From Candidatus Nitrospira nitrosa (GTDB lineage: Bacteria; Nitrospirota; Nitrospiria; Nitrospirales; Nitrospiraceae), in assembly GCF_001458735.1 (NCBI RefSeq), contig NZ_CZQA01000001.1, positions 1,426,001 to 1,490,000 on the forward strand: 64,000 nucleotides of DNA. The letters are read 5' to 3'. The notes below the pieces were generated by a model, which was given only the letters and a program-made list of their open reading frames with translations, searched no databases and had not been told where the DNA came from. How positions within the stretch are numbered: the first letter of the stretch is position 1; every line of letters starts with the position of its first letter. The position numbers were made by a program, and so were the translations under genes. This document shows positions 1-64,000 of the stretch, piece after piece.

Positions 1-383
1 ATCCCTTTGACGAATTCGCCCATTTTCACTTCCAAATAATTTTCGAGAGACCCGTCACGGGTTTTGCTCACCTCAGGGTTGGTTGATGTGAGCATGGTTT
101 GGATCATCGTCAAGGTTTGTCGTAAGACGGCGCGTGAACCCTGAATGAAAAGGGTACGAGTGAAATCAAGGTGATCGGGTTTTGGAGCGACAGGTCCTTG
201 GGTGTCGGATACTTCCTCAATGAGGACATCCATCTGCTGATGGTTCGATGCTGCGCTGTGAAAGGTGGCGGCATCAGGGAACATGCTGATGGAGGAGTTC
301 ATAAAAATTTGTTGAACCTGCGCATGGACGGACGTGTCCGTCGTAAGCAATACGATATTGTAAGTCGCTGGTGATGTTGGCAT
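1..383 (-). CDS. Partial protein, N-terminal part, possibly a Fis-type DNA-binding protein
   Basis: A minus-strand frame is open from an ATG at 383 to the left edge, so the C-terminal part lies outside the window; about 127 residues are visible. The start of the protein (YNIVLLTTD) resembles a degenerate receiver-like strand-helix fold. The last visible stretch, LENYLEVKMGEFVKG, resembles the segment just before the helix-turn-helix in Fis-family proteins. That family call is an inference from a short stretch. An in-frame ATG at 428 is an alternative start, and no clear ribosome-binding site precedes either. The gene is divergent from the Rrf2 gene and sulfate operon at 693 onward. Confidence 0.5.
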   Translation of the reverse strand, partial: MPTSPATYNIVLLTTDTSVHAQVQQIFMNSSISMFPDAATFHSAASNHQQMDVLIEEVSDTQGPVAPKPDHLDFTRTLFIQGSRAVLRQTLTMIQTMLTSTNPEVSKTRDGSLENYLEVKMGEFVKG

Positions 384-629
384 GAAGACACCATGGAGAA
401 GAAGAGCGCGGATTATTGCCCGGGGCATAATCGATGTCAATCTGATTTTCGGCCAGGGCCTTCTGCCGGACAGCGTCGAGAAAGACGTGATGTGTGGAGA
501 ACGGTCAAGTTACTGCGGGGTTGGAGATCGGCATAGGCATGGAAGTGGGAGGCGGTTATCACGCAAGGTCGAAAGGTAGAAATACTTACAATGCAGGTCG
601 TTCACGAGGCCGATGTGAAGGGATCAGCC
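384..629. other. Divergent intergenic region
   Basis: This region separates the left-edge gene from the sulfate operon. Short frames occur on both strands but none has a convincing start plus ribosome-binding site. The only structured part lies to the right, in the promoter and palindrome before the Rrf2 gene. Confidence 0.4.
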
Positions 630-659
630 TTGACAGCTCCCTGACCAGGCAGGTAGAGT
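630..659 (+). promoter_or_regulatory. Candidate sigma-70 promoter of the sulfate operon
   Basis: A perfect -35 hexamer TTGACA (630-635) is followed 18 bp later by TAGAGT (654-659), an acceptable -10. The predicted start of transcription is near 666, directly before the palindrome at 670-685 and the Rrf2 gene. Assigned by eye. Confidence 0.45.
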
Positions 660-669
660 GTCGAGCTCT

Positions 670-685
670 AATTCCTACAGGAATT
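670..685. promoter_or_regulatory. Perfect palindrome, candidate Rrf2 operator
   Basis: AATTCCTACAGGAATT is a perfect 7-bp inverted repeat with a 2-bp spacer. It lies just after the predicted transcription start and overlaps the ribosome-binding site (AGGA at 679-682) of the Rrf2 gene. A dimeric winged-helix repressor bound here would block the operon and its own gene, as CymR and IscR do at their targets. The link to this regulator is inferred from position. Confidence 0.45.
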
Positions 686-692
686 GTAAAGA

Positions 693-1142
693 ATGAAGAT
701 GTCCAAGCGCGCAACCTATGGGATTTTGGCAGCTGTTGATATTGCAATCAATGCCACTGAGGCGCCCATTCAAGCGAGGGCTGTCTCACGACGTCAGGGG
801 ATCCCACTTCGCTTTCTTGAGCAGGTTCTTCATGCCATGAAGAACGCCGGTCTTGTAGAAAGCCATCGAGGGGCACAAGGAGGCTATCTTCTGTCGCGCG
901 AGCCGGCAGCCATCTCACTTGCCGACATATTCGAATCCTTGGAAGGGCCTGTTTTTCATCGAACCCTTGGCGATCCGCGAGCACGAAACCGGCATGTGAC
1001 AAGGCCTGAACTTCTGCTGGATGACGTGTGGGAGAAGGTGCAAGAGGCAGAGCGAAAAGTTCTGGAAAGCGTCACGATCGAACAGCTGGCTACGAACCAA
1101 CGGTCTATCGATGCTCAACGCAATCCCATGTACCACATTTGA
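693..1142 (+). CDS. Rrf2-family transcriptional regulator, cysteine-free (CymR-like)
   Basis: A 149-aa Rrf2-type winged-helix regulator. The N-terminus (MSKRATYGILAAVDIA) and the segment IPLRFLEQVLHAMKNAGLV followed by SHRGAQGGYLL form the DNA-binding domain and its wing. It has no cysteine, so it cannot carry an IscR or NsrR iron-sulfur cluster. The better analogy is CymR, which controls sulfur metabolism together with a partner protein. It is the first gene of the sulfate operon, 42 bp before the sulfite reductase gene, so it probably controls sulfur assimilation. The ATG at 693 has AGGA 10 bp upstream; the in-frame ATG at 699 is an alternative. The family is sure; the effector is unknown. 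Confidence 0.85.
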   Translation: MKMSKRATYGILAAVDIAINATEAPIQARAVSRRQGIPLRFLEQVLHAMKNAGLVESHRGAQGGYLLSREPAAISLADIFESLEGPVFHRTLGDPRARNRHVTRPELLLDDVWEKVQEAERKVLESVTIEQLATNQRSIDAQRNPMYHI

Positions 1143-1184
1143 TTGGAGAAGCTGATTCCTAATCGGTGACGAAGGAGTAGAGCT

Positions 1185-3689
1185 ATGAATCGGGTCGATT
1201 CTCTTACCATTCCGCACATTGAAACGAAACCCATCCCGCCTGCCATCCTGGAGGAAATCGAAACCTTTGAAACCGAGGCGATGCGGACGTTGGCAGGAGA
1301 CATTTCGACGGACCTGTTTAAACCCTTCCGGCTTCAATATGGCATCTATGGTCAACGCCAGCCGGGGGTCCAGATGGTGCGGGTCAAGATTCCGTTCGGT
1401 GGAATTACGGCGAACCAACTCCGCCGAGTGGCAGAACTAGCAGACCGCTACGCGACGGGCGTTGGTCATGTCACAACCAGGCAAGACATTCAGCTGCACT
1501 TTGTCGAGCTCAAAGATGTGCCGACCATCATGCGCGGTCTGGCTGAAGTCGGCCTGACCACTCGCGAGGCCTGTGCGAATACCGTACGAAATGTGACCGC
1601 ATGTCATCTGGCGGGTGTGTGCCAAGGCGAAGTCTTCGACGTGACGCCGTATGCAAAGACGGTTGCGTACCATTTACTGCGTAACCCATTAAACCAAAGT
1701 TTGCCGCGAAAGTTTAAAATCGCCTTTTCCGGCTGTGCCCACGATTGTGCCCTCACGCCGATCCATGACATCGGTTTACTGGCGGTGAAGCGAGCGGACG
1801 GTATCATCGGCTTTCGTATGGTGGCCGGTGGAGGCCTGGGTTCCACGCCTCGGATTGCCCAGCTGCTCAGAGACTTCACCCCGATGGAGGAACTGATTCC
1901 AAGCATCGAGGCGGTCATCAAGGTCTTCGATACCCTCGGCAACCGGAAGAACCGGAACAAAGCCCGCATGAAGTTTGTGATCGATAAACTAGGTTTTGAT
2001 GAATTCAAGCGACGATGGGAGGCCGCCTACGCTTCAATGGGGCACGCACTTCCGAAAAACGGCGCTATCGCTTTACTGCCCTATGAGGATGCGCCTCCAG
2101 CCCTCATCATGCCGACTCGCAACGGTGTCGCCAATGGAAATGGGAACGGGAATGGAACGCATCCGGTCGGCCAAGAAACCCCATTTGAGATGTGGAAGCG
2201 GACCAATGTGGTCCGGCAAAAGCAGGATGGGTATGTAACGGCGGCGATCAAGCTCTTCATGGGTGATATTACTTCGCAGCAACTCTTATTTGTCGCGGAT
2301 CTGGCTGAACGGTACTCCAACGGGAATCTTCGCACCACGATTAATCAGAACCTGGTGATCCGCTGGATTTCCGCCGATCAGATCCCACACCTCTATGAGG
2401 ACCTGGCGTCTCGCGGATTGGCTGATCCAGGCGCTGAACTCGTAGAAGACATCATTGCCTGTCCGGGAACCGATACGTGTGGGCTGGGCATCACGTCATC
2501 CAAAGGGTTGGCGAGAGCATTAGCCGAGGTGTTTCCTGCCGGGCGGGTACCGGAAGATTTGGCGGGGGTGGATATCAAAATCAGTGGTTGCCACAATTCC
2601 TGCGCTCAGCACCATATCTCCACGATCGGGTTGCATGGAGTTGGTAAGCGAATCGGTGAACATGTCGCGCCGCACTATGAATTGCACCTCGGCGGGTCGG
2701 TCAATGGCGCGGCCAGGATTGGTCAGATGATCGTGAAGCTGCCGGCAAAAGCGGTTCCAGCGGCGCTCTCCCATTTGATCGACGTGTATCGGCGTGATCG
2801 TCAGGCGAATGAAGGCCTACCGAAATTCATTGCCCGTGCGGGAAAGATCAAGCTGAAGGACGAATTGATTCCCTACACGATCGTCCCGTCTTACGAAGCG
2901 GATGCCACCTTCTATTACGACTGGGAAGGGGAAGATGAGTTTATTCTTGAGGACCTCGGCCCTGGTGAATGTGCCGGCGGCGCACTGGAGATGATTGAAA
3001 ACGGCATTCTGGAGGCGGATCAAGAGCTGTATCAAGCCAAGTTACTGGTCGAAAAGCATCAGTATTCTGTGTCGGTCAATAAATCGTATCGCGCCGTGTT
3101 GGCTGCCGCCAAGGCGATGTTGGTGACCGAGGGGCTTGAACCGTCGACTGACTCAGAAACCTTCATTGAATTTGACAGTCGGATTGCGCAGAAAGGGGTC
3201 ATCCCTGCGCAGTATCGCGAACTCAATAAAAAGGTCGGCGATCTCGGGCCAAAAGACACGTCTGGTGAATCGGCACGTGAGAAGATGGCATTTGCCAAAG
3301 GCTTCGTCGAGGCCTGCCGTGCCGCAACGGAACAGATGGGGAAAGATTTGAAGCTTGCCCCGGTTCAGGAGACGGCGGTTCCTGTACAGGAAGTCGCCGC
3401 AGCGGTAACTCCAATCGCCACCGAGGTGAAGCCGGCGACTCCGGCTCCGACCGGTGCGCCGGTCTACGACCTCCGTGGCGTCGCCTGTCCAATGAACTAT
3501 GTGAAGACCAAGCTGAAGCTCGAAATGATGGATGCGGGAGAGAAACTGGAAGTCTGGTTAGATGCGGGAGAGCCAATCAAGAACGTGCCGATGAGCCTCA
3601 AGAACGACGGACATAAGGTATTGATCCAAGAGGCCTTGGAGGCGGAAGCATCGCACTATCGGATTCTGGTTGAGAAGGTCGAAGGGTAA
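1185..3689 (+). CDS. sir: Ferredoxin-type sulfite (nitrite) reductase fused to helical and TusA-like domains
   Basis: An 834-aa siroheme/[4Fe-4S] reductase expected to reduce sulfite to sulfide with electrons from ferredoxin. Two homologous halves follow each other (about 45-290 and 335-560). Each has a siroheme-type motif (TTRQDIQLHF; TTINQNLVIRW). Each also has a full C-X5-C...C-X3-C set: Cys140, 146, 184, 188 and Cys426, 432, 469, 473. Single-chain family members such as CysI usually keep one set. A Gly-Asn-rich linker lies at about 313-325. Residues ~595-720 form an alpha-helical region resembling HEPN domains, and ~758-834 is a TusA-like sulfur-carrier domain (LRGVACPM). The start has AAGGAG upstream. 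Its operon partners favour sulfite over nitrite as substrate. Total length is well above the usual 500-650 aa. Confidence 0.88.
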   Translation: MNRVDSLTIPHIETKPIPPAILEEIETFETEAMRTLAGDISTDLFKPFRLQYGIYGQRQPGVQMVRVKIPFGGITANQLRRVAELADRYATGVGHVTTRQDIQLHFVELKDVPTIMRGLAEVGLTTREACANTVRNVTACHLAGVCQGEVFDVTPYAKTVAYHLLRNPLNQSLPRKFKIAFSGCAHDCALTPIHDIGLLAVKRADGIIGFRMVAGGGLGSTPRIAQLLRDFTPMEELIPSIEAVIKVFDTLGNRKNRNKARMKFVIDKLGFDEFKRRWEAAYASMGHALPKNGAIALLPYEDAPPALIMPTRNGVANGNGNGNGTHPVGQETPFEMWKRTNVVRQKQDGYVTAAIKLFMGDITSQQLLFVADLAERYSNGNLRTTINQNLVIRWISADQIPHLYEDLASRGLADPGAELVEDIIACPGTDTCGLGITSSKGLARALAEVFPAGRVPEDLAGVDIKISGCHNSCAQHHISTIGLHGVGKRIGEHVAPHYELHLGGSVNGAARIGQMIVKLPAKAVPAALSHLIDVYRRDRQANEGLPKFIARAGKIKLKDELIPYTIVPSYEADATFYYDWEGEDEFILEDLGPGECAGGALEMIENGILEADQELYQAKLLVEKHQYSVSVNKSYRAVLAAAKAMLVTEGLEPSTDSETFIEFDSRIAQKGVIPAQYRELNKKVGDLGPKDTSGESAREKMAFAKGFVEACRAATEQMGKDLKLAPVQETAVPVQEVAAAVTPIATEVKPATPAPTGAPVYDLRGVACPMNYVKTKLKLEMMDAGEKLEVWLDAGEPIKNVPMSLKNDGHKVLIQEALEAEASHYRILVEKVEG

Positions 3690-3705
3690 CGGAGACAGGT
3701 CAACT

Positions 3706-4425
3706 GTGACAGTGAGCGGTCAATCCGAACAGCTTGCAGAACTTCAGGCCTGGGGTGCCTCGTTTGAGACGAAGCAACCCCAAGATGTCCTGACGGCTGC
3801 CATCGAGCGATACGGGAACATTGTCCTCGCGTGCAGCTTCGGGGCCGAGGACGTGGTTCTTGTCGACATGGTACATCGCATCAATCCCTCGGTTCCGTTG
3901 TTTTATCTCGATACCGATTTTTTATTTCCTGAAACCTATGCCACGCGAGATCAGATTGTCGAAAGGTATCGACTAAAGCCGGCACAGGTGATTCAAGGGA
4001 AATCGTTGCTGACGCCTGAGCAGCAGGCCAGGCAGTATGGGGAAGCGCTTTGGGCAACCAAGCCTGGAGCTGATCAGTGCTGTCAATTAAGAAAGGTTGA
4101 GCCGTTGACTCGTGTGCTGCAGGGGTACGATGCATGGATCACCGGAATTAGGCGCGATCAAGCCCCGTCTAGAGCCAATGCTGGATTGATCGAATGGGAC
4201 GACAAGTTCAAGTTGGTCAAGGTCAACCCACTGGCGCGATGGAGCTGGACCGATGTTTGGACCTACATCAAGATCTACGAAGTTCCCTACAACCCACTGC
4301 ATGATCAGAATTACCCCAGCATTGGCTGCACCCATTGCACGAAACCAGTGATGCCGGGGCAAGATCCTCGATCCGGCCGTTGGCAGGGTAATGCCAAAAC
4401 CGAGTGCGGGCTTCATAAGTCGTAA
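3706..4425 (+). CDS. cysH: Adenylylsulfate (APS) reductase, CysH family
   Basis: A cytoplasmic reductase that releases sulfite from activated sulfate. The PP-loop-like start is LACSFGAEDVVLVDM. The cysteine pairs DQCCQL and GCTHC are the [4Fe-4S] ligands that mark bacterial enzymes using APS rather than PAPS. The C-terminal ECGLH carries the catalytic cysteine. The GTG at 3706 has GGAG 11 bp upstream and gives 239 aa; an upstream in-frame start at 3670 would overlap the sulfite reductase gene by 20 bp. The next gene begins 2 bp after its stop, which suggests coupled translation. Confidence 0.93.
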   Translation: MTVSGQSEQLAELQAWGASFETKQPQDVLTAAIERYGNIVLACSFGAEDVVLVDMVHRINPSVPLFYLDTDFLFPETYATRDQIVERYRLKPAQVIQGKSLLTPEQQARQYGEALWATKPGADQCCQLRKVEPLTRVLQGYDAWITGIRRDQAPSRANAGLIEWDDKFKLVKVNPLARWSWTDVWTYIKIYEVPYNPLHDQNYPSIGCTHCTKPVMPGQDPRSGRWQGNAKTECGLHKS

Positions 4426-4426
4426 C

Positions 4427-5467
4427 ATGCCATTTCACGAAATTCTCGCAAAAATTGCCAAGGGCCCCAAAGCGTCCAAAGACCTGACGTGGGACGAGTG
4501 TAAGCAATCGATGAAAGCCTTAGTCGAGGGCGAAGCAACCCCGGCTCAAGTCGGGGCATTCCTCATCGCTATGCGATTCAAAATGGAGTCCGTCACGGAA
4601 TTGGCGGGATTGACCGCCGCCGCTCGGCAATATGTGCCACCGCTCGCGGTCTCACGGGAGTTGGCTGCCGTGGATGTGCCGACCTACGCCGGGAAACAGG
4701 ACACTTTTCACGCGATTGTCGCGGCCTCAATCGTGGCGACAGCAGCCGGGGCCACAGTTTTGATGCACGGCTATGATGGAATCCCTGGACGGCCTGGTGC
4801 GGCCGGGGTGTTAAAAGCGCTAGGAATTCGGGTGGATGCCGAACCCAAGCAGGTCGCCGAAGAGGTGAACCGAAACCGCTTCGCGTATTTAGACATCGGA
4901 CTGTACCACCCACCGATCTATCGTTTTCTGGAAATGCGCCAGACGCTTGGCGTCAGAAATGTGTTCCATCCGATTGCAAGACTACTCAATCCGGCTCGGG
5001 CGAAGGTGCAAGTGGTGGGGTTGTCGCATCCCCCTCATTTTGAAAAGACAGCCGAAGCCTTACGTATCCTTGGCTGTCCCCATGCCCTGGTTGTGCGGGG
5101 AGTCGAGGGCGACCCTGAGTTATCGGCCTCGATGGCAACGAGAGTATTGGAATTGCGCGAGGAGCGAATCACCCCGATCGGTGTGGCGCCAAAGGATTTC
5201 GGCCTGGCCTTTGCTCCCTCCCGCGAGATGGCAGGATTTCAACCGGACCAGAGGGAGAAGGAAGCAGATCTCCTTCGTGGAATACTGCAGAATCGTGTGC
5301 AAGGCGGTCAAAAGGACTGGGTGCTGATGAATGCGGCGATGCTACTGTATGCCTCAGGAAAAGGAACATCGTTTGCTGCCTGTTTCCCGGTGGTTCGCGC
5401 CGCGATTGAGGGAGGTGCTGCGGCTCGTAAGCTGGAGGATCTCGTGAAGCAGTCGGTGCCAGCCTAG
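4427..5467 (+). CDS. Anthranilate phosphoribosyltransferase-like (TrpD2/YbiB-type) protein
   Basis: A 346-aa protein with the TrpD fold: an N-terminal helical domain and a large alpha/beta domain ([33 protein letters not shown]). The PRPP-binding loop of true TrpD, a GTGGD motif before the phosphate-binding Ser/Thr, is replaced here by [15 protein letters not shown]. It is therefore unlikely to be the tryptophan enzyme. The TrpD2 branch (E. coli YbiB) is reported to bind nucleic acid. It sits tightly between cysH and cysD, so a role connected with sulfate assimilation is inferred, but its activity is unknown. Start chosen at the ATG 2 bp after the cysH stop. Confidence 0.75.
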
Positions 5468-5493
5468 AACAAGAACTGGAAAGAACAGAGGTC

Positions 5494-6291
5494 ATGAAAC
5501 ATCTGCGTCAGTTGGAAGATCAAAGCGTCTACATTCTGCGAGAAGCCTACAAGCATTTCAACAATCTCGCCATGCTCTGGTCGATGGGCAAGGATTCCAC
5601 GGTGCTCCTGTGGCTCGCTCGAAAGGCCTTCTTCGGGCACGTACCGTTTCCACTGCTTCATGTCGATACCAGCTACAAGATTCCGGCGATGATCGAATAT
5701 CGCGACCGTCTCGCGCGGGAGTGGGGATTGGATTTGGTTGTCGGTCAAAATAAAGAAGCGTTGGCGGCGGGTATGAACCACACAATGGGTCGTGTGGTCT
5801 GTTGCACGGCGTTAAAGACGAACGGTCTCAAACAACTGCTGGAAAACAAGGGATACACCGGGGTCATCCTTGGAGTCCGCGCCGATGAGGAAGGAACAAG
5901 GGCTAAGGAGCGCTATTTCTCGCCACGAGATAAGCATGGAGACTGGGATTTTCGGGATCAGCCACCGGAGCTCTGGGACCAATACAAGACCACCTTCCCG
6001 CCTGGCACGCACATTCGCATTCACCCGTTGCTGGATTGGACGGAAATCAACATCTGGGAATACATCAAGCTCGAAAACATTCCCTTCATCGATCTGTATC
6101 TCGACAAAGGTGATGGAATGCGCTATCGCAGCCTCGGCTGCGCCCCCTGTACGACACCGATCAAATCCACAGCCAAGACCGTGGACGACATTATCGAGGA
6201 ACTGCGGCATACGACCGTAGCTGAACGCTCGGGACGAGCGCAGGACGAAGGCCGCGGAATGGAATTGCTGAGGAAGGACGGGTACATGTAA
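5494..6291 (+). CDS. cysD: Sulfate adenylyltransferase subunit 2
   Basis: A 265-aa ATP-pyrophosphatase-fold subunit that forms adenosine 5'-phosphosulfate from ATP and sulfate, in complex with the GTPase subunit encoded next. The PP-loop is [13 protein letters not shown] near residue 30. Other family blocks are visible: [37 protein letters not shown] and the C-terminal [11 protein letters not shown]. Its TAA stop shares one base with the ATG of cysNC (TAATG), a typical coupling arrangement for the heterodimer. Length is slightly short of the usual ~300 aa. Confidence 0.95.
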
Positions 6292-8162
6292 TGGGGAATA
6301 CGACCATTACGGCTGCGGCTGCGCGAGCAGTCTCGAAGCCAGAGGAAAATTTGAACATCGTTATCGTCGGCCATGTGGATCATGGCAAGTCGACGTTACT
6401 GGGACGGTTGTATGCCGATACCAATTCATTGCCGGATGGCAAACTGGAAAAGGTGCAGGCTATCTGCAAGCAGCAGGGCAAGGAATTTGAGTATGCCTTT
6501 CTCTTTGATGCTTTTCTGGAGGAGCAAGAGCAGGGGATAACGATCGATACGGCCCGAACGTTTTTCATGTGGAAGGGCCGGCAGTACATCATCATCGATG
6601 CCCCAGGGCACAAAGAGTTTCTGAAGAACATGATTTCCGGGGCGGCCCGTGCTGAGGCAGCCTTGCTGTTGATCGATGCGTTGGAAGGGGTCAAGGAGCA
6701 GTCAAAGAAGCACGGGTATCTCTTGTCGCTGCTGGGTGTCCGGCAGTTTGCCGTGGTCGTCAACAAGATGGATCTGGTCGGCTATCGGCAGGACGTGTTT
6801 GAGGGGATCGAAAAAGAGTATCGGGAATTTTTGGGACAGTTCAAAGCCGTGCCGGCACAGTTCATCCCAGTGAGCGCCAAACTCGGCGACAATATCGCCA
6901 ATCGCAGCAAGCAGATGTTATGGTACAGCGGCCCTACCGTCCTGGACACACTCGGTGCCTTCAAGAAGGAAGCCGCTCGTTCGGAGCAGCCCCTCCGGTT
7001 GCCGGTACAAGATGTCTATAAGTTCGATGCGCGCAGGATCATCACCGGTCGCATCACCGCTGGTCGAGTCAAAGTGGGCGATCACGTAGTCTTCTCGCCT
7101 TCAAACAAGCGGGCGAACGTCCGGACGGTGGAAGCGTTCAATATCGAGCCGCAACCGACCGAAGGCCAAGCAGGACAATCGATCGGTGTGACGCTGGATG
7201 AACAGATCTTCGTGGAGCGAGGCGAAATCGCCTCGCATCAAGAGAGCCTTCCGTCTGTTTCCACGGCCTTTCGCGCCAACTTGTTTTGGTTGGGGAAGCG
7301 GCCGTTGGAGAAAGGGAGAAAGTATCTGTTGCGGGTGGCCACGAAAGAAGTGGACTGCGAAGTGGTCTCGATCCACCGCATTATCGATACGATGGATCTC
7401 GCCCAGCAACAGGGTAGTCACACAGTCAATAAGAATCAGGTGGCTGAGCTGACCTTGCGTACGAAGATTCCGGTCGCATTCGACCTCTCCGCTTCCTTCG
7501 AAGCTACCGGGCGCTTCGTCCTCGTCGATGAATACGATATCTCCGGCGGCGGCATCGTGACCGAACTGGTCCATGACGATCAGGAATTTCTTCGCGAAGA
7601 GGCCCGTCGGCGTGACTTTGCCTGGGTGAAGGGCGAAGTCACGGTTGAGGATCGTGCCCAACAGTACGGCCATCGGGCGGCGATCGTCCTAATTACCGGT
7701 GGGCGGCACACCGGTAAATCGTTCTTGGCTAGAAAACTCGAAGGGCGTCTCGTGGCTGATGGACGCCACGCCTATCTGTTGGACGGCGAAAATCTTCGTC
7801 GCGGGCTTGATGCGGATCTCAGCGAAGAAGAGCGTGGGCAGACGACAGAGATGGCTCGGCGTTACGGCGAAGTTGCACGGCTTCTCATGGACACCGGCCT
7901 CATTGTCGTCTCGACAACCAATCCGTTCGGCCTGGCCTATCGTGAAGCCTCGGAAGCCATTAGGACTCTTGTCCATCCCGCGCCGGTGATCGCCGTGCAC
8001 ATGAGCAAGACCGCAGAGGAGCCGCCGCCCAATACGGATGTGGCTTTTGCCAGCCCAACGGATTTCGACGCCGCCACCGCGAAGATTTTGGACGAATTGA
8101 AACGCCGGGGTGTCTTGGCTCAGGCTATTGGTGCCAAACCGGTCTTTCAATATTCGATCTAG
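6291..8162 (+). CDS. cysNC: Sulfate adenylyltransferase subunit 1 fused to a shortened APS-kinase domain
   Basis: A 623-aa fusion. The N-terminal CysN GTPase has G1 GHVDHGKST (near residue 28), G3 DAPGHKEF and G4 NKMD, followed by EF-Tu-like beta-barrel domains; it powers sulfate adenylylation with CysD. From about residue 462 an APS-kinase-like domain follows, with P-loop GGRHTGKSF (470-478) and the substrate segment DGENLRRGL. That domain is about 155 residues against roughly 200 in active CysC. The usual FISPFR-type segment reads STTNPFG, and the later substrate-lid region is largely missing. Because the CysH here is of the APS type, a weak or lost kinase would be tolerated. Last gene of the operon. 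Confidence 0.92.
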
Positions 8163-8561
8163 CCCAACGCTAGCCGACGGACTCGATACGCTGACCATCG
8201 ATTCGTTATGTCATTGCCTCCCACGTAAACAAGACACAGAAGAGACGAAGCCGAGTACAGACGTTGGACGTGCGGGCCTGCTGCAGATTTAGGCCGGCCA
8301 TGGCGAGTCTTGTTGAAGAATTGAATTGCCTGGAGGGACTGGCGTCAGGCGTTTATTGCCTACGGCAACGCAGTAAAATTGTCGGCCTCCGCATCAGGCC
8401 CTGTGAAACAAGACGTCACACCAATCCACAGTCGGTGGGACACACCCAAGATGTGAGTTTCACGCCCTTCAGCCGATAGCGCAGGGCAGGCCTCTTGACG
8501 GCCTTGCTATATACCACTATTCTGTTGTGACATACTCATTTATTCTCCTTAGGCCAAATTG
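8163..8561. other. Intergenic region after the sulfate operon
   Basis: About 400 bp with only short low-quality frames and no strong ribosome-binding sites. No perfect terminator hairpin was found. The right end should hold the promoter of the OmpA-domain gene. Confidence 0.4.
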
Positions 8562-9134
8562 ATGGTCATGCAGGGCAAAGATCCGTTTCTGGTAATTCTT
8601 GGGGTATTCATCCTTGGTATGACGTTCTTTTTCTGTGGGAAAGGGGTGGTGACGTCACCTCCTCCGGTTGCACTTGAGCATCCGGCTGAGCATCCTTCAC
8701 AGGCCCCCAAAGCTATTGAGCGACAACCGTCGCCACCTACAATACCGGCGGTCTCTGCGCCGGCAGTCCCCCAAAAGAAGATAGACGATCTGCTGATCGG
8801 TAAGACGATTCCATTCCGCATCAACAGCGCGACCCTTCTGTCGGACGGGAAAGTCGTCTTGAATGGAGTGGCCGCGAAGTTGCGCGAAGACCCAACGGTG
8901 ACTGTGGAAGTCAACAGTCAGATGGACAACGGCAGACCGGAGGGTGCGAATCAGATGCTCTCGGAACAGCGTGTCAACGCCGTCGTCGAGTACTTGGTCT
9001 CACAGGGAATCGCAGCCGAACGGCTGATCCCCAAAGAGTACGACGCGTCGCGATCAATTGCTGCGAGTGCTACCGATGAGGGGCGCAGGCAAAACCGAAG
9101 AATCGAATTGTCCATCGGAACGACGGGAGAATAG
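8562..9134 (+). CDS. OmpA-family envelope protein
   Basis: A 190-aa protein with one N-terminal hydrophobic segment (residues ~8-25), a Pro-rich linker (~30-70) and a C-terminal OmpA-like peptidoglycan-binding domain (~80-190). The domain shows family features: a beta strand opening (IPFRINSATLLSDG), then LSEQRVNAVVEYLVSQGI and the closing RRQNRRIEL. It probably links the inner membrane or envelope to peptidoglycan. The first strand lacks the typical Asp-Ala-Leu-Phe form. ATG at 8562 chosen; a TTG at 8559 is directly upstream. It is followed after 5 bp by the 663-aa membrane protein, so the two are probably co-transcribed. Confidence 0.8.
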   Translation: MVMQGKDPFLVILGVFILGMTFFFCGKGVVTSPPPVALEHPAEHPSQAPKAIERQPSPPTIPAVSAPAVPQKKIDDLLIGKTIPFRINSATLLSDGKVVLNGVAAKLREDPTVTVEVNSQMDNGRPEGANQMLSEQRVNAVVEYLVSQGIAAERLIPKEYDASRSIAASATDEGRRQNRRIELSIGTTGE

Positions 9135-9139
9135 TCGTC

Positions 9140-11131
9140 ATGTCTGGTAGCTGGGCATGCTGGTTCTGGACGTTGGTGGGAGCGGGATGCCTTGGGTGGG
9201 GGGTCAAGGGCATGGTGCTGGGGTCAGTGATGGATGAGAAGCGGCGTGAGGTGGAACGCCTCAAGAGTAAGGTCACGATGCTGACCAATCAACCCCCGGA
9301 GGTACGAACAGTCGAGAAGCGGGTGGAGGTACCAGTCGATCGCGTAGTGGTGAAGCATGTTGAGGTGCCAGTCGAGAAGATTATTGAGAAGCGAGTAGAG
9401 GTGCCGATTGAAAAGACCGTGGAGAAGATCGTGGATCGCCCGGTTGATAACCAGGAGTATCTCGTCCGGATCAAGGCGTTGGAAGGCGAGGTTGCCATGA
9501 TTGCCGGGCTGCTCCCTCAGATTGCGCAGTTCCAAACCGTTGCGTCGCAGGTTGGGGGGAGGAGCGTCGAAGGGCGGGTGGTGGTGCCGGTCGACAATCC
9601 GGAGCACCTGGCCCGGATCAAGGCGGTGGAAGAAGAAATAGTCGTCATTGCTGGATTCCTGGCACAGATCGCGCAGGCACAAACCGCTTCTTCGCAGGCA
9701 GGAGTGAAGAGTATCGAAGAGCGGGTGGTGGTGCCGGCCGATAATCCGGAGCACCTGGCCCGGATCAAGGCGCTCGAAGGCGAAGTGGCCGTCATCGCCG
9801 ATCTTCGTTCGCAGATGGCGGAGCTTCGGGACCTGTTGTTGCAGGTCGGTGAGAAGGTTGCCAAGAAGCCTCTGGAGACTCCCGTAGAACAACATATGGA
9901 GACACCGCCCGCGCAGGTGAGTGAACGGGCAGTGGAATGCAACCAAGCCAGTGTCAGTGAGCAGAGGGCTGAGCGCGAAGCAGATGAAGTGTCGCCTGAT
10001 GATCTGAAACACATCCGGGGGATTGGGCCGGCGTTAGAACGGTTCCTCAACAAACGGGGCGTCTTCTGGTTCCGGCAGGTGGCGACCTGGAGCCCAGCAG
10101 ATATCGACAAATTCGAATTCCTCCTGCCCAACTTTGGGGGGAGGATCCAACGGGAACACTGGGTGCGCAGCGCACAGGTCGAGCACTACAAGAAGTATCA
10201 GGAATGGCTCGGCGACGGTGAGCCGCCGAGAGAGAGCCTCGACCTTCCAGGGCAGATGACCGAGATCCACGCTGTATCTTTACAGAATGAGGTCAAAGTT
10301 GCTGAGACTTCCACCGAGGAGATTGCCCTAAAGAATAGAGCTGTGGTGGATGAAGCGATCAGCGAACCAGCGGGCGCCTTGGACCAGGCCGGTGCCGCTG
10401 AGTCGGTGGCTGAGGGAGAAGCAGATAAAGCGTCGCCTGATGATCTGAAACACATCCGAGGGATTGGGCCGGCGTTAGAGCGCTTCCTCCATAAACGGGG
10501 CGTCTTCTGGTTCCGGCAGGTGGCGACCTGGAGCCCAGCAGATATCGACAAATTCGAATTCCTCTTGCCCAACTTTGGGGGGCGGATCCAACGGGAACAC
10601 TGGATGCGCAGTGCACAGGTCGAGCACTACAAGAAGTATCAGGAATGGCTCGGCGACGGTGAGCCGCCGAGAGAGAGCCTCGACCTTCCTAGGCAGATGG
10701 CTGAGCCCCAAGCCGCATCTCCCCAGGCTGAGAATCAGAGTATAGAGATGATGGGGATCGAGACTCCTATGGAACAGAATGGGGTGGTGCCAACCGCTCA
10801 GGTCAATGAGCACGCATTAGATCGCGACCATGCAGGTGCGCAGGTGGATGGGGGCCAAGCGGTAGGAGAGTCGTCCGATGACCTGAAGCGAATCTACGGA
10901 GTGGGGCCAGGGTTAGAACGGTTTCTCCACAAACGGGGCGTCTTCTGGTTCAGCCAGGTGGCGACATGGAAGCAGACAGACATCGAAAAATTCGAGTTTC
11001 TCTTACCGAACTTTGAAGGTCGGATCCAACGGGAAAACTGGGTGCGTAGCGCAAAGGTCGAGCACTACAAGAAGTACAAACAGTGGCTTGGCGACGATCA
11101 GCCCCCAAGTACCACGCCGGAGACACACTAG
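9140..11131 (+). CDS. Large membrane-anchored protein with three helix-hairpin-helix-like domains
   Basis: A 663-aa protein. It has one N-terminal membrane segment (~5-28), a Val-Glu-Lys-Pro-rich stretch (~52-105, units like KRVEVPVEK), and three copies of a predicted coiled-coil unit around NPEHLARIKALEGEVAVIA (~110-235). Three copies of an ~85-aa domain follow (~285-370, 431-517, 578-655). Each domain begins DDLKHIRGIGPALERFL, a helix-hairpin-helix-like G-I-G-P motif found in COG3743-type proteins (predicted 5' nuclease-like). Each then continues with WSPADIDKFEFLLPNFGGRI. No nuclease active site is evident to me. The anchor and repeats suggest a scaffold or binding role in the envelope, but function is unknown. 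Copies 1 and 2 are almost identical in DNA. Confidence 0.8.
   Translation: MSGSWACWFWTLVGAGCLGWGVKGMVLGSVMDEKRREVERLKSKVTMLTNQPPEVRTVEKRVEVPVDRVVVKHVEVPVEKIIEKRVEVPIEKTVEKIVDRPVDNQEYLVRIKALEGEVAMIAGLLPQIAQFQTVASQVGGRSVEGRVVVPVDNPEHLARIKAVEEEIVVIAGFLAQIAQAQTASSQAGVKSIEERVVVPADNPEHLARIKALEGEVAVIADLRSQMAELRDLLLQVGEKVAKKPLETPVEQHMETPPAQVSERAVECNQASVSEQRAEREADEVSPDDLKHIRGIGPALERFLNKRGVFWFRQVATWSPADIDKFEFLLPNFGGRIQREHWVRSAQVEHYKKYQEWLGDGEPPRESLDLPGQMTEIHAVSLQNEVKVAETSTEEIALKNRAVVDEAISEPAGALDQAGAAESVAEGEADKASPDDLKHIRGIGPALERFLHKRGVFWFRQVATWSPADIDKFEFLLPNFGGRIQREHWMRSAQVEHYKKYQEWLGDGEPPRESLDLPRQMAEPQAASPQAENQSIEMMGIETPMEQNGVVPTAQVNEHALDRDHAGAQVDGGQAVGESSDDLKRIYGVGPGLERFLHKRGVFWFSQVATWKQTDIEKFEFLLPNFEGRIQRENWVRSAKVEHYKKYKQWLGDDQPPSTTPETH
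9991..10248 (+). repeat. Intragenic tandem-domain repeat, copy 1
   Basis: A 258-bp block encoding the first helix-hairpin-helix-like domain. The same block recurs exactly 441 bp downstream with about ten mismatches, many of them silent. Such identity points to recent duplication or gene conversion. Confidence 0.9.
10432..10689 (+). repeat. Intragenic tandem-domain repeat, copy 2
   Basis: Second copy of the 258-bp block at 9991-10248, roughly 96% identical by eye. A third, clearly diverged copy of the same domain lies at about 10871-11105. Confidence 0.9.
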
Positions 11132-11429
11132 GTTGGCCCGTTTCCTCTCTTGATTCCTCCCGAGGTATGACGCGCATCTACGTCAACATTTTCAATCTCG
11201 ACGTAGGCTCGATTCTAAAGAACGCATGCGTGCTTGACCGACTGAGATTCAATCAACGGTACACAGAGTTAAAACTTCAGCGCAATTTCAAGTCGCGAGT
11301 TGCAATTCCCAAGGCAATTCAGTAGCTTGAACATTGCTTCCTCATCCTCCTTCGGTTTGACTCCCCCAAAATCCCTGTGATAGCGTAGATTACTGAAAAT
11401 CTCACAGAGAGAATGCAACAGGAGTCTTT
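11132..11429. other. Intergenic region
   Basis: About 300 bp with no supported gene and no obvious hairpin. It presumably holds the promoter of the zinc-ribbon/PCP_red gene. Confidence 0.35.
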
Positions 11430-12152
11430 ATGAAATTTGTCTGCTTGAACTGTGAAACATATATGAGCCTCGAGAAGGTGGAGAAGCCGGAGGAGGGTTC
11501 CCTTGGCGTTTTCTTTGCCTGCCCTTCTTGCAGCGCGAAATTCTCAATGGTGACGAATGCCGGTGAAACGAACATGATGAATTCGTTGGGCCTCAAGCTA
11601 GGGGCCAAGGCGGAGCCGGCGGCATCGATGGCAGGGTTGAGGGCCGTAGCCGAAAACGGTCAATCTGCTGCCGCGACAAAGCCGAGTCCTGCTGCACCAG
11701 CCGTCGCGGCAACCGCGGCGTCGCCTGCTAAGGCTCCAGAGAAGGCGAGCGGCTGTCCATTCTCCGCGATGGTGGCGGAAATGGGCCTGACCAACTCCGG
11801 TAAGCCAGCCAACGGCGGGCCTTCTGAGTTCACGTGGACTCCAGATGCCCAAGAGAAGCTTGATCGGCTTCCAGCCTTTGTGAAGCCGATGGTGCAAGCG
11901 AGTGTGGAGGGCTATGCCCGCAAGAGCGGCTTCAAGACCATCACGCTACAAGTGATGGATGACTCGAAGAATTATTCCCCTGAGGGTATGACCTGGTCAC
12001 GCGAAGCCGAGCAGCGGTTGGAAAATATTCCTGACTTCATTCGTCCTATGGCCCGCAAAGAGGTGGAGCGGATGGCCAAGGAACGTGGGGAATCCACCAT
12101 CACGGCCCAGGTGATGGAGGAAGCCAAAGATAAGTTCATGAAATTCATGTAA
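11430..12152 (+). CDS. Zinc-ribbon protein with two PCP_red domains
   Basis: A 240-aa protein. Cys5, Cys8, Cys31 and Cys34 form an N-terminal zinc ribbon. An Ala-Pro-rich linker (~65-105) follows. Two copies of the ~47-residue PCP_red domain (named from light-independent protochlorophyllide reductase) lie at ~134-180 and ~187-234. Each starts with an aromatic-Trp-Thr/Ser motif (FTWTPDAQEKLDRLPAFV; MTWSREAEQRLENIPDFI) and ends near ITxQVM. No chlorophyll biosynthesis genes are seen, so the domain must have another role here, perhaps binding a cofactor or protein; this is unknown. A perfect terminator hairpin follows. A related gene with four such domains lies at 26154. Confidence 0.8.
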   Translation: MKFVCLNCETYMSLEKVEKPEEGSLGVFFACPSCSAKFSMVTNAGETNMMNSLGLKLGAKAEPAASMAGLRAVAENGQSAAATKPSPAAPAVAATAASPAKAPEKASGCPFSAMVAEMGLTNSGKPANGGPSEFTWTPDAQEKLDRLPAFVKPMVQASVEGYARKSGFKTITLQVMDDSKNYSPEGMTWSREAEQRLENIPDFIRPMARKEVERMAKERGESTITAQVMEEAKDKFMKFM

Positions 12153-12175
12153 GAATAGTCTCGTTCTTTCGTGAA

Positions 12176-12213
12176 GGGAAAGGCCCATCCAGCCGTCTGG
12201 ATGGGCCTTTCCC
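12176..12213. terminator. Transcription terminator hairpin
   Basis: A perfect 17-bp stem (12176-12192 with 12197-12213) and CCGT loop, rich in GGCCC. It lies 23 bp after the stop of the PCP_red gene. It is not followed by a strong T run but should fold very stably in RNA. Confidence 0.8.
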
Positions 12214-12248
12214 CTATTGTACGGGCGTTCGGTCAATGGTGCGATGGC

Positions 12249-13004
12249 ATGAAGTGGCGGGCTTCTCTGCTGTCCCTACTGCTGCTGACGGTTTCGCTCT
12301 CCTCCTTGGGCGGCACTAGTTCTGCCCAATCATCTCTGGAATACTCTGCGATTTCTCCTCCAACCCACCAGAACCATGGGTCGCATCGTGAACAGAATGG
12401 GGATACGTGGGAAGGGTCAACTCAAGGGGTCGCTTATTCTGAGTTCAACCATCGCTTCGCCGGATTGTTCGTTCTGTTGTTTGGCCTGGCGGAGTTGGGG
12501 CATGCGTTGCAGTATCAGGTGCCGGTCTGGACTCGTTTGGTCCTGCCCGTCGCACTCGGAGTTCTTGGGGGGTATCTCTTAATTTGGAGTGACCATGAGG
12601 CCTGGCCGATCGGGTCACTCACATTTGCACAGACCTTCTCCGGCCAGGATCCTGAAATTCTTCAGCACAAATTCTACGGAGTCTTTTCGAGTGCCGCGGC
12701 CGTAACTGAGGCGCTACGTCGAATTAGTTGGGCCCGGCATCCCGGGTGGGCCGTCCCCATGCTTATCCTCGGATTTTTTGGAGCCATCCTGCTCTTTATC
12801 CACTCGCATGGGAATCACCCGGCGAATCACATCATCGAGTTGCACCATGCCTTTCTCGGCACTATCGGGATTGGTGCCGCCGTTTCAAGTGCCATGATGG
12901 CATGGGCATCCAGCGCTTCGGGGAAGACGACGAAACGCTGGGAAATGGCGTGGGCGATCTGTGTGGTCGTCATAGGTCTCCAACTGCTTGTGTATTTTGA
13001 GTAG
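12249..13004 (+). CDS. His-rich multi-pass membrane protein, possibly metal-related
   Basis: A 251-aa protein starting MKWRASLLSLLLLTVSLSS, which looks like a signal peptide. A hydrophilic His-containing stretch (HQNHGSHREQNG) and about five or six membrane segments follow. Histidines cluster near membrane ends, as in HSHGNHPANHIIELHH (~185-200). That pattern resembles copper-resistance (CopD-like) and related proteins, but I do not recognise a specific family. The start at 12249 is chosen because a longer in-frame GTG at 12171 would begin upstream of the terminator hairpin. No strong ribosome-binding site is visible. Confidence 0.65.
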   Translation: MKWRASLLSLLLLTVSLSSLGGTSSAQSSLEYSAISPPTHQNHGSHREQNGDTWEGSTQGVAYSEFNHRFAGLFVLLFGLAELGHALQYQVPVWTRLVLPVALGVLGGYLLIWSDHEAWPIGSLTFAQTFSGQDPEILQHKFYGVFSSAAAVTEALRRISWARHPGWAVPMLILGFFGAILLFIHSHGNHPANHIIELHHAFLGTIGIGAAVSSAMMAWASSASGKTTKRWEMAWAICVVVIGLQLLVYFE

Positions 13005-13221
13005 CCTGAAGCCGCGCGGGCGTAGGTCGTAGTGCTCAATCCCGTCGATCCTGTTGCTGCGGGAGTACTCCGAATGGTGCCCCACCATCTTGCTTCAGAG
13101 GCCAGTGCGATTTGACACCTTTCTGAGGCCTGTGCTACCTCTAACCGATCACAGGTCATTCGTGCTCTATCACAGATCTCTAACCGGCCGAGAGAGTATG
13201 GCTGGATAGAGGAGGACACAC

Positions 13222-13980
13222 ATGGGTGGACATAGTCATTGGGCGACGATTAAGCGCCACAAAGGGGCTCAGGACGCCAAGCGTGGAAAGATCTTTACCA
13301 GAATTATTCGCGAGGTGACGATCGCTGCCCGTTCGGGTGGGGATCCGGATGGGAACCCTCGGCTTCGCCTGGCCATTGCCAAGGCGAAGGAAGCCAACAT
13401 GCCGGGCGATACTTTGAAGAAGGCGATTCAGCGAGGCACCGGGGAGCTGCCCGGCGTGACCTATGAAGAGTTTTCGTTGGAAGGTTATGGACCAGGAGGA
13501 ACCGCGCTGCTCTTGGAAATTACGAGCGACAATCGGAATCGGACCGTGGCGGAGATCCGGAGCCTCTTGACCAAGAATCATGGCAACATGGCTGAGGCAG
13601 GTGCCGTCGCGTGGCAGTTTCACAAGAAGGGGCTCCTGGCGATCGAACCAGGAAAGGTCGATGAGGATACCTTGCTCTCCTTGACCCTCGATGCCGGAGC
13701 GGAAGACGTGAAAACCGGCGAGAAATCGATCGAGATCATCACCGGGCCACACGAATTTGAAGCCGTCAAAAAAGCGCTGGCCGATGCAAAGATTGAGACG
13801 ACACTAGCTGAAGTTACGTATGTTCCTCAGAATACCATCAGGCTCGAAGAAAAGGCGGCCGAGCAGATGCTGAAGTTGATGGAAATTCTCGATGAGCACG
13901 ACGATGTGCAAAAGGTTCATGCGAACTTCGATATTCCGGATGAGGTCATGGAGAAGGTCGCTGCGACTGCGGCGGGCTGA
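13222..13980 (+). CDS. yebC: YebC/PmpR-family regulator or translation factor
   Basis: A 252-aa member of the YebC/TACO1 family, starting with the diagnostic GGHSHWATIKRHKGAQDAKRG and followed by GNPRLRLAIAKAKEANMPGDT. Family members act in transcription control (PmpR) or help ribosomes through difficult sequences. The start has a strong GAGGAGG upstream. It lies before ruvA and ruvB, a common neighbourhood; ruvC itself is not in the window. Confidence 0.95.
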   Translation: MGGHSHWATIKRHKGAQDAKRGKIFTRIIREVTIAARSGGDPDGNPRLRLAIAKAKEANMPGDTLKKAIQRGTGELPGVTYEEFSLEGYGPGGTALLLEITSDNRNRTVAEIRSLLTKNHGNMAEAGAVAWQFHKKGLLAIEPGKVDEDTLLSLTLDAGAEDVKTGEKSIEIITGPHEFEAVKKALADAKIETTLAEVTYVPQNTIRLEEKAAEQMLKLMEILDEHDDVQKVHANFDIPDEVMEKVAATAAG

Positions 13981-14028
13981 TGCTCCAGTGACTCTGACTT
14001 GGCATTTGTCATCGGATAACCAAACGAG

Positions 14029-14637
14029 ATGATCGCCTTTCTCACGGGGCGGTTAGCTGTCAAAACTCCTACTCATCTGACGCTTGATGTGCAGGGCGTC
14101 GGGTACGAAGTTCATATCCCCCTCAGCACCTATTACTCGCTTCCGAATCTCGACGACAGTACGGCGCTGCATATTCATACACAGCTGCGGGAGGATGCGA
14201 TCCAGTTGTTCGGCTTTCTCTCGCAAAGCGAGAAGGAGGCGTTTTTGCTGTTGACCAGCGTCTCCGGAGTCGGCCCTAAATTGGCCCTCAGCGTGCTGTC
14301 GAGTTTATCTGTTACGGACTTGGTTCATGCCATTCAGACTGCGGATACCGAGAAGCTAGAGACTGTTCCGGGCATCGGCAAGAAGTCAGCCGGGCGTCTC
14401 GCGCTTGAGCTTAAAGATAAGGTCGGTAAGATCCAAGGTATCCACCCCCGTTCTCCCGCAGCAGAGCCTGCGGAATTTGATGATCTCTTCGAGGATGCAT
14501 TGTCCGCTCTGGTACACTTGGGCTACCGCGCTCAAGATGCCAAAGAAGCCCTCAGGCGGGTGACAAAGGGCACCTCCGGCTCTTTGGCGCTGAAGGAGCT
14601 GATTCGAGAAGGGCTCAAGGAATTAGCAAGGGGGTAA
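14029..14637 (+). CDS. ruvA: Holliday junction branch migration protein RuvA
   Basis: A 202-aa tetrameric DNA junction-binding protein that loads RuvB during recombinational repair. Visible are the N-terminal OB fold (MIAFLTGRLAV...LDVQGVGYEVHIP), tandem helix-hairpin-helix motifs (LLTSVSGVGPKLALSVLSSL and LETVPGIGKKSAGRLALEL) and a C-terminal RuvB-contacting domain (DALSALVHLGY). The length is typical. The gene is followed after 2 bp by a short secreted-protein gene and then by ruvB. Confidence 0.96.
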   Translation: MIAFLTGRLAVKTPTHLTLDVQGVGYEVHIPLSTYYSLPNLDDSTALHIHTQLREDAIQLFGFLSQSEKEAFLLLTSVSGVGPKLALSVLSSLSVTDLVHAIQTADTEKLETVPGIGKKSAGRLALELKDKVGKIQGIHPRSPAAEPAEFDDLFEDALSALVHLGYRAQDAKEALRRVTKGTSGSLALKELIREGLKELARG

Positions 14638-14639
14638 CC

Positions 14640-15116
14640 ATGATGCCATCGTATTCGAGGACTGCCAGGCTCATTCTGTACTGTGCGATGATGGGGGCAT
14701 CGTTTGTTCCCCTCTCTCCATCCGTGAGCCTTGCGGAGGAATCCTCGGAGCCCAAAAGCATTCGGATGACCTGCGGGAAATGTCCTGACGGCTATGCGAC
14801 GACAGGCCTAACCGAATCCCAAGACATTTGCAAAGACCACGATGGGGTGCTTGTACAATGTGTGCCACTTGGGACGAACATGCTGGGAGTCTGTGGCGTT
14901 TGTCCCGAGGGGTATGCCGAGATCGGCAGTTCCTCGGTTCCTGCGCGCTGTGGGAATAGTGACGGGGGGAGGCTGACACAATGTCAGTTGAAGAAAATGG
15001 AAAGCAATTTCCCCGATTCCACGCAAGGGTACAAATCCTGTCCTCCTGATTGTGGGAACGCCGCACAGGCGGGGCAGGGGGCCTTGCCACCTCCCCCGAA
15101 GTATCAGACCAAGTAG
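14640..15116 (+). CDS. Cys-rich secreted protein with internal duplication
   Basis: A 158-aa protein with a probable signal peptide (residues ~1-31, ending near SVSLAEE). It has two copies of a ~40-residue Cys-rich unit: the first begins [12 protein letters not shown] and ends near VQCVP; the second begins [12 protein letters not shown] and ends near TQCQL. Each unit carries four cysteines, suggesting disulfides or metal binding outside the cytoplasm. The Pro-rich C-terminus has two more cysteines. The family is not recognised. It is inserted between ruvA and ruvB with 2-bp and 16-bp spacing, so it is probably transcribed with repair genes although its location suggests an unrelated job. Confidence 0.7.
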
Positions 15117-15132
15117 ATGCGAGTGTCAGGTT

Positions 15133-16137
15133 ATGACCGAACGGCTTGTGACTAATCGTGCGACGGATGAGGAGCGAGGTCTGGAACATGTCCTGCGGCC
15201 CCAGACGCTCGACGAGTATGTCGGCCAGGCAAAAATGAAGGAATCGCTTCGGATTTGCATCGAAGCGGCGAGGCAGCGAGGAGAATCGCTGGACCACGCT
15301 ATCTTTTATGGTCCGCCTGGACTTGGGAAGACGACCATTGCGCATATCATTGCACGGGAAATGGGAGCGGCGTTGCGTTCAACCTCAGGGTTGGTGCTTG
15401 CTCATGCCGGCGACCTTGCCGCAGTTCTCACCAATCTTCAAGAACATGATGTGTTGTTCATCGATGAAATTCATCGACTCCCTGCTTCCGTGGAGGAGGC
15501 GCTCTATCCGGCGATGGAGGACTTCCAGCTGGACCTGGTTGTCGGACAAGGCCCAGCCACCAGGACCGTGAAACTCGACCTTCCGCCGTTTACGCTGGTG
15601 GGAGCCACGACGAGGGCTGGTTCCCTCACCTCCCCCCTCCGTGATCGCTTTGGCCTGGTCTATCGGCTGGAGTTCTACGAGCCATCCGAGCTGGAGACCA
15701 TCGTGGTGAGATCGGCAGGTGTCTTGGGGGTCGGGATTGATCGTCCTGGTGCGGCGGAAATTTCGCATCGGGCACGAGGAACGCCACGCATTGTTAATCG
15801 GCTTATCAAACGCATCAGGGACTATGCCCAAATTAAGGCTGATGGCCGCATCACCAAAGAGGTCGCGCAAGAGGGCTTAGCGTGGCTTGGGATTGACGAG
15901 GCCGGGTTCGACGACATGGACCGCAAAGTTCTTCTCACCATCATCGAGAAGTTCAACGGTGGGCCGGTTGGGGTGGAGTCCTTAGCGGCTGCTGTTCAAG
16001 AGGATAAGGGTACGATCGAGGATGTGTACGAACCCTATCTCATTCAGGCAGGTTTCTTGGACCGTACAGGGCGTGGCCGTCAGGTGACGAAGTCAGCGTA
16101 CGACCATTTCAAGCGACCGTCTCATTTGCTGATGTAA
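15133..16137 (+). CDS. ruvB: Holliday junction branch migration ATPase RuvB
   Basis: A 334-aa AAA+ motor that drives branch migration with RuvA. Walker A is GPPGLGKTT, Walker B is [10 protein letters not shown], sensor motif is [18 protein letters not shown], and the C-terminal winged helix includes GRGRQVT. The start chosen is ATG 15133 ([20 protein letters not shown]), which matches the family. A longer in-frame start at 15052 would overlap the preceding gene. Confidence 0.96.
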
Positions 16138-16279
16138 GCCGGGCACGTTCTATCCGCTCGGGTGCTTTCCGCAGGCGCCAGCTGTTCTTGCAATAGTTTC
16201 CACCGATCCTGTAGAATTCCCCACTTGTCTCAACGATCCGCGTCCTTATAAAGGGATGAGGAAGCCCTCCTGAGAACGG

Positions 16280-17377
16280 GTGTTTGAAACGAGACGCCGT
16301 ATGCCCAAGGACATGCCAGAATATCGTAAGGAAATCGATAGGATCGATGATGAAATCATTCGGCTTCTGAATGAACGTTCAAAGAGCGTCATCGAAATCG
16401 GGCGGTTGAAAAAAGAGAAGGATGCGGATGCCAACCTCCATACCGCAGGCCGAGAGGCCGAGATTATCCAACGGCTCACCAAGCTCAATACCGGTCCTTT
16501 CCCAAGCGACGCCATTCGGGCTGTCTATCGGGAAATCATGTCAGCGTCGCTGTCGCTTGAGGCTCCCCAAAAGGTCGCGTATCTAGGACCAAGGGCCACC
16601 TTTACCCATATGGCCTGCATGCAAAAATTCGGGTCGTCCGTCCAGTATGTTCCGGTCCAGAGTATTAAAGAGGTCTTCAGCGAAGTAGAACGAGGCCGAG
16701 CCAATTTTGGGGTTGTGCCGATCGAGAACACGACGGAAGGGGTGGTCAATCATACCCTCGACATGTTTATCGATTCCAATTTGCGAATCTATGGCGAGGT
16801 TCTTCAAGAGGTCTCCCATCACCTGTTGTCAAAATCAGGTCTTATGGGAGATGTGAAGAAAATTCAATCACATCCGCATGCTCTAGCCCAATGTCGGAAC
16901 TGGCTTGAAACCAATCTCCCCCATGTTCCTACGGTGGAGGTGGCGAGCACGGCCCGCGCCGCCGAAATGTGCGTTGATGATCCGGCATCTGCCGCCATCG
17001 CGTCGGAGTTAGCTAGTCAGCTGTACGGCTTAAAAGTGATCAAGGCCAGGATCGAAGACAACCTGAATAACTTCACCCGTTTCCTGGTGCTGTCTCAAAA
17101 GCCATCTGAACAGACGGGGAAAGATAAGACGTCGTTGATGCTGTCGGTGAAGGATAAAGTCGGAGCTCTCTACGACCTGCTTCGTCCCTTCGCCTCCTAT
17201 GGCATTAGTATGACGAAGATCGAGTCACGTCCCTCTCAGCGCAAAGCCTGGGAGTATATTTTCTTTGTAGATGTCGAAGGCCATATCAATGACGACCGAG
17301 TCGGTAAGGCCGTAGAAGAAGTGAAGGGCCGCTGTCTCTTCATGAAGATCTTGGGCTCCTACCCGGCTCATAATTAA
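16280..17377 (+). CDS. pheA: Bifunctional chorismate mutase/prephenate dehydratase
   Basis: A 365-aa enzyme converting chorismate to prephenate and then phenylpyruvate for phenylalanine. Chorismate mutase domain ~12-95 (YRKEIDRIDDEIIRLLNER). Prephenate dehydratase ~97-275 (AYLGPRATFTHMA, FGVVPIENTTEGVV, and NNFTRFLVL). C-terminal ACT domain ~285-365 with the Phe-sensing ESRPS motif, so feedback inhibition by phenylalanine is expected. A GTG at 16280 or the ATG at 16301 could be the start. First gene of a tight aromatic operon. Confidence 0.95.
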   Translation: MFETRRRMPKDMPEYRKEIDRIDDEIIRLLNERSKSVIEIGRLKKEKDADANLHTAGREAEIIQRLTKLNTGPFPSDAIRAVYREIMSASLSLEAPQKVAYLGPRATFTHMACMQKFGSSVQYVPVQSIKEVFSEVERGRANFGVVPIENTTEGVVNHTLDMFIDSNLRIYGEVLQEVSHHLLSKSGLMGDVKKIQSHPHALAQCRNWLETNLPHVPTVEVASTARAAEMCVDDPASAAIASELASQLYGLKVIKARIEDNLNNFTRFLVLSQKPSEQTGKDKTSLMLSVKDKVGALYDLLRPFASYGISMTKIESRPSQRKAWEYIFFVDVEGHINDDRVGKAVEEVKGRCLFMKILGSYPAHN

Positions 17378-17379
17378 TT

Positions 17380-18465
17380 ATGCCACTCCAGGTCCATCCG
17401 GATATTCGATCGCTCAGTCCATACGTACCCGGGAAGCCGATTGATGAGCTTCAACGGGAGCTCGGGCTGAGTCGCGTGATCAAGCTTGCCTCCAACGAGA
17501 ATCCGCTAGGACCTTCCCCGAAAGCCGTGGCGGCTCTCAACGGCGTGCAGGATACGCTGCATCGCTATCCAGACGGGGGGGCGTACCAACTGCGCCGGGC
17601 GCTTGCCGATCGATGGAAAGTAACTCAAGAGCATGTCATCCTCGGGAACGGGTCAGATGAGATCATCGGTCTGCTTGCCAGAACGTTTTTGGCGCCTGGC
17701 GATGAAGCCGTGATGGCGGACCACACATTCGTGATCTACAAGATGGAGGTCACAGCCGTCCACGGGAGGCCGCTGATCGTCCCTCTGGTCAACTGGACGC
17801 ACGACCTTGAGTCAATGGTCCAAGCTATTACGCCGCGAACGCGACTGCTGTTTCTCTGTAATCCCAACAATCCTACCGGTACGATGGTGCCGTCGGATGC
17901 AGTCGAGCAATTGATGGCACGAGTGCCGGACGATGTGATTGTGGTATTCGACGAAGCCTATTATGAGTATGTCCGGCATCCGCAGTTTCCAGATGCGCTG
18001 GCCTATGTGAAACAGGGGCGAAACGCGATTGTCCTGAGAACCTTCTCGAAGATTTATGGGCTGGCCGGACTGCGAATCGGGTATGGGATCAGCACGCCGG
18101 AAATCATCGATTACTTGAATCGGGTTCGGCCGCCATTCAATGCCAATAGTCTCGCTCAGAAAGCCGCGCTGGCTGCCTTGAGTGATGACGAGCATGTGGC
18201 GAAGAGTCGGGCGATCAATGCCGCCGGGATCGAACAGGTAGGGCAGGGGCTGCGGGCACTCGGACTCCTACCGATTCCGACGGAAACCAATTTTCTCTAC
18301 TTTGACGCCAAACAGGATGGACGCGGGGTGTTTGACGCGCTCCTGCGAGAAGGCATTATCGTGCGGCATATCGAAGGTACCATGCTGCGTGTCACCATCG
18401 GCCAACCCGACGAAAATACCGCCTTCCTTCAGGCGCTCGGCAAGGTCTTGGGTGGCGGTAGATAG
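17380..18465 (+). CDS. hisC: Histidinol-phosphate/aromatic aminotransferase
   Basis: A 361-aa fold-type I PLP aminotransferase. Typical HisC features are IKLASNENPLGPSP near the start, NPNNPTGT, and the PLP-lysine motif FSKIYGLAGLRIGYG. It starts 2 bp after pheA and precedes aroF and tyrA. HisC-type enzymes often also transaminate phenylpyruvate and hydroxyphenylpyruvate, so here it may finish phenylalanine and tyrosine synthesis as well as, or instead of, histidine. That choice is inferred from context. Confidence 0.92.
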   Translation: MPLQVHPDIRSLSPYVPGKPIDELQRELGLSRVIKLASNENPLGPSPKAVAALNGVQDTLHRYPDGGAYQLRRALADRWKVTQEHVILGNGSDEIIGLLARTFLAPGDEAVMADHTFVIYKMEVTAVHGRPLIVPLVNWTHDLESMVQAITPRTRLLFLCNPNNPTGTMVPSDAVEQLMARVPDDVIVVFDEAYYEYVRHPQFPDALAYVKQGRNAIVLRTFSKIYGLAGLRIGYGISTPEIIDYLNRVRPPFNANSLAQKAALAALSDDEHVAKSRAINAAGIEQVGQGLRALGLLPIPTETNFLYFDAKQDGRGVFDALLREGIIVRHIEGTMLRVTIGQPDENTAFLQALGKVLGGGR

Positions 18466-18487
18466 ATAGGAGTCCTAAGAGGGAACT

Positions 18488-19501
18488 ATGATCATCGTAT
18501 TGAAACCGGAGGCATCGGAGAGCGAGGTCGACCATATTATCGATCGACTGCGTGATCTTGGCCTCAAATCACAAATTTCAACGGGCCAGGAGCGCACCAT
18601 CATCGGGGTCATCGGTGACGATCGTATTCTGCACAATCAGCCGTTGACGGCCCTTCCAGGCGTCGAAAGCGTCCTGCCAATTTTGGCCCCTTGGAAGCTT
18701 GTCAGTCGCGAGTTTAAGAAAGAGCCGACGATCATTGATGTCGGGGGTGTCAAGATCGGCGCCAAAAAACTCGCGATTATGGCCGGTCCTTGTGCAGTGG
18801 AGCGACTCGAACTGACGGTCGGGATTGCCCATGAAGTCAAAGCGTCAGGTGCCACTATTTTGCGTGGCGGGGCCTATAAACCACGGACGTCGCCCTATTC
18901 GTTTCAAGGGCTGGGGCGGGAAGGCCTGGACTACCTCGTCGAGGCGAGAAAGCAAACGGGTTTACCGGTGGTCAGTGAAATCCTGGATACGCGCGATATC
19001 GAACTGTTTTTAGAAAAGGCGGATATCATCCAGATCGGCGCTCGGAACATGCAGAATTTTGAACTACTGAAGGAAGTCGGCGCCTATGACAAGCCTGTGC
19101 TCCTGAAGCGGGGGTTATCGGCCACGATCAAAGAATTTCTCCTGTCGGCTGAATACATCATGTCGCGCGGAAATCAGAACGTGATGTTGTGCGAGCGCGG
19201 TATTCGCACGTTCGAAACGCAGTACCGGAATACCTTGGATCTGGCGGCCATTCCCACATTGAAAGAACTGTCTCATCTCCCAGTCATCGTGGATCCCAGC
19301 CATGCCACGGGGAAATGGGATCTCGTGGCGCCGATGTCCAAAGCGGCGGTTGCAGCCGGGGCGGATGGGCTGCTCATCGAGGTTCATTCAAACCCGGAAT
19401 GCGCCCTTTGTGACGGGGAAGAATCAATCAAACCGTCAAAATTTAAGACGTTGATGGGGGATCTGAAGAATATCGCGAAGGCCGTGGGAAGAGAGTTGTA
19501 A
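18488..19501 (+). CDS. aroF: 3-deoxy-7-phosphoheptulonate synthase, type I-beta
   Basis: A 337-aa DAHP synthase, first step of the shikimate pathway (PEP plus erythrose 4-phosphate). An N-terminal ferredoxin-like regulatory domain (~1-70) precedes the barrel. Barrel motifs include [24 protein letters not shown] and [10 protein letters not shown]. The N-terminal domain in this subclass mediates feedback inhibition by tyrosine or phenylalanine. It is 22 bp after hisC and 7 bp before tyrA. Confidence 0.95.
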
Positions 19502-19508
19502 CGTTTCG

Positions 19509-20402
19509 ATGCCGGTTCACTTTAAACACGTCGCCATTATTGGGGTCGGGCTGATTGGTGGATCGCTCGGCATGATCCTCCGCCGCAGGGCCTTAGCCGA
19601 TCACGTGGTCGGCATTGGCCGTCGAGTGGAAAATCTCAAGACAGCTGTCGCCTTGGGAGCGATCGATCGATATGTGGCCGACCCTGAAGAGGGTGTGCGG
19701 GGGGCGGATTTGGTCGTGCTAGCCACGCCTGTTGATACCTATGAGCGTCATCTAAAGGAATGGGCACATTGCCTTGCCCCTGGATCGATCGTCAGTGATG
19801 TGGGGAGTGTGAAGGGGACGTTAGTTGAACGATCCGAGGCCGCCATGCCTGCCGGAGTGCATTTTGTCGGGGCGCATCCCATCGCAGGAAAAGAAAAGAC
19901 AGGAGTCGCTGCTGGCTCCGATCAGCTGTTCAAAGGGGCGCGCTGTATTTTGACTCCTACGCAACGGACAAATGCTATTGCTTTGGAACGGGTCCGACAG
20001 TTGTGGGAAGAAACCGGCTCGATCATGTTGACGATGGACCCCCACCTCCACGATCAAATCCTGGGTGCCGTCAGTCACTTACCCCATGTGGCAGCTTTTG
20101 CGCTCATGAATGCCTTGTCTGAGCTTCGTGATCAAGAGTTGTCGTCGCTGGATCTTGCCGCCCACTCTGGAGGGGGGCTGCGGGATACCACGAGGATAGC
20201 CGCGAGTTCTCCAGAAATGTGGCGAGATATTTTTCTGTGGAACCGAGGGAACGTGGTGGCCTATATCGACCGGTACACAAGAGCCTTGGAAGAATTGAAG
20301 CAGCTGATTAAGGCCGGTGATGCAACCGGTATCGAAAAAGCACTCGAACGGGCAAAAGGCGAACGCGAGAAACTTGCGAGTTCGGCTGTGCGTCACTCAT
20401 GA
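19509..20402 (+). CDS. tyrA: Prephenate (arogenate) dehydrogenase
   Basis: A 297-aa NAD(P)-dependent enzyme for tyrosine synthesis. The Rossmann motif is IIGVGLIGGSLG. Further family blocks are DVGSVKGTLVE, FVGAHPIAGKEKTGVA and SHLPHVAAFAL. The catalytic domain fills the whole protein, with no C-terminal ACT domain, so feedback control must lie elsewhere. Its stop overlaps the aroA start by 4 bp (ATGA). Confidence 0.95.
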   Translation: MPVHFKHVAIIGVGLIGGSLGMILRRRALADHVVGIGRRVENLKTAVALGAIDRYVADPEEGVRGADLVVLATPVDTYERHLKEWAHCLAPGSIVSDVGSVKGTLVERSEAAMPAGVHFVGAHPIAGKEKTGVAAGSDQLFKGARCILTPTQRTNAIALERVRQLWEETGSIMLTMDPHLHDQILGAVSHLPHVAAFALMNALSELRDQELSSLDLAAHSGGGLRDTTRIAASSPEMWRDIFLWNRGNVVAYIDRYTRALEELKQLIKAGDATGIEKALERAKGEREKLASSAVRHS

Positions 20403-21721
20403 CATCATTAACCATTCATCCTGGCCGTCCACTCAAGGGAACCACAAGCGTTCCCGGCGACAAGTCTCTCACCCATCGGGCGATCATTCTGACGGCATTA
20501 GCGGAAGGGACGAGCACGATTGCCGGATACTGCCGAGGTGAAGATTGTCTGAACACAATGAGGGCGTTTCAGACACTTGGGATTCCAATTACAGAGACAC
20601 CGACCGAATTGACTGTCTGCGGGAAGGGGTTTTGGGGGTTGACTGAGCCGAGTGGACCGATCGATTGCGGAAATTCCGGGACCGGGATTCGGCTGCTGGC
20701 TGGCCTTTTGGCTGGTCAAGATTTCTTCTCCGTCCTCACCGGCGATGAATCGATCCGGCGCCGTCCCATGGGGAGGGTCGTCAAACCGCTACGCGAGATG
20801 GGCGCGGTCATCGCCGGCCGCAAAGGAGGAGAATTAGCTCCCTTAGCGATTACGGGCTCAGGCCTTCATGGAATCGACTATCGCTCTTCCGTGGCGAGTG
20901 CACAGATCAAGTCGTCGCTTCTTCTCGCCGGTCTTTTTGCTCAAGGGCGGACTCGCTATAGAGAGCCACGGTTGTCACGAGACCATACGGAGCGGATGTT
21001 TCAGTTTTTTGGCATTCCGCTTAGACGGGAAGAGGGAGCGCTGGTTTTAGATGGAAGGCCGTCCGTTGGATGGCGAGGGGTGGACGTGACGGTTCCCGGT
21101 GATTTCTCAGCTGCGGCCTTCTTTTTAGTTGGCGCGACGATTGTGCCGGGATCCGATGTCACCATTCGGAATGTCGGGATGAACGAAACCAGGACAGGCC
21201 TCATTGAGGTCATGCGAAAGATGGGGGCGGATATTCAGGTATTGGGTTTACGCGAAGCGGCTGGAGAGCCGGTCGGGGATCTGCGTGTGCAGTCTGCCGC
21301 TTTGAAGGGAGTGACGATCAGCCCGGACCTCATTCCCAAAACGATCGATGAATTTCCGATCCTGTGTGTGGCGGCTGCGGTTGCGGAAGGAGATACCGTC
21401 ATTTCCGGTGCGGAAGAATTGCGAGTCAAGGAGAGTGATCGGATTGCGACAATGAGTCGAGAGTTGACGGCCATGGGAGCTCTGATCGAAGAGCGACCTG
21501 ATGGCATGGTGATTCGCGGGGTAGGTCGCAGGGGGGAAAACGGGCAATTGCAAGCTTCCAGCAATGCTCAGAGCCATGGAGACCACCGGGTGGCGATGTC
21601 GTTAGCCATTGGTGGGTTGACGGCGGAGCAAGAGATGACGATTGCGGATACTGATTGCGTTGATACGTCATTCCCAAATTTTTCAACCATGCTGGCGGAG
21701 CTGTTGGCTCAGTCATCGTGA
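20399..21721 (+). CDS. aroA: 5-enolpyruvylshikimate-3-phosphate synthase
   Basis: A 440-aa enzyme joining PEP to shikimate 3-phosphate. Diagnostic blocks: GDKSLTHRAIILTALAEGTS, GNSGTGIRLLAGLLAG, RPMGRVVKPL, LRVKESDRIATM and the SHGDHRVAMSLAIGG segment. The variant of the glyphosate-region motif LAGLLAGQDF resembles class II enzymes, but this is not decisive by eye. The start overlaps tyrA. Confidence 0.95.
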   Translation: MTSLTIHPGRPLKGTTSVPGDKSLTHRAIILTALAEGTSTIAGYCRGEDCLNTMRAFQTLGIPITETPTELTVCGKGFWGLTEPSGPIDCGNSGTGIRLLAGLLAGQDFFSVLTGDESIRRRPMGRVVKPLREMGAVIAGRKGGELAPLAITGSGLHGIDYRSSVASAQIKSSLLLAGLFAQGRTRYREPRLSRDHTERMFQFFGIPLRREEGALVLDGRPSVGWRGVDVTVPGDFSAAAFFLVGATIVPGSDVTIRNVGMNETRTGLIEVMRKMGADIQVLGLREAAGEPVGDLRVQSAALKGVTISPDLIPKTIDEFPILCVAAAVAEGDTVISGAEELRVKESDRIATMSRELTAMGALIEERPDGMVIRGVGRRGENGQLQASSNAQSHGDHRVAMSLAIGGLTAEQEMTIADTDCVDTSFPNFSTMLAELLAQSS

Positions 21722-21744
21722 CGGTTTGATGGGACGAGGGATGA

Positions 21745-22404
21745 GTGATTATTGCGATTGATGGGCCGGCCGGGGTGGGGAAGAGCACCGTGGCCAAATT
21801 ACTGGCGAGTCGGCTCGGGTATCTCTATCTCGATACCGGGGCACTCTATCGGGCTATCGCATGGAAGACTTTGCAGTCGAGGGTTCGTCCTACAGACCAT
21901 ACTCATGTGGCTGCCCTCTTGCCGACCACGTCGATCCATATGCAGTTTCGTCAGGGTGCGATGCAGGTGCAGGTCGATGGCTTCGACGTGACGGGACAAC
22001 TACGTACACCTGAAGTGACTGCCGCGGCTTCTCTTGTGTCCGCTATTCCAGCCGTTCGTGAATGGCTGCTGCCGCTCCAACGTCAGATCGGCCAAGGAGG
22101 GTCCGTGGTAGCAGAAGGTCGCGATATCGGTACCAAGGTCTTTCCCACGGCCTCGTTCAAATTTTTCCTGGAAGCTGATCCCGATGTTCGAGTGGCACGA
22201 CGGCACCGTGAGTTAGTCGCTGCAGGCCGGGGGGAGTCGATTGAAACCACGTCCCATGATCTATCGGCTCGAGATCAGCGAGATCGGACCCGTTCCGTCG
22301 ATCCATTGGTCCCCGCAATGGATGCACGATTTATCGACACCTCTACTCTCAGTCCCGATCAGGTCGTGGAACAGATGATCGCGGCTGTGTCGACTGAGTT
22401 GTGA
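21745..22404 (+). CDS. cmk: Cytidylate kinase
   Basis: A 219-aa (d)CMP kinase. The P-loop is IAIDGPAGVGKSTVAKLLA, followed by YLDTGALYRAIAWK, VVAEGRDIGTKVFP and RDQRDRTRSVDPLVPA. The start is GTG at 21745 with GACGAGGG upstream. It is placed between aroA and rpsA, a widely conserved neighbourhood, with plsC inserted. Its stop overlaps plsC by 4 bp. Confidence 0.95.
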   Translation: MIIAIDGPAGVGKSTVAKLLASRLGYLYLDTGALYRAIAWKTLQSRVRPTDHTHVAALLPTTSIHMQFRQGAMQVQVDGFDVTGQLRTPEVTAAASLVSAIPAVREWLLPLQRQIGQGGSVVAEGRDIGTKVFPTASFKFFLEADPDVRVARRHRELVAAGRGESIETTSHDLSARDQRDRTRSVDPLVPAMDARFIDTSTLSPDQVVEQMIAAVSTEL

Positions 22405-23093
22405 GCGGGATTGTCTACGGGTTGTTGTGGGTCCTGGCGCGCAGCGTCGCCTGGCTCTGTTTTCGGTACCGGGTTGAAGGCCAGGTTCCTCCCACCGGGG
22501 GAATGTTGGTCGCCGCCAACCATGCGAGCTATCTCGATATTCCGCTCCTTGGATGCGGGATGAATCGAAGGGCCTGGTACCTGGGGCGTCACGACTTGTT
22601 TCCCATCCCGGTGTTGAGCGGTTTGTTGCAATCGCTGGGGTGGATTCCGGTGAAGCTGGGCCGTCTGGATCGGGAGGCCTTCGGGAAGGCCATTAACCTG
22701 ATTCGGGCCGGTCACGTGGTGGTTATTTTCCCTGAGGGAGGACGCACTCAGGATGGTCACCTCCGACAGCCCAAGGCTGGTATCGGTGTGATCGTGTCGC
22801 AGACGGGATGTCCGGTAGTTCCGGCGTATTTGAGAGGGACCTTCGACGTTCTGCCTCCGGGGGCCTCGTGGCCTCGCTGGCGTCCCGTGACTGTTCGGCT
22901 TGGAGCCCCTATCACATTTGATACGGGAAAGCAGAAAGAAAGAGCGGAAACAAAGCAGTTTTATCAACTGGTCAGCCGTACGGTGATCGAACATATCGCA
23001 GCCTTGGGGGAGGTTCCCATTCCAACAAGGAAGGACGATGTGGCCAGCGAGACACCGAGTAGGTCGACCGCCGACGCTCACAACGCTGAGTGA
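22401..23093 (+). CDS. plsC: 1-acyl-sn-glycerol-3-phosphate acyltransferase
   Basis: A 230-aa membrane-associated acyltransferase for phosphatidic acid synthesis. The catalytic H-X4-D motif is NHASYLD; the glycerol-phosphate motif is FPEGGRT; an N-terminal hydrophobic segment precedes them. The start is GTG within the cmk stop (GTGA overlap). The length is normal. Confidence 0.92.
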   Translation: MSGIVYGLLWVLARSVAWLCFRYRVEGQVPPTGGMLVAANHASYLDIPLLGCGMNRRAWYLGRHDLFPIPVLSGLLQSLGWIPVKLGRLDREAFGKAINLIRAGHVVVIFPEGGRTQDGHLRQPKAGIGVIVSQTGCPVVPAYLRGTFDVLPPGASWPRWRPVTVRLGAPITFDTGKQKERAETKQFYQLVSRTVIEHIAALGEVPIPTRKDDVASETPSRSTADAHNAE

Positions 23094-23148
23094 GCCAGGC
23101 GACTTCACCATCAGCACCCGACGAGAGTCGGAAGAGTAGGATGTTCAT

Positions 23149-24864
23149 ATGGGTACGGTATCCAACAGTAGCGACGCGCAGTTAGACCGCAATGCCTTGG
23201 CGGCATTGTATGAAGAAACCTTTCGCAACTTGGAAGAAGGCACCATTACCGAAGGGCGTGTGGTGGCTCTGACCAAGGACAAGGTCATCGTTGATATCGG
23301 GTACAAGTCGGAAGGCATGATCCCAAACGATCAATTCTCGTCGGACGACTTGGCAAACCTCAAGATCGGGGATCGGCTCCAAGTTTATATCGAGGAATGT
23401 GAAGACGCAGACGGTAATCTCGTGCTTTCCAAAGAAAAAGCCGACAAGATGAAGATTTGGGAAGAGCTCGAGAAGATGTACAAGGACGAAAAAAGTATCG
23501 AAGGCAAGATCGTGTCTCGCATCAAAGGCGGGATGATGGTGGACATCGGCGTCAAAGCGTTTCTGCCAGGCTCGCAGATCGATCTTCATCCCGTGCGCGA
23601 TTTAGATGGACTGGTCGGAAAGACGTTCCCGCTCAAGATCATCAAGATCAATCACCGACGAGGGAACGTGGTGGTGTCGCGCCGTGTGTTGCTGGAAGAA
23701 ACGCGTGATAAGAAGCGGCAGACGACGTTGGCAAATCTCAAGGAAGGTCAGTTGATCCAAGGAACCGTGAAGAACATCACTGATTACGGATCATTTATTG
23801 ATCTCGGTGGGATCGACGGCTTGCTCCACATTACGGATATGTCGTGGGGGCGAGTTGGACATCCGTCGGAACTGTTTACTGTCGGCGACAAAGTGGAAGT
23901 GACGGTATTGAAGTACGATCGCGAGACCGGCCGTATTTCTCTGGGCCTTAAGCAAAAGAGCGCTGATCCCTGGACGAATGTTGCCGGTAAGTATCCCATC
24001 GGGACCAGAGTGCGTGGTCGGGTCGTGAGTTTGACTGATTACGGTGCATTTGTAGAGCTCGAACCAGGTGTGGAGGGGTTGGTGCACGTCTCCGAGATGT
24101 CGTGGACACATGAAGTCCGGCATCCGTCTCGCGTCGTGGCGGTTGGAGACCAAGTCGAAGCCGCCGTGCTCAATGTCGATCCGGCGAGCCGGAAGATCTC
24201 CTTGGGCATGAAACAGACTGCTCCGAATCCTTGGGATATGATCGAAGGAAAGTATCCGATCGGAACCCGCATCGAAGGGAAAGTGAAGAGTCTCACGGAT
24301 TTTGGAGTCTTTGTCGGACTGGAGGAAGGTATTGATGGGTTGATCCATATTTCCGATATGTCCTGGACGAAGCACATCAAACATCCTTCCGAACTCTTCA
24401 AGAAAGCGCAGAAGGTCGAGGCGATTGTCCTACGCATCGACAAGGAGAAGGAACGGCTCTCACTTGGCTATAAGCAGCTGACGCGTGATCCGTGGGACGA
24501 GGTGATCCCATCGAGGTATCATGTCGGCGACTCCGTGACGGGCAAGGTGTCGAAAGTCGCCGATTTCGGGGTTTTCGTTGAGCTTGACGGTGGTGTGGAA
24601 GGACTGATCCACGTCAGCGAATCAGGTCTGGATTCTTCCCAGAAGCTGGAAGAAAAGTTTAAGTTGCAGGAAGACCTGACGGCGAAGATAATCAAGGTCG
24701 ATCGGGAAGAACGCAAGATCGCACTCAGCCTTCGCGATCATCAAATGGATTGGGAGCGCAAGCAGGTGGACGACTATCACTCGTCGCAGGGCGCTATTGA
24801 TCAAACCCTCGGTCGAGCTGTCAAGCAGAGCCGGAAGCGCGCGCAGGCCGACGATCAAGAATAA
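23149..24864 (+). CDS. rpsA: 30S ribosomal protein S1
   Basis: A 571-aa ribosomal protein that binds mRNA during initiation. Six consecutive S1 (OB-fold) domains are visible, each with the pattern G-x-V-x2-(I/L)-x-D-(F/Y)-G-x-F-V. Examples are GTVKNITDYGSFIDLGGIDG, GRVVSLTDYGAFVELEPG and GKVKSLTDFGVFVGLEEG. The C-terminus is basic (KQSRKRAQADDQE). It follows the cmk-plsC pair by 55 bp and precedes sppA by 30 bp. Confidence 0.96.
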   Translation: MGTVSNSSDAQLDRNALAALYEETFRNLEEGTITEGRVVALTKDKVIVDIGYKSEGMIPNDQFSSDDLANLKIGDRLQVYIEECEDADGNLVLSKEKADKMKIWEELEKMYKDEKSIEGKIVSRIKGGMMVDIGVKAFLPGSQIDLHPVRDLDGLVGKTFPLKIIKINHRRGNVVVSRRVLLEETRDKKRQTTLANLKEGQLIQGTVKNITDYGSFIDLGGIDGLLHITDMSWGRVGHPSELFTVGDKVEVTVLKYDRETGRISLGLKQKSADPWTNVAGKYPIGTRVRGRVVSLTDYGAFVELEPGVEGLVHVSEMSWTHEVRHPSRVVAVGDQVEAAVLNVDPASRKISLGMKQTAPNPWDMIEGKYPIGTRIEGKVKSLTDFGVFVGLEEGIDGLIHISDMSWTKHIKHPSELFKKAQKVEAIVLRIDKEKERLSLGYKQLTRDPWDEVIPSRYHVGDSVTGKVSKVADFGVFVELDGGVEGLIHVSESGLDSSQKLEEKFKLQEDLTAKIIKVDREERKIALSLRDHQMDWERKQVDDYHSSQGAIDQTLGRAVKQSRKRAQADDQE

Positions 24865-24894
24865 GGAATTCCTGACTCGGAGTGGTCCGTACTT

Positions 24895-25797
24895 ATGGCG
24901 GATGATGTGACACAGGACGTGCGCCCACCCAAACGCCATCTGTTTCGCAAAGTCATTTGGCTCTTTGTGGCAGGGGTGGGTGCAATGGTGCTGATGAATC
25001 TCCTCTATCCTGACCTTGACTTGTCAAGTGAGGATCGGATTGCCTTGATCCGTGTTGAAGGTGTCATCATGGATTCCCAAACGACCGTCGCGGAACTGAA
25101 ACGTTTCAGTGAAAGTCCCTCCATCAAAGCGATCGTCCTTCGGATTGATACGCCAGGGGGTGGTGTGGTGCCATCACAGGAAATCTATGATGCAGTCAAG
25201 CGAGTACGGAACAAGTCCAACAAGGCAGTGATTGCGTCAATGGGGAGTGTGGCGGCGTCAGGGGGGTATTATATTGCCGCGGCGACGGATCGGATCGTCG
25301 CGAATCCTGGGACCTTGACCGGAAGCATCGGTGTCATTATGGAAACCGCCAATGTGGAAGGGTTGCTTCAGAAAATCGGTGTGGAAGGGGTCGTCATCAA
25401 GAGTGGGAAGTTTAAGGATGTAGGGTCTCCACTTCGCAAGATGAGCTCCGAGGAGAGGGGCTTGCTCCAAGGGGTGATGGATGACGTCCATCGGCAATTT
25501 ATCGAAGCGGTGGCAGAAGGTCGATCGCTGGAATTGCGAACAGCTCAAGCTCTGGCGGACGGCCGAATCTTCACCGGTCGCCAGGCCAAAGAAGTGAAGT
25601 TGGTGGATGAACTCGGAGACCTGGACGATGCCATTCAATTGGCCGCAGATGTGGTAGGGATCCAGGGGGAGCCCAAGATCGTCGAACCACGCCGCCGTTT
25701 TTCTCTCCGTGAAATGCTGGACTCAAAGCTGAGCATGATGTTCCCCAAATTGGATATGCAGCCAGGTGTCAGCTTGAAATACTTGATGGCATTTTAG
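24895..25797 (+). CDS. sppA: Signal peptide peptidase SppA (S49 protease)
   Basis: A 300-aa inner-membrane serine protease that degrades cleaved signal peptides. One N-terminal membrane segment (~20-38) precedes the S49 domain. The serine motif is MGSVAASGGYYIA near residue 115, and the catalytic lysine is in KSGKFKDVGSPLR. It is the short single-domain bacterial form, not the ~600-aa E. coli form. Confidence 0.93.
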   Translation: MADDVTQDVRPPKRHLFRKVIWLFVAGVGAMVLMNLLYPDLDLSSEDRIALIRVEGVIMDSQTTVAELKRFSESPSIKAIVLRIDTPGGGVVPSQEIYDAVKRVRNKSNKAVIASMGSVAASGGYYIAAATDRIVANPGTLTGSIGVIMETANVEGLLQKIGVEGVVIKSGKFKDVGSPLRKMSSEERGLLQGVMDDVHRQFIEAVAEGRSLELRTAQALADGRIFTGRQAKEVKLVDELGDLDDAIQLAADVVGIQGEPKIVEPRRRFSLREMLDSKLSMMFPKLDMQPGVSLKYLMAF

Positions 25798-25842
25798 CTG
25801 TGTCATTAAACATGCGGTGATCATCGAGCGGAGGGAGAAGAG

Positions 25843-26121
25843 ATGACGAAAGCGCAAATTATCGAGAAAGTCTCCGAGCAAGTGACCACATTGACCAAGC
25901 GGCAGGCAGAAGTCGTGGTCAATACAATATTTGATTGCGTACGAGACTCCCTGAAAAATGGGGATAAGACGGAAATCCGAGGATTCGGCAGCTTTCGCTT
26001 GCGCGCTCGTCGTATGAAAGAAGGACGGAATCCCAAGACCGGGGAGACCGTCGCTGTTCCGGCCAAGCGGGTCCCGTTTTTCAAAGCCGGCAAAGAGATC
26101 AAAGAGTTACTTAATCAGTAG
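25843..26121 (+). CDS. HU/IHF-family DNA-bending protein
   Basis: A 92-aa histone-like protein. It opens with MTKAQIIEKVSEQV, and its DNA-binding arm region contains EIRGFGSFRLRARR and GRNPKTGE. GFGSF followed by RNPKTGE is shared by HU and IHF. The position downstream of rpsA and cmk is where IHF-beta (himD) lies in many genomes, so an IHF-like role is plausible. A good ribosome-binding site (GGAGGGAGAAGAG) precedes the ATG. Confidence 0.92.
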   Translation: MTKAQIIEKVSEQVTTLTKRQAEVVVNTIFDCVRDSLKNGDKTEIRGFGSFRLRARRMKEGRNPKTGETVAVPAKRVPFFKAGKEIKELLNQ

Positions 26122-26153
26122 ATAGTGCGGTTCTCTCACGAGGATGTAGATCG

Positions 26154-27149
26154 ATGTCTGACCCATCCCAGTTTGCAGCGACGGATATCCGGTGGACTGC
26201 TGGCGCACTAAAGCGCATGGAACGTGCGCCGCTTTTCCTTCGTGGCATGGTCCGTCGGTTAGCCGAAAAAAAAGCCCTGGAATTGGGGTATGAAGAGATT
26301 ACAGAAGAGGTTCTCGAACGATTTAAGGGGCAGATGATGGGAGGAATGGGCGGTGAAGCCGGCATGACGGCGGCCGCTGAAGCGATGGAGCAAGGACGGC
26401 TCCCATGGACGGCTGCGGCAAAAGATCGGCTGGCCAACGTGCCGGGGTTCATGCAAGCCATGATCAAACAGATTGCGGAAGAGATCGCTAAGGAACGAGG
26501 CCATCTCGAGGTAAACGTCGAGTTGTTTGAAAAGGTTGAGGCACTCGGTGATATCCGCGAAGACGAGAAACCTTCGATGGAGTGGACGGAGGACGCCTTG
26601 GCGTTGCTTCAAGATAAACTTAAAGAGTCCCCACCCATCGCTGTAGACTTCGTAGCGGATATGCTGAAGCGGGATACCGAAGACTTGGCCAGGGAGAAAC
26701 ATCTGACGCGTATTGATGGATCAGCGCTACGGGAAATCTGGGATACCCCTGAGGCCAAAATCAGCTGGACGGACGACGCCTGGAAACGGCTTCAGACATC
26801 TCCTGACTTTGTCCGAAGTGGAATCAGAAAAGCCGCGGAGCGGAGGGCTCGTAAGCTCGGATTGAAAGAGATCGATTCTGATCATTTGACGACATTTCGA
26901 AATCAGGCCATGATGAAAGCGGTCAAACGCATTCGGTCATTCGGCTATCAAGAATTGACATTCGACGCCTTTGAGACGGCGCTCAAGAAGACCAAGCGTT
27001 TGCAGAGCAATGATCAGGCAGAGAAGCGTTTGCGGGAGATCCGCGGCCATTTTGCCGACCCAACAACCAAGAAGCCTGAAGGTGGGACGCTGGGAGCTGA
27101 GCTTATGGATCGTTTTCGGAAATATCTCAAGGGGGAAGGCACGCTCTAG
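26154..27149 (+). CDS. Protein with four PCP_red-type domains
   Basis: A 331-aa protein made almost entirely of four diverged PCP_red-like units. They begin at IRWTAGALKRMERAP (~9), LPWTAAAKDRLANVP (~82), MEWTEDALALLQDK (~142) and ISWTDDAWKRLQTSP (~202). Each has the (hydrophobic)-x-W-T-x2-A signature and a downstream A-x4-A-x4-G helix. No signal peptide or metal-binding cysteines are present, so it is probably cytoplasmic. It follows the HU/IHF gene by 32 bp. Function is unknown; the domain is named from protochlorophyllide reductase, which is irrelevant here unless the organism makes related tetrapyrroles. Confidence 0.78.
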   Translation: MSDPSQFAATDIRWTAGALKRMERAPLFLRGMVRRLAEKKALELGYEEITEEVLERFKGQMMGGMGGEAGMTAAAEAMEQGRLPWTAAAKDRLANVPGFMQAMIKQIAEEIAKERGHLEVNVELFEKVEALGDIREDEKPSMEWTEDALALLQDKLKESPPIAVDFVADMLKRDTEDLAREKHLTRIDGSALREIWDTPEAKISWTDDAWKRLQTSPDFVRSGIRKAAERRARKLGLKEIDSDHLTTFRNQAMMKAVKRIRSFGYQELTFDAFETALKKTKRLQSNDQAEKRLREIRGHFADPTTKKPEGGTLGAELMDRFRKYLKGEGTL

Positions 27150-27157
27150 TATCAGGG

Positions 27158-27394
27158 TTATTTTACAAGCATAGCCGTTGTCTTTGCCCTCCAGTTTTCT
27201 CCTGCCGGTTGCACACGGATAACGTTTAGACTCGATTTCTCATATCCTGACCTCTTCAACCCATCGTCATAGTGGAGCTCCCCCCGGTATTCATCCTTGG
27301 AAGGTGTCAGGGTGGTCAAGAACTTATTCATGTCGAGGGGATTCGCGTCGGTGCAGGACTCTCCAGCTAACCGAAGTGATGGTTGTGAGTACAC
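27158..27394 (-). CDS. Possible small hypothetical protein or gene remnant
   Basis: A minus-strand frame of 78 aa starting at GTG 27394. Its sequence is protein-like (LRLAGESCTDANPLDMNKF) but matches no family I know. A short ATG frame just upstream (MDREALL) ends in a stop one frame away, so an older start may have been cut off by a frameshift. No clear ribosome-binding site. Confidence 0.3.
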   Translation of the reverse strand: MYSQPSLRLAGESCTDANPLDMNKFLTTLTPSKDEYRGELHYDDGLKRSGYEKSSLNVIRVQPAGENWRAKTTAMLVK

Positions 27395-27463
27395 ATCAAG
27401 GAGGATTAGAGGAGAGCCTCTCTATCCATCGTGTGTAGTCCGCATTCTGGGGATCGGGAGTTG

Positions 27464-27489
27464 CCAGGCGTCACAGGACTGACGCCTGG
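27464..27489 (-). terminator. Terminator hairpin of the 106-aa gene
   Basis: CCAGGCGTC and GACGCCTGG form a perfect 9-bp stem with an 8-nt loop, 20 bp beyond the stop codon of the minus-strand gene at 27509-27829. No T run follows on that strand. Confidence 0.6.
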
Positions 27490-27508
27490 TACCACGTGAT
27501 GGGAGTCG

Positions 27509-27829
27509 CTAGTGTGCCGCCATTTCCTGGGGCCAAAACTTATGACGGATTTGGGGAAGCGGCTCATTGTCAAAGTTCGGGATGTCGTAGAGACATCGGT
27601 CGATAGTTGCCACTTCGTCTTCGGTTAACGGTACGCTGACCTTCTTTTTCCAGAATTGGTCAAGCGTGAAATAGTCCCCAGATTGTGGCTTCTGGGCCAA
27701 CAGCTCCTGCATCTTCTTGAAACCTGCCGTATCGACGCCGGGAACACGCCCCTTGTTTCGATCAAGGCACCAGTTCAGCACTTCAGCAATTCCATACATC
27801 GTGATATCAACATTCACCATCTTGCTCAT
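27509..27829 (-). CDS. Hypothetical protein, 106 aa
   Basis: A soluble 106-aa protein of unknown family, starting MSKMVNVDITMYGIAEVLNW and rich in charged residues, with no signal peptide or membrane segment. A strong GGAGG precedes the ATG, and a hairpin follows the stop, so the gene looks intact and expressed. No catalytic motif was recognised. Confidence 0.65.
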   Translation of the reverse strand: MSKMVNVDITMYGIAEVLNWCLDRNKGRVPGVDTAGFKKMQELLAQKPQSGDYFTLDQFWKKKVSVPLTEDEVATIDRCLYDIPNFDNEPLPQIRHKFWPQEMAAH

Positions 27830-28133
27830 AGCAATCCTCCAAAGAATATTCTTAGATCATAACGTAACTAGCTGCACAAATTCAAAGGCTGACGATAGGG
27901 CATTGTAGATTGCGGGTCCAAATAGGGCATCTGTATACTGAGTCATCTGGCAGGGGCGTCTGGTGGTCAACCAGGTTTTTAGCATGTCTTTCAGGGGGCA
28001 CCAACCTTCGGTGACTCTGCTAGAAGTAGCAAAATCAGTTCAAACGCTTGATGGCGAGAGAATCAACGTCGAGTGTGGCCAGCACACCTGGCGGATGAGA
28101 AGGGTCTGATTGAGGAGATATCAGGCAGTCTGC
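27830..28133. other. Divergent intergenic region
   Basis: About 300 bp between the minus-strand 106-aa gene and the FG-GAP lipoprotein gene. It should hold both promoters. I see no repeat or small gene. Confidence 0.35.
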
Positions 28134-29318
28134 ATGAATCTGATGTGTCGTTTGAGTAAGTTTATCTGCAGCGGGGTGGGACTCTACGTCCTCATGGCGA
28201 TCGGTTTGTGGGGCTGTTCCAAGGCGGAGCCTTATCTCCCACCTGATCCGTTTTACTATTTTGCGAGTTACCCCGTAGGCAAGAACCCAACAACGATTAC
28301 GACCGGTGATCTCAATCACGACTCGTTTACCGATCTGATCACGACGAATATTTCGAGCAATTCCGTTTCCATTCTATTCGGTAACGGCGACGGCACATTC
28401 AAAGACCAAATACAGGTTCATGTGTGCCAGGAACCACGCGCTCTTGTCATGAATGACTTTAATGAAGACGGGCAGGCGGATGTCGTTTTAGCGTGCTCGG
28501 GTGGAGATGAAGTTGAGCTACTGCTTGGCCGCGGGAACGGAAAATTTGAAGAAGGAGCCCGGTATCCGGTCCATCGCAGCCCGGTGTCACTGGCGGCAGA
28601 AGACGTGAACGGCGATCATCATGTCGATCTTGCCGTGGCCCTTCGAAACGACAAGGTGAAAGTGTTTCTTGGAAATGGAAAGGGCGAATTGCGACATGGA
28701 GCGCAATATGAGCATGGAGATACTCCAACCTCCGTGGCTCTATCCGATCTCAACGGCGATGGCAAGATCGATCTCGTGGTCACCAACGGGGGGCCGATGT
28801 CCAATGCGGTATCCGTCTGGCTTGGGAACGGAAATGGGACGTTTCGAGACCCCAAGGACTATTCCACTGGCAGACGGCCGTTGGGGGTGAGTTTTGGAGA
28901 TTTCAATAACGATCACAATAGCGATCTGCTGGTCATCAATGGAGAGCAGGATAGCTTCACGACCTTTTTGGGAAATGGGAATGCGACGTTTCGGCCAGGG
29001 AAGGATGCCGGTGCGGATGCCGGTCCAAATTTTGGTCTTGCCAGGGATTTCAACGGTGATCAGCTGGTCGATGTAGCAATCGTGAATATCCAGTCGAACG
29101 ATTTGTCGATTCTATTCGGGAAAGGCGATGGAACCTTTCACTATCCCCCGAGAAACTATCGGACGAAGTACGGTCCGTTTGCCCTCTGTTCGTTCCATGT
29201 CACCACGTCAGGAAGCGAGGAACCTGGGCTCGCCATTGCAGACAATGGAAGCGGCAGCGTGTCCATCTTTCTTCATCGTGGGCTCAAGTCCATCGCTCGA
29301 TCCGATCCCAAGGGGTGA
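28134..29318 (+). CDS. FG-GAP/VCBS repeat lipoprotein
   Basis: A 394-aa exported protein. The lipoprotein signal ends at the lipobox IGLWGC, so it is probably attached to a membrane. The rest is about seven FG-GAP/VCBS beta-propeller repeats. Each has a calcium-type loop such as GDLNHDSFTDL, NDFNEDGQADV or SDLNGDGKIDL and a following ILFGNGDGTF-like motif. Such propellers bind calcium and mediate binding to ligands or surfaces. ATG 28134 is chosen over a TTG at 28110. It stands alone, so its partner is unknown. Confidence 0.85.
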   Translation: MNLMCRLSKFICSGVGLYVLMAIGLWGCSKAEPYLPPDPFYYFASYPVGKNPTTITTGDLNHDSFTDLITTNISSNSVSILFGNGDGTFKDQIQVHVCQEPRALVMNDFNEDGQADVVLACSGGDEVELLLGRGNGKFEEGARYPVHRSPVSLAAEDVNGDHHVDLAVALRNDKVKVFLGNGKGELRHGAQYEHGDTPTSVALSDLNGDGKIDLVVTNGGPMSNAVSVWLGNGNGTFRDPKDYSTGRRPLGVSFGDFNNDHNSDLLVINGEQDSFTTFLGNGNATFRPGKDAGADAGPNFGLARDFNGDQLVDVAIVNIQSNDLSILFGKGDGTFHYPPRNYRTKYGPFALCSFHVTTSGSEEPGLAIADNGSGSVSIFLHRGLKSIARSDPKG

Positions 29319-29412
29319 CCCATGAGCGGACCTCAGGCTATTTCTTGACAGCTTAGGAGCCCTTCGCTAGAGTTGAAAAAGGCTGGAGAGAGCACGATTT
29401 ACGAGCAGAAGA

Positions 29413-29619
29413 ATGGCGCTTCGATCCTTCGCATGGTGGTTCATGATAGGGGCTCTGCTGACACTGTCAGTCTTGATGGTTCAGGGTGGGGTTCGCGATT
29501 TATGGGAAGGGACCCAGCCCTCCGGAGGAACGAATGTGTTCGTCTATTTTGGCACCACCCTCCTCGGTGGGGGACTCCTCGCCGGCTGTGTCGCACTCAT
29601 TATGAATCGTATTCGATAG
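29413..29619 (+). CDS. Small two-pass membrane protein, hypothetical
   Basis: A 68-aa protein with two hydrophobic segments (~8-24 and ~43-63) separated by a short Gly-Thr-rich loop, ending NRIR. A purine-rich stretch (GAGCAGAAGA) precedes the ATG. An overlapping frame in another register is less protein-like. Function unknown. Confidence 0.5.
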   Translation: MALRSFAWWFMIGALLTLSVLMVQGGVRDLWEGTQPSGGTNVFVYFGTTLLGGGLLAGCVALIMNRIR

Positions 29620-29700
29620 CGTAGTAGGCTGCGGAAGACTCCTCCGGACTTCTGTTGCCGTGATGGTCTTGAGGGGTGAGACGACGTAGAACACCCTTGT

Positions 29701-29821
29701 AGGATGCCTAGAAAGGCCATCCAGCGAGGCCACAGCAAGCAAAGGGATGAATCGTATTCTGGGCCGTACGGTGCCCTCTGATCGGCGCGAGAACGCCGCA
29801 GGCGGTTTGTCTGAATCCTGG
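29701..29821. repeat. Palindromic intergenic repeat, copy A
   Basis: A ~120-bp element that starts AGGATGCC and ends near AATCCTGG. The central shared block reads TCTGGGCCGTACGGTG, followed by GAGAACGCCGC. The ends are complementary (AGGATG...CCATCCAGC against GCGG...ATCCT), so it can fold. A clearly related copy lies at 34291-34413. I associate this type with dispersed Nitrospira repeats, from memory. Confidence 0.8.
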
Positions 29822-29840
29822 TAGAGAGAGCAGGACATGT

Positions 29841-30029
29841 ATGCAATGCCTCAAGTGCAGAGGGTTTATGATGGTCGAACGCCACTATACCCTCCTCAAT
29901 CGAAGAATCTACGCTCGATGCCTTAACTGCGGATTCTGGATTGACCTGGCCGACCTTTTACGATTTTTCCACAAAGTCATTGATAGCGGGAGAAAAGGTG
30001 ATAAGGTTCGGGAATCATTCATGTTTTAG
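29841..30029 (+). CDS. Small zinc-ribbon protein
   Basis: A 62-aa protein with C-x2-C pairs (MQCLKC and RCLNCGFW) that would hold one zinc ion. The C-terminus is helical and basic. AGAGCAGGA precedes the ATG. A similar small protein lies at 44795. Its last base is shared with a possible GTG start of the carboxypeptidase gene. Likely a regulatory or adapter protein, but function unknown. Confidence 0.65.
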   Translation: MQCLKCRGFMMVERHYTLLNRRIYARCLNCGFWIDLADLLRFFHKVIDSGRKGDKVRESFMF

Positions 30030-30997
30030 TGAGGCGGTGGTATTTGGTGCGAAAGGATCATATCTGGCCTCCTCATCACCCGTGGAACAACACAGGTGAC
30101 TTCTATCGGGTCACCCTTCTGATAGCCTTCTCATTCCTATGGAACGCCTTCTCCCCGCTTCCGGCCCAAGCGAGGATTCAACACAGTACTCAGGACACAG
30201 GTCGATCAATCAATTACGCTCCTCACGTACTTCATTGGAAGCGTATCCCAGCTCATAGCATTCTCCTCAAAGAGTTACGATCGGGACGCGTACTCTTTGA
30301 ACATGACACTGAGAAGCGTCTTTCGCCTGCCAGTTTGACCAAGATTATGTCGGCATTGGTGATTCTAGAGAGAGCCCGGCTGGACGAGCTCGCAACCGTA
30401 AGCAAGAACGCCGCGAGGGCACCAAAGACGCATTTGCGGATCAAGGTCGGAGAGGTGTTTCGCTTAGGTGATCTGCTGAAGGCTATGATGATGGTATCGG
30501 CGAATGACGCCTGTCTTGCGGCGGTCGAGCATGTCGGTGGTGACGAAGAACAGTTTGTGACCTTGATGAATGCTAAGGCGGCGGTGCTTGGGTTAGCGGA
30601 TACGCATTTTAGTAACGGCTGTGGGTTTGACAACCCCAATCACTATTCAACGGCAGAAGATCTCGCCAAACTCAGTGAAGTGGCTATGCAAAATGCAACC
30701 TTTAGAAATCTGGTGAAGGCCGAGCGGGAGATCATTACGCCGGTCAGCGGCTATCGCGCCTATGTCTTGCACAATACGAATCGGTTGCTTGGTCGGATTC
30801 CCGGTGTGGAAGGCGTGAAAACAGGCTTTACCTCAAAGGCGGGCCGGTGTCTGATCGCGAAGGTATCTCAAAATGGAAGTGACTTGCTACTCGTTATCCT
30901 GAACTCGAATCGTCGATGGAATACCGCGAGGAGCCTAATCGATTACGGGTTTCGCATGACCGAACCGATTCACTCGCAAAAAGCCGGTGTCATGTAA
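30029..30997 (+). CDS. D-alanyl-D-alanine carboxypeptidase (S11, DacA-type)
   Basis: A penicillin-binding protein that trims peptidoglycan stem peptides in the periplasm. A signal segment (VTLLIAFSFLWNAF, cleavage near PAQA) precedes the catalytic domain. Motifs are SLTKIM (S-x2-K), SAND (S-x-N) and KTGFTSKAG (K-T-G), all intact. The 322 aa length lacks the long C-terminal PBP5 domain and the amphipathic anchor. The GTG at 30029 overlaps the previous gene; a GTG at 30047 with GAGGCGG upstream is an equally good start. Confidence 0.92.
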   Translation: MRRWYLVRKDHIWPPHHPWNNTGDFYRVTLLIAFSFLWNAFSPLPAQARIQHSTQDTGRSINYAPHVLHWKRIPAHSILLKELRSGRVLFEHDTEKRLSPASLTKIMSALVILERARLDELATVSKNAARAPKTHLRIKVGEVFRLGDLLKAMMMVSANDACLAAVEHVGGDEEQFVTLMNAKAAVLGLADTHFSNGCGFDNPNHYSTAEDLAKLSEVAMQNATFRNLVKAEREIITPVSGYRAYVLHNTNRLLGRIPGVEGVKTGFTSKAGRCLIAKVSQNGSDLLLVILNSNRRWNTARSLIDYGFRMTEPIHSQKAGVM

Positions 30998-31058
30998 CGC
31001 ATCGGGCCTAGGTACTGCTCGCATCTCCAATTCATTTCTGAAATAGACAATTTCTCGG

Positions 31059-31272
31059 GTCTGCTAACACTACTGATCATGTGCATGCGATATTGCGCAC
31101 ATGGAACTCACCTAGGCTCAGTATCGTCACATCGAGCGATGCTTGCCGATACCACGCGGCAACATCACGCTCGACAATCTGCAGGTCCTGAACGCGATCT
31201 TCTACGTCGCCAAGCAGGGCTGCGAATGGCCCAGCCTGCCCAGGCGGTTTGGGAACTGGCACACCATCCAGG
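31059..31272 (+). mobile_element. Truncated IS5-type element remnant
   Basis: About 215 bp matching the transposase-start end of the complete element at 43795-44605. It includes the inverted-repeat region (CTGCTAACACTACTGA here; CTGTTAACACTACTGA there). Next comes the transposase start, MELT followed by an in-frame TAG and AQYRHIERCLP. Homology stops after RRFGNWHTIQ. The remnant lies immediately before the TPR gene. Confidence 0.85.
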
Positions 31273-31313
31273 AGTTCGCGTCTGGGTGGAAATCCAATTC
31301 TGAAGGAGCTCAT

Positions 31314-32270
31314 ATGGCTGAGAGGAAGACTGATCGTGTCCGTATCGGGCTTCTAGTGGTCTTAGTGCTATGGCCCGCACCGGACTCTATAGCGGGTATG
31401 ACGATACGTTACGATCCGCAAGGAGTCTTCGACTTTACCGGGACCATTGAGCGAGTCTTAGGGCGTGCCGAGTCCTACCTTAAAGCCACGTCAGCTAAGG
31501 ATGTGGACGGTAATCAGCTGAGTGTGTGGAAATCTGAATTGGCAGCTCTAGAATATCTTCAGCCTCGGGTCCAGCAGAATTCAGATATAGAATTACAGAC
31601 GGCAGTGGCGGTTCTTGCCTGGGGTGTGTCATCCCAGAAGGGGCAGCAACAAATGGAGCAGATTATCCGAGCGAATCCGTCATATGCCACAGGGCACTGT
31701 CTCCTAGCGATTTTTGCCATGCGCGAGAGGGATTTAGAAAACTACGGAAGGCATTTTGAGGAGGCCATTCGGGCTGACCCCAATTATCTTCCCGCCTATA
31801 ACAGCCTGTTGCTCTATTACGGGCATGTTGGGAAACGCGATTCAGCTCGTGAGCTATTCGCCCGCGGTAACGCACAATTTCCGAAGGACTCTTCCCTCTT
31901 ATACAACCAGGGACTTAACTTCCTAAATGATGAGCGCTGGGAAGAGGCTCAAGGAAGCCTTCAACAGGCTGTTTCACGACAACCGAGTGATCAGAACCGA
32001 CTGATACTTGGATCCATTCAGCTTCGGCGTCAACAGTACGAGCGTGCACAAACGGCGTTTGAGTCGATTCTCAAGGCAAATCCCAAGAACATCTTTGCGT
32101 TGGCAGGACTTGCTGAGACGTATAAGGAACGGCAGAATTTTGCAACATCGATTAGTTTGATGAAGCAGGCCATCGCAATCGAGCCTACAAACACGGATCT
32201 GCAAGATGAACTTCGGGTCCACGAAGAGGCCTACCGAAAATATAGTCGCCATAAGAGAAGCGATCCGTGA
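31314..32270 (+). CDS. TPR-repeat protein with signal anchor
   Basis: A 318-aa protein with an N-terminal hydrophobic segment (IGLLVVLVLWPAPDSIAG) that may be cleaved or act as an anchor. At least five tetratricopeptide repeats follow from about 115 on, for example PNYLPAYNSLLLYYGHVGK and PKNIFALAGLAETYKERQN. Such repeats mediate protein contacts. The ATG at 31314 has AAGGAG upstream. The frame is open further upstream through the decayed transposase fragment, so the native promoter region may have been replaced by the insertion. Confidence 0.8.
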   Translation: MAERKTDRVRIGLLVVLVLWPAPDSIAGMTIRYDPQGVFDFTGTIERVLGRAESYLKATSAKDVDGNQLSVWKSELAALEYLQPRVQQNSDIELQTAVAVLAWGVSSQKGQQQMEQIIRANPSYATGHCLLAIFAMRERDLENYGRHFEEAIRADPNYLPAYNSLLLYYGHVGKRDSARELFARGNAQFPKDSSLLYNQGLNFLNDERWEEAQGSLQQAVSRQPSDQNRLILGSIQLRRQQYERAQTAFESILKANPKNIFALAGLAETYKERQNFATSISLMKQAIAIEPTNTDLQDELRVHEEAYRKYSRHKRSDP

Positions 32271-32341
32271 GAAAACAGTGAGGTCCGTTCTCGACTTTAT
32301 ACCGAAATGGACTAAGTCTACGGCCCTTCGCTTGACCGAGC

Positions 32342-32720
32342 TTGCCGCCGGTGCTCACCACGACCAGCTACAATGCGAACAATCAGCAGCTGATATTCGG
32401 AACGAATACCGAGACGTACGACTTCAACGGCAACCTGGCCACGGTGACGGATGCCAGCGGTACCACGACCTACAGCTGGAACGTGCGCAATCAATTGACG
32501 AGCATCACCAGCACCAGCTTTACCTATGACAGCTTTGGCCGCCGCACCGGCAAAACGGTCCAAGGCGCCACCACCAACTTTCTCTATGACGGGCTGAATC
32601 CCGTGCAGGAAAAGAATGGGGCCACGGTCACGGCCAATCTGCTCACCGGGCTGGGGATCGACGAGTTCTTCACGCGCACCGATGGCGTGGGCGTGCTCCT
32701 GCCTGATGTCCTCAGCTCGA
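32342..32720 (+). pseudogene. Rhs/YD-repeat protein fragment
   Basis: About 125 residues with typical YD repeats (ETYDFNGNLATVTD, TYSWNVRNQLTSI, YDSFGRRTGK, FLYDGLNPVQEKNG), matching the region just before the Rhs core end. It has no proper start, secretion module or toxin tip, and identity breaks off after VLSSTVA. It is a relic of a larger gene in accessory DNA. Confidence 0.75.
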
Positions 32721-32961
32721 CGGTGGCTGAGCAATGGCACTGGCTTTGGAAGCGAGTGGTGAGAGTGAGCAGAGAACGGCTATGACTCAAACTGCCTTAT
32801 GCGGGATGTTGGGAAGTGGAAGATCCTCTTCCGCTGACGCGGCGGCAGATGCGATAAGGGCGCACCGATTGCTCAGTCAGAGTCGGCAAATCAGCAAGGC
32901 TCTCTTGGGTACTGGCATCTTCTGCGAGACAGGCTAGCACTGTGCGAACGATAATCCATGT

Positions 32962-33181
32962 TCATTTGACTACAGGCTCCCCTCCGCAGATCGCCTTGTC
33001 CGGCACAATATAATCTTCGTGGTCCACGCTCGACTCCATGCCATGCCACGGCTTCGTCGCTTTCCATCCGATTTGTTCAATAGCAATCTCAGAATGGCGA
33101 ACAGCTAGGCAGCCATGACAGCGTCGTTTGAATCCATGTAGCTTGGGGGAGGCATGAGGTAGGGCAGTTACGCATGAACGT
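32962..33181 (-). pseudogene. Start-less open frame, possible gene tail
   Basis: A minus-strand frame of about 72 codons ends in TGA at 32962 and lacks any ATG, GTG or TTG at its beginning. Its sequence looks protein-like and Cys-rich (FKRRCHGCLAVRHSEIAIEQ, then IVPDKAICGGEP). It is most simply the tail of a gene cut by the same rearrangements that left the Rhs fragment. No family recognised. Confidence 0.25.
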
Positions 33182-33196
33182 CATGAAAAAACAACA

Positions 33197-33733
33197 TTAG
33201 CGGGGGAGAGTAAACTCAATGTTGATGTCTTTCCCCAAATAGTTTACTTGGAACCCTTGCGTGTCGTAAGCCATGACGGCTCCCATCACGTTCTCATCGC
33301 CATATTCTTCTTTGCCCAATAACTTTCTGATGTCGTCAGGACTTTCGCTATTGAGCACATTGCGAAAGATTCCCCTTGTCCGGTGGGCAAAACGGTTATT
33401 GATGAACAGCAGGTCGACTTTGCCGTCCTGAATCCGTACCCCGGCCATCGGACCAGTCGGTTTGCGTTGATCAAGCAGGAAGATGAAGGTGGCTTCCTGT
33501 TCGACTTTAATTCCAAGGGCCTTCCGATTTACCAGCGTCTCAAGGGTCTCAGCGGCCTTACCCTCGGGATCGCCGAGTTTGACACCAAAGAGGGACACCG
33601 TGCTGCTGGAAATAGTCTTCGACTCGGTAACGTCATGCTCGCTTAATTCATAGGGCTCAGCTCGAGCGAAGGAGGAGATGGACAGAAGGCTGATGAATAC
33701 GGCGAGCATGAAATGATGCCGAGTCCTGTGCAT
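33197..33733 (-). CDS. Secreted hypothetical protein, 178 aa
   Basis: A protein with a clear signal peptide (MLAVFISLLSISSFARA, cleavage near AEP), so periplasmic or secreted. The mature part is mixed alpha/beta with blocks STVSLFGVKLGDPEGKA and GDENVMGAVMAYDTQGFQVN. The opening VSLFGVKLGD resembles small repeat domains seen in periplasmic proteins, but no family is recognised. Stands alone. Confidence 0.65.
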   Translation of the reverse strand: MHRTRHHFMLAVFISLLSISSFARAEPYELSEHDVTESKTISSSTVSLFGVKLGDPEGKAAETLETLVNRKALGIKVEQEATFIFLLDQRKPTGPMAGVRIQDGKVDLLFINNRFAHRTRGIFRNVLNSESPDDIRKLLGKEEYGDENVMGAVMAYDTQGFQVNYLGKDINIEFTLPR

Positions 33734-33889
33734 GGTGTGGTCACTTTCTATCGTAGAGCCAGGTAGCCTATCTAACCTGTCGTCACGAGTTCGACTGAAA
33801 ATACATCTTAAATAAATTGTAACGAATCATCGACCATGCCTGCAAGAAAGTCCCTTTTGGACTGTCTGCATCCCTACAGCTTCTGTGGG

Positions 33890-34183
33890 TCATGACGTAG
33901 GGCTTGTATCCAGCAACAGGCTTCCGAGGTGTCGAAGTCGAAGAAAGTATGGCTGACACTCGGCGTCGATCTCCTCAGTTAAGGTATCTAAGTCGTCCAA
34001 ACAATCTTTCAGAATGGCACGTCGCTGAGGATCGAGATCGTCAGAGCCGTCGAGATAGAAGACGACACAACCACCAATCACGGTGTCGATGGTCATCAAT
34101 GGTCCTTGATGGGGGCTTGAAAACTGTGGCCAGCCATCGGCGCAATGGACTTCCCACGCACTGAGAATGGCGTTACGATCCAC
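33890..34183 (-). CDS. Hypothetical protein, 97 aa
   Basis: A small acidic soluble protein with a GTG start and AAGGA upstream. It has a central hydrophobic strand (IGGCVVFYLDG) and acidic helix (DCLDDLDTLTEEIDAEC). No family or motif recognised. Confidence 0.5.
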   Translation of the reverse strand: MDRNAILSAWEVHCADGWPQFSSPHQGPLMTIDTVIGGCVVFYLDGSDDLDPQRRAILKDCLDDLDTLTEEIDAECQPYFLRLRHLGSLLLDTSPTS

Positions 34184-34290
34184 GAGCGGTTCCTTATTCG
34201 ATCAACCGGCTAGCAGACTGCGTGAAACATCATGTTGACCTCGGTAGCTGTCGCCGCTATCGAGGTGTGAGCCGACGCTGAACAGCCAGG

Positions 34291-34413
34291 CAGGATGCGT
34301 CAAAAATCCGTCCAGCAAGCCGCAGCAAGAGAAGAGGCAAATCGTACTCTGGGCCGTACGGTGAGCCTCTGAGCGAGATGAGAACGCCGCTGGCGGTTTT
34401 TCCTACATCCTGC
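34291..34413. repeat. Palindromic intergenic repeat, copy B
   Basis: A second copy of the element at 29701. It begins CAGGATGCGTCAAAAATCCG and ends CGGTTTTTCCTACATCCTGC, so its ends form an imperfect ~20-bp inverted repeat. The central TCTGGGCCGTACGGTGAGCC matches copy A. Confidence 0.85.
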
Positions 34414-34501
34414 TAGATGTTCAAACCCTAACGCAAGGAGAGGGCCAGGAGCAAGTCATACGTGAGGAGATGAAAGGGGCATCTGCAACCAATAGGATTG
34501 C

Positions 34502-35752
34502 TCAGGGATAGAGCCCTCGTTGGAGATGCGCTTGGGCAACCTGGTCAATCCCGCTCATGAGCGCTGCCATCCTCATGGAAACGCGACGATCGGTAGAGAA
34601 CCGGAGGGTACGGTGAAAGGCAGAGGTAATGATGTCTTGCAGGCGATTCTGGATATCGGCTGCATTCCAGAAAAAGCGCTGCAGGTCTTGCACCCACTCA
34701 AAGTAGGAGACGATGACGCCCCCCGAATTGGCGAGAATATCCGGGATCACAAAAATACCCTTATCGGCCAGGATACGGTCGGCTTCCAGTGTCGTTGGAC
34801 CGTTTGCACCCTCGGAAAGGATGCGACATTTGAGGCGATCGGCATTCTTGCCGGTGATTTGTTCCGACAGGGCGGCAGGCACAAGGACGGTGCAATCCAC
34901 TTGAAGCAATTCCTCGTTCGTGATGGCGTCTCCAAGTTTGGTCTGATGCAGAGGTTGACGCGGGTCGCGTTGCATCAGCCGCATGATATCCAGTCCATTT
35001 GGATTGTAGATTCCACCAGAGACATCGCTGACTGCGATCACGCGTGCGCCATGTTGCTGCATGATACGAGCCGTGTGTGAACCAACATTGCCAAACCCCT
35101 GCACTGCTACGGTCGCAGCCTCAATGGGTAGCTTGAGATGGCGCAAAGCCTCCAATGTGACATACACCACACCTCGGCCGGTGGCTTCCTCACGGCCAAG
35201 ACTCCCGCCAATAGAAAGCGGTTTGCCGGTTACGACTCCTGGAACCGCATAGCCGACCTGCTGGCTATAGGTATCCATCATCCAGGCCATGATCTGCGCA
35301 TCGGTGCCGACATCAGGAGCCGGGACATCCTTGTCGGGCCCAATCAGCGGGAAAATTTCTGCAGCATACCGTCTGGTCAACCGCTGAAGTTCACCGAGTG
35401 AAAGGCTCTTGGGGTTCACCTGCACCCCGCCTTTTGCTCCGCCATAGGGAAGCCCGGCAAGGGCGCATTTCCATGTCATCCACATGGCAAGAGCGGCCAC
35501 TTCTCCGAGACTCACATCCGGGTGGTACCGCACGCCCCCCTTCGAAGGCCCTCGCGAGGAATCATGTTGAACACGGTAACCGGTAAAGACCTCGACCTGT
35601 CCGTCGTCCATTCGAACCGGGAGACTGACCACGAGAGACCGTTGGGGAAGTTTCAGTCGCTCACGGAGGTTTGTATCAAGCCCCATGGCCTCCGCTGCTT
35701 GATCGAACTGGGCCACAGCTAAACGGAAGGTTGGGGTATCAAGCTCCTGCAT
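34502..35752 (-). CDS. gdhA: Glutamate dehydrogenase
   Basis: A 416-aa Glu/Leu/Phe/Val dehydrogenase-family enzyme interconverting glutamate and 2-oxoglutarate plus ammonium. Substrate-binding and catalytic lysines sit in GPSKGGVRYHP and LPYGGAKGGV; the proton-relay Asp is in DVPAPDVGTD; the NAD(P) domain has VAVQGFGNVGSHTA. The length and motifs fit the ~420-aa bacterial/archaeal hexameric class. It can assimilate ammonium or release it. It is monocistronic. Confidence 0.95.
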   Translation of the reverse strand: MQELDTPTFRLAVAQFDQAAEAMGLDTNLRERLKLPQRSLVVSLPVRMDDGQVEVFTGYRVQHDSSRGPSKGGVRYHPDVSLGEVAALAMWMTWKCALAGLPYGGAKGGVQVNPKSLSLGELQRLTRRYAAEIFPLIGPDKDVPAPDVGTDAQIMAWMMDTYSQQVGYAVPGVVTGKPLSIGGSLGREEATGRGVVYVTLEALRHLKLPIEAATVAVQGFGNVGSHTARIMQQHGARVIAVSDVSGGIYNPNGLDIMRLMQRDPRQPLHQTKLGDAITNEELLQVDCTVLVPAALSEQITGKNADRLKCRILSEGANGPTTLEADRILADKGIFVIPDILANSGGVIVSYFEWVQDLQRFFWNAADIQNRLQDIITSAFHRTLRFSTDRRVSMRMAALMSGIDQVAQAHLQRGLYP

Positions 35753-35797
35753 AGGTCTCCTTCAAGGGCAATCCATCCACACGTGTAGACCGGTTTA

Positions 35798-36478
35798 TCA
35801 TTCCGCACTGGTTTCAGAAAGAGAAAACACTTCCGTGAAGGCTTGAGCCAGTACTTGCTTGACGGCATCAACTGAGATCGAAGTATGACGCAGAGCTGCC
35901 ATTGATGTGACCAGACAGTCGGTCAGTCCACAGGGATGGATCCGATGAAATGGCCGCAGGTCGAGATCAGCGTTGATAGCCAAGCCATGCAAGGTGACTC
36001 CCCGCTCGATCCGAATTCCGATGAAGGCAATTTTCCGAGGTTCCGGGGTCATCACCCAAACACCCGGCTTGCCCTCGAGACGACAGCCAGTGATATCCCA
36101 GGAATGGAGTAACCGAATCACGACGTCTTCGAATAGTCGGACAAGCTGTTTCGGTCCTGCAGCATGCCGATCAACCTTGAGAATGGGGTACGCCACAACT
36201 TGTCCGGGACCGTGATACGTCACCGAGCCGCCACGATTCACCCGATGCAGCTCGGTGCCAGACTGACATAATGCCAGTTCATTTCCACCCCAATCAGATT
36301 GTCGGGTCCGTCGTCCCAGCGTATAGACGGGCTGGTGTTCCAGGATGAGAACAGTATCTGGTTGCAGGCCGAGAAGGCGCTCCTCGTGCAGGCGACATTG
36401 TAGGTCCCATCCTGTGAGATAGGGGACTGGTGCGGAGAAGAGACGAACCATGCCTCCCTGCATCAGGTGGTTATTCAT
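35798..36478 (-). CDS. lipB: Octanoyltransferase (lipoate biosynthesis)
   Basis: Transfers octanoyl from acyl carrier protein to lipoyl domains. Motifs are RGGSVTYHGPGQVVAYPI, the catalytic Lys in RKIAFIGIRI, and the acyl-Cys in HPCGLTDCLVTSM. ATG 36478 is chosen; 36463 and 36451 are also in frame and closer to the first conserved block, and a longer start lies at 36511. No lipA is in the window. Confidence 0.92.
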   Translation of the reverse strand: MNNHLMQGGMVRLFSAPVPYLTGWDLQCRLHEERLLGLQPDTVLILEHQPVYTLGRRTRQSDWGGNELALCQSGTELHRVNRGGSVTYHGPGQVVAYPILKVDRHAAGPKQLVRLFEDVVIRLLHSWDITGCRLEGKPGVWVMTPEPRKIAFIGIRIERGVTLHGLAINADLDLRPFHRIHPCGLTDCLVTSMAALRHTSISVDAVKQVLAQAFTEVFSLSETSAE

Positions 36479-36611
36479 CTGTGGAGTTCTCCCGGGAGGA
36501 GCATGGATCATACGGGCTAGACTCTACAGAAGATCGGTGCTCTGTTAAAAACCAAGCAGATCTACACAGATGTGGATGCTGGGCAGTGGCGGGAGATACG
36601 AGAATACCTAG

Positions 36612-36656
36612 CCTCCGCATAGTGGAGTCATTCTGGCATAACTCCCCATGCGGAGG
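36612..36656 (-). terminator. Terminator of the sigma factor gene
   Basis: CCTCCGCAT and ATGCGGAGG form a perfect 9-bp stem, continued inward by GGAGT/ACTCC after a small bulge. It lies about 70 bp beyond the stop of the sigma factor gene, with no T run. Confidence 0.6.
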
Positions 36657-36723
36657 GAAGGCAAGTTGTATCGGGAACGGAGCTACTCTAAAACCTCTCT
36701 TGGCCCCTTGCACATTCCAATGT

Positions 36724-37980
36724 CTACCTAATCGCCGCAAACAGTTCCTTAATCGCAGGGGTCTTCAGTTTCTTCAGCGCTTTCGCCTCGATCTGACGGA
36801 TTCGCTCTCGTGTGACAGACAGGCTTTGTCCCACCTGTTCGAGGGTACTGCCTTCGTCATACCCGATGCCGAAACGTAGTCTGATCACCGTCTGTTCGCG
36901 AGGGGTGAGTATGGTCAAGATACGATCCAGTTGTTCCGTCAGCTCACTGCGATTCACATTGGCGTCTGGTGGAACGGCTTGGTGATCCGGAATGACATCG
37001 CCAAACTGGGTATCCCCATCACCGATGGGCGTCTCCAAGGCCACCGGTTCCTGGAAGGCCTGTACGGTCTCTCGCAGTCGCTCGGGGCGCATGCGGAGCA
37101 CATGAGCGACTTCTTCCAAGCGGGCCGGCCGTCCCAGTTGCTGGCACAGTCTCCGCATCACTCGAAGAATGCGATGCGACGCTTCGGTTTGATGGACCGG
37201 AACGCGGATCGTTCGAGATTGGTCTGCAAGGGACCGAGTAATGCCTTGACGAATCCACCAGGTGGCGTAGGTGCTGAACTTGAACCCTTTTCGGTATTGG
37301 TACCGTTCCGCCGCTTTCATCAGCCCGATGTTGCCCTCTTGTACGAGATCCAGCAGGCTCAACCCTCGACCGGTGTAGTGCTTAGCGACATCGACGACCA
37401 ACCGAAGATTGCACCGTACAAGCTCATCCTTGCCTTGTTCCAAAACTACTCGTGCAGTGCGTATTTCATCCAGAGCTGCCTCCAATGGCCTTACAATGGA
37501 AGCCGGGGGAGGAAGGCTCTGGCCAGAAGGATGCAGAACGGCATCCAACGTCCGCTCCGCACTGTCCAACGCGGTGGCAGACAGACCACTTAACCGTCGA
37601 ACTGACTGGACCACCTTTGCGCTGTCCTCACAACCAGGAATCCGTCGAGCTTTGAGTAACGTTCTACCGGCTTGCCGTAACGCGGCTCGAATGCGTCTGG
37701 TGCCCTGGTCTACTCGCTTGGCAATCAGGATTTCCTCTTCACGCGACAGGAGTCCCCGCTCACCAAATGAACGGAAGTACAACGATTCTAGGAGAAATGG
37801 ACTGGCCGCCTGACTCGTCCGCATGGCCGGTCTGGATTTCCCCTTCGAACCGGACGCGTCACCCTCGCCGCGACCGATTCGGCCCAACATTCCGCTTGCC
37901 CTGGCATCATCGGAATCAACATCGGAGGCAAACTTCTGCTGCACATCTATCTCGTCTTCGACTCGCAATTGTTCTTTCAT
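36724..37980 (-). CDS. Group 2 sigma-70 factor (RpoS/RpoD-like)
   Basis: A 418-aa sigma factor. Region 1.2 (LLESLYFRSFGERGLLSREEE), region 2 (LVQEGNIGLMKAAERYQYRKG and the -10 recognising STYATWWIRQGITR), region 3 and region 4 (LTPREQTVIRLRFGIG and VTRERIRQIEAKALKKL) are present. Region 1.1 is short, and a loosely conserved insert between regions 1.2 and 2 holds a Pro-rich piece. Promoter recognition should resemble that of the main sigma factor, so it is probably a stress or stationary-phase sigma. ATG 37980 has AGGAAGGG upstream. Flanked by a hairpin terminator. Confidence 0.9.
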   Translation of the reverse strand: MKEQLRVEDEIDVQQKFASDVDSDDARASGMLGRIGRGEGDASGSKGKSRPAMRTSQAASPFLLESLYFRSFGERGLLSREEEILIAKRVDQGTRRIRAALRQAGRTLLKARRIPGCEDSAKVVQSVRRLSGLSATALDSAERTLDAVLHPSGQSLPPPASIVRPLEAALDEIRTARVVLEQGKDELVRCNLRLVVDVAKHYTGRGLSLLDLVQEGNIGLMKAAERYQYRKGFKFSTYATWWIRQGITRSLADQSRTIRVPVHQTEASHRILRVMRRLCQQLGRPARLEEVAHVLRMRPERLRETVQAFQEPVALETPIGDGDTQFGDVIPDHQAVPPDANVNRSELTEQLDRILTILTPREQTVIRLRFGIGYDEGSTLEQVGQSLSVTRERIRQIEAKALKKLKTPAIKELFAAIR

Positions 37981-38243
37981 GGTGTCACCCTTCCTATGAG
38001 GTTGCACATCCTCTTCCACTCGTTGGAGCCAAGATTGGCCAAGAAGATTCATCCAGGTTGAGCCCGTATTTAGTGGTTCAAAGAAGCAAAAGTGATGCTG
38101 GCTGGAAGATGAGAAATGAATGCGGGGATCAGCCCGATAAATCGAAAAGATTAATATGGCTTAATGAGAAGAATCAGACGCGACTGTCGCATGAATGCGG
38201 CATCTATGCGGAATTTACATCAGTCCTCTACCGAACCGCCACA

Positions 38244-38990
38244 CTATTTCGACAAGAGACCCTTTATAAATGGGGCGAGTGTGTCGATGGGAATCGGAAA
38301 GATCGTCGTGGAATTTTTCTCTGCTGCGATTTCCACCAGCGTTTGGAGATACCGTAGTTGAAGCGCGGCTGGATTCTGCCCGATCACGTTGGCGGCCTCA
38401 GCAAGTTTCTGTGCGGCTTGAAACTCTCCTTCCGCATGGATAATTTTGGCACGGCGTTCCCGTTCGGCTTCGGCCTGTCTGGCGATGGCCCGTTGCATGT
38501 CTTGCGGAATATCGACGTTCTTCACCTCAACGGCCGCGACCTTCACTCCCCATGGTTCGGTCTGCTGATCGATGATTCGCTGTAGTTCGGCGTTGATGTC
38601 GTCACGCTTCGATAGCAAATCATCGAACTGGCTCTGCCCCAGCACGCTGCGCAAAGTGGTTTGGGCAGCCTGGGAAGTGGAGTACAGGTAGTCCTGAACC
38701 GCCAAGACCGCACGTTGCGGATCAACCACCCTGAGAAAAATAACGGCGTTCACCTTCACCGAGATATTGTCGCGCGTGATCACATCCTGCGAGGGAACCT
38801 CCATGGTGACGGTTTGGAGATTAACTCGAACCATCTGCTGCAGCCCGGGAATCACCAATCTAATCCCTGGGCCTTTGACTGTGTGGAATTTGCCAAGGAC
38901 AAACACCACGAGCCGTTCATACTCCATGACGCGTTTAAAGCTTGCATAGAGCAAGAGGCCGAGCAAGACAGACGGGACCAGTAATGACAT
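38244..38990 (-). CDS. Slipin (stomatin/SPFH-domain membrane protein)
   Basis: A 248-aa stomatin-like protein with one N-terminal membrane hairpin ([16 protein letters not shown]) and an SPFH domain ([15 protein letters not shown], then [19 protein letters not shown]). The C-terminal helix is Ala-Glu-rich ([22 protein letters not shown]). It organises membrane regions and is a substrate of the NfeD-type protease whose gene lies 24 bp upstream, a well-known pair. Confidence 0.92.
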
Positions 38991-39014
38991 AACAGCTCCT
39001 TGTCTTCAGGCGGG

Positions 39015-40346
39015 TTATGGATGAGGTGGGGTTACGGTCAGGGTCAATCCCTCGACCGACGCCACCTCCACGGTCTCCCCTTGTCGGATCGGATGCTGAC
39101 TGATCGCCTCCCAAAGTTCTCCATGGACCGTGATCTGGCCACGTGGGCTCAAGTCTGTCTTGGCGATTCCGACTGAACCAATCATTCCCTCTGTTCCGGT
39201 GACCGGTTTGCTCCGACCACTCTTGACGGCCATCCACACCACTGCTCCGATCAAGCCACCGGCGGTCAGGACCGTCGGCAAGAGGAATGTCAGGGATAGT
39301 TGCAGGTAGGGCGCATCACTTTTGATAAGTAAGAGGCCGCCCAGGGTTATTGCTGCCATGCCACCCAGGGCCAGTAGTCCATAGCTGGTGACTGAGATTT
39401 CGAGCAGCAGGAACACCACGCCGAGGATGGCAAGTAAGGCTCCAGCATAGTTCACGGGAAGCGATTGGAGCGAATAGAAGGCCAGAGTCAAACTGATGGC
39501 GCCGATGATTCCAGGCAGGATCGCTCTGGGACTGTAAAGCTCAGCGATGATCCCGATCGTCCCGATCGACATCAGGAGATAGGCGATGTTTGGGGCACTC
39601 AGGATCTTGAGCAGCTCGAGCCGTGTCCCCATCGGAAATTCATGAAGCGTCGCGCCGGCGGTTGAGAGTGTAAGTGAGCCGTTGGGAAGACTGACCTTTC
39701 TGCCGTTCAATTGTCTCAACAGAGCAGATATGTTCTCAGCAACAATGTCAATGATCTTGAGCGTAAGCGCTTCTTGCTCTGTGACAGAGACGCTTTTACG
39801 AACTGCCTCTTCGGCCCAGGAGACATTGCGCCCGCGTTGTTCCGCGATGCTTTTGATATAGGCCACGGCGTCGTTCTCTACCTTTTTTTTCATTGCACGG
39901 TCCATTTCACCGCCACCCATAGCGACGGGATGGGCGGCTCCGATATTGGTTCCTGGAGCCATTGCCGCGACATGCGCGGCTATCGTGATAAAGACGACGA
40001 CAGAGGCAGCACGGCCTCCCGAAGGGGCGACGAATACGATGACGGGAGTGGTGGAGGCGGTCATATCTTTAATCATCAGGCGCATGGAGGCGTCTAACCC
40101 ACCGGGCGTATCCAGTTTCAAGATGAGGGCTTGGGCACCGGAGGATTGGGCAAATGTGAGGGCATCGTGCAGATACTCCGCCGCAACGGGATTAATGACG
40201 CCTTCATAGGCTGCCACCACAATCTCAGCGCCATGAGCGGGACTTGGGGAAGGGATTGGACAGAGGGCGCACTTGGTTGCAAACCGAGGAAGGAACCACC
40301 TAGAATGCGCGCCATGTCTCAGCTTGCCAACGGCGACCGCATCCAT
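39015..40346 (-). CDS. NfeD-family ClpP-like membrane protease (nodulation efficiency protein D)
   Basis: A ~443-aa membrane protein. An N-terminal ClpP-class serine-protease domain has LDTPGGLDASMRLMIKDM and the Ser region GGRAASVVVFI, with AAMAPGTNIGAAHP after it. Four or five membrane segments follow (~240-360), then a C-terminal NfeD OB-fold domain (GMIGSVGIAKTDLSPRGQI). Family members usually have AASAG at the serine; here AASVV. The start is uncertain: no good signal peptide is seen, and ATG 40346 overlaps the divergent trmI start by about 40 bp. It forms a pair with slipin downstream. Confidence 0.85.
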   Translation of the reverse strand: MDAVAVGKLRHGAHSRWFLPRFATKCALCPIPSPSPAHGAEIVVAAYEGVINPVAAEYLHDALTFAQSSGAQALILKLDTPGGLDASMRLMIKDMTASTTPVIVFVAPSGGRAASVVVFITIAAHVAAMAPGTNIGAAHPVAMGGGEMDRAMKKKVENDAVAYIKSIAEQRGRNVSWAEEAVRKSVSVTEQEALTLKIIDIVAENISALLRQLNGRKVSLPNGSLTLSTAGATLHEFPMGTRLELLKILSAPNIAYLLMSIGTIGIIAELYSPRAILPGIIGAISLTLAFYSLQSLPVNYAGALLAILGVVFLLLEISVTSYGLLALGGMAAITLGGLLLIKSDAPYLQLSLTFLLPTVLTAGGLIGAVVWMAVKSGRSKPVTGTEGMIGSVGIAKTDLSPRGQITVHGELWEAISQHPIRQGETVEVASVEGLTLTVTPPHP

Positions 40347-41189
40347 CTCGTCGATCAAAAAAGACGGCAGTATGCCCTCACACTGAAGGCGGGAGAAACG
40401 TACCAATTCAGCGGGCAACGAATCGCCCATGATGCGCTCATCGGCCGCCCTGACGGGTCCATCGTGACGCTCTCCGGCGGGAAGAAGATGGTGGCGCTCA
40501 AACCGACCTTCGGCGACTATGTACTCAAGATGCCGAGAGGGGCTCAGGTCCTCTATCCCAAAGATCTTGCCATTATCCCGATGTGGGCGGATGTCTATCC
40601 TGGGGCTCGAGTGTTTGAGGCGGGAACTGGTTCAGGAGCCATGACGATGGCTCTCTTGCGTGCGGTGGGGCCAAGCGGTTTGGTCGTGACCTATGACATC
40701 CGAGAAGACTTCTCGCAGACGGCACAGACCAATATTGCTCGCTATATGAACCCCACCAACTTGCGCTGTTTGAGGAAAAGTGCCTATGAAGGCATCGACT
40801 TGCTGGAGGATCAGGTGCCGTTTGATCGGGTAGTGCTTGACCTGCCGGAACCATGGCAGGTGATCCCGCATGCCGTCAACGCTCTTCGATCCGGCGGCAT
40901 CTATTTAAGTTTTGTCCCAACGATCCCGCAAGTGATGCAAACCGTCGAAGCGCTCGAACGAGCGACCGTGTTCGGGATGATAGAAACCTTTGAGACATTG
41001 CTGCGGACCTGGTCCATACAAGGCCGGAGTGTCAGGCCGGATCATCGTATGGTTGCCCATTCGGGATTCATTACCGTAGCGCGCAAGGTGGAGCCTGGGT
41101 TGCTGGGTCCAACGGCCAACAAATCCAGGTCCACCATCGAAGAGTCAGAAACTGTATCGGAGGAAGCGGAAGAGGAGCAGGAAACATGA
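40305..41189 (+). CDS. trmI: tRNA (adenine-N1)-methyltransferase, TrmI type
   Basis: A SAM-dependent enzyme methylating A58 in the tRNA T loop. An N-terminal beta domain is followed by the Rossmann domain with VFEAGTGSGAMTMALLRAVG (SAM binding), VVTYDIREDF and the catalytic-region DLPEPWQ. ATG 40305 has GAGGAAGG 11 bp upstream; ATG 40314 is the alternative. The Glu-rich tail (EESETVSEEAEEEQE) is unusual but probably flexible. It overlaps the next gene by 4 bp. Confidence 0.93.
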   Translation: MRAMSQLANGDRIHLVDQKRRQYALTLKAGETYQFSGQRIAHDALIGRPDGSIVTLSGGKKMVALKPTFGDYVLKMPRGAQVLYPKDLAIIPMWADVYPGARVFEAGTGSGAMTMALLRAVGPSGLVVTYDIREDFSQTAQTNIARYMNPTNLRCLRKSAYEGIDLLEDQVPFDRVVLDLPEPWQVIPHAVNALRSGGIYLSFVPTIPQVMQTVEALERATVFGMIETFETLLRTWSIQGRSVRPDHRMVAHSGFITVARKVEPGLLGPTANKSRSTIEESETVSEEAEEEQET

Positions 41190-41947
41190 GCAGGTTAGAA
41201 GGCAAGGTGGCCGTCGTAACCGGGGGGAACGCTGGGATCGGTGAGGCCATCGCAAAACGATTTGCCGACGAGGGCGCATCGATTGTCATCACCGGGCGTC
41301 GGCAACAAGAGTTGGACCGTGTCGCCAGCGTGATCCGATTAAATAAGGCTAAAGTACTCGGGGTGGCCGGATCCGTGACTGATGAGAGTCATGTACAGGA
41401 TGTGGTTCGTCGGACTCTAGACAGTTTTGGGCGGATCGACGTGCTGGTCAATAATGCGGGAGTCGGAGATTTTGGGAAGCGTCTCCATGAAACTGACGAT
41501 GCGACATGGGCCAAAGTGTTGGATATCAACTTGACCGGAGTGTTTCGCATGACGCGAGCGGTCCTTCCTCATATGCAGAGGCAAGGACGAGGTGCGATCG
41601 TGAATATCTCGTCAGTCGCCAGTCTCGTCGGGCTTTCCGGATTGGCTGCCTATACGGCATCCAAAGGTGCTCTTGATGCGCTGACGCGTGCCCTAGCCAT
41701 TGAGTATGCGAAGGAAGGCATCCGTTGCAATGTGGTGAACCCCGGTCTGATTCATACACCGATGGCAGCTTCCTTGCTGGCAGACCCAGAGAGACTACAG
41801 CCCATTCTCGCGCAGTACGCGATTCGGCGAGTCGGGACGCCTGAAGAAGTGGCGAATATGGTGCTGTATCTTGCGTCGGACGAGGCCGCGTGGGTTACCG
41901 GAGGAACGTTTCCTATTGACGGGGGCATGACCGTCAACAAAAGTTAA
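41186..41947 (+). CDS. Short-chain dehydrogenase/reductase (FabG-like)
   Basis: A 253-aa SDR oxidoreductase. NAD(P) motif is TGGNAGIGEAIAKRFA; active-site residues are Ser in SSVASLVGLSG and Y-x3-K in YTASKGAL. C-terminal GGTFPIDGGMTVN is typical. The substrate is unknown; the family includes 3-oxoacyl-ACP reductase and many others. Translation is coupled to trmI by the ATGA overlap. Confidence 0.9.
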   Translation: MSRLEGKVAVVTGGNAGIGEAIAKRFADEGASIVITGRRQQELDRVASVIRLNKAKVLGVAGSVTDESHVQDVVRRTLDSFGRIDVLVNNAGVGDFGKRLHETDDATWAKVLDINLTGVFRMTRAVLPHMQRQGRGAIVNISSVASLVGLSGLAAYTASKGALDALTRALAIEYAKEGIRCNVVNPGLIHTPMAASLLADPERLQPILAQYAIRRVGTPEEVANMVLYLASDEAAWVTGGTFPIDGGMTVNKS

Positions 41948-41980
41948 CGGTTTCCTGGGCTAACAGCGCAGGCGCTCAGA

Positions 41981-42847
41981 GTGAATCACCCAATGGATAT
42001 CGATACGAAGACGCAGTTTTGTGGTGTGATCGGAAAGCCGGTTGGCCATTCGCTGTCTCCAGCTATTCACAATGCGGCATTTAGAGCCCTAGGGCTCAAC
42101 TTTGTCTATCTCGCGTGGCAGGTGGATACCGTCGGCGATGCCGTTAAAGGGCTTCGTGCTCTGGGGAATTTCCGTGGGGCAAGCGTGACGATTCCTCACA
42201 AAGTCGCGGCGATGCAGTTCCTTGACCATGTGGAGGCTACAGCCAAGCGGATTGGTGCGATCAATACCATTGTGGCCGATAAGGGGGAACTGTCCGGGTA
42301 TAACACCGATGCAACCGGTGCATTGCGGGCGCTACGTGAAGGCGGAGTTGAGCTGAAGGGACGTCGCATTGTGGTGCTTGGCTCTGGAGGGGCCGCGCGG
42401 GCGATTGCTGTTGCGCTGGCTGCTGACTCTGGCGTGGAGAACTTGACGTTGCTGGGCATTGAGGATTCGGAGCGAACTCGCTTGGCTCAAGATATTCGTT
42501 CTGTGGGAGTGGCTACGGTAGAGGATTCTCATCTAGATGAGGCCGCCCTTCGCCGGATTCTCCCTGACTCGCATGTCCTGATTCATTGCACCCCAGTCGG
42601 GATGTCTCCTAAATCCGATTCGACGTGTGTTCCAGCCTCGCTGTTGCACTCGGGACTTGCGGTTATGGATATCGTCTATAACCCACGGGAGACGCAGCTG
42701 CTGAAAGATGCCAAATTCGCTGGGTGCAAGACGATTCCAGGGTTAGAGATGTTTCTCAATCAGGCCGTTACACAATTTGAACTCTGGACCAATCAAGCCG
42801 CTCCGGTTGCAGTGATGCGGACTGTCTTGGAGTCTCATTTTCAATGA
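41981..42847 (+). CDS. aroE: Shikimate dehydrogenase
   Basis: A 288-aa NADP-dependent enzyme reducing 3-dehydroshikimate. Substrate motif is IGKPVGHSLSPAIHNAAF, catalytic Lys is in SVTIPHKVAAM, and the NADP motif is VVLGSGGAARAIA. The start is GTG 41981 or ATG 41993. It overlaps aroK by 4 bp, and both feed the pathway completed by aroF and aroA elsewhere in the window. Confidence 0.95.
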   Translation: MNHPMDIDTKTQFCGVIGKPVGHSLSPAIHNAAFRALGLNFVYLAWQVDTVGDAVKGLRALGNFRGASVTIPHKVAAMQFLDHVEATAKRIGAINTIVADKGELSGYNTDATGALRALREGGVELKGRRIVVLGSGGAARAIAVALAADSGVENLTLLGIEDSERTRLAQDIRSVGVATVEDSHLDEAALRRILPDSHVLIHCTPVGMSPKSDSTCVPASLLHSGLAVMDIVYNPRETQLLKDAKFAGCKTIPGLEMFLNQAVTQFELWTNQAAPVAVMRTVLESHFQ

Positions 42848-43344
42848 ACGTCGTGTTGATCGGCTATCGTGGAACGGGGAAGAGCACGGTCGGGAAGATT
42901 GTGGCGGCCCGCCTCGGTCGAGAACTGCTCTCCACCGATACCGAGATTGTGAAGTTGGCGGGGCAAACCATTCCCCAGATCGTTGCACAACATGGGTGGG
43001 AGTACTTTCGTGACCTTGAAAGCAAGATTTGTCAGGATCTGGCCAGCAAGGCTGGGGTGGTGATCGACACTGGCGGGGGTGCTATCCTTCGACCACAAAA
43101 TGTCGAGGTGCTAAAACAAACCGGGAGGCTATTTTGGCTAACTGCCTCAGTTGAAGCCATTGCGAAGCGGATTGGGTCCGATACGCAACGGCCTTCGCTT
43201 ACCGGGACCAAGTCGTTTGTGGATGAGATTCAGGATGTGCTACGGGAGCGTCTGCCGAAGTACCAAGCTGCCGCTGATGAGACGATTGAGACGGGGGGAA
43301 AGTCCGTCCTGCAAGTTGCGGATGAGATTCTCGCGCGGTGGTAG
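42844..43344 (+). CDS. aroK: Shikimate kinase
   Basis: A 166-aa kinase making shikimate 3-phosphate. The P-loop is IGYRGTGKSTVGKIVA, the shikimate-binding D-x-D region is LLSTDTEIV, then FRDLESKI and DTGGGAIL. Length and motifs are typical. It ends about 65 bp before the tRNA-Arg gene. Confidence 0.95.
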   Translation: MNVVLIGYRGTGKSTVGKIVAARLGRELLSTDTEIVKLAGQTIPQIVAQHGWEYFRDLESKICQDLASKAGVVIDTGGGAILRPQNVEVLKQTGRLFWLTASVEAIAKRIGSDTQRPSLTGTKSFVDEIQDVLRERLPKYQAAADETIETGGKSVLQVADEILARW

Positions 43345-43368
43345 TGGGTCCATCTGCTTCTCTCAACC

Positions 43369-43397
43369 TTGACAAGTCTTGCCTGAACATGATTCAT
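43369..43397 (+). promoter_or_regulatory. Candidate promoter of tRNA-Arg
   Basis: TTGACA (43369-43374), 17-bp spacer, ATTCAT (43392-43397), placed 13 bp before the tRNA. The -10 is weak. Confidence 0.4.
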
Positions 43398-43410
43398 GTT
43401 GAGTCTGGTT

Positions 43411-43487
<77 letters not shown>

Positions 43488-43790
43488 TAGATTCAATGAG
43501 TTAGCAGAATCTTCCACCCCGACATAGCTTCCTGGTTGCGCGGGGGATGCGGATCCGATCCCATTCCAGATTCGACTACCAGGTTCACCGAGTCAATTCA
43601 CTACCTGCCGATTGGTTCCAGGGATCAGGTGTCAGTACAGTTTCGTCCATTACCTAGTGCTGTACGGAGTTATCCGCTCCTCAAACCGTCCATCTCTGAA
43701 AACTCACGGCTTTCTCTAGGGGTTCATAACTGGTCAGAGGTACGCTCGTTCCGAGAGGGCAGGTTTTCAGCCTTTATAGCCACTCCATAG
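43488..43790. other. Region between tRNA-Arg and the IS element
   Basis: About 300 bp with one weak 84-codon plus-strand frame (43536-43790) that matches nothing known. I see no integrase gene and no repeat of the tRNA 3' end, so there is no evidence of an integrated island here. Confidence 0.35.
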
Positions 43791-43794
43791 CTAG

Positions 43795-44605
43795 GGCCTG
43801 TTAACGCTACCGCAAGCCTTCGACGATTAATGCGAAATTGATGAACGCAAGAAACATGACATCGAGTTTGTCAACCCGCGAGAAGAGGCGCCGAAATCCC
43901 TTCAGTCGGCGGAACAACCGTTCGATCTCATTGCGATGCGTATACAGCACGCGATCGTACTCCCAGGGGGCGCGTCGATTCTGTTTGGGCGGCACCACCG
44001 GCACATACCCGAGTTCCACGGCCAGGTGCCGTGTCTCATCGCCTTCATACGCCCGATCCAGCAACAAGGGGGTCGGGCAGGGCCGTTTCCCGAAGCGCTG
44101 TAGCAGCTTGCGTCCCTCCGGGGCATCGTGGGCCTGCCCTGGAGATAGGGCACACGTCAAGGCCGTTCGAGCATCCGCGGCAACCAGATGAATCGTGGTG
44201 GGCCACCCACCGCGGGATCGGCCAAGGGCTTGCGGGCCGTTTTTTTAAGGCCCCCGTGCCATCCGGATGGACCTTGACGATCGTACTGTCCAACGCCACG
44301 GCTTCAAGCTTCACGCGGAGGATCTGCGCCTGTTGCAACTGGGTAAAGATGCGCTCCAGTACCCCGTTTTTCGACCACCGGTTCAGGCGCGTATAGATCG
44401 TGTGCCAGTTCCCGAACTGCTTGGGGAGCCCGCGCCATTTGCCGCCGTGTTCGGCAACGTACAAGATGGCAGTGAGAACCTGCAGATTGTTGAGCGTGAC
44501 GTTGCCACGCTGGGTCGGCAAGCATCGCTCGATATGACGATACTGAGCCTCGGTGAGTTCCATGGGCGCAGTATCGCAGAACCATGTCAGTAGTGTTAAC
44601 AGGTC
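43795..44605 (-). mobile_element. Complete IS5-family insertion sequence
   Basis: An 811-bp element. Terminal inverted repeats: GGCCTGTTAACGCTACCG at the left and GACCTGTTAACACTACTG read inward from the right. It is flanked by CTAG on both sides (43791-43794 and 44606-44609), a target duplication expected for the IS5/IS427 group. It carries one transposase in two overlapping frames. A decayed relative lies at 31059. Confidence 0.9.
43807..44563 (-). CDS. IS5-family transposase in two frames
   Basis: The DDE transposase begins at 44563 (MELTEAQYRHIERCLPTQRG). The first frame covers the N-terminal domain and the first catalytic Asp (EAVALDSTIVKVHPDG). Near 44240 a run of seven A on the minus strand (TTAAAAAAACGG) marks a shift of +1. 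The second frame continues with GRSRGGWPTTIHLVAADART and LLLDRAYEGDE and ends after NEIERLFRRLKGFRRL. The shift could be programmed slippage, common in this group, or a simple inactivating mutation. Both catalytic halves are otherwise well preserved. Confidence 0.85.
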
Positions 44606-44794
44606 CTAGTTCAGTAAAGCGAGTTCGAGGGATTTCACCGAAGTCGTAAAAGGGACAATGGCAGTCAAGTGGTAAGGATCCGCCTTCCTCCCCCCCCCCT
44701 CTTTAGACGTAACTCCTTCAGATCTGGACGGGATCCTCCTCCCTGGTACAGTTCTCCTAGGCCGGATGTGACCACCAAACAGGAGGGAGCTGCG

Positions 44795-45031
44795 ATGAAC
44801 TGCACACGTTGCCAAGGATTGATGCTGAAAGAGCACATGATTGATATGGAGGGGGCGTATGGTGAAATGTGGAGTATGAGCACTCGCTGTATCAATTGTG
44901 GCCATCGGGATGATGCCGTCATTCAGCACCACCGTCAGTTATCTGCCAAACTAGTGATGGAGACGATGCCTGCTCTCGAGCCGTTTAACCTGGACTGGGC
45001 CTCAGAGGAAATGGAGTCGTTGGCAGCCTAA
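44795..45031 (+). CDS. Small zinc-ribbon protein
   Basis: A 78-aa protein opening with C-x2-C (MNCTRCQGLML) and a second pair in RCINCGHRDD, giving one zinc site. A strong AGGAGGG lies 7 bp before the ATG. Its N-terminus resembles the 62-aa protein at 29841 (MQCLKCRGFMM). It precedes the lone receiver protein by 49 bp. Function unknown. Confidence 0.7.
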   Translation: MNCTRCQGLMLKEHMIDMEGAYGEMWSMSTRCINCGHRDDAVIQHHRQLSAKLVMETMPALEPFNLDWASEEMESLAA

Positions 45032-45080
45032 TGAAGCCGGCGTGTGAATTGCGAGTTGCAAAACCGAAAGGGATACGGTG

Positions 45081-45443
45081 ATGACACCACGCACGATTCT
45101 GGTGATCGAGGATGATACATCGGTGCGGGTGTTGCTGTCGCAAATCCTTGAGGATGCCGGGTATCAAACCTACGAGGCCGCCAATGGTCGAGAGGGGCTT
45201 GAGCAGTTCCGTGCAAAACCCATGGATCTGGTCATTACGGACTTGGAGATGCCTGAAATGAATGGGTTGGACCTAATCTTGGAATTGACCCGCGCATTCT
45301 TGAATGTAAAGGTCATTGCCATGAGCGGACGCTCTCCAGATGAACTGCAGACGGCCAGACTTCTGGGGGCACGGCAGACCTTTACGAAGCCATTGGATCT
45401 TTCCACGGTACTTCGCGCTGTGCAGTATGAATTGCTGCATTAG
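45081..45443 (+). CDS. Single-domain response regulator (CheY-like receiver)
   Basis: A 120-aa receiver domain with no output domain. The phospho-accepting Asp is in LVITDLEMPEMNG, acidic residues in VIEDDTSVR, Thr/Ser in VIAMSGRSPDEL and the conserved Lys in TFTKPLDL. It must signal through protein contact or phosphorelay. No histidine kinase is nearby. ATG 45081 chosen; a GTG at 45078 is directly before it. Confidence 0.9.
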   Translation: MTPRTILVIEDDTSVRVLLSQILEDAGYQTYEAANGREGLEQFRAKPMDLVITDLEMPEMNGLDLILELTRAFLNVKVIAMSGRSPDELQTARLLGARQTFTKPLDLSTVLRAVQYELLH

Positions 45444-45859
45444 TTACCGTATGGGCCAGAGTCTGGTTCCCAGTCGCGACCACAGATTTTCTCACTCATG
45501 TCTCAGTGAGCAGATCAGAATCAGAGAGGAAGCCGAATCTTGCATGGCGCATAAGCGTAATGGTTGGTCTATTGCCTGTGGCTGTTGCCCCGAGGTAGCA
45601 GCGTAGGGAAATCTTGCCTTGATTTTCTCTCGTTTGCCTGTGTAACGTCCGATCAGGGGCGCTTTTCAGCACTGATGCTGTCAGCTACATTATCGAATAA
45701 TGTCAGATGGATGGTGAATTTCTGCTGACGTACCAAGTGGTTCCAAGATCCTGCAGCGCTTACAATGGGTTGTGGGTATATTGAAGTTAGTCACAATAGG
45801 AAGCGGCATGGACCACGCCCTAAGCATGATCTACACTTAACGGGGGACAGGGTAATCCC
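45444..45859. other. Intergenic region
   Basis: About 415 bp with only short poor frames. No repeat, RNA gene or clear hairpin was recognised. Confidence 0.35.
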
Positions 45860-46024
45860 GTGGACTGGTTTTACCGATATAGCAGTCAGAAAACGCGGGC
45901 AGCTATAGGCGCTGGTCAGCATGTGAGGCAAGTGTGGACTCGGCAATGTCCTTGTTGTGGGCGATCACTTCAGAAAGTCGATCCAATGAGTCCATGGGTC
46001 TGTGTCTGTGGATGGCGCAGTTGA
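45860..46024 (+). CDS. Very small zinc-ribbon-like protein, 54 aa
   Basis: A GTG-started frame preceded by GGGGGACAGGG. The C-terminal half has a C-x2-C pair (RQCPCCGRSL) and a second (WVCVCGWRS), a typical zinc ribbon. The N-terminal half is basic. It is followed after 27 bp by another tiny gene. Function unknown. Confidence 0.6.
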   Translation: MDWFYRYSSQKTRAAIGAGQHVRQVWTRQCPCCGRSLQKVDPMSPWVCVCGWRS

Positions 46025-46051
46025 TGCATCGAGCAAGAGGAGGGACGTGGT

Positions 46052-46192
46052 ATGATCCCTGTTTTGCACGACATGAGAGCGGTATTTTTCCTGGTAGTTG
46101 CTCTGGCCATGCTGTTGTTTATCTGCGCGCTCGCCGGAGTGGGAGCCGTCTTGCAACCTGTCCGCTGGGCTGATCGTAACGGCTCTCGCTGA
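46052..46192 (+). CDS. Single-pass membrane micro-protein, 46 aa
   Basis: A frame with a near-perfect ribosome-binding site (AGGAGGG, 7-8 bp spacing) and one membrane segment (VFFLVVALAMLLFICALAGV). The short tail ends RWADRNGSR. It probably forms a unit with the zinc-ribbon gene before it. Function unknown. Confidence 0.6.
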   Translation: MIPVLHDMRAVFFLVVALAMLLFICALAGVGAVLQPVRWADRNGSR

Positions 46193-46529
46193 GTACGGCG
46201 ATGGTCTGTCGGTATAGCTGATTGCGTCGACTGATCCGTGTGCGCCCCGTTAATCGAATGGTTTCTTCTCTCCTGTCTATCCCATTTCGACTCGTTTAGA
46301 GAGATCATTCCCTACCGACCCGATGATCCGGCCGGATATAAAAAATTGTTAGGCATCCTGTTGGTAATCGGCTAAACTGCTGTTACTGCATCGCTTTATC
46401 ATCATTGATGTAAGCTGTACTTGCCGCAAGGGTGAGGGCGCATTCTGAGGTTATTTCTGCGTCAAGTGGCGGTGAATGGGCGACGGGGCTGAATTGTGGG
46501 CTTAGGAGACCATAAAGAGGAGAAAGGCT
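46193..46529. other. Intergenic region upstream of the Pal-like gene
   Basis: About 340 bp without a supported gene. It contains a 12-bp palindrome ATCCGGCCGGAT (46325-46336) followed by ATAAAAAAT, of unknown meaning, and should hold the promoter of the lipoprotein gene. Confidence 0.4.
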
Positions 46530-47171
46530 ATGACCAGATTCGTGGTGAAGTTGGGAGTGGTAGTGGCCGTGGGATTTCTTTTCTTATCGAACCAGGGCTG
46601 TAGCAAGAAGTGGGTGCAGTCCGAGAGCGAAGGGGGATCCGGAAGCACCAGTTCAAAGACTCCAACCATTTCCGGTGGAAGCTCAAACGGAGAGCTCAAG
46701 GGGTTCTCTCGCAATCCTGGTGAGGAACGCCTCTCGTCAGGCGGACAAGGTGGACATCCAACGAGTCTAAATCCGTCAGGCCTCGGGGGGCGGCAGCAAG
46801 CGGAGTTAACGAAAGAAGAACGATCTGCTGTCGAAGCTGGGTTGCAGGATGTATTCTTTGGGTATGATCAATGGACAATATCCGAAACAGGCATGGAGGC
46901 GCTCAATCTCAATGCACACTATCTGAAAGATCATCCTGGGGCAGTGCTCAAGATCGAGGGCCATTGTGATGAACGAGGGACGAGCGATTACAATATGGTT
47001 CTCGGCGACAAACGTGCCAAAGCGGCTCGCAATTATCTACAGGAAGCAGGGGTCAGTCCCAATCAGCTCGCGATCGTGTCGTATGGGAAGGAACGGCCGT
47101 TCTGCAGCGAACGACAAGAGTCCTGCTACCAGCAAAATCGACGGGGACATATGTTGTTATCGACGAAGTAA
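46530..47171 (+). CDS. Peptidoglycan-associated lipoprotein (Pal/OmpA domain)
   Basis: A 213-aa lipoprotein. The signal ends at lipobox LSNQGC. A Ser-Gly-Pro-rich linker (~25-95) precedes the OmpA/Pal domain (~105-213) with VFFGYDQWTIS, IEGHCDERGTSDYNMVLGDK and a closing RRGHMLLS. The peptidoglycan-binding Asp and Arg pattern (HCDERGT) matches Pal. No tol genes are adjacent, so it may be a second Pal paralogue. GAGGAG lies upstream of the ATG. Confidence 0.88.
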   Translation: MTRFVVKLGVVVAVGFLFLSNQGCSKKWVQSESEGGSGSTSSKTPTISGGSSNGELKGFSRNPGEERLSSGGQGGHPTSLNPSGLGGRQQAELTKEERSAVEAGLQDVFFGYDQWTISETGMEALNLNAHYLKDHPGAVLKIEGHCDERGTSDYNMVLGDKRAKAARNYLQEAGVSPNQLAIVSYGKERPFCSERQESCYQQNRRGHMLLSTK

Positions 47172-47215
47172 GAAATGGTTTCTGGCAGCGACTATCAAGG
47201 CGTACCTCGATCCTA

Positions 47216-47629
47216 ATGGTCGTGCGGCTCGATGAGGAGTCGTCGGTGGTGAAAAAGCTGAGCACATTCTTCAAATCAAAAGACGTTGAATCGACCCCGG
47301 AGCAGCCGGGGCCGGATGAGCGTCGAGTTCAACCGCGGTTCACCGCCCAGTTTCGCAGCACGTTTTTCGGGAACAAACAGGAAGGGCAGGGGCGAACGGT
47401 AGATATTTCTGCTGGGGGCTGTAAGATTGAAAGCGATATAAAGGTGGAGCAAGGCGAGAAATTCGAATGCCGTCTTCACATCCCAGGTCTTGATTGGCCG
47501 TTACGGGTAGACGAAGCAATTGTGCGGTGGGTTGGGGCGAATAGCTTCGGACTCGCATTTTCGCGCATGGCCCCAGACGAGTTGGTCAAGCTGACATCGG
47601 TGCTCACCGATCTCGAACAGGAAGAGTAA
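47216..47629 (+). CDS. PilZ-domain protein
   Basis: A 137-aa protein with a PilZ domain, the common receptor for cyclic di-GMP. The R-x3-R motif is RRVQPR and the second motif is VDISAGGCKIES (D-x-S-x2-G). It has no other domain, so it would act by contact with partners. ATG 47216 is given; a GTG at 47246 is a good alternative because GAGGAG lies just before it. Confidence 0.85.
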   Translation: MVVRLDEESSVVKKLSTFFKSKDVESTPEQPGPDERRVQPRFTAQFRSTFFGNKQEGQGRTVDISAGGCKIESDIKVEQGEKFECRLHIPGLDWPLRVDEAIVRWVGANSFGLAFSRMAPDELVKLTSVLTDLEQEE

Positions 47630-47802
47630 TCTCCCTCGTTTCATTGGTTTGTACATCCTATCCACGTCCGTTCCCACAAGTGGTTTGTCTCTTCGCGACT
47701 TCCGCATGGTTGACACAGCCACCATAACTGTCAGAAAGTACGAAGTCATGCGATGCTTGAGGCGCAGGATATCGTGTAGGCTACTGGAGAAAGGAGTTGA
47801 GA

Positions 47803-47961
47803 GTGGAACAGCGGTATGCAATCACTGTGAAGTTTGTGGTCGATGCTGATTCAGCGGAAGACGCGGAGGAAATGGTTGAGACGGCCTGTGAGAAAGCATC
47901 GGCTTCGTTCCCAGAAATGAGCTACGAAGGGATCGAGGATATCGAGGAAGAAGAGGATTAG
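47803..47961 (+). CDS. Small acidic protein, 52 aa
   Basis: A GTG-started frame with AAAGGAG 7 bp upstream. It begins with a beta strand (VEQRYAITVKFVVDA), then a helix (SAEDAEEMVETACEKAS), and ends in a run of Glu/Asp. The strand-helix layout with an acidic tail looks like a compact folded domain. No family recognised. Confidence 0.6.
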   Translation: MEQRYAITVKFVVDADSAEDAEEMVETACEKASASFPEMSYEGIEDIEEEED

Positions 47962-48013
47962 CTGCGCTCTATCTCCTGAAAGAATCCCGCACACCATTCG
48001 ACTGAATCACACC

Positions 48014-48577
48014 ATGGGCGACGAACTATCATCGAGCTTACCAGGTAAGGATATCGCCATCCTCGCGGGTGGCTGTTTTTGGTGTCTTGAGGCTGTCTAT
48101 GACCAGGTGCAAGGTGTAGAGGCGGTCGAATCCGGATACCTCGGTGGAGCCATGGACAATCCGACATACGAAGCGGTATGTGGGGGACAGACCGGTCATG
48201 CCGAAGCCGTGCGCATCACATTCAATCCGGCAGTGATCTCGTATCAAGAACTTCTCAACATCTTTTTTGTGGTTCACGATCCCACCACGCTCAATCGACA
48301 GGGCAACGATATCGGCACGCAATACCGTTCGGCGATCTTCTATCGTAGCCCGGCCCAGCGAGAGACGGCTGAGCGGGTTATCAAGACCGTGACAGCTGAA
48401 AGTTTACATAGGGCTCCTATCGTGACGCAGGTTATTGCGGCGACACGATGGTATGAGGCAGAACCCTACCACCAGGGGTATTTTGCCCGAAACCCGCTTC
48501 AGGGGTACTGCCAATTCGTGGTGGGACCAAAAGTGGCGAAGTTTCGCAAGCAATTTGCCGCGAGGCTCAAGACCTAA
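48014..48577 (+). CDS. msrA: Peptide methionine sulfoxide reductase A
   Basis: A 187-aa enzyme repairing oxidised methionine. The catalytic motif GGCFWCLEAVYDQVQGV is intact; further blocks are YEAVCGGQTGHAEAV and HDPTTLNRQGNDIGTQYRS. No signal peptide, so cytoplasmic. No msrB in view. Confidence 0.95.
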   Translation: MGDELSSSLPGKDIAILAGGCFWCLEAVYDQVQGVEAVESGYLGGAMDNPTYEAVCGGQTGHAEAVRITFNPAVISYQELLNIFFVVHDPTTLNRQGNDIGTQYRSAIFYRSPAQRETAERVIKTVTAESLHRAPIVTQVIAATRWYEAEPYHQGYFARNPLQGYCQFVVGPKVAKFRKQFAARLKT

Positions 48578-48595
48578 CTCCAACGATTCTATTTC

Positions 48596-49018
48596 CTACT
48601 CGCCGAACCATTTCAGCAGCGTATCCCTCACCGTTCCCAATACTGCCGGTTTTTGAAAGACTTGATGAAGGGTGAGCCGTACTTCGGCATGCACCGGACA
48701 AAACGGCCATTCTGGGGCCGGGCTCCCCTGTACTTCTGCTTTGATAAAACCATCTGGGTCACCTGTTGAACTCTCGAGCACGATCAATGGACTGTTGGGA
48801 TCGAGTAAACAGGTCTCATCGGGTTGAGGGGGCAGGGACGCAATCGGCTTGGTGAGATGCGCGCGCTGTTGGCCGTCCGAAAAGACGGTGTCGCCTATCC
48901 GAATAGGGCCGGCCGGAGCGAATGAATACAAGATGATGGGAGCAAGCAGAATGATCAGCATCGCGATCCCGATTGACCACAGAGGCGGTTCAGTCGGGCT
49001 CTGGTCTTCGTGTGCCAT
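48596..49018 (-). CDS. Membrane-anchored hypothetical protein, 140 aa
   Basis: One N-terminal membrane segment (IGIAMLIILLAPIILYSF) followed by a ~100-aa extracytoplasmic domain. Two cysteines (DETCLLD and WPFCPVH) could form a disulfide. No family recognised. Convergent with msrA. Confidence 0.6.
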   Translation of the reverse strand: MAHEDQSPTEPPLWSIGIAMLIILLAPIILYSFAPAGPIRIGDTVFSDGQQRAHLTKPIASLPPQPDETCLLDPNSPLIVLESSTGDPDGFIKAEVQGSPAPEWPFCPVHAEVRLTLHQVFQKPAVLGTVRDTLLKWFGE

Positions 49019-49039
49019 GCGTGGCTAGATCGTAGCGGA

Positions 49040-49079
49040 TTTAACAAGGGCGTAACAACTCCGTAGCATCATCTTAACG
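49040..49079 (+). promoter_or_regulatory. PHO-box-like direct repeats before the porin gene
   Basis: Four 7-bp units at exact 11-bp steps: TTTAACA (49040), CGTAACA (49051), CGTAGCA (49062), CTTAACG (49073). PhoB sites consist of 7-bp direct repeats every 11 bp. The consensus differs from that of E. coli but matches the repeats before pstS. Confidence 0.6.
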
Positions 49080-49136
49080 TTCATCATCTATATCCACCCT
49101 CGGTTCAGGAGATGATTAACTGAGGGAGGTCGATGA

Positions 49137-50483
49137 ATGAAGAGATGGGGGTTGGTAAGTGTCTTGTGTGCGATGAGTTTCGGAATGATCTTCACGGCTA
49201 CTGTAGCCCAGGCGAATGTTGAAGATCTCCTGTATGAGAAGGGCCAGATTACGAAGGAGGAATGGCTCAAGCTGAAAGCTGAGCATGAGCGAGACGACGC
49301 GATCATTGCAGAGAAGGCGGCGATCAAGAAGTGGTTTGACAAGATCAGCATCCGCGGGTATGTGCAAGCCCGCTACACCTACCTGCCCGGAGATAAATCC
49401 ATCCGGAGCGAGTACGATAACACTATTCGGGATAATACCGGCTTTGCCTTCCGCCGTGTCCGCCTCGTTTTTTCAGGCGATATCACGGATTGGCTCTCGT
49501 TCTACATCCAGCCGGATTTTTCCGGTGCGGTGCCTGGTACGACAGGAGATGGGAGCAATAACTTTGCCCAACTGCGCGATGCTTATGCCGATATCTTTAT
49601 GCCAATACCCTTCCTGTTCTTTGAGGAAAAAGAATTGCGTGTTCGTGTCGGGCAATCAAAGGTCCCGTTTGGGTTTGAAAATCTGCAGTCCAGTCAAAAT
49701 CGACTTACGTTCGACCGAGCTGATGGTCTCAATAGTGCGGTGAATGGTGAGCGCGATCTTGGAATGTTTATCTATTACACGCCGAAGGAGACCAGAAAAC
49801 TCTTCAAAAAGCTGGTCGACTCTGGACTCAAGGGGTCCGGGGATTACGGAATGTTAGGTGTCGGGGTTTACAATGGTCAGACGATCAATATCAATGATCG
49901 CAATGACAATAAACACGTCGTCCTGCATGCCACCTATCCGATGGAATTGCCTTATGGGCAGATTATTCAGTTCGGCGTGGATGCATACCGGGGAACGTTC
50001 AATGTCGGTGCGACGACGCCGTTGACCACAGGTGGTCCCGCAATTGGTCGGGAAAATAACGGAAACATTCTGGACGAGCGAGTCGGTGTACATTTTATCC
50101 TCTTTCCGCAGCCAATCGGATTCCAAGCTGAGTGGAATTGGGGCAATGGTCCTCAATTGAACGCAACGCGAACACGAGTAGAGGAGGGGGACATTCAAGG
50201 TGGCTATGTACAGGGAATGTATAAGTGGGACGTGAATAAACCCTGGTTGACTAGCCTGATCCCCTACGTGCGGTACCAGGAATACAGCGGTGGAAAGAAG
50301 CACCGGACCAATTCACCCTTCAATGTCGTTCGGGAGTGGGAAATCGGAATGGAGTGGCAAATCGCGAAATCGTTAGAGTTCACGATCGCCTATGCGCGGA
50401 GCAGACGCACGGACACCCAGACTGCGCCCTATAATATTCGCGAAGGCGACATTGTCCGGACCCAGCTACAATATAACTTTTAG
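49137..50483 (+). CDS. Phosphate-selective porin (OprP/OprO type)
   Basis: A 448-aa outer-membrane protein with a signal peptide (cleavage near AQA). A short helical segment (LLYEKGQITKEEWLKLKAEHE) follows, then a 16-strand-type beta barrel typical of the OprP family (GFAFRRVRLVFSGDITDW, VRVGQSKVPFGFENL). It ends with the C-terminal TQLQYNF, ready for barrel assembly. It lies just before pstS with similar upstream repeats, so phosphate uptake under starvation is the likely role. Some family members pass other anions such as arsenate or pyrophosphate. Confidence 0.88.
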   Translation: MKRWGLVSVLCAMSFGMIFTATVAQANVEDLLYEKGQITKEEWLKLKAEHERDDAIIAEKAAIKKWFDKISIRGYVQARYTYLPGDKSIRSEYDNTIRDNTGFAFRRVRLVFSGDITDWLSFYIQPDFSGAVPGTTGDGSNNFAQLRDAYADIFMPIPFLFFEEKELRVRVGQSKVPFGFENLQSSQNRLTFDRADGLNSAVNGERDLGMFIYYTPKETRKLFKKLVDSGLKGSGDYGMLGVGVYNGQTININDRNDNKHVVLHATYPMELPYGQIIQFGVDAYRGTFNVGATTPLTTGGPAIGRENNGNILDERVGVHFILFPQPIGFQAEWNWGNGPQLNATRTRVEEGDIQGGYVQGMYKWDVNKPWLTSLIPYVRYQEYSGGKKHRTNSPFNVVREWEIGMEWQIAKSLEFTIAYARSRRTDTQTAPYNIREGDIVRTQLQYNF

Positions 50484-50489
50484 TGAGAA

Positions 50490-50517
50490 GAAGGGGCAGG
50501 CTGGGGCTTGCCCCTTC
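50490..50517 (+). terminator. Terminator of the porin gene
   Basis: GAAGGGGCA and TGCCCCTTC form a perfect 9-bp stem with a 10-nt loop, starting 7 bp after the porin stop. Confidence 0.75.
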
Positions 50518-50551
50518 AAGGAAAAGCAGAATTCAGTCTCGATGCCCTTGA

Positions 50552-50580
50552 TGTAACACGCATGTAACACTCACGTAATC
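50552..50580 (+). promoter_or_regulatory. PHO-box-like direct repeats before pstS
   Basis: TGTAACA (50552), TGTAACA (50563) and CGTAATC (50574) are spaced at exact 11-bp steps, the geometry of PhoB sites. They lie about 50 bp before the pstS start. Confidence 0.65.
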
Positions 50581-50630
50581 TGAGCGCAATAAGACTGGAA
50601 TAGAGTATTGGAAGCTAGAGGTGCGTGATC

Positions 50631-51638
50631 ATGAAAGGACTGGCTATGAAAATATCGACCACCAGGTCTGGACTCTCCTGTTTCGTCCTGTTTGGAGCCC
50701 TTGTTTCGGCTATCCCGTCGGTCTATGCCGATGACGCGATCGTGTTGGACCCGGCCTTAAAAGGCTATGTGAAAGTCACTGGGGTAACCGGCAATGTTAA
50801 TAGTATTGGTTCAGATACGCTCAACAATCTGATGACGCTCTGGGCGGAAGGATTTCGCAAACAGTATCCAAATGTGAAGATTCAAATAGAAGGTAAGGGT
50901 TCCAGCACCGCGCCACCGGCTTTGATTGAAGGCACGGCCCAGCTTGGACCAATGTCCCGAGCCATGAAAAGCACGGAGGTCGATTCCTTCGAGAGGAAAT
51001 TCAGATACAAACCGACGGCTTTCCCGGTGGCCATCGATGCGTTGGCAGTGTATGTCAATAAGGATAATTCTGTCCAAGGACTCACGATGGCGCAAGTGGA
51101 TGCGATCTTTTCCAAGACTCGTCGATTTGGGGCGCAGCAGAACATTGAGCGGTGGGGGCAACTAGGAATTACCGGCGAAGTAGCGGCCTCACCGATCAGC
51201 ATTTATGGTCGTAATTCAGCATCCGGCACCTATGGGTTCTTTAAAGAGTTTGCTTTAAAAAATGGGGATTACAAGGATGAAGTCAAGGAACAGCCAGGGT
51301 CAGCATCTGTCGTGCAAGGCATTACAGAAGATCAAGCTGGCATTGGGTATAGCGGGATCGGCTACCTGACCTCCGGTGTTCGGGTTCTTCCGCTAGCCGA
51401 AAAAGAGGGAGCGCCCTTTGTGGCTCCCACACAGACCAATGCAATGAATGGGTCCTATCCCCTGTGGCGCCATCTGTTGGTCTACGTCAACAAGGCGCCA
51501 AATAAACCGCTTGATCCGCTTGTGAAGGAATTCATCAAGTTTATTTATAGCAAGGAAGGGCAAGCCGTCGTCATTAAGGATGGGTTTTTCCCCCTTCCAC
51601 AGTCTGTGATCGAAAAAGAGTTGCCAAAAGTCGAATAA
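50631..51638 (+). CDS. pstS: Phosphate-binding periplasmic protein PstS
   Basis: A 335-aa solute-binding protein with a signal peptide (cleavage near VYADD). Phosphate-binding blocks are GSDTLNNLMTLWAEGF, GKGSSTAPPAL, PMSRAMKSTEV and GRNSASGTYGFFKEF. It delivers phosphate to PstCA. ATG 50631 chosen; GTG 50625 and ATG 50646 are in frame. The first of the pst genes, about 100 bp before pstC. Confidence 0.95.
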   Translation: MKGLAMKISTTRSGLSCFVLFGALVSAIPSVYADDAIVLDPALKGYVKVTGVTGNVNSIGSDTLNNLMTLWAEGFRKQYPNVKIQIEGKGSSTAPPALIEGTAQLGPMSRAMKSTEVDSFERKFRYKPTAFPVAIDALAVYVNKDNSVQGLTMAQVDAIFSKTRRFGAQQNIERWGQLGITGEVAASPISIYGRNSASGTYGFFKEFALKNGDYKDEVKEQPGSASVVQGITEDQAGIGYSGIGYLTSGVRVLPLAEKEGAPFVAPTQTNAMNGSYPLWRHLLVYVNKAPNKPLDPLVKEFIKFIYSKEGQAVVIKDGFFPLPQSVIEKELPKVE

Positions 51639-51741
51639 TTTGGGAGTCGGCTGTCGGAGTGGATCGAAGGGATCATGATTACGCTCGATCTTGTGAGACG
51701 TGCAAGGTTGGAATGTTGAAAAGACAAGCTAAGGTCAGCGC

Positions 51742-54063
51742 ATGAATGTGCCGCCGCTCACGCCAGTACCGGTGCCGCAAGGAGAGTCCTCTCCAGGCCG
51801 GGGCCCCATGTCGGCCCCGGCCCTTCTGGAGGAGCTTTTTACCCGCCGCCAAATCAGGTCACTGACTGACGGAGTCACCCGCTTGATCATCAAGACGGGC
51901 GGGGTCAGCATTATCCTCTGCATTCTCGGGATGTGTGTCTTTCTTGTGAAGGAAGTCATCCCGCTTTTCCTTCCGACCCAGGCAACTCTGAGCGAGCCGG
52001 TTACCCTTTCTCCGATCAAGCATCCAGTAACCTCAGCTCTCATCGGTATTGACGAACATCAAGAGCTTGCCTATGTGCTACGGGATGACTCCTTGGAGTT
52101 TGTCTTCCTCGGGGAAGGCATGGCTGCCATCTCCAAGGTGCCATCGCGTGGGTTACTTCCGGATGGAACGGTTACCGCATTAGCACGAGCCTTAGGGAAG
52201 GGGCACAGTCTTGCCCTCGCTACGGGAGATAGTCGCATCATCCCCGTCACAATCGAATTTACGCAGGACTTTCACGACCAAGAACGGTCGATCGCTCCAT
52301 CAGTCAAAATGGGGACTCCCATTACTGCGGCACCGACTCCACAGGCCGTTACCAAACTCGCCTATCAGAGCACGGAGTCCGAAGCACGTGTTGTTGCGCT
52401 ACTGCAAGATCAACATCTCTGGCTGACCATCAGCCACAGCGTCTCTCGCCCAGATGGAACAACCTCTGCGTTGACCACGCAGGTTGATCTGACACCCAAC
52501 ATCTCCGGTCGGGTAACGGCGCTCGCGCTTGCAAGCCGGGCAGAGCTTCTTGCTGTCGGCACGGCGGACGGCAGGGTCTACCATTTTGATCTTCGGGATG
52601 TTACCAAGCCTCTTCTTGCTGAGACGACACAGGCATCCGGACAAGACCAGGCTATTACCGCGCTGGCATATCTGATGGGGGACCGGAGTCTCGTGGTTGG
52701 TGATGCGGCCGGGCAGGTAGTCGTCTGGATGCCTGTGCGGGAGCATCCAGGAACAAACCAGACCAAGATGACGGCGGTCCATCGGTTCACTTCTCATCTA
52801 AGTGCCGTGACGGATATCACGATCTCACAACGTGATAAGGGATTCATCACCACGGATGCAGAAGGAGAAATTCGGCTGCACCACTCGACGTCTGCACAGA
52901 CGCTACTCACGTTGGCTCCTAAACAGGGGGCGCTGCGCAGTACCTATTTTTCGCCTAAGGCTGATGGCCTGGTCAGTGTGAGCGAAAATAATCACTTGCT
53001 CCATTATCATATTGCGAATCCATATCCGGAAATCACCCTAGCGACCTTGTTTTCTCCAGTAATGTACGAGGGCTATGAACGACCGGAACTGGTATGGCAA
53101 TCCTCCAGTGGTTCAGACGACTTCGAGGCCAAGTTTAGCTTGACACCGTTGATCTTTGGGACAGTGAAGGGTACATTTTATGCGGTTCTTCTCGCGGTGC
53201 CGTTGGCAGTATTAGCCGCCATCTACACTTCCATGTTCATGCATCCGGATTATCGAGCCAAGATCAAGCCGATCATTGAAATCATGGCAGCGCTTCCAAC
53301 GGTGGTCCTTGGATTCCTGGCAGGGCTCTGGTTCGCGCCGGTGCTCGAGCGGAACTTTCCCGCCATGACAGGGATGGTCTTGGTGACTCCCTTTGCCGTT
53401 GCCATTTCCGCCGGACTCTTTCTCATGCTGCCCGCGTCCCTTCGGCATCGAATTCGGCCTGGCGTCGAAGCATTTCTCATGATGCCTGTCATCATCGCGG
53501 TGGTTGGAGGATGTTTGGCGACGAATGGCTGGTGGGAGTCTTTCCTGTTTGATGGCCATTATAAGCCGTGGCTTCAGGCCCACCTGGGCCTGAATTATGA
53601 TCAGCGCAATGCCATTGTCGTTGGTGTTGCCATGGGGTTCGCTATCATTCCCATCATCTACAGTATTTCGGAAGAGGCGCTAACCAATGTTCCCAAGAAT
53701 CTGATCGCTGGCTCCTTGGCGCTTGGGGCGACGCGCTGGCAAACACTGATTTATCTCGTCCTCATCTCAGCCAGTCCGGGAATTTTTTCGGCCCTTATGA
53801 TTGGACTCGGTCGAGCGGTTGGAGAGACCATGATTGTCCTGATGGCGACAGGGAATACTCCGATCATGGACTGGAGCTTGTTCAACGGCTTTCGAACGCT
53901 TTCTGCGAATATTGCTGTGGAAATTCCTGAGGCACCGCACGGAGGTACCCTGTACCGCACACTCTTTCTTGCGGGATTGCTCCTCTTTATCGCAACCTTT
54001 CTACTCAACACAGTCGCGGAGCTTGTTCGACAGCGGCTTAGGGAGAAGTATAGTCAGTTCTAG
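51742..54063 (+). CDS. pstC: Phosphate ABC transporter permease PstC, enlarged
   Basis: A 773-aa permease, more than twice the length of E. coli PstC (~320 aa). One membrane segment (~52-75) precedes a ~380-residue insert with WD40-like repeats (for example LLAVGTADGRVYHFDL, SLVVGDAAGQVVVWMP, GFITTDAEGEIRLHHS). The permease core then runs from ~470 with the EAA loop NLIAGSLALGATRWQT and GRAVGETMIVLMATG. A large soluble domain in PstC occurs in some Pseudomonas-type transporters; its job is unknown. It pairs with the next gene. Confidence 0.92.
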   Translation: MNVPPLTPVPVPQGESSPGRGPMSAPALLEELFTRRQIRSLTDGVTRLIIKTGGVSIILCILGMCVFLVKEVIPLFLPTQATLSEPVTLSPIKHPVTSALIGIDEHQELAYVLRDDSLEFVFLGEGMAAISKVPSRGLLPDGTVTALARALGKGHSLALATGDSRIIPVTIEFTQDFHDQERSIAPSVKMGTPITAAPTPQAVTKLAYQSTESEARVVALLQDQHLWLTISHSVSRPDGTTSALTTQVDLTPNISGRVTALALASRAELLAVGTADGRVYHFDLRDVTKPLLAETTQASGQDQAITALAYLMGDRSLVVGDAAGQVVVWMPVREHPGTNQTKMTAVHRFTSHLSAVTDITISQRDKGFITTDAEGEIRLHHSTSAQTLLTLAPKQGALRSTYFSPKADGLVSVSENNHLLHYHIANPYPEITLATLFSPVMYEGYERPELVWQSSSGSDDFEAKFSLTPLIFGTVKGTFYAVLLAVPLAVLAAIYTSMFMHPDYRAKIKPIIEIMAALPTVVLGFLAGLWFAPVLERNFPAMTGMVLVTPFAVAISAGLFLMLPASLRHRIRPGVEAFLMMPVIIAVVGGCLATNGWWESFLFDGHYKPWLQAHLGLNYDQRNAIVVGVAMGFAIIPIIYSISEEALTNVPKNLIAGSLALGATRWQTLIYLVLISASPGIFSALMIGLGRAVGETMIVLMATGNTPIMDWSLFNGFRTLSANIAVEIPEAPHGGTLYRTLFLAGLLLFIATFLLNTVAELVRQRLREKYSQF

Positions 54064-54156
54064 ACATAGAAGTGGTCAAAAGATGCGAGTCGAGATGAGT
54101 CAAAAGAAGCCAGGTGTCGTGCGTAGATCCGGCCTTGCCGGTGAACGAGTGATTCA

Positions 54157-55572
54157 ATGAAACAGTGGGTCAGACAATTCATGGCAAGCGGGGAGCTCTT
54201 CATTTGGGGCTGTGGGGCAGGGTTGTCTTTATCGCTTCTGATGATCGGAGGACTCCTTGCTCTTATCCTTATGAACGGATTCGGGTATTTCTGGCCGGCT
54301 GACTTGATCGAATTGACCCTCAAGGACGGCAAACATGTGATCGGTCAATTGGCTGGAGAGGAAATCGGTCCTAAAGGGATTCCCCGTATCAGAGTGAAGA
54401 TCGGGAATCGGGATCTGTATGGATTAGACTATCGATGGATCAATACCGATCAGATCACCGAGCGAGGTCAGCCATCTGATCTCGTCATGGTGGAGCGGTG
54501 TGAATGGGGGAATTTCTATGGACGTCTCCTGACGATTACCAAGGAAGACCAGTCCGTAGCTGAAGGGGCGGAAGCGGTTTGGCAGTCACTTCCGGCTCTG
54601 ATTCGGCAGGCGGAAGGAAGTGAAGTAGAGAGTCTCTACACAGTACTCGTGGCCGATGCCAATGGGAGAGAAAAGTCCATCGGACTGAGCCAAGTTGTGC
54701 GGGTCTTACGCCCCAACAATCTCTCAACGTGGGAAAAGCTGTGGGTCTACGGCGGCAACGTCTGGATGATCTTGACCACGGAACCACGAGAGGCCAACAC
54801 GGAGGGCGGAATCTTCCCGGCCATTTTCGGCACCGTGATGATGGTACTGATCATGAGCCTCATAGTGACCCCATTCGGCGTGATCGGGGCCTTGTATCTC
54901 AGAGAATATGCCCGCCAGGGTGTCATCGTGAGGACCGTCCGCATTGCCGTCAACAATCTCGCCGGAGTTCCTTCCATCGTCTTCGGGGTATTCGGGTTAG
55001 GGTTTTTCGTGTACGGTGTCGGTGGGACGATCGACGCGCTGTGGTTTTCCGACCGGCTGCCGACTCCGACCTTCGGCACTGGAGGTATTCTCTGGGCCTC
55101 TCTCACATTGGCGCTTTTAACCGTTCCCGTCGTGATTGTCGCGACGGAGGAGGGGCTGGCGGCTGTGCCACGGGAGTACCGCGAGGGGTCGATTGGCTTG
55201 GGTGCAACCAAATGGGAAACCATATGGAAAGTCGTGCTTCCCACCGCGCTTCCTGGAATCCTGACCGGGTTGATCCTTGCCATGGCCCGTGCGGCAGGAG
55301 AGGTCGCTCCCTTGATGTTGACCGGTGTGGTGAAACTGGCGCCGGCCCTGCCGATCGACTGGGTATGGCCGTTTTTGCATTTAGACCGGAAGTTCATGCA
55401 CTTGGGGTTTCATATCTATGACGTGGGGTTTCAATCGCCGAACGTCGAAGCGGCCAAGCCCATGGTCTATGTGACGACGTTGGTGTTGATTCTCGTTGTG
55501 GTGGCGCTGAATTTGACCGGAATCGTCTTGCGCAATCGGATGAGGAGGAAATATGCTGGATCAGCAGTATGA
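54157..55572 (+). CDS. pstA: Phosphate ABC transporter permease PstA, enlarged
   Basis: A 471-aa permease, longer than the usual ~290 aa. One membrane segment (~20-42) is followed by a ~170-residue insert of beta-rich sequence ([16 protein letters not shown]) and then the core from ~220 with [22 protein letters not shown] (EAA loop) and [12 protein letters not shown]. It overlaps pstB by 20 bp. Confidence 0.93.
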
Positions 55573-56431
55573 TGTGGAGTCCAGTGTCCGGACTATTCCC
55601 CCGGCTGTTTCCTCATTGGAGATCGAGAGCATGGACTATCCTGATTCTACCCTACAGTCTCAGCCCGGCATTTCGGGCAAACCGAAGCTCCGGGTAGAGG
55701 GCTTTAACTTTTATTATGGCCTCGTCCAAGCCCTGTTTAAAGTCGACATGGAGATTCCTGAACACCAAGTGACGGCGTTTATTGGGCCGTCCGGATGCGG
55801 GAAGTCCACGTTGCTCCGATGCATGAACCGATTGAACGATCTGATCGAAGGGGCGCGGCATGAAGGGAATATCCTTATCGATAACATGGATATTTTTAAC
55901 CCGCTTATCGATATTACCGACCTTCGAAAGCGGGTGGGAATGGTCTTTCAAAAATCCAATCCCTTCCCTAAATCGATCCATGAAAATGTCGCATACGGGC
56001 CACGCTTGCAAGGTTTGAAGAACAGGGCGGTGTTGGACGAGATCGTCGAGCGCAGTCTCCGAGGGGCAGGCCTCTGGGAAGAGGTGAAGGACCGGCTCCA
56101 CAAGAGTGCACTCGGGCTGTCCGGCGGTCAGCAGCAACGACTCTGTATCGCACGGGCGCTCGCCGTCAAACCGGATGTTCTCCTGATGGATGAGCCCTGT
56201 TCGGCGCTCGATCCGATCGCTACAGGGATCATTGAAGAACTACTGTTTTCGCTGAAGAAGGAGTTGACCGTCGTCATCGTGACGCACAATATGCAACAGG
56301 CTGCTCGAGTATCCGATTGTACTGCCTTCATGTATCTTGGCCGACTGATCGAGTTCGGTCGTACCAAGCAGTTATTCACGAATCCGTCGAACAAACAGAC
56401 CGAAGACTATATCACCGGACGATTCGGGTGA
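55553..56431 (+). CDS. pstB: Phosphate ABC transporter ATP-binding protein PstB
   Basis: A 292-aa ATPase. Walker A is GPSGCGKST, the signature is [15 protein letters not shown], Walker B is [12 protein letters not shown], followed by the H-loop THNMQQ. The N-terminal ~40 residues are extra and poorly conserved. It energises phosphate import with PstCA. It starts inside pstA; an internal start nearer the conserved domain is possible. Confidence 0.95.
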
Positions 56432-56435
56432 GGCT

Positions 56436-57113
56436 ATGATGCAACGACATTTCGACGAGGAACTTGCCGAGTTAAAGACGAAACTGGCCCGTATGGCCGG
56501 CTTGGCGGAAGATCAAATCGACAAAGCCTTGACCGCCTTGGTCAACCGAGATTCGGCTTTGGCCTGTCGTGTGATCGAGCGGGACCACAAGGTGAACGCG
56601 TTGGATGTAGAGATCGACGAAGCCTGTATCGAGTTGTTGGCGCTCCATCAGCCAGCGGCGCGTGATCTACGGTTGGTCACGACGGCCATGAAACTATCCA
56701 CCGAGCTCGAACGAATCAGCGACCTGGCGGAGAGCATCTGTGAGCGGGCGATAGAGCTGAATGAAGAGCCGCAACTCAAGCCCTACATTGATATCCCACG
56801 GATGGGGAATCTGGCCCGGGTGATGGTAAAGGACAGTATCGATGCCTTCGTCAAGGAAGACGCCAAGCTGGCCAGGAAAGTGATCATGGATGATGACTTC
56901 GTCGATGATCTCATGGAACAGTTGTTTCGTGAACTGCTCTCTTTCATGATGGAGAATCCGCATACGATTTCTCGTGCCATTCGGTTGAGCTTTATCGCCA
57001 AGTCTCTCGAGCGGGTGGGGGATCATGCGACGAATATAGCTGAGCTCGTCGTGTATCTGGTGGAAGGCAAGATCATTCGGCATACATCAACACCGGCAAT
57101 TTCAGAGCGCTGA
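56436..57113 (+). CDS. phoU: Phosphate signalling complex protein PhoU
   Basis: A 225-aa all-helical protein made of two three-helix PhoU domains. Conserved blocks are HFDEELAELKTKLARMAGLAED, then DLRLVTTAMKLSTELERISD and SLERVGDHATNIAELVVYLVEG, with E/D-x3-D motifs that can bind metal. It dampens Pst activity and Pho signalling when phosphate is plentiful. It begins 4 bp after pstB. Confidence 0.95.
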   Translation: MMQRHFDEELAELKTKLARMAGLAEDQIDKALTALVNRDSALACRVIERDHKVNALDVEIDEACIELLALHQPAARDLRLVTTAMKLSTELERISDLAESICERAIELNEEPQLKPYIDIPRMGNLARVMVKDSIDAFVKEDAKLARKVIMDDDFVDDLMEQLFRELLSFMMENPHTISRAIRLSFIAKSLERVGDHATNIAELVVYLVEGKIIRHTSTPAISER

Positions 57114-57257
57114 TGGTGTCGATGCCGTTGTAGGCGCCGGTACGGAAGTGTCTCGCCCGGCAACTCCTATGGCTTTCCACAGACGAACACAGAATAGGTC
57201 GCAAGGCACGCTGTTGGGTTGACCCTCTCTTCATTCCATTACCCGCAGGTTCGACGA

Positions 57258-57968
57258 ATGGGTAACCTTACGCATAAGAAAATCCTGGTTGTTGAGGACG
57301 AGCCGGAGATTGGGCAGCTTGTCACACATTACTTGGAGAAAGAGGGATTTCGAACGACCACGGCAGGCACCGGGTTCGAGGCAATCAAGAAAGTCAAAGA
57401 GGACAAACCCGATCTGGTCGTCCTCGATCTCATGCTCCCTGAGCTAGATGGTCTTGAGGTATGTAAACGGCTGCGTTCTGTTCCCAATACCGCGATGCTG
57501 CCGATCATCATGCTGACGGCCAAAGCCGAAGAGTCGGACACGATCGTTGGGCTTGAGCTGGGTGCCGATGATTATGTGACGAAGCCGTTCAGCCCGAAGA
57601 CCCTCGTCGCACGGATCAAATCACTCTTTCGCCGATTGGAACGGACTACCGATCAAAAGCCAACCTCCGGAACGTATGGCCCGCTCACGATTGATCTCAC
57701 ACGACACGAAGTGAGGGTAAACGGGACAGAAGTGCTGCTCACGGCGAAAGAGTTCGGGCTGTTGGAATATCTGTTGCGTCATCCTGGGCGCGTACTGACG
57801 CGCGAGATGCTTCTCAATGAAGTGTGGGGATACGATTACTATGGGACGACGCGAACCGTCGACGTCCATATTCGCCGATTGAAAGTGAAGGTCCCGTTGC
57901 TCAATGACGCGATCGTTTCGGTCAAGACACTTGGGTACAAACTGTTGGACCATGTTCCGCCACAGTAG
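57258..57968 (+). CDS. phoB: Response regulator PhoB (OmpR family)
   Basis: A 236-aa regulator. Receiver domain with the phospho-Asp in LVVLDLMLPELDGLEV and Lys in DYVTKPFSPK. C-terminal winged helix with LTAKEFGLLEYLLRHPGRVLTR and the DNA-recognition region TRTVDVHIRRLKVK. It should bind the 11-bp repeats found before pstS and the porin. ATG 57258 chosen; an upstream TTG at 57219 is possible. No phoR follows; the next gene is convergent. Confidence 0.92.
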   Translation: MGNLTHKKILVVEDEPEIGQLVTHYLEKEGFRTTTAGTGFEAIKKVKEDKPDLVVLDLMLPELDGLEVCKRLRSVPNTAMLPIIMLTAKAEESDTIVGLELGADDYVTKPFSPKTLVARIKSLFRRLERTTDQKPTSGTYGPLTIDLTRHEVRVNGTEVLLTAKEFGLLEYLLRHPGRVLTREMLLNEVWGYDYYGTTRTVDVHIRRLKVKVPLLNDAIVSVKTLGYKLLDHVPPQ

Positions 57969-58043
57969 ATGGTTCTGTTGTTTTGGACGACAACCACGGC
58001 ATGCACCGCCCTTCTTCGATGAACCTGGCTTCTATTCCTGTGT

Positions 58044-58502
58044 TCAGGTCACATATGGCGTAGATACTGAGCTGGGCTCCGACAATTGATCAGCCTTTTG
58101 CAACCACCCATGGATTTGCTTGCCGATCTCATCCCGTACTCGCCGGAAGACTTGCACGCGTTCAAGAACGGAACCTTGTGCATGGGCAGGATCATCAAAA
58201 CTCCAATGTAGTCTGACGTCTCCTCGTGGCTCGGTTGGGCAGGATGCCTGGGCATGATCACACACCGTAATGACGTAGTGAAGTCGTCGTCTCTGAAATT
58301 CCGCGATGTGCTTCGACTGCTGGTTGGAAATATCGATTCCCACCTCCTGCATCACCTCGACGGCCAGCGGGTTCACCCCGACCGGATTGGTCCCAGCACT
58401 TAGAGCCACAAAGCGATCGCCCGCGAAGTGGCGCAGCCAGCCCTCTGCCATTTGGCTGCGACAGGAATTACCCGTGCAGAGAAAGAGCACGTTCGGTTTC
58501 AT
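58044..58502 (-). CDS. arsC: Arsenate reductase (low-molecular-weight phosphatase type)
   Basis: A ~152-aa enzyme reducing arsenate to arsenite. The P-loop FLCTGNSCRSQMAEG carries the first catalytic Cys (C-x5-R) near the N-terminus, and a further Cys pair region (VCDHAQASCP) is present as in the thioredoxin-linked class. ATG 58502 chosen because it overlaps the upstream acr3 stop (ATGA). Last gene of the arsenic operon. Confidence 0.93.
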   Translation of the reverse strand: MKPNVLFLCTGNSCRSQMAEGWLRHFAGDRFVALSAGTNPVGVNPLAVEVMQEVGIDISNQQSKHIAEFQRRRLHYVITVCDHAQASCPTEPRGDVRLHWSFDDPAHAQGSVLERVQVFRRVRDEIGKQIHGWLQKADQLSEPSSVSTPYVT

Positions 58503-59596
58503 CGTGCGGCATCCGGCGGGAACCAGTCTCTTGTTCTGTTGCAAGCCGCGCACACCGACAGCATAACGGGCACTTCGACCAAGACTCCGACCACGGTGAC
58601 CAGCGCGGCTCCGGATTCAGCACCAAAGAGCGCGATCGCGGTTGCAACCGCAAGTTCAAAGAAGTTGCTGGCACCAATGAGAGCGCCGGGTGCGGCCACC
58701 GCATAGGGTACCTTCAGCCATTTCATCAATCCGTAGGTCAGGGAGGCATTGAAATACACCTGTAAGAGAAGCGGGACGGCAATCAACGCCACATGCCACC
58801 CTTTGCCGCTGATATTGTCGGCCTGAAACGAAAAGATAAGCACCAGTGTCGCGAGCAGGGCGATAGTAGTGACAGGGGAAAAACGCGGAAGGAAGGTCAG
58901 TTCAAACCAATCTTTTCCGTGGTTGCGGATCAACCATTGCCGGAGCAACAGGCCGATAGTCAACGGAATCACGATGAAGGCCAGCACCGAATAGAGCAGC
59001 ACTTCATAGGGCACGTGCAGCGATGATGCGCCATTCACGAGAAACGCCACCAGCGGTGCAAACAGCACCAGCATGATGAGGTCGTTGACGGACACTTGTA
59101 CCAGCGTGTATGCCGGGTCGCCGTCGGTGAGGTAACTCCACACAAATACCATCGCCGTGCAGGGAGCCGCTGCGAGAATAATCGCCCCTGCAATATATTG
59201 GTCGGCATCTGCGGCCGCTATCCATGTGGAAAACACAAAGCGGAAGAATAACCACGCCAAGAAGGCCATCGAAAGCGGTTTGACTATCCAGTTGACAACC
59301 AGCGTCACTAGCAACCCGCGTGGCCGCTTGCCGACATTGCGCACGGCGGCAAAATCCACCTTCATCATCATCGGGATGATCATCAGCCAGATCAGGACGG
59401 CGATAGGGAAATTGACGTGGCTGCCCTCACCAAACTCCATGCTGCGCAGGAGCTGCACAGCAGCCGGAGCGGACTGGCCGAGGATCATTCCGGCTACCAT
59501 GCACAGCCCTACCCAGACCGTCAGATAGCGTTCAAACAGGTTCAGCCGCTTCGTATTGGCTTGAGTGGGAAGAATTGTCGCAAGAGCGGTGTCCAT
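58499..59596 (-). CDS. acr3: Arsenite efflux permease Acr3
   Basis: A 365-aa inner-membrane transporter with ten predicted membrane segments that exports arsenite by proton exchange. The hallmark Cys of transmembrane segment 4 is in APCTAMVFVWSYL, and the N-terminal LFERYLTVWVGLCMVAGM is typical. It overlaps arsC by 4 bp and lies 17 bp after the arsI-like gene. Confidence 0.95.
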   Translation of the reverse strand: MDTALATILPTQANTKRLNLFERYLTVWVGLCMVAGMILGQSAPAAVQLLRSMEFGEGSHVNFPIAVLIWLMIIPMMMKVDFAAVRNVGKRPRGLLVTLVVNWIVKPLSMAFLAWLFFRFVFSTWIAAADADQYIAGAIILAAAPCTAMVFVWSYLTDGDPAYTLVQVSVNDLIMLVLFAPLVAFLVNGASSLHVPYEVLLYSVLAFIVIPLTIGLLLRQWLIRNHGKDWFELTFLPRFSPVTTIALLATLVLIFSFQADNISGKGWHVALIAVPLLLQVYFNASLTYGLMKWLKVPYAVAAPGALIGASNFFELAVATAIALFGAESGAALVTVVGVLVEVPVMLSVCAACNRTRDWFPPDAAR

Positions 59597-59613
59597 AAGC
59601 TATATCGCTTTCA

Positions 59614-60087
59614 TCAACCACAGCACCCGGCGGACTTTTCAGAAGGCTCGCAGCAGTTGGGTGTCCCCATCGTTTCCGGTGTACAGCAGGCACTTTCGGT
59701 CATGACCGGATTTGTTCCATAAATTTGCACATCTTCCATTGTCCGGTAGGTTTCCCATGCCAGTCCCGCTGGGTCTCGCACCCATGTTTTGTCGGACTTG
59801 GCATAACAGCAGACGGTTTCTCCTTCATCAAACGCGGGTAAGGCTGCGCTTTTTATCCGTCCGCGCACTTCATCTAGCTCGCTCGTGTCATCAACTTGAA
59901 TCCCAAGATGGTCCACGCCCTTCTTGCCGGACCGGGTCGAAATCGCAAAATTGACGCGCGGGTCATCGATCAGCCACTTTGCATAGTCAGCTTTCGTCTT
60001 TACCGGAGCACTGCCAAAGAGGGCACTGTAGAAGGAGATGGCTTGCTCAATATTGTCCACACCGATATGGATATGTAGGCGTTTCAT
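59614..60087 (-). CDS. arsI: ArsI/CadI-family dioxygenase-fold protein, Cys-rich tail
   Basis: A 157-aa vicinal-oxygen-chelate protein. Expected metal ligands are His5 (or His7), His60 and Glu112. The vicinal pair Cys93-Cys94 (TVCCYAKSDK) is the As-binding signature of ArsI C-As lyase, which cuts organoarsenicals such as methylarsenite. CadI in mycobacteria has the same fold. The C-terminal 25 residues add three more Cys-Cys pairs (ESACC, NCC, GCC) that could bind arsenite. It overlaps arsR by 4 bp. Confidence 0.85.
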   Translation of the reverse strand: MKRLHIHIGVDNIEQAISFYSALFGSAPVKTKADYAKWLIDDPRVNFAISTRSGKKGVDHLGIQVDDTSELDEVRGRIKSAALPAFDEGETVCCYAKSDKTWVRDPAGLAWETYRTMEDVQIYGTNPVMTESACCTPETMGTPNCCEPSEKSAGCCG

Positions 60088-60461
60088 GAGGTCTTCTCCT
60101 TTCTGCTAGGTGTGCAACAGGTTGGCATTTCAATCACGGAACAGCCCCGCTTTTTATCTTCGCGGATACTGGCGAACTCCATGCGGCAACAATCCTTCAC
60201 CATGTAGCGAATGAGGTCGGTGAAAAACTCAAAATTCGCCCGGTAAATAATAGAGCGTCCTTCCCGCCGTGAGAGGACCAAACCGGCGTGGCTCATCTGC
60301 GCTAGATGAAAGGACAGCGTGTTATGTGGAATGCCGAGAGTCTCACTGAGAACTCCGGCGGCTGCACCATCCCTCCCATGCTCCACGAGCAAGCGGAACA
60401 CCCGTAACCTGGTTTCCTGTGACAGTGCGCCAAAAGCGACCACCGCATCATTAGTATCCAT
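60084..60461 (-). CDS. arsR: ArsR-family arsenic-responsive repressor
   Basis: A 125-aa winged-helix repressor: GALSQETRLRVFRLL, then LGIPHNTLSFHLAQMSHAGLV (recognition helix). Arsenite-sensing cysteines are probably the pair C91-C92 (DCCRMEF) with C107 or C115-C116 near the C-terminus. That layout resembles Acidithiobacillus-type ArsR more than the E. coli type, where cysteines lie in the DNA-binding helix. It is the first gene of the operon. Confidence 0.9.
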   Translation of the reverse strand: MDTNDAVVAFGALSQETRLRVFRLLVEHGRDGAAAGVLSETLGIPHNTLSFHLAQMSHAGLVLSRREGRSIIYRANFEFFTDLIRYMVKDCCRMEFASIREDKKRGCSVIEMPTCCTPSRKEKTS

Positions 60462-60467
60462 ATGTCC

Positions 60468-60496
60468 AGACTAATAGACTAATTAAATATTGTCAA
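60468..60496 (-). promoter_or_regulatory. Candidate arsR promoter/operator
   Basis: On the minus strand TTGACA (60491-60496) is followed after 17 bp by TAGTCT (60468-60473), only 6 bp before the arsR ATG. A direct repeat TTAGTCTATTAGTCT overlaps the -10 and could be the repressor site. If right, the transcript would be nearly leaderless. Confidence 0.5.
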
Positions 60497-60595
60497 GTCC
60501 AAGGCCTATGCCTGTTCGCTCAATTATGATGAGCCGAGAACGTCGCCGGCACAAGCGGCGAAGCTGCCGCAAACACCGCTGCGGAATGTGAACAC

Positions 60596-60982
60596 TCACA
60601 TGCCATTTGCATCGGGCTGATCCAGAGGGTTCGACTCAGGATCAAACCGGTCGTTGTCACGTGAGCCTAGCGAAGACTCGGAACAATCGAGTGCCGTACA
60701 GGCGTTCCTCTTACAACTGGTGCGGACAATAATTCTTATCTGAAGCCAAACCATCTGGTCGTGCGGTTCTTCACCAATGGGGCAGGTGAGCTGCGGAGAA
60801 TTCCGGTATTCCAGCATAATATAATTCGTCATGAAGCCAATCAGTTCCTCCGGATCATGTGATCGGTCGAATCGGATGGAACAACCGACATCCAGATTTG
60901 CAATCTTCCCCACATACTTGAATAGATCGTTGACCAACAACATTCGGTGAAACGCCACCGGTGGATCAGAAAGAGGTGACAC
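60596..60982 (-). CDS. Hypothetical protein, 128 aa
   Basis: A soluble protein with a protein-like first two thirds (MLLVNDLFKYVGKIANLDVG, DPEELIGFMTNYIMLEY) and a low-complexity acidic end. Four to five cysteines are spread through it. No family is recognised and the start has no clear ribosome-binding site. It may be spurious. Confidence 0.35.
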   Translation of the reverse strand: MSPLSDPPVAFHRMLLVNDLFKYVGKIANLDVGCSIRFDRSHDPEELIGFMTNYIMLEYRNSPQLTCPIGEEPHDQMVWLQIRIIVRTSCKRNACTALDCSESSLGSRDNDRFDPESNPLDQPDANGM

Positions 60983-61084
60983 TCGCGGTTGATTGCCGAC
61001 TGCGTGTAGCCGATGCTGTGCGGGGCCGTCTCATATTCAGTCGACCCCGCACGAGCGGTTGAACTGGGGAAGAAGGCTCATCCC

Positions 61085-63100
61085 TTAACTCCCGATTGGT
61101 CCACCATCATCCTTCGTCACGACAATCAAAGCCGAGCGAGGCCGACCGCCGTCTGGACCGTCAGGCCAGGAGCTGAACTGCTTAGGATTAAGCGGGTCCC
61201 CCGGTTGATCATCGGGTCGTTCGCCCGGATGCTGAATGCCGACGAACATGGTCCGACAATCCGGCGTCATCATGACACCGGTGATTTCGCACTGATTGGG
61301 TCCCACCAGAAAACGACGAGTCTCTCTCGTTTCCGGATCAGCCGCCAGCATCTGATTATTGCCGAATCCCGCGTAGGCACCAGCATTAATCGTTGAGGTC
61401 GAGACATCGGTCTGAATCCAGATCAGACCGCTTCGATCCACGTAAATACCGTCAGGCGAACCGTATTTGTCACCGAAGACCGTTGAACCGTGCGCTGGGT
61501 TTGCTGGATCACCGCCGAGGGCAAAGATATCCCAGCCGAACGTTGGTTCCGTCCAGTCCTGGCGGTAATACCAACGGATGATGTGTCCGTAATTGTTTGC
61601 GGTGCGAGGATTCGTTGCATCCACCGGAGGTCGCGCTGAGCCGGCGCTGGTGCTCCCGTCAGGACTATTAACGGATGGTGGAGTTGTTCCGCGCCGGCTG
61701 TTGTTGGTCAAGGTGGCAATGGCGGTGAGGTCTTTAGGGAACGTATCGATCCATTCCGGCCGATCCATCATGGTCGCACCGGCCGCATCCGCCGCGCCGC
61801 GTGTATTGATGAGAATGTCATTGAGCGACCAACCTGCCAATCGGGGATTATCCGTCGTCAGGGGCAACCATTCGCCCGCGCCTTCCGCATGGAACTTCGC
61901 GACGTAAAGAGTCCCATCGTCGAGCGGATTGATCCCCTGGGCCCGAGCCTGTTTCCAAGGTAGGTTTGACACATAGCGGTAGATATATTCATTTCGTTCG
62001 TCGTCTCCCATATATACGACGATCTTACCGTTCCGTGCTTCCTGGACCCACGCTCCCTCATGCTTTAAGCGGCCGAGCGCCGTGCGTTTCACAGGAGTGG
62101 AGTGCGGGCGGAACGGGTCGATTTCCACCACCCAGCCGAATCGGTTCGGCTCATTGGGTTCCTCGTCAACACGGAACCGCTTATCGGTCGTGTGCCAGAG
62201 GTAGCCGAAGCCCGCCGCTGTAATGCCGTAGCGCTTCTCAAGATTGGTCTGGGCTCCGTTCTTCCTGAAGTATCCGTTGAAATTTTCCTCGCAGGCTAGA
62301 TAGGTGCCCCAGGGCGTGAAGCCCATCGCACAGTTATTGAGCGTGCCAAGCACCCGACGTCCAGTCGGATCTTCGCTCGTGATCAACCGAACATCGCCGG
62401 CAGCCGGTCCGCCGATCTCGATCGGTGTCATGCCGGTGATGCGACGGGCAAAAGGAGAGGGGCGAACGACATCCCATTTACCGCGCCGACGTTTCCAGTC
62501 CCACGGGAACCCCGTCCGCTTCGTGACTTCAATGACGGAGACACCGTGGGCATTGAGCGACTTGTTGGTTTTCTCTTGAGTCCAGTTATTCACGCCGTCT
62601 GGGAACAGGAGACCATCATCGGTGTATTCATTGTTTTGCACGATGAGACCACGTTGAGACCCCACAATGGGAAAATACACCAACCCATCATTGTGCATGC
62701 CCCACTGCCGTGCTTGGTCGGCTGCGGTATTGCTCGCATCCTGTTTGAATGCCGGGCCGTTGGAGATCGGATCGCCCCAAGCGATCAACACTTCGGCAGT
62801 GTAGCCTTTCGGCACGACCACGTCGTCGGCTGTTGAAACCGAGACGCTGTCGAATCCCAATACAGGCCGGCGCCCGTTGCGTCCGCCCCTCTTGGTCTCT
62901 GTATCCTCAGCTTCTTCCGTCTCCTGTGCCGCCGCCGGCACTACCCGTAAGAGCGTTTCTACTCCACCAAGCGATGCAGCGGCTGCTGCCGCAAATCCAC
63001 CTGTCAAAAAACTGCGGCGAGACAAACGCGCATTCACAATGTTTTGGAAGTGTTCATTGCCCGAGGTATTACTCACGTTGTCATCATCGATCATCGACAT
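61085..63100 (-). CDS. PhoX-family alkaline phosphatase (DUF839)
   Basis: A 671-aa secreted enzyme. The twin-arginine signal (LSRRSFLTGG, then an Ala-rich stretch) exports it folded. The mature protein is of the PhoX type, a calcium- and iron-dependent phosphatase with a beta-propeller. Family blocks visible are MGFTPWGTYLACEENFNGYF, DGVNNWTQ and PDCRTMFVGIQHPGE. It would release phosphate from organic esters for the Pst system. ATG 63100 has AGGAGGA 7 bp upstream; a longer frame up to 63172 is not needed. Two GTAA units 11 bp apart (63214, 63225) lie upstream. Confidence 0.9.
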   Translation of the reverse strand: MSMIDDDNVSNTSGNEHFQNIVNARLSRRSFLTGGFAAAAAASLGGVETLLRVVPAAAQETEEAEDTETKRGGRNGRRPVLGFDSVSVSTADDVVVPKGYTAEVLIAWGDPISNGPAFKQDASNTAADQARQWGMHNDGLVYFPIVGSQRGLIVQNNEYTDDGLLFPDGVNNWTQEKTNKSLNAHGVSVIEVTKRTGFPWDWKRRRGKWDVVRPSPFARRITGMTPIEIGGPAAGDVRLITSEDPTGRRVLGTLNNCAMGFTPWGTYLACEENFNGYFRKNGAQTNLEKRYGITAAGFGYLWHTTDKRFRVDEEPNEPNRFGWVVEIDPFRPHSTPVKRTALGRLKHEGAWVQEARNGKIVVYMGDDERNEYIYRYVSNLPWKQARAQGINPLDDGTLYVAKFHAEGAGEWLPLTTDNPRLAGWSLNDILINTRGAADAAGATMMDRPEWIDTFPKDLTAIATLTNNSRRGTTPPSVNSPDGSTSAGSARPPVDATNPRTANNYGHIIRWYYRQDWTEPTFGWDIFALGGDPANPAHGSTVFGDKYGSPDGIYVDRSGLIWIQTDVSTSTINAGAYAGFGNNQMLAADPETRETRRFLVGPNQCEITGVMMTPDCRTMFVGIQHPGERPDDQPGDPLNPKQFSSWPDGPDGGRPRSALIVVTKDDGGPIGS

Positions 63101-63847
63101 GGATCTTCCTCCTATAGCAAGTTCGGATGAGCGTCTCATTGACACACAAGGGTGTTGGTTCTGCATTCGCATGGGACTCTCGCATCGACCCGTTACAAGG
63201 CGGTCAATGGCGAGTAACGATCATGTAAAAACTCATCGTCGGGCTGAAGGGAATGCCGTAATCGTGAGTGGGGCTGCCAGACTGGCAGGTAGGCGGTCGG
63301 GGATTCTGTTAGGCCACGAGAAAGAAATTCTTTAGTTGGGATAGCTCACCCGTACACAGGATTTTGTACAACTACTCATCCTGAAACGGAATCAGCGCAC
63401 TTCTAAGATTGATCCTTGTTTGGATCGTTCCACGATCTTGTGTGAGTCCCAGCAGGAAAATGACCCGGGAAGGGGGAGCGCCGGTCAAGAGCCGGGACAT
63501 TGCTTGAAAAATGAGCAGGGATTTATCTCTGCAGGCAGCGTACTTCCTCTTGGCCTTCCGCATTCCGAAACTCATGGGTTATGTAGCCTACGTCTGCATG
63601 GATGGCCAATTAGCATGGCGCTGGTTCACTGAGAGGGACATGACGTGGTTAGTTATTCGCACCGGTCTTACTGGTTGCTGAAAACCAGGGAATTCGACTG
63701 GTATCAGGAAGTTGCTTGATAGTCTTTGCCGCAACCCGCCTGAAGTCCCCTACTCTCGTGAGGCTCCTCCAGAATTGGCCGATGGATAGCCGATGCTTTG
63801 AGCGTTTTCTTGAAGGCATGAGCAACAGGCTATCATCGGTTCATTCC
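63101..63847. other. Region upstream of the PhoX gene, no supported gene
   Basis: About 750 bp with short frames only, none with a good start. It includes the PhoX promoter area with two GTAA units at 63214 and 63225, weakly like the repeats before pstS but in opposite orientation relative to the gene. Confidence 0.35.
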
Positions 63848-63898
63848 GGGGACGTTGCACCTGTGTTAATTGTGGATTAACTCACAAGAGGTGTCCCC
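63848..63898. repeat. Long imperfect hairpin (REP-like)
   Basis: GGGGAC pairs with GTCCCC at the ends, ACCT with AGGT inside, and GTTAAT with ATTAAC around the loop. The form GGGGACGTTGC is reminiscent of palindromes linked to REP-associated transposases. It could alternatively be the terminator of the partial gene at the right edge, 22 bp away. Confidence 0.5.
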
Positions 63899-63920
63899 GT
63901 CTAGGCGAGAAGCATGATAT

Positions 63921-64000
63921 TTACCGGCGAGGACGAGCCTGGACGTTTTCCGGTGGGATAAACACGGCCAGCGCGATGACCGTGGTCCACTTGCCCTTTT
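63921..64000 (-). CDS. Partial minus-strand gene, C-terminal end only
   Basis: An open frame enters from the right edge and ends in TAA at 63921. The 25 visible residues (KWTTVIALAVFIPPENVQ) look like the tail of a membrane-associated or enzyme protein. The family cannot be determined. Confidence 0.25.
   Translation of the reverse strand, partial: KGKWTTVIALAVFIPPENVQARPRR

Follow-up and report, generated by a model that had tools for sequence, protein, structure and literature searches.

A four-domain PCP_red protein of Nitrospirota as a likely non-catalytic scaffold of a radical SAM/Usp module, with a possible role in heme-cofactor maturation

The PCP_red domain (PF08369) owes its name to an enzyme of chlorophyll synthesis, DPOR, to which it is almost confined in the PDB and where it occupies the end of the nitrogenase-like subunit BchB/ChlB (2kru, 2ynm, 2xdq, 3aek). 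A free-standing PCP_red protein has been solved from Nostoc (Asr4154; 2l09), as a 62-residue chain with one domain. The open literature that we searched yielded neither text on the role of PCP_red inside DPOR nor a paper on Asr4154. Two further known families bear on the system described here: AhbD and NirJ2, whose family models score best against its radical SAM enzyme, and the coproheme decarboxylase/chlorite dismutase family (PF06778), fused behind PCP_red in three genomes. The domain is already known; no paper on a PCP_red system of Nitrospirota was found in the one library of open papers searched, and the word protochlorophyllide is absent from the main text of PMC6606698.

We analysed a 64,000-nt stretch of the 4.42-Mb genome of Candidatus Nitrospira nitrosa (contig C1, bases 1426001-1490000; hereafter the window), which encodes a protein with four PCP_red units that we call PCP4 (Table 1). 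In Pfam searches PCP4 matched PCP_red at 154.5 bits (E = 6.9e-46) in four stretches, bearing out the domain identity and the four tandem copies proposed in an earlier note on this DNA; scored singly, domains 1, 2 and 4 lie above the PF08369 gathering cut-off of 32.5 bits and domain 3 lies below it. The proposal that the domains make up nearly the whole protein is right in part, as residues 250-331 form a further helical tail. PCP4 carries no enzyme domain and no Pfam domain other than PCP_red above its cut-off. It is thus free-standing like Asr4154 but has four domains rather than one, and it differs from BchB in having four copies and no catalytic domain. We rejected PCP4 as a BchB/ChlB subunit: TIGR01278 gives 76.9 bits against a cut-off of 490.35, with the best stretch at positions 454-509 of 512. 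The gene starts with ATG, 32 bases past the end (26121) of the preceding HU ORF, and promoter and terminator scans around it returned about as many hits as shuffled sequence (1 vs 1.2 and 2 vs 2.1, respectively).

Table 1. Coordinates of PCP4, its domains and flanking genes, with the other PCP_red genes of the genome and related fusions; positions refer to the window unless a locus is given.
Feature	Position	Strand	Evidence and remarks
PCP4, four-domain PCP_red protein	26154..27149	+	ORF; PF08369 154.5 bits; 331 aa, no cysteine; four PCP_red
PCP_red domain 1	26193..26327	+	51.1 bits, genome profile search
PCP_red domain 2	26406..26534	+	51.5 bits; contains His117
PCP_red domain 3, diverged	26583..26729	+	25.0 bits, under the 32.5 cut-off
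PCP_red domain 4, best-conserved repeat	26766..26891	+	50.2 bits; mean identity 0.83 vs 37 relatives
PCP4 C-terminal helical tail, residues 250-331	26901..27146	+	first 27 residues highly conserved
HU/IHF-family DNA-binding protein gene	25843..26121	+	PF00216 105.1 bits; synteny in order
SppA-type S49 peptidase gene, upstream, order-level block	24895..25797	+	PF01343 173.2 bits; synteny
rpsA-type gene, six S1 domains, upstream, order-level block	23149..24864	+	PF00575 325.8 bits; synteny
PCP2, N-terminal CxxC..CxxC segment and two PCP_red	11430..12152	+	ORF; 113.4 bits
PCP2 PCP_red domains	11835-11966 and 11994-12128	+	profile search
163-residue protein, own genome	contig C8		two PCP_red
rSAM_PCP, own genome			459-residue rSAM/SPASM protein, one PCP_red
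Usp_PCP, own genome			688 residues, two Usp domains, three PCP_red, rubredoxin-like segment
PCP_red + decarboxylase-family fusion ORFs	L097:5552-6679, L098:6036-7061, L099:6083-7117		one family of the phylum

A test HMM built solely from the eight PCP_red copies of the other four genes in this genome recognised PCP4 at 96.1 bits, compared with a maximum of 8.0 bits among the shuffled sequences (123/500 reported), arguing against a different helical family without a shared profile. Domain 3 is weak against this HMM too (6.3 bits, E = 0.27). In an alignment of 38 sequences (the PCP4 of the window and 37 relatives), its W144 and P160 are kept in 38/38, and we therefore regard the third repeat as a true, diverged copy. 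The Trp that starts each repeat is found in 37, 38, 38 and 38 of the 38 sequences for domains 1-4, the missing one being a row trimmed at that point, and the repeat Pro in 38/38 for each of the four. Mean cross-species identity of the repeats (0.68, 0.69, 0.56 and 0.83) exceeds the identity between repeats inside PCP4 (0.27-0.40), indicating that the duplication is old and that each position has been kept for itself. Domain 4 is the most conserved part together with the initial 27 residues of the tail (0.81), and His117 in domain 2 is kept in 37/38 sequences. The gene is under purifying selection, with pN/pS of 0.11-0.23 against five relatives and dN/dS of 0.08 against the nearest one, the others being at or past silent-site saturation. 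Cysteine is absent from 32/38 aligned sequences and occurs once in each of the remaining six, so that we do not expect Fe-S or zinc sites of the usual kind; we rejected PCP4 as a rubredoxin, zinc or Fe-S protein on the same ground.

An AlphaFold2 model of the tandem array, of middling quality (pLDDT 70.2, pTM 0.50), predicts a repeated unit of strand, short helix, Pro, long helix, Gly, strand and helix. The top Foldseek match of this model was 2kru (probability 1.00, rmsd 1.0 over 52 columns, E = 0.029), which VIA aligned at Z 8.5 with an rmsd of 3.6 over 60 residues; chain D of 2ynm aligned at Z 6.6 (rmsd 1.4 over 50, 34% identity). By profile and by predicted fold, then, PCP4 and BchB/ChlB share the same domain.

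Across the whole genome we counted 12 PCP_red domains, 11 of them above the cut-off, in five genes (Table 1). The six copies in 15 kb remarked on earlier are indeed there, four in PCP4 and two in PCP2, but they are insufficient by themselves to indicate an expansion at this place, since among five genes placed at random some pair comes to lie within 15.7 kb with a chance of ~0.07. Four of the five genes lie inside 75 kb, which five random genes did in 35/400,000 trials of a test picked after the data had been seen. All of the 39 genomes searched around the order (this one included) match PCP_red: 25 hold exactly 12 domains, three hold 11, one holds 14, and ten hold 3-10. Of these ten, two genomes are incomplete (G015, G020) and eight belong to families f2 and f4. 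With 11-12 domains in 28/39 genomes, the expansion is ancient rather than local. The idea of an expanded and selected family therefore stands as far as multiple copies and purifying selection go, while a local expansion is not implied.

Matches to PCP4 itself that span 318 or more of the 331 residues were found in 73/77 genomes of the order; of the exceptions, one match covers residues 113-330 at a contig edge (G032) and three are weak or partial (G025, G026, G096). In the phylum, 80/148 genomes carry PCP_red, including all nine listed members of the class outside the order (3-13 domains), and among 14 control genomes Synechococcus elongatus alone matched. These counts do not use regular-expression motif flags, which missed some PCP_red domains detected by Pfam.

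The gene directly before PCP4 encodes an HU protein in 19/20 loci of the order (exception, L089), and one explanation would be that PCP4 associates with DNA or the nucleoid and acts together with HU. The modelled repeat also resembles the AAA+ lid domains of RuvB and RuvBL (Z 6.3-7.3, rmsd 1.6-4.2) and, weakly, histone folds; by the tool's own caution, however, Z scores of this size are common among helical units, and we rejected DNA binding by fold for this reason. Moreover, PCP4 is not basic (58 K+R, 58 D+E, pI 6.97), it gives no PF00216 match at E up to 1, and outside the order HU is not its neighbour, its place often being taken by Usp and rSAM genes. The HU/IHF adjacency pointed out in the earlier note is thus sound as order-level synteny but does not extend to the outside relatives; we rejected an HU partnership as the main reading, and a nucleoid role seems highly improbable.

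Several other genes recur in these surroundings. A 106-residue protein without a Pfam match (window 27509-27829, minus strand) and an FG-GAP repeat protein (28110-29318, plus strand; 155.5 bits) were found near PCP4 in 6/6 loci (L071-L076), and an FG-GAP homologue likewise adjoins PCP4 in L100, outside this set. Elsewhere in the window, a 663-residue ORF (9140-11131) contains three similar repeats of ~80 residues, with weak helix-hairpin-helix matches (29.6 bits vs 27). Relatives of PCP2 adjoin a gene for an Mrp/NUBPL Fe-S carrier ATPase in five loci (L100, L109, L146, L180, L190), all except L109 with a heme-oxygenase-like gene nearby. In a Mariprofundaceae MAG (L170), a protein with a PCP4-like end (50% identity) is encoded beside a DUF420 gene, in the company of genes that resemble, by reading alone, those of cytochrome c maturation.

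Outside the order, in other families of the class, PCP4 is found with a different set of genes. Three loci (L091, L092, L093) share the gene row Usp_PCP, rSAM_PCP, PCP4 and a CopD-like gene, and Usp, rSAM, PCP4 and CopD-like genes also stand together in the complete chromosome of a Candidatus Manganitrophus (L115); the CopD-like label is weak (31.6 bits vs 32.1 in L115). A longer row in L100, on partly opposite strands, reads Usp_PCP, rSAM_PCP, CopD-like, FG-GAP, PCP4, heme-oxygenase-like, PCP2 and Mrp/NUBPL. We then scanned named genomes with the C-terminal module of PCP4, domain 4 plus the tail, and analysed the flanks of the best 80 of 234 relatives, some of which are short and at least 9/80 of which come from records that are also in the other locus set. 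HU and sppA flank the module in 31 of these, Usp and/or rSAM genes in 23, and only other genes of the set in two (a bd-like gene in L111; PCP2, Mrp and heme-oxygenase-like genes in L146); none of the probes was found in 24, of which 15 are from Nitrospinota. One Nitrospinota relative (L123) has 276 residues with three PCP_red stretches (104.6 bits), and for this type of protein the fetched flanks held no Usp or rSAM gene. In the 23 Usp/rSAM loci the module lies within the Usp ORF in seven and within the rSAM ORF in one, with PCP4 separate in 15.

The fusions themselves join PCP4 to the same two partners. In five loci (L108, L112, L113, L117, L119), as judged from Pfam, alignment and motif, a Usp protein with two PCP_red stretches ends in the PCP4 module, and L102 and L116 (the latter a partial ORF) resemble these. 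The C-terminal module of PCP4, domain 4 plus tail, is the piece that is fused to Usp elsewhere. In two other loci rSAM_PCP and the PCP4 array form one ORF, of 706 residues in L110 and 730 in L182, in which the enzyme's own PCP_red takes the place of domain 1, ahead of domains 2-4 and the tail; three PCP_red stretches are reported by Pfam in each. These two are sister sequences in the tree, and the rSAM-PCP4 fusion may therefore be one event. Modelling of the L182 fusion (pLDDT 77.6, pTM 0.56) does not fix the placement of PCP_red on the enzyme. As one piece is fused to two different partners, both of which are also its neighbours, a joint function is likely, and we consider PCP4 probably a member of a radical SAM/Usp module. 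That it serves there as a non-enzymatic scaffold is likewise probable, given that Pfam finds no enzyme domain in it and that cysteine is absent from 32/38 sequences.

The enzyme of this module, rSAM_PCP, has a SPASM domain and one C-terminal PCP_red. Its top family models are NirJ2 (TIGR04055, 321.8 bits) and AhbD (TIGR04545, 315.1-315.9 bits), both with cut-offs of 500; it thus differs from these families in falling under their cut-offs, in its extra PCP_red domain and in its position in the tree. The tree, built from 23 sequences, splits into one side with the 19 PCP_red radical SAM proteins (100/100) and another with three AhbD or AhbD-like rows and a second protein of G102 (100/100). At least nine genomes hold an AhbD or AhbD-like protein (424-522 bits) alongside an rSAM_PCP-type match (280-344 bits). 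Together with the PF06778 (HemQ/Cld-family) proteins found in 59/148 genomes of the phylum (this one included; three of them as PCP_red fusions), the score and the tree led us to reject rSAM_PCP as a canonical AhbD heme synthase; the score and the separate clade also count against a heme reading of the module.

Among solved structures, sequence comparison places PqqE nearest to rSAM_PCP, and fold comparison adds SuiB, SkfB and anSME to PqqE. Since these include peptide maturases, the strongest rival explanation is a system for peptide or protein modification, in which a peptide would be the substrate of the SPASM enzyme, with the PCP_red units serving as its recognition and docking elements; the structures point to a peptide as much as to a tetrapyrrole, and the SPASM domain fits as well. 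However, NirJ2 and AhbD rank first among the family models, well ahead of the best peptide-maturase models among those listed, WgkB (147 bits), mycofactocin (131) and PqqE (106), an argument limited by TIGR04053 at 268.5 bits, and a peptide substrate would leave the links to HemY and to the decarboxylase family, described below, unexplained. We hold this explanation to be unlikely.

These links are among the grounds for considering a tetrapyrrole substrate. In L110 the gene next after the rSAM-PCP4 fusion encodes a protoporphyrinogen oxidase (TIGR00562, 290.7 bits; cut-off 97.85), and the gene after the fusion in L182 is 72% identical to it. In three genomes (G105, G120, G125), PCP_red precedes a domain of the chlorite dismutase/coproheme decarboxylase family (PF06778; 60.0, 69.2 and 65.8 bits), and this fused copy is the genome's only PCP_red domain; no such domain was seen attached to PCP4. 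For the fusion in L098 the best solved matches are coproheme decarboxylases (E = 9e-10). The fused domains score far under the HemQ model cut-off (56.2 and 51.5 vs 235), and on our reading of the alignment the one in L098 seems to lack what we take to be the usual heme-ligating His, which speaks against a heme reading.

The heme genes of the genome itself also bear on the question. HemE-, HemH- and HemY-type genes stand in a row (461.5, 266.1 and 308 bits), and there are two PF06778 proteins, the better one at 133 bits against the HemQ model cut-off of 235. There is one HemN_C match, which its model identifies as HemW (257.5 bits, cut-off 205.4) and which lies under the HemN cut-off (149.1 vs 324.95). 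Given these HemE-, HemH-, HemY- and HemQ/Cld-family genes, ordinary heme synthesis is probably independent of the PCP_red module, which weakens the case for heme in general; if the heme reading is right, a special tetrapyrrole, or its delivery, would be the more likely task. PF06778 and TIGR04545 matches above 400 bits are both missing from some PCP_red genomes, including G102, G104, G107, G111, G154 and G161. We do not claim from this that the PCP_red module replaces HemQ.

A quinone product is another conceivable task. After rSAM_PCP and Usp_PCP, this genome carries an slr0320-like radical SAM gene (L009:10675-12300; 444.7 bits, cut-off 775) and a gene for the methyl-plastoquinone methyltransferase MpqE (L009:12310-13122; 402.5 bits, cut-off 335), and methyl-plastoquinones are used by Nitrospira (PMC12324825). 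MpqE scores above its cut-off in 64/80 PCP_red genomes as compared with 3/68 without PCP_red. However, the overlap is partial, as 16/80 PCP_red genomes have no MpqE above the cut-off, including five of the families f13 and f17 with 3-8 PCP_red domains each, and both traits may simply track the same lineages. We rejected a tie to methyl-plastoquinone on account of this partial overlap and regard such a role of the module as quite improbable.

The second partner, the Usp protein, could point instead to a system against oxygen or redox stress, in which Usp, rubredoxin-like and PCP_red units would sense or repair and PCP4 would act as a stress adaptor. Besides its Usp domains, Usp_PCP contains a rubredoxin-like segment, just below the cut-off in this genome (25.4 vs 26.5 bits) and above it in L091 (44.8), and genes for ODP-family metallo-beta-lactamases lie near the Usp gene in two genomes distant from each other (L009:13230-14012 and L102:8658-9449; 243.5 and 218.9 bits). 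This would leave unexplained the radical SAM enzyme, its fusion, and the links to HemY and the decarboxylase family; in addition, a Usp protein without PCP_red (L207) also pairs with rSAM_PCP. We judge a stress system improbable.

Where the enzyme occurs with little other PCP_red, its neighbours suggest a possible target. Seven genomes outside the class (G140, G145, G150, G173, G179, G194, G196) have rSAM_PCP and 1-2 PCP_red domains, and in all except G179 a Usp-like gene stands beside it (by Pfam in L207, by reading in the rest). A gene for subunit I of a bd-like oxidase lies within two genes of the enzyme in G150, G194 and G196 (50.6, 56.4 and 50.8 bits), so that bd-like genes adjoin the enzyme in 3/7 of these loci (L207-L212, L223); their absence at the other 4/7 counts against a heme reading. 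By locus, bd-like subunit I genes near PCP_red genes were found by Pfam in L113, L208, L209 and L211 and by tblastn in L107 and L182. In the genome studied here, the PCP_red gene on contig C8 adjoins a DUF420 gene (66.8 bits) and is separated by one gene from a bd-like subunit (69.3 bits). The bd-like oxidases of these bacteria lack the quinol-binding residues of canonical bd, and their role has been called enigmatic (PMC3578206; also PMC6606698).

Taken as a whole, these observations lead us to favour, tentatively and at somewhat less than even odds, a model in which PCP4 is the non-catalytic scaffold of a PCP_red module for the maturation of heme cofactors. Its core would consist of two proteins: the SPASM radical SAM enzyme rSAM_PCP, whose clade neighbours AhbD and whose C-terminus bears a single PCP_red domain, and a Usp protein, which in this class also bears PCP_red and rubredoxin-like domains. 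With four linked PCP_red units and a conserved tail, PCP4 would provide a docking and substrate-handling platform for these partners: as units of the same kind occur on the enzyme, on the Usp protein and on PCP2, the array may gather either the partners or a flat hydrophobic substrate. Binding by PCP4 is putative, and its structure model is of middling quality. The module may then make, modify or deliver a heme-type tetrapyrrole for the respiratory chain, with bd-like oxidases as the putative destination. That its substrate is of the heme type is a possibility that we hold with some reserve, suggested by the occurrence of PCP_red in DPOR, by the family to which rSAM_PCP belongs, by the neighbouring HemY-type gene and by the fusion to a decarboxylase-family domain. 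The possible single origin of the two rSAM-PCP4 fusions counts against the model as a whole.

A bolder version, which we consider speculative and rather improbable, is that nitrite and manganese oxidisers of the Nitrospirota possess a dedicated PCP_red machine, unrelated to photosynthesis, that makes or installs a non-standard heme for bd-like oxidases. The AhbD-like radical SAM enzyme, the stress-family protein and the four-unit PCP_red scaffold would cooperate in this, and the heme might be of chlorin type, as the chemistry of DPOR would suggest. If this were true, PCP_red would be a general tetrapyrrole-handling domain, common to DPOR, this system and the decarboxylase-family fusion.

A domain named for chlorophyll synthesis is thus present in all 39 genomes searched around one order of nitrifiers, and its fusions name its partners. 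A module for heme cofactors beside bd-like oxidases would make the enigmatic role of these oxidases directly accessible to genetics and chemistry; it would also point to a function of PCP_red that is general and extends to DPOR.
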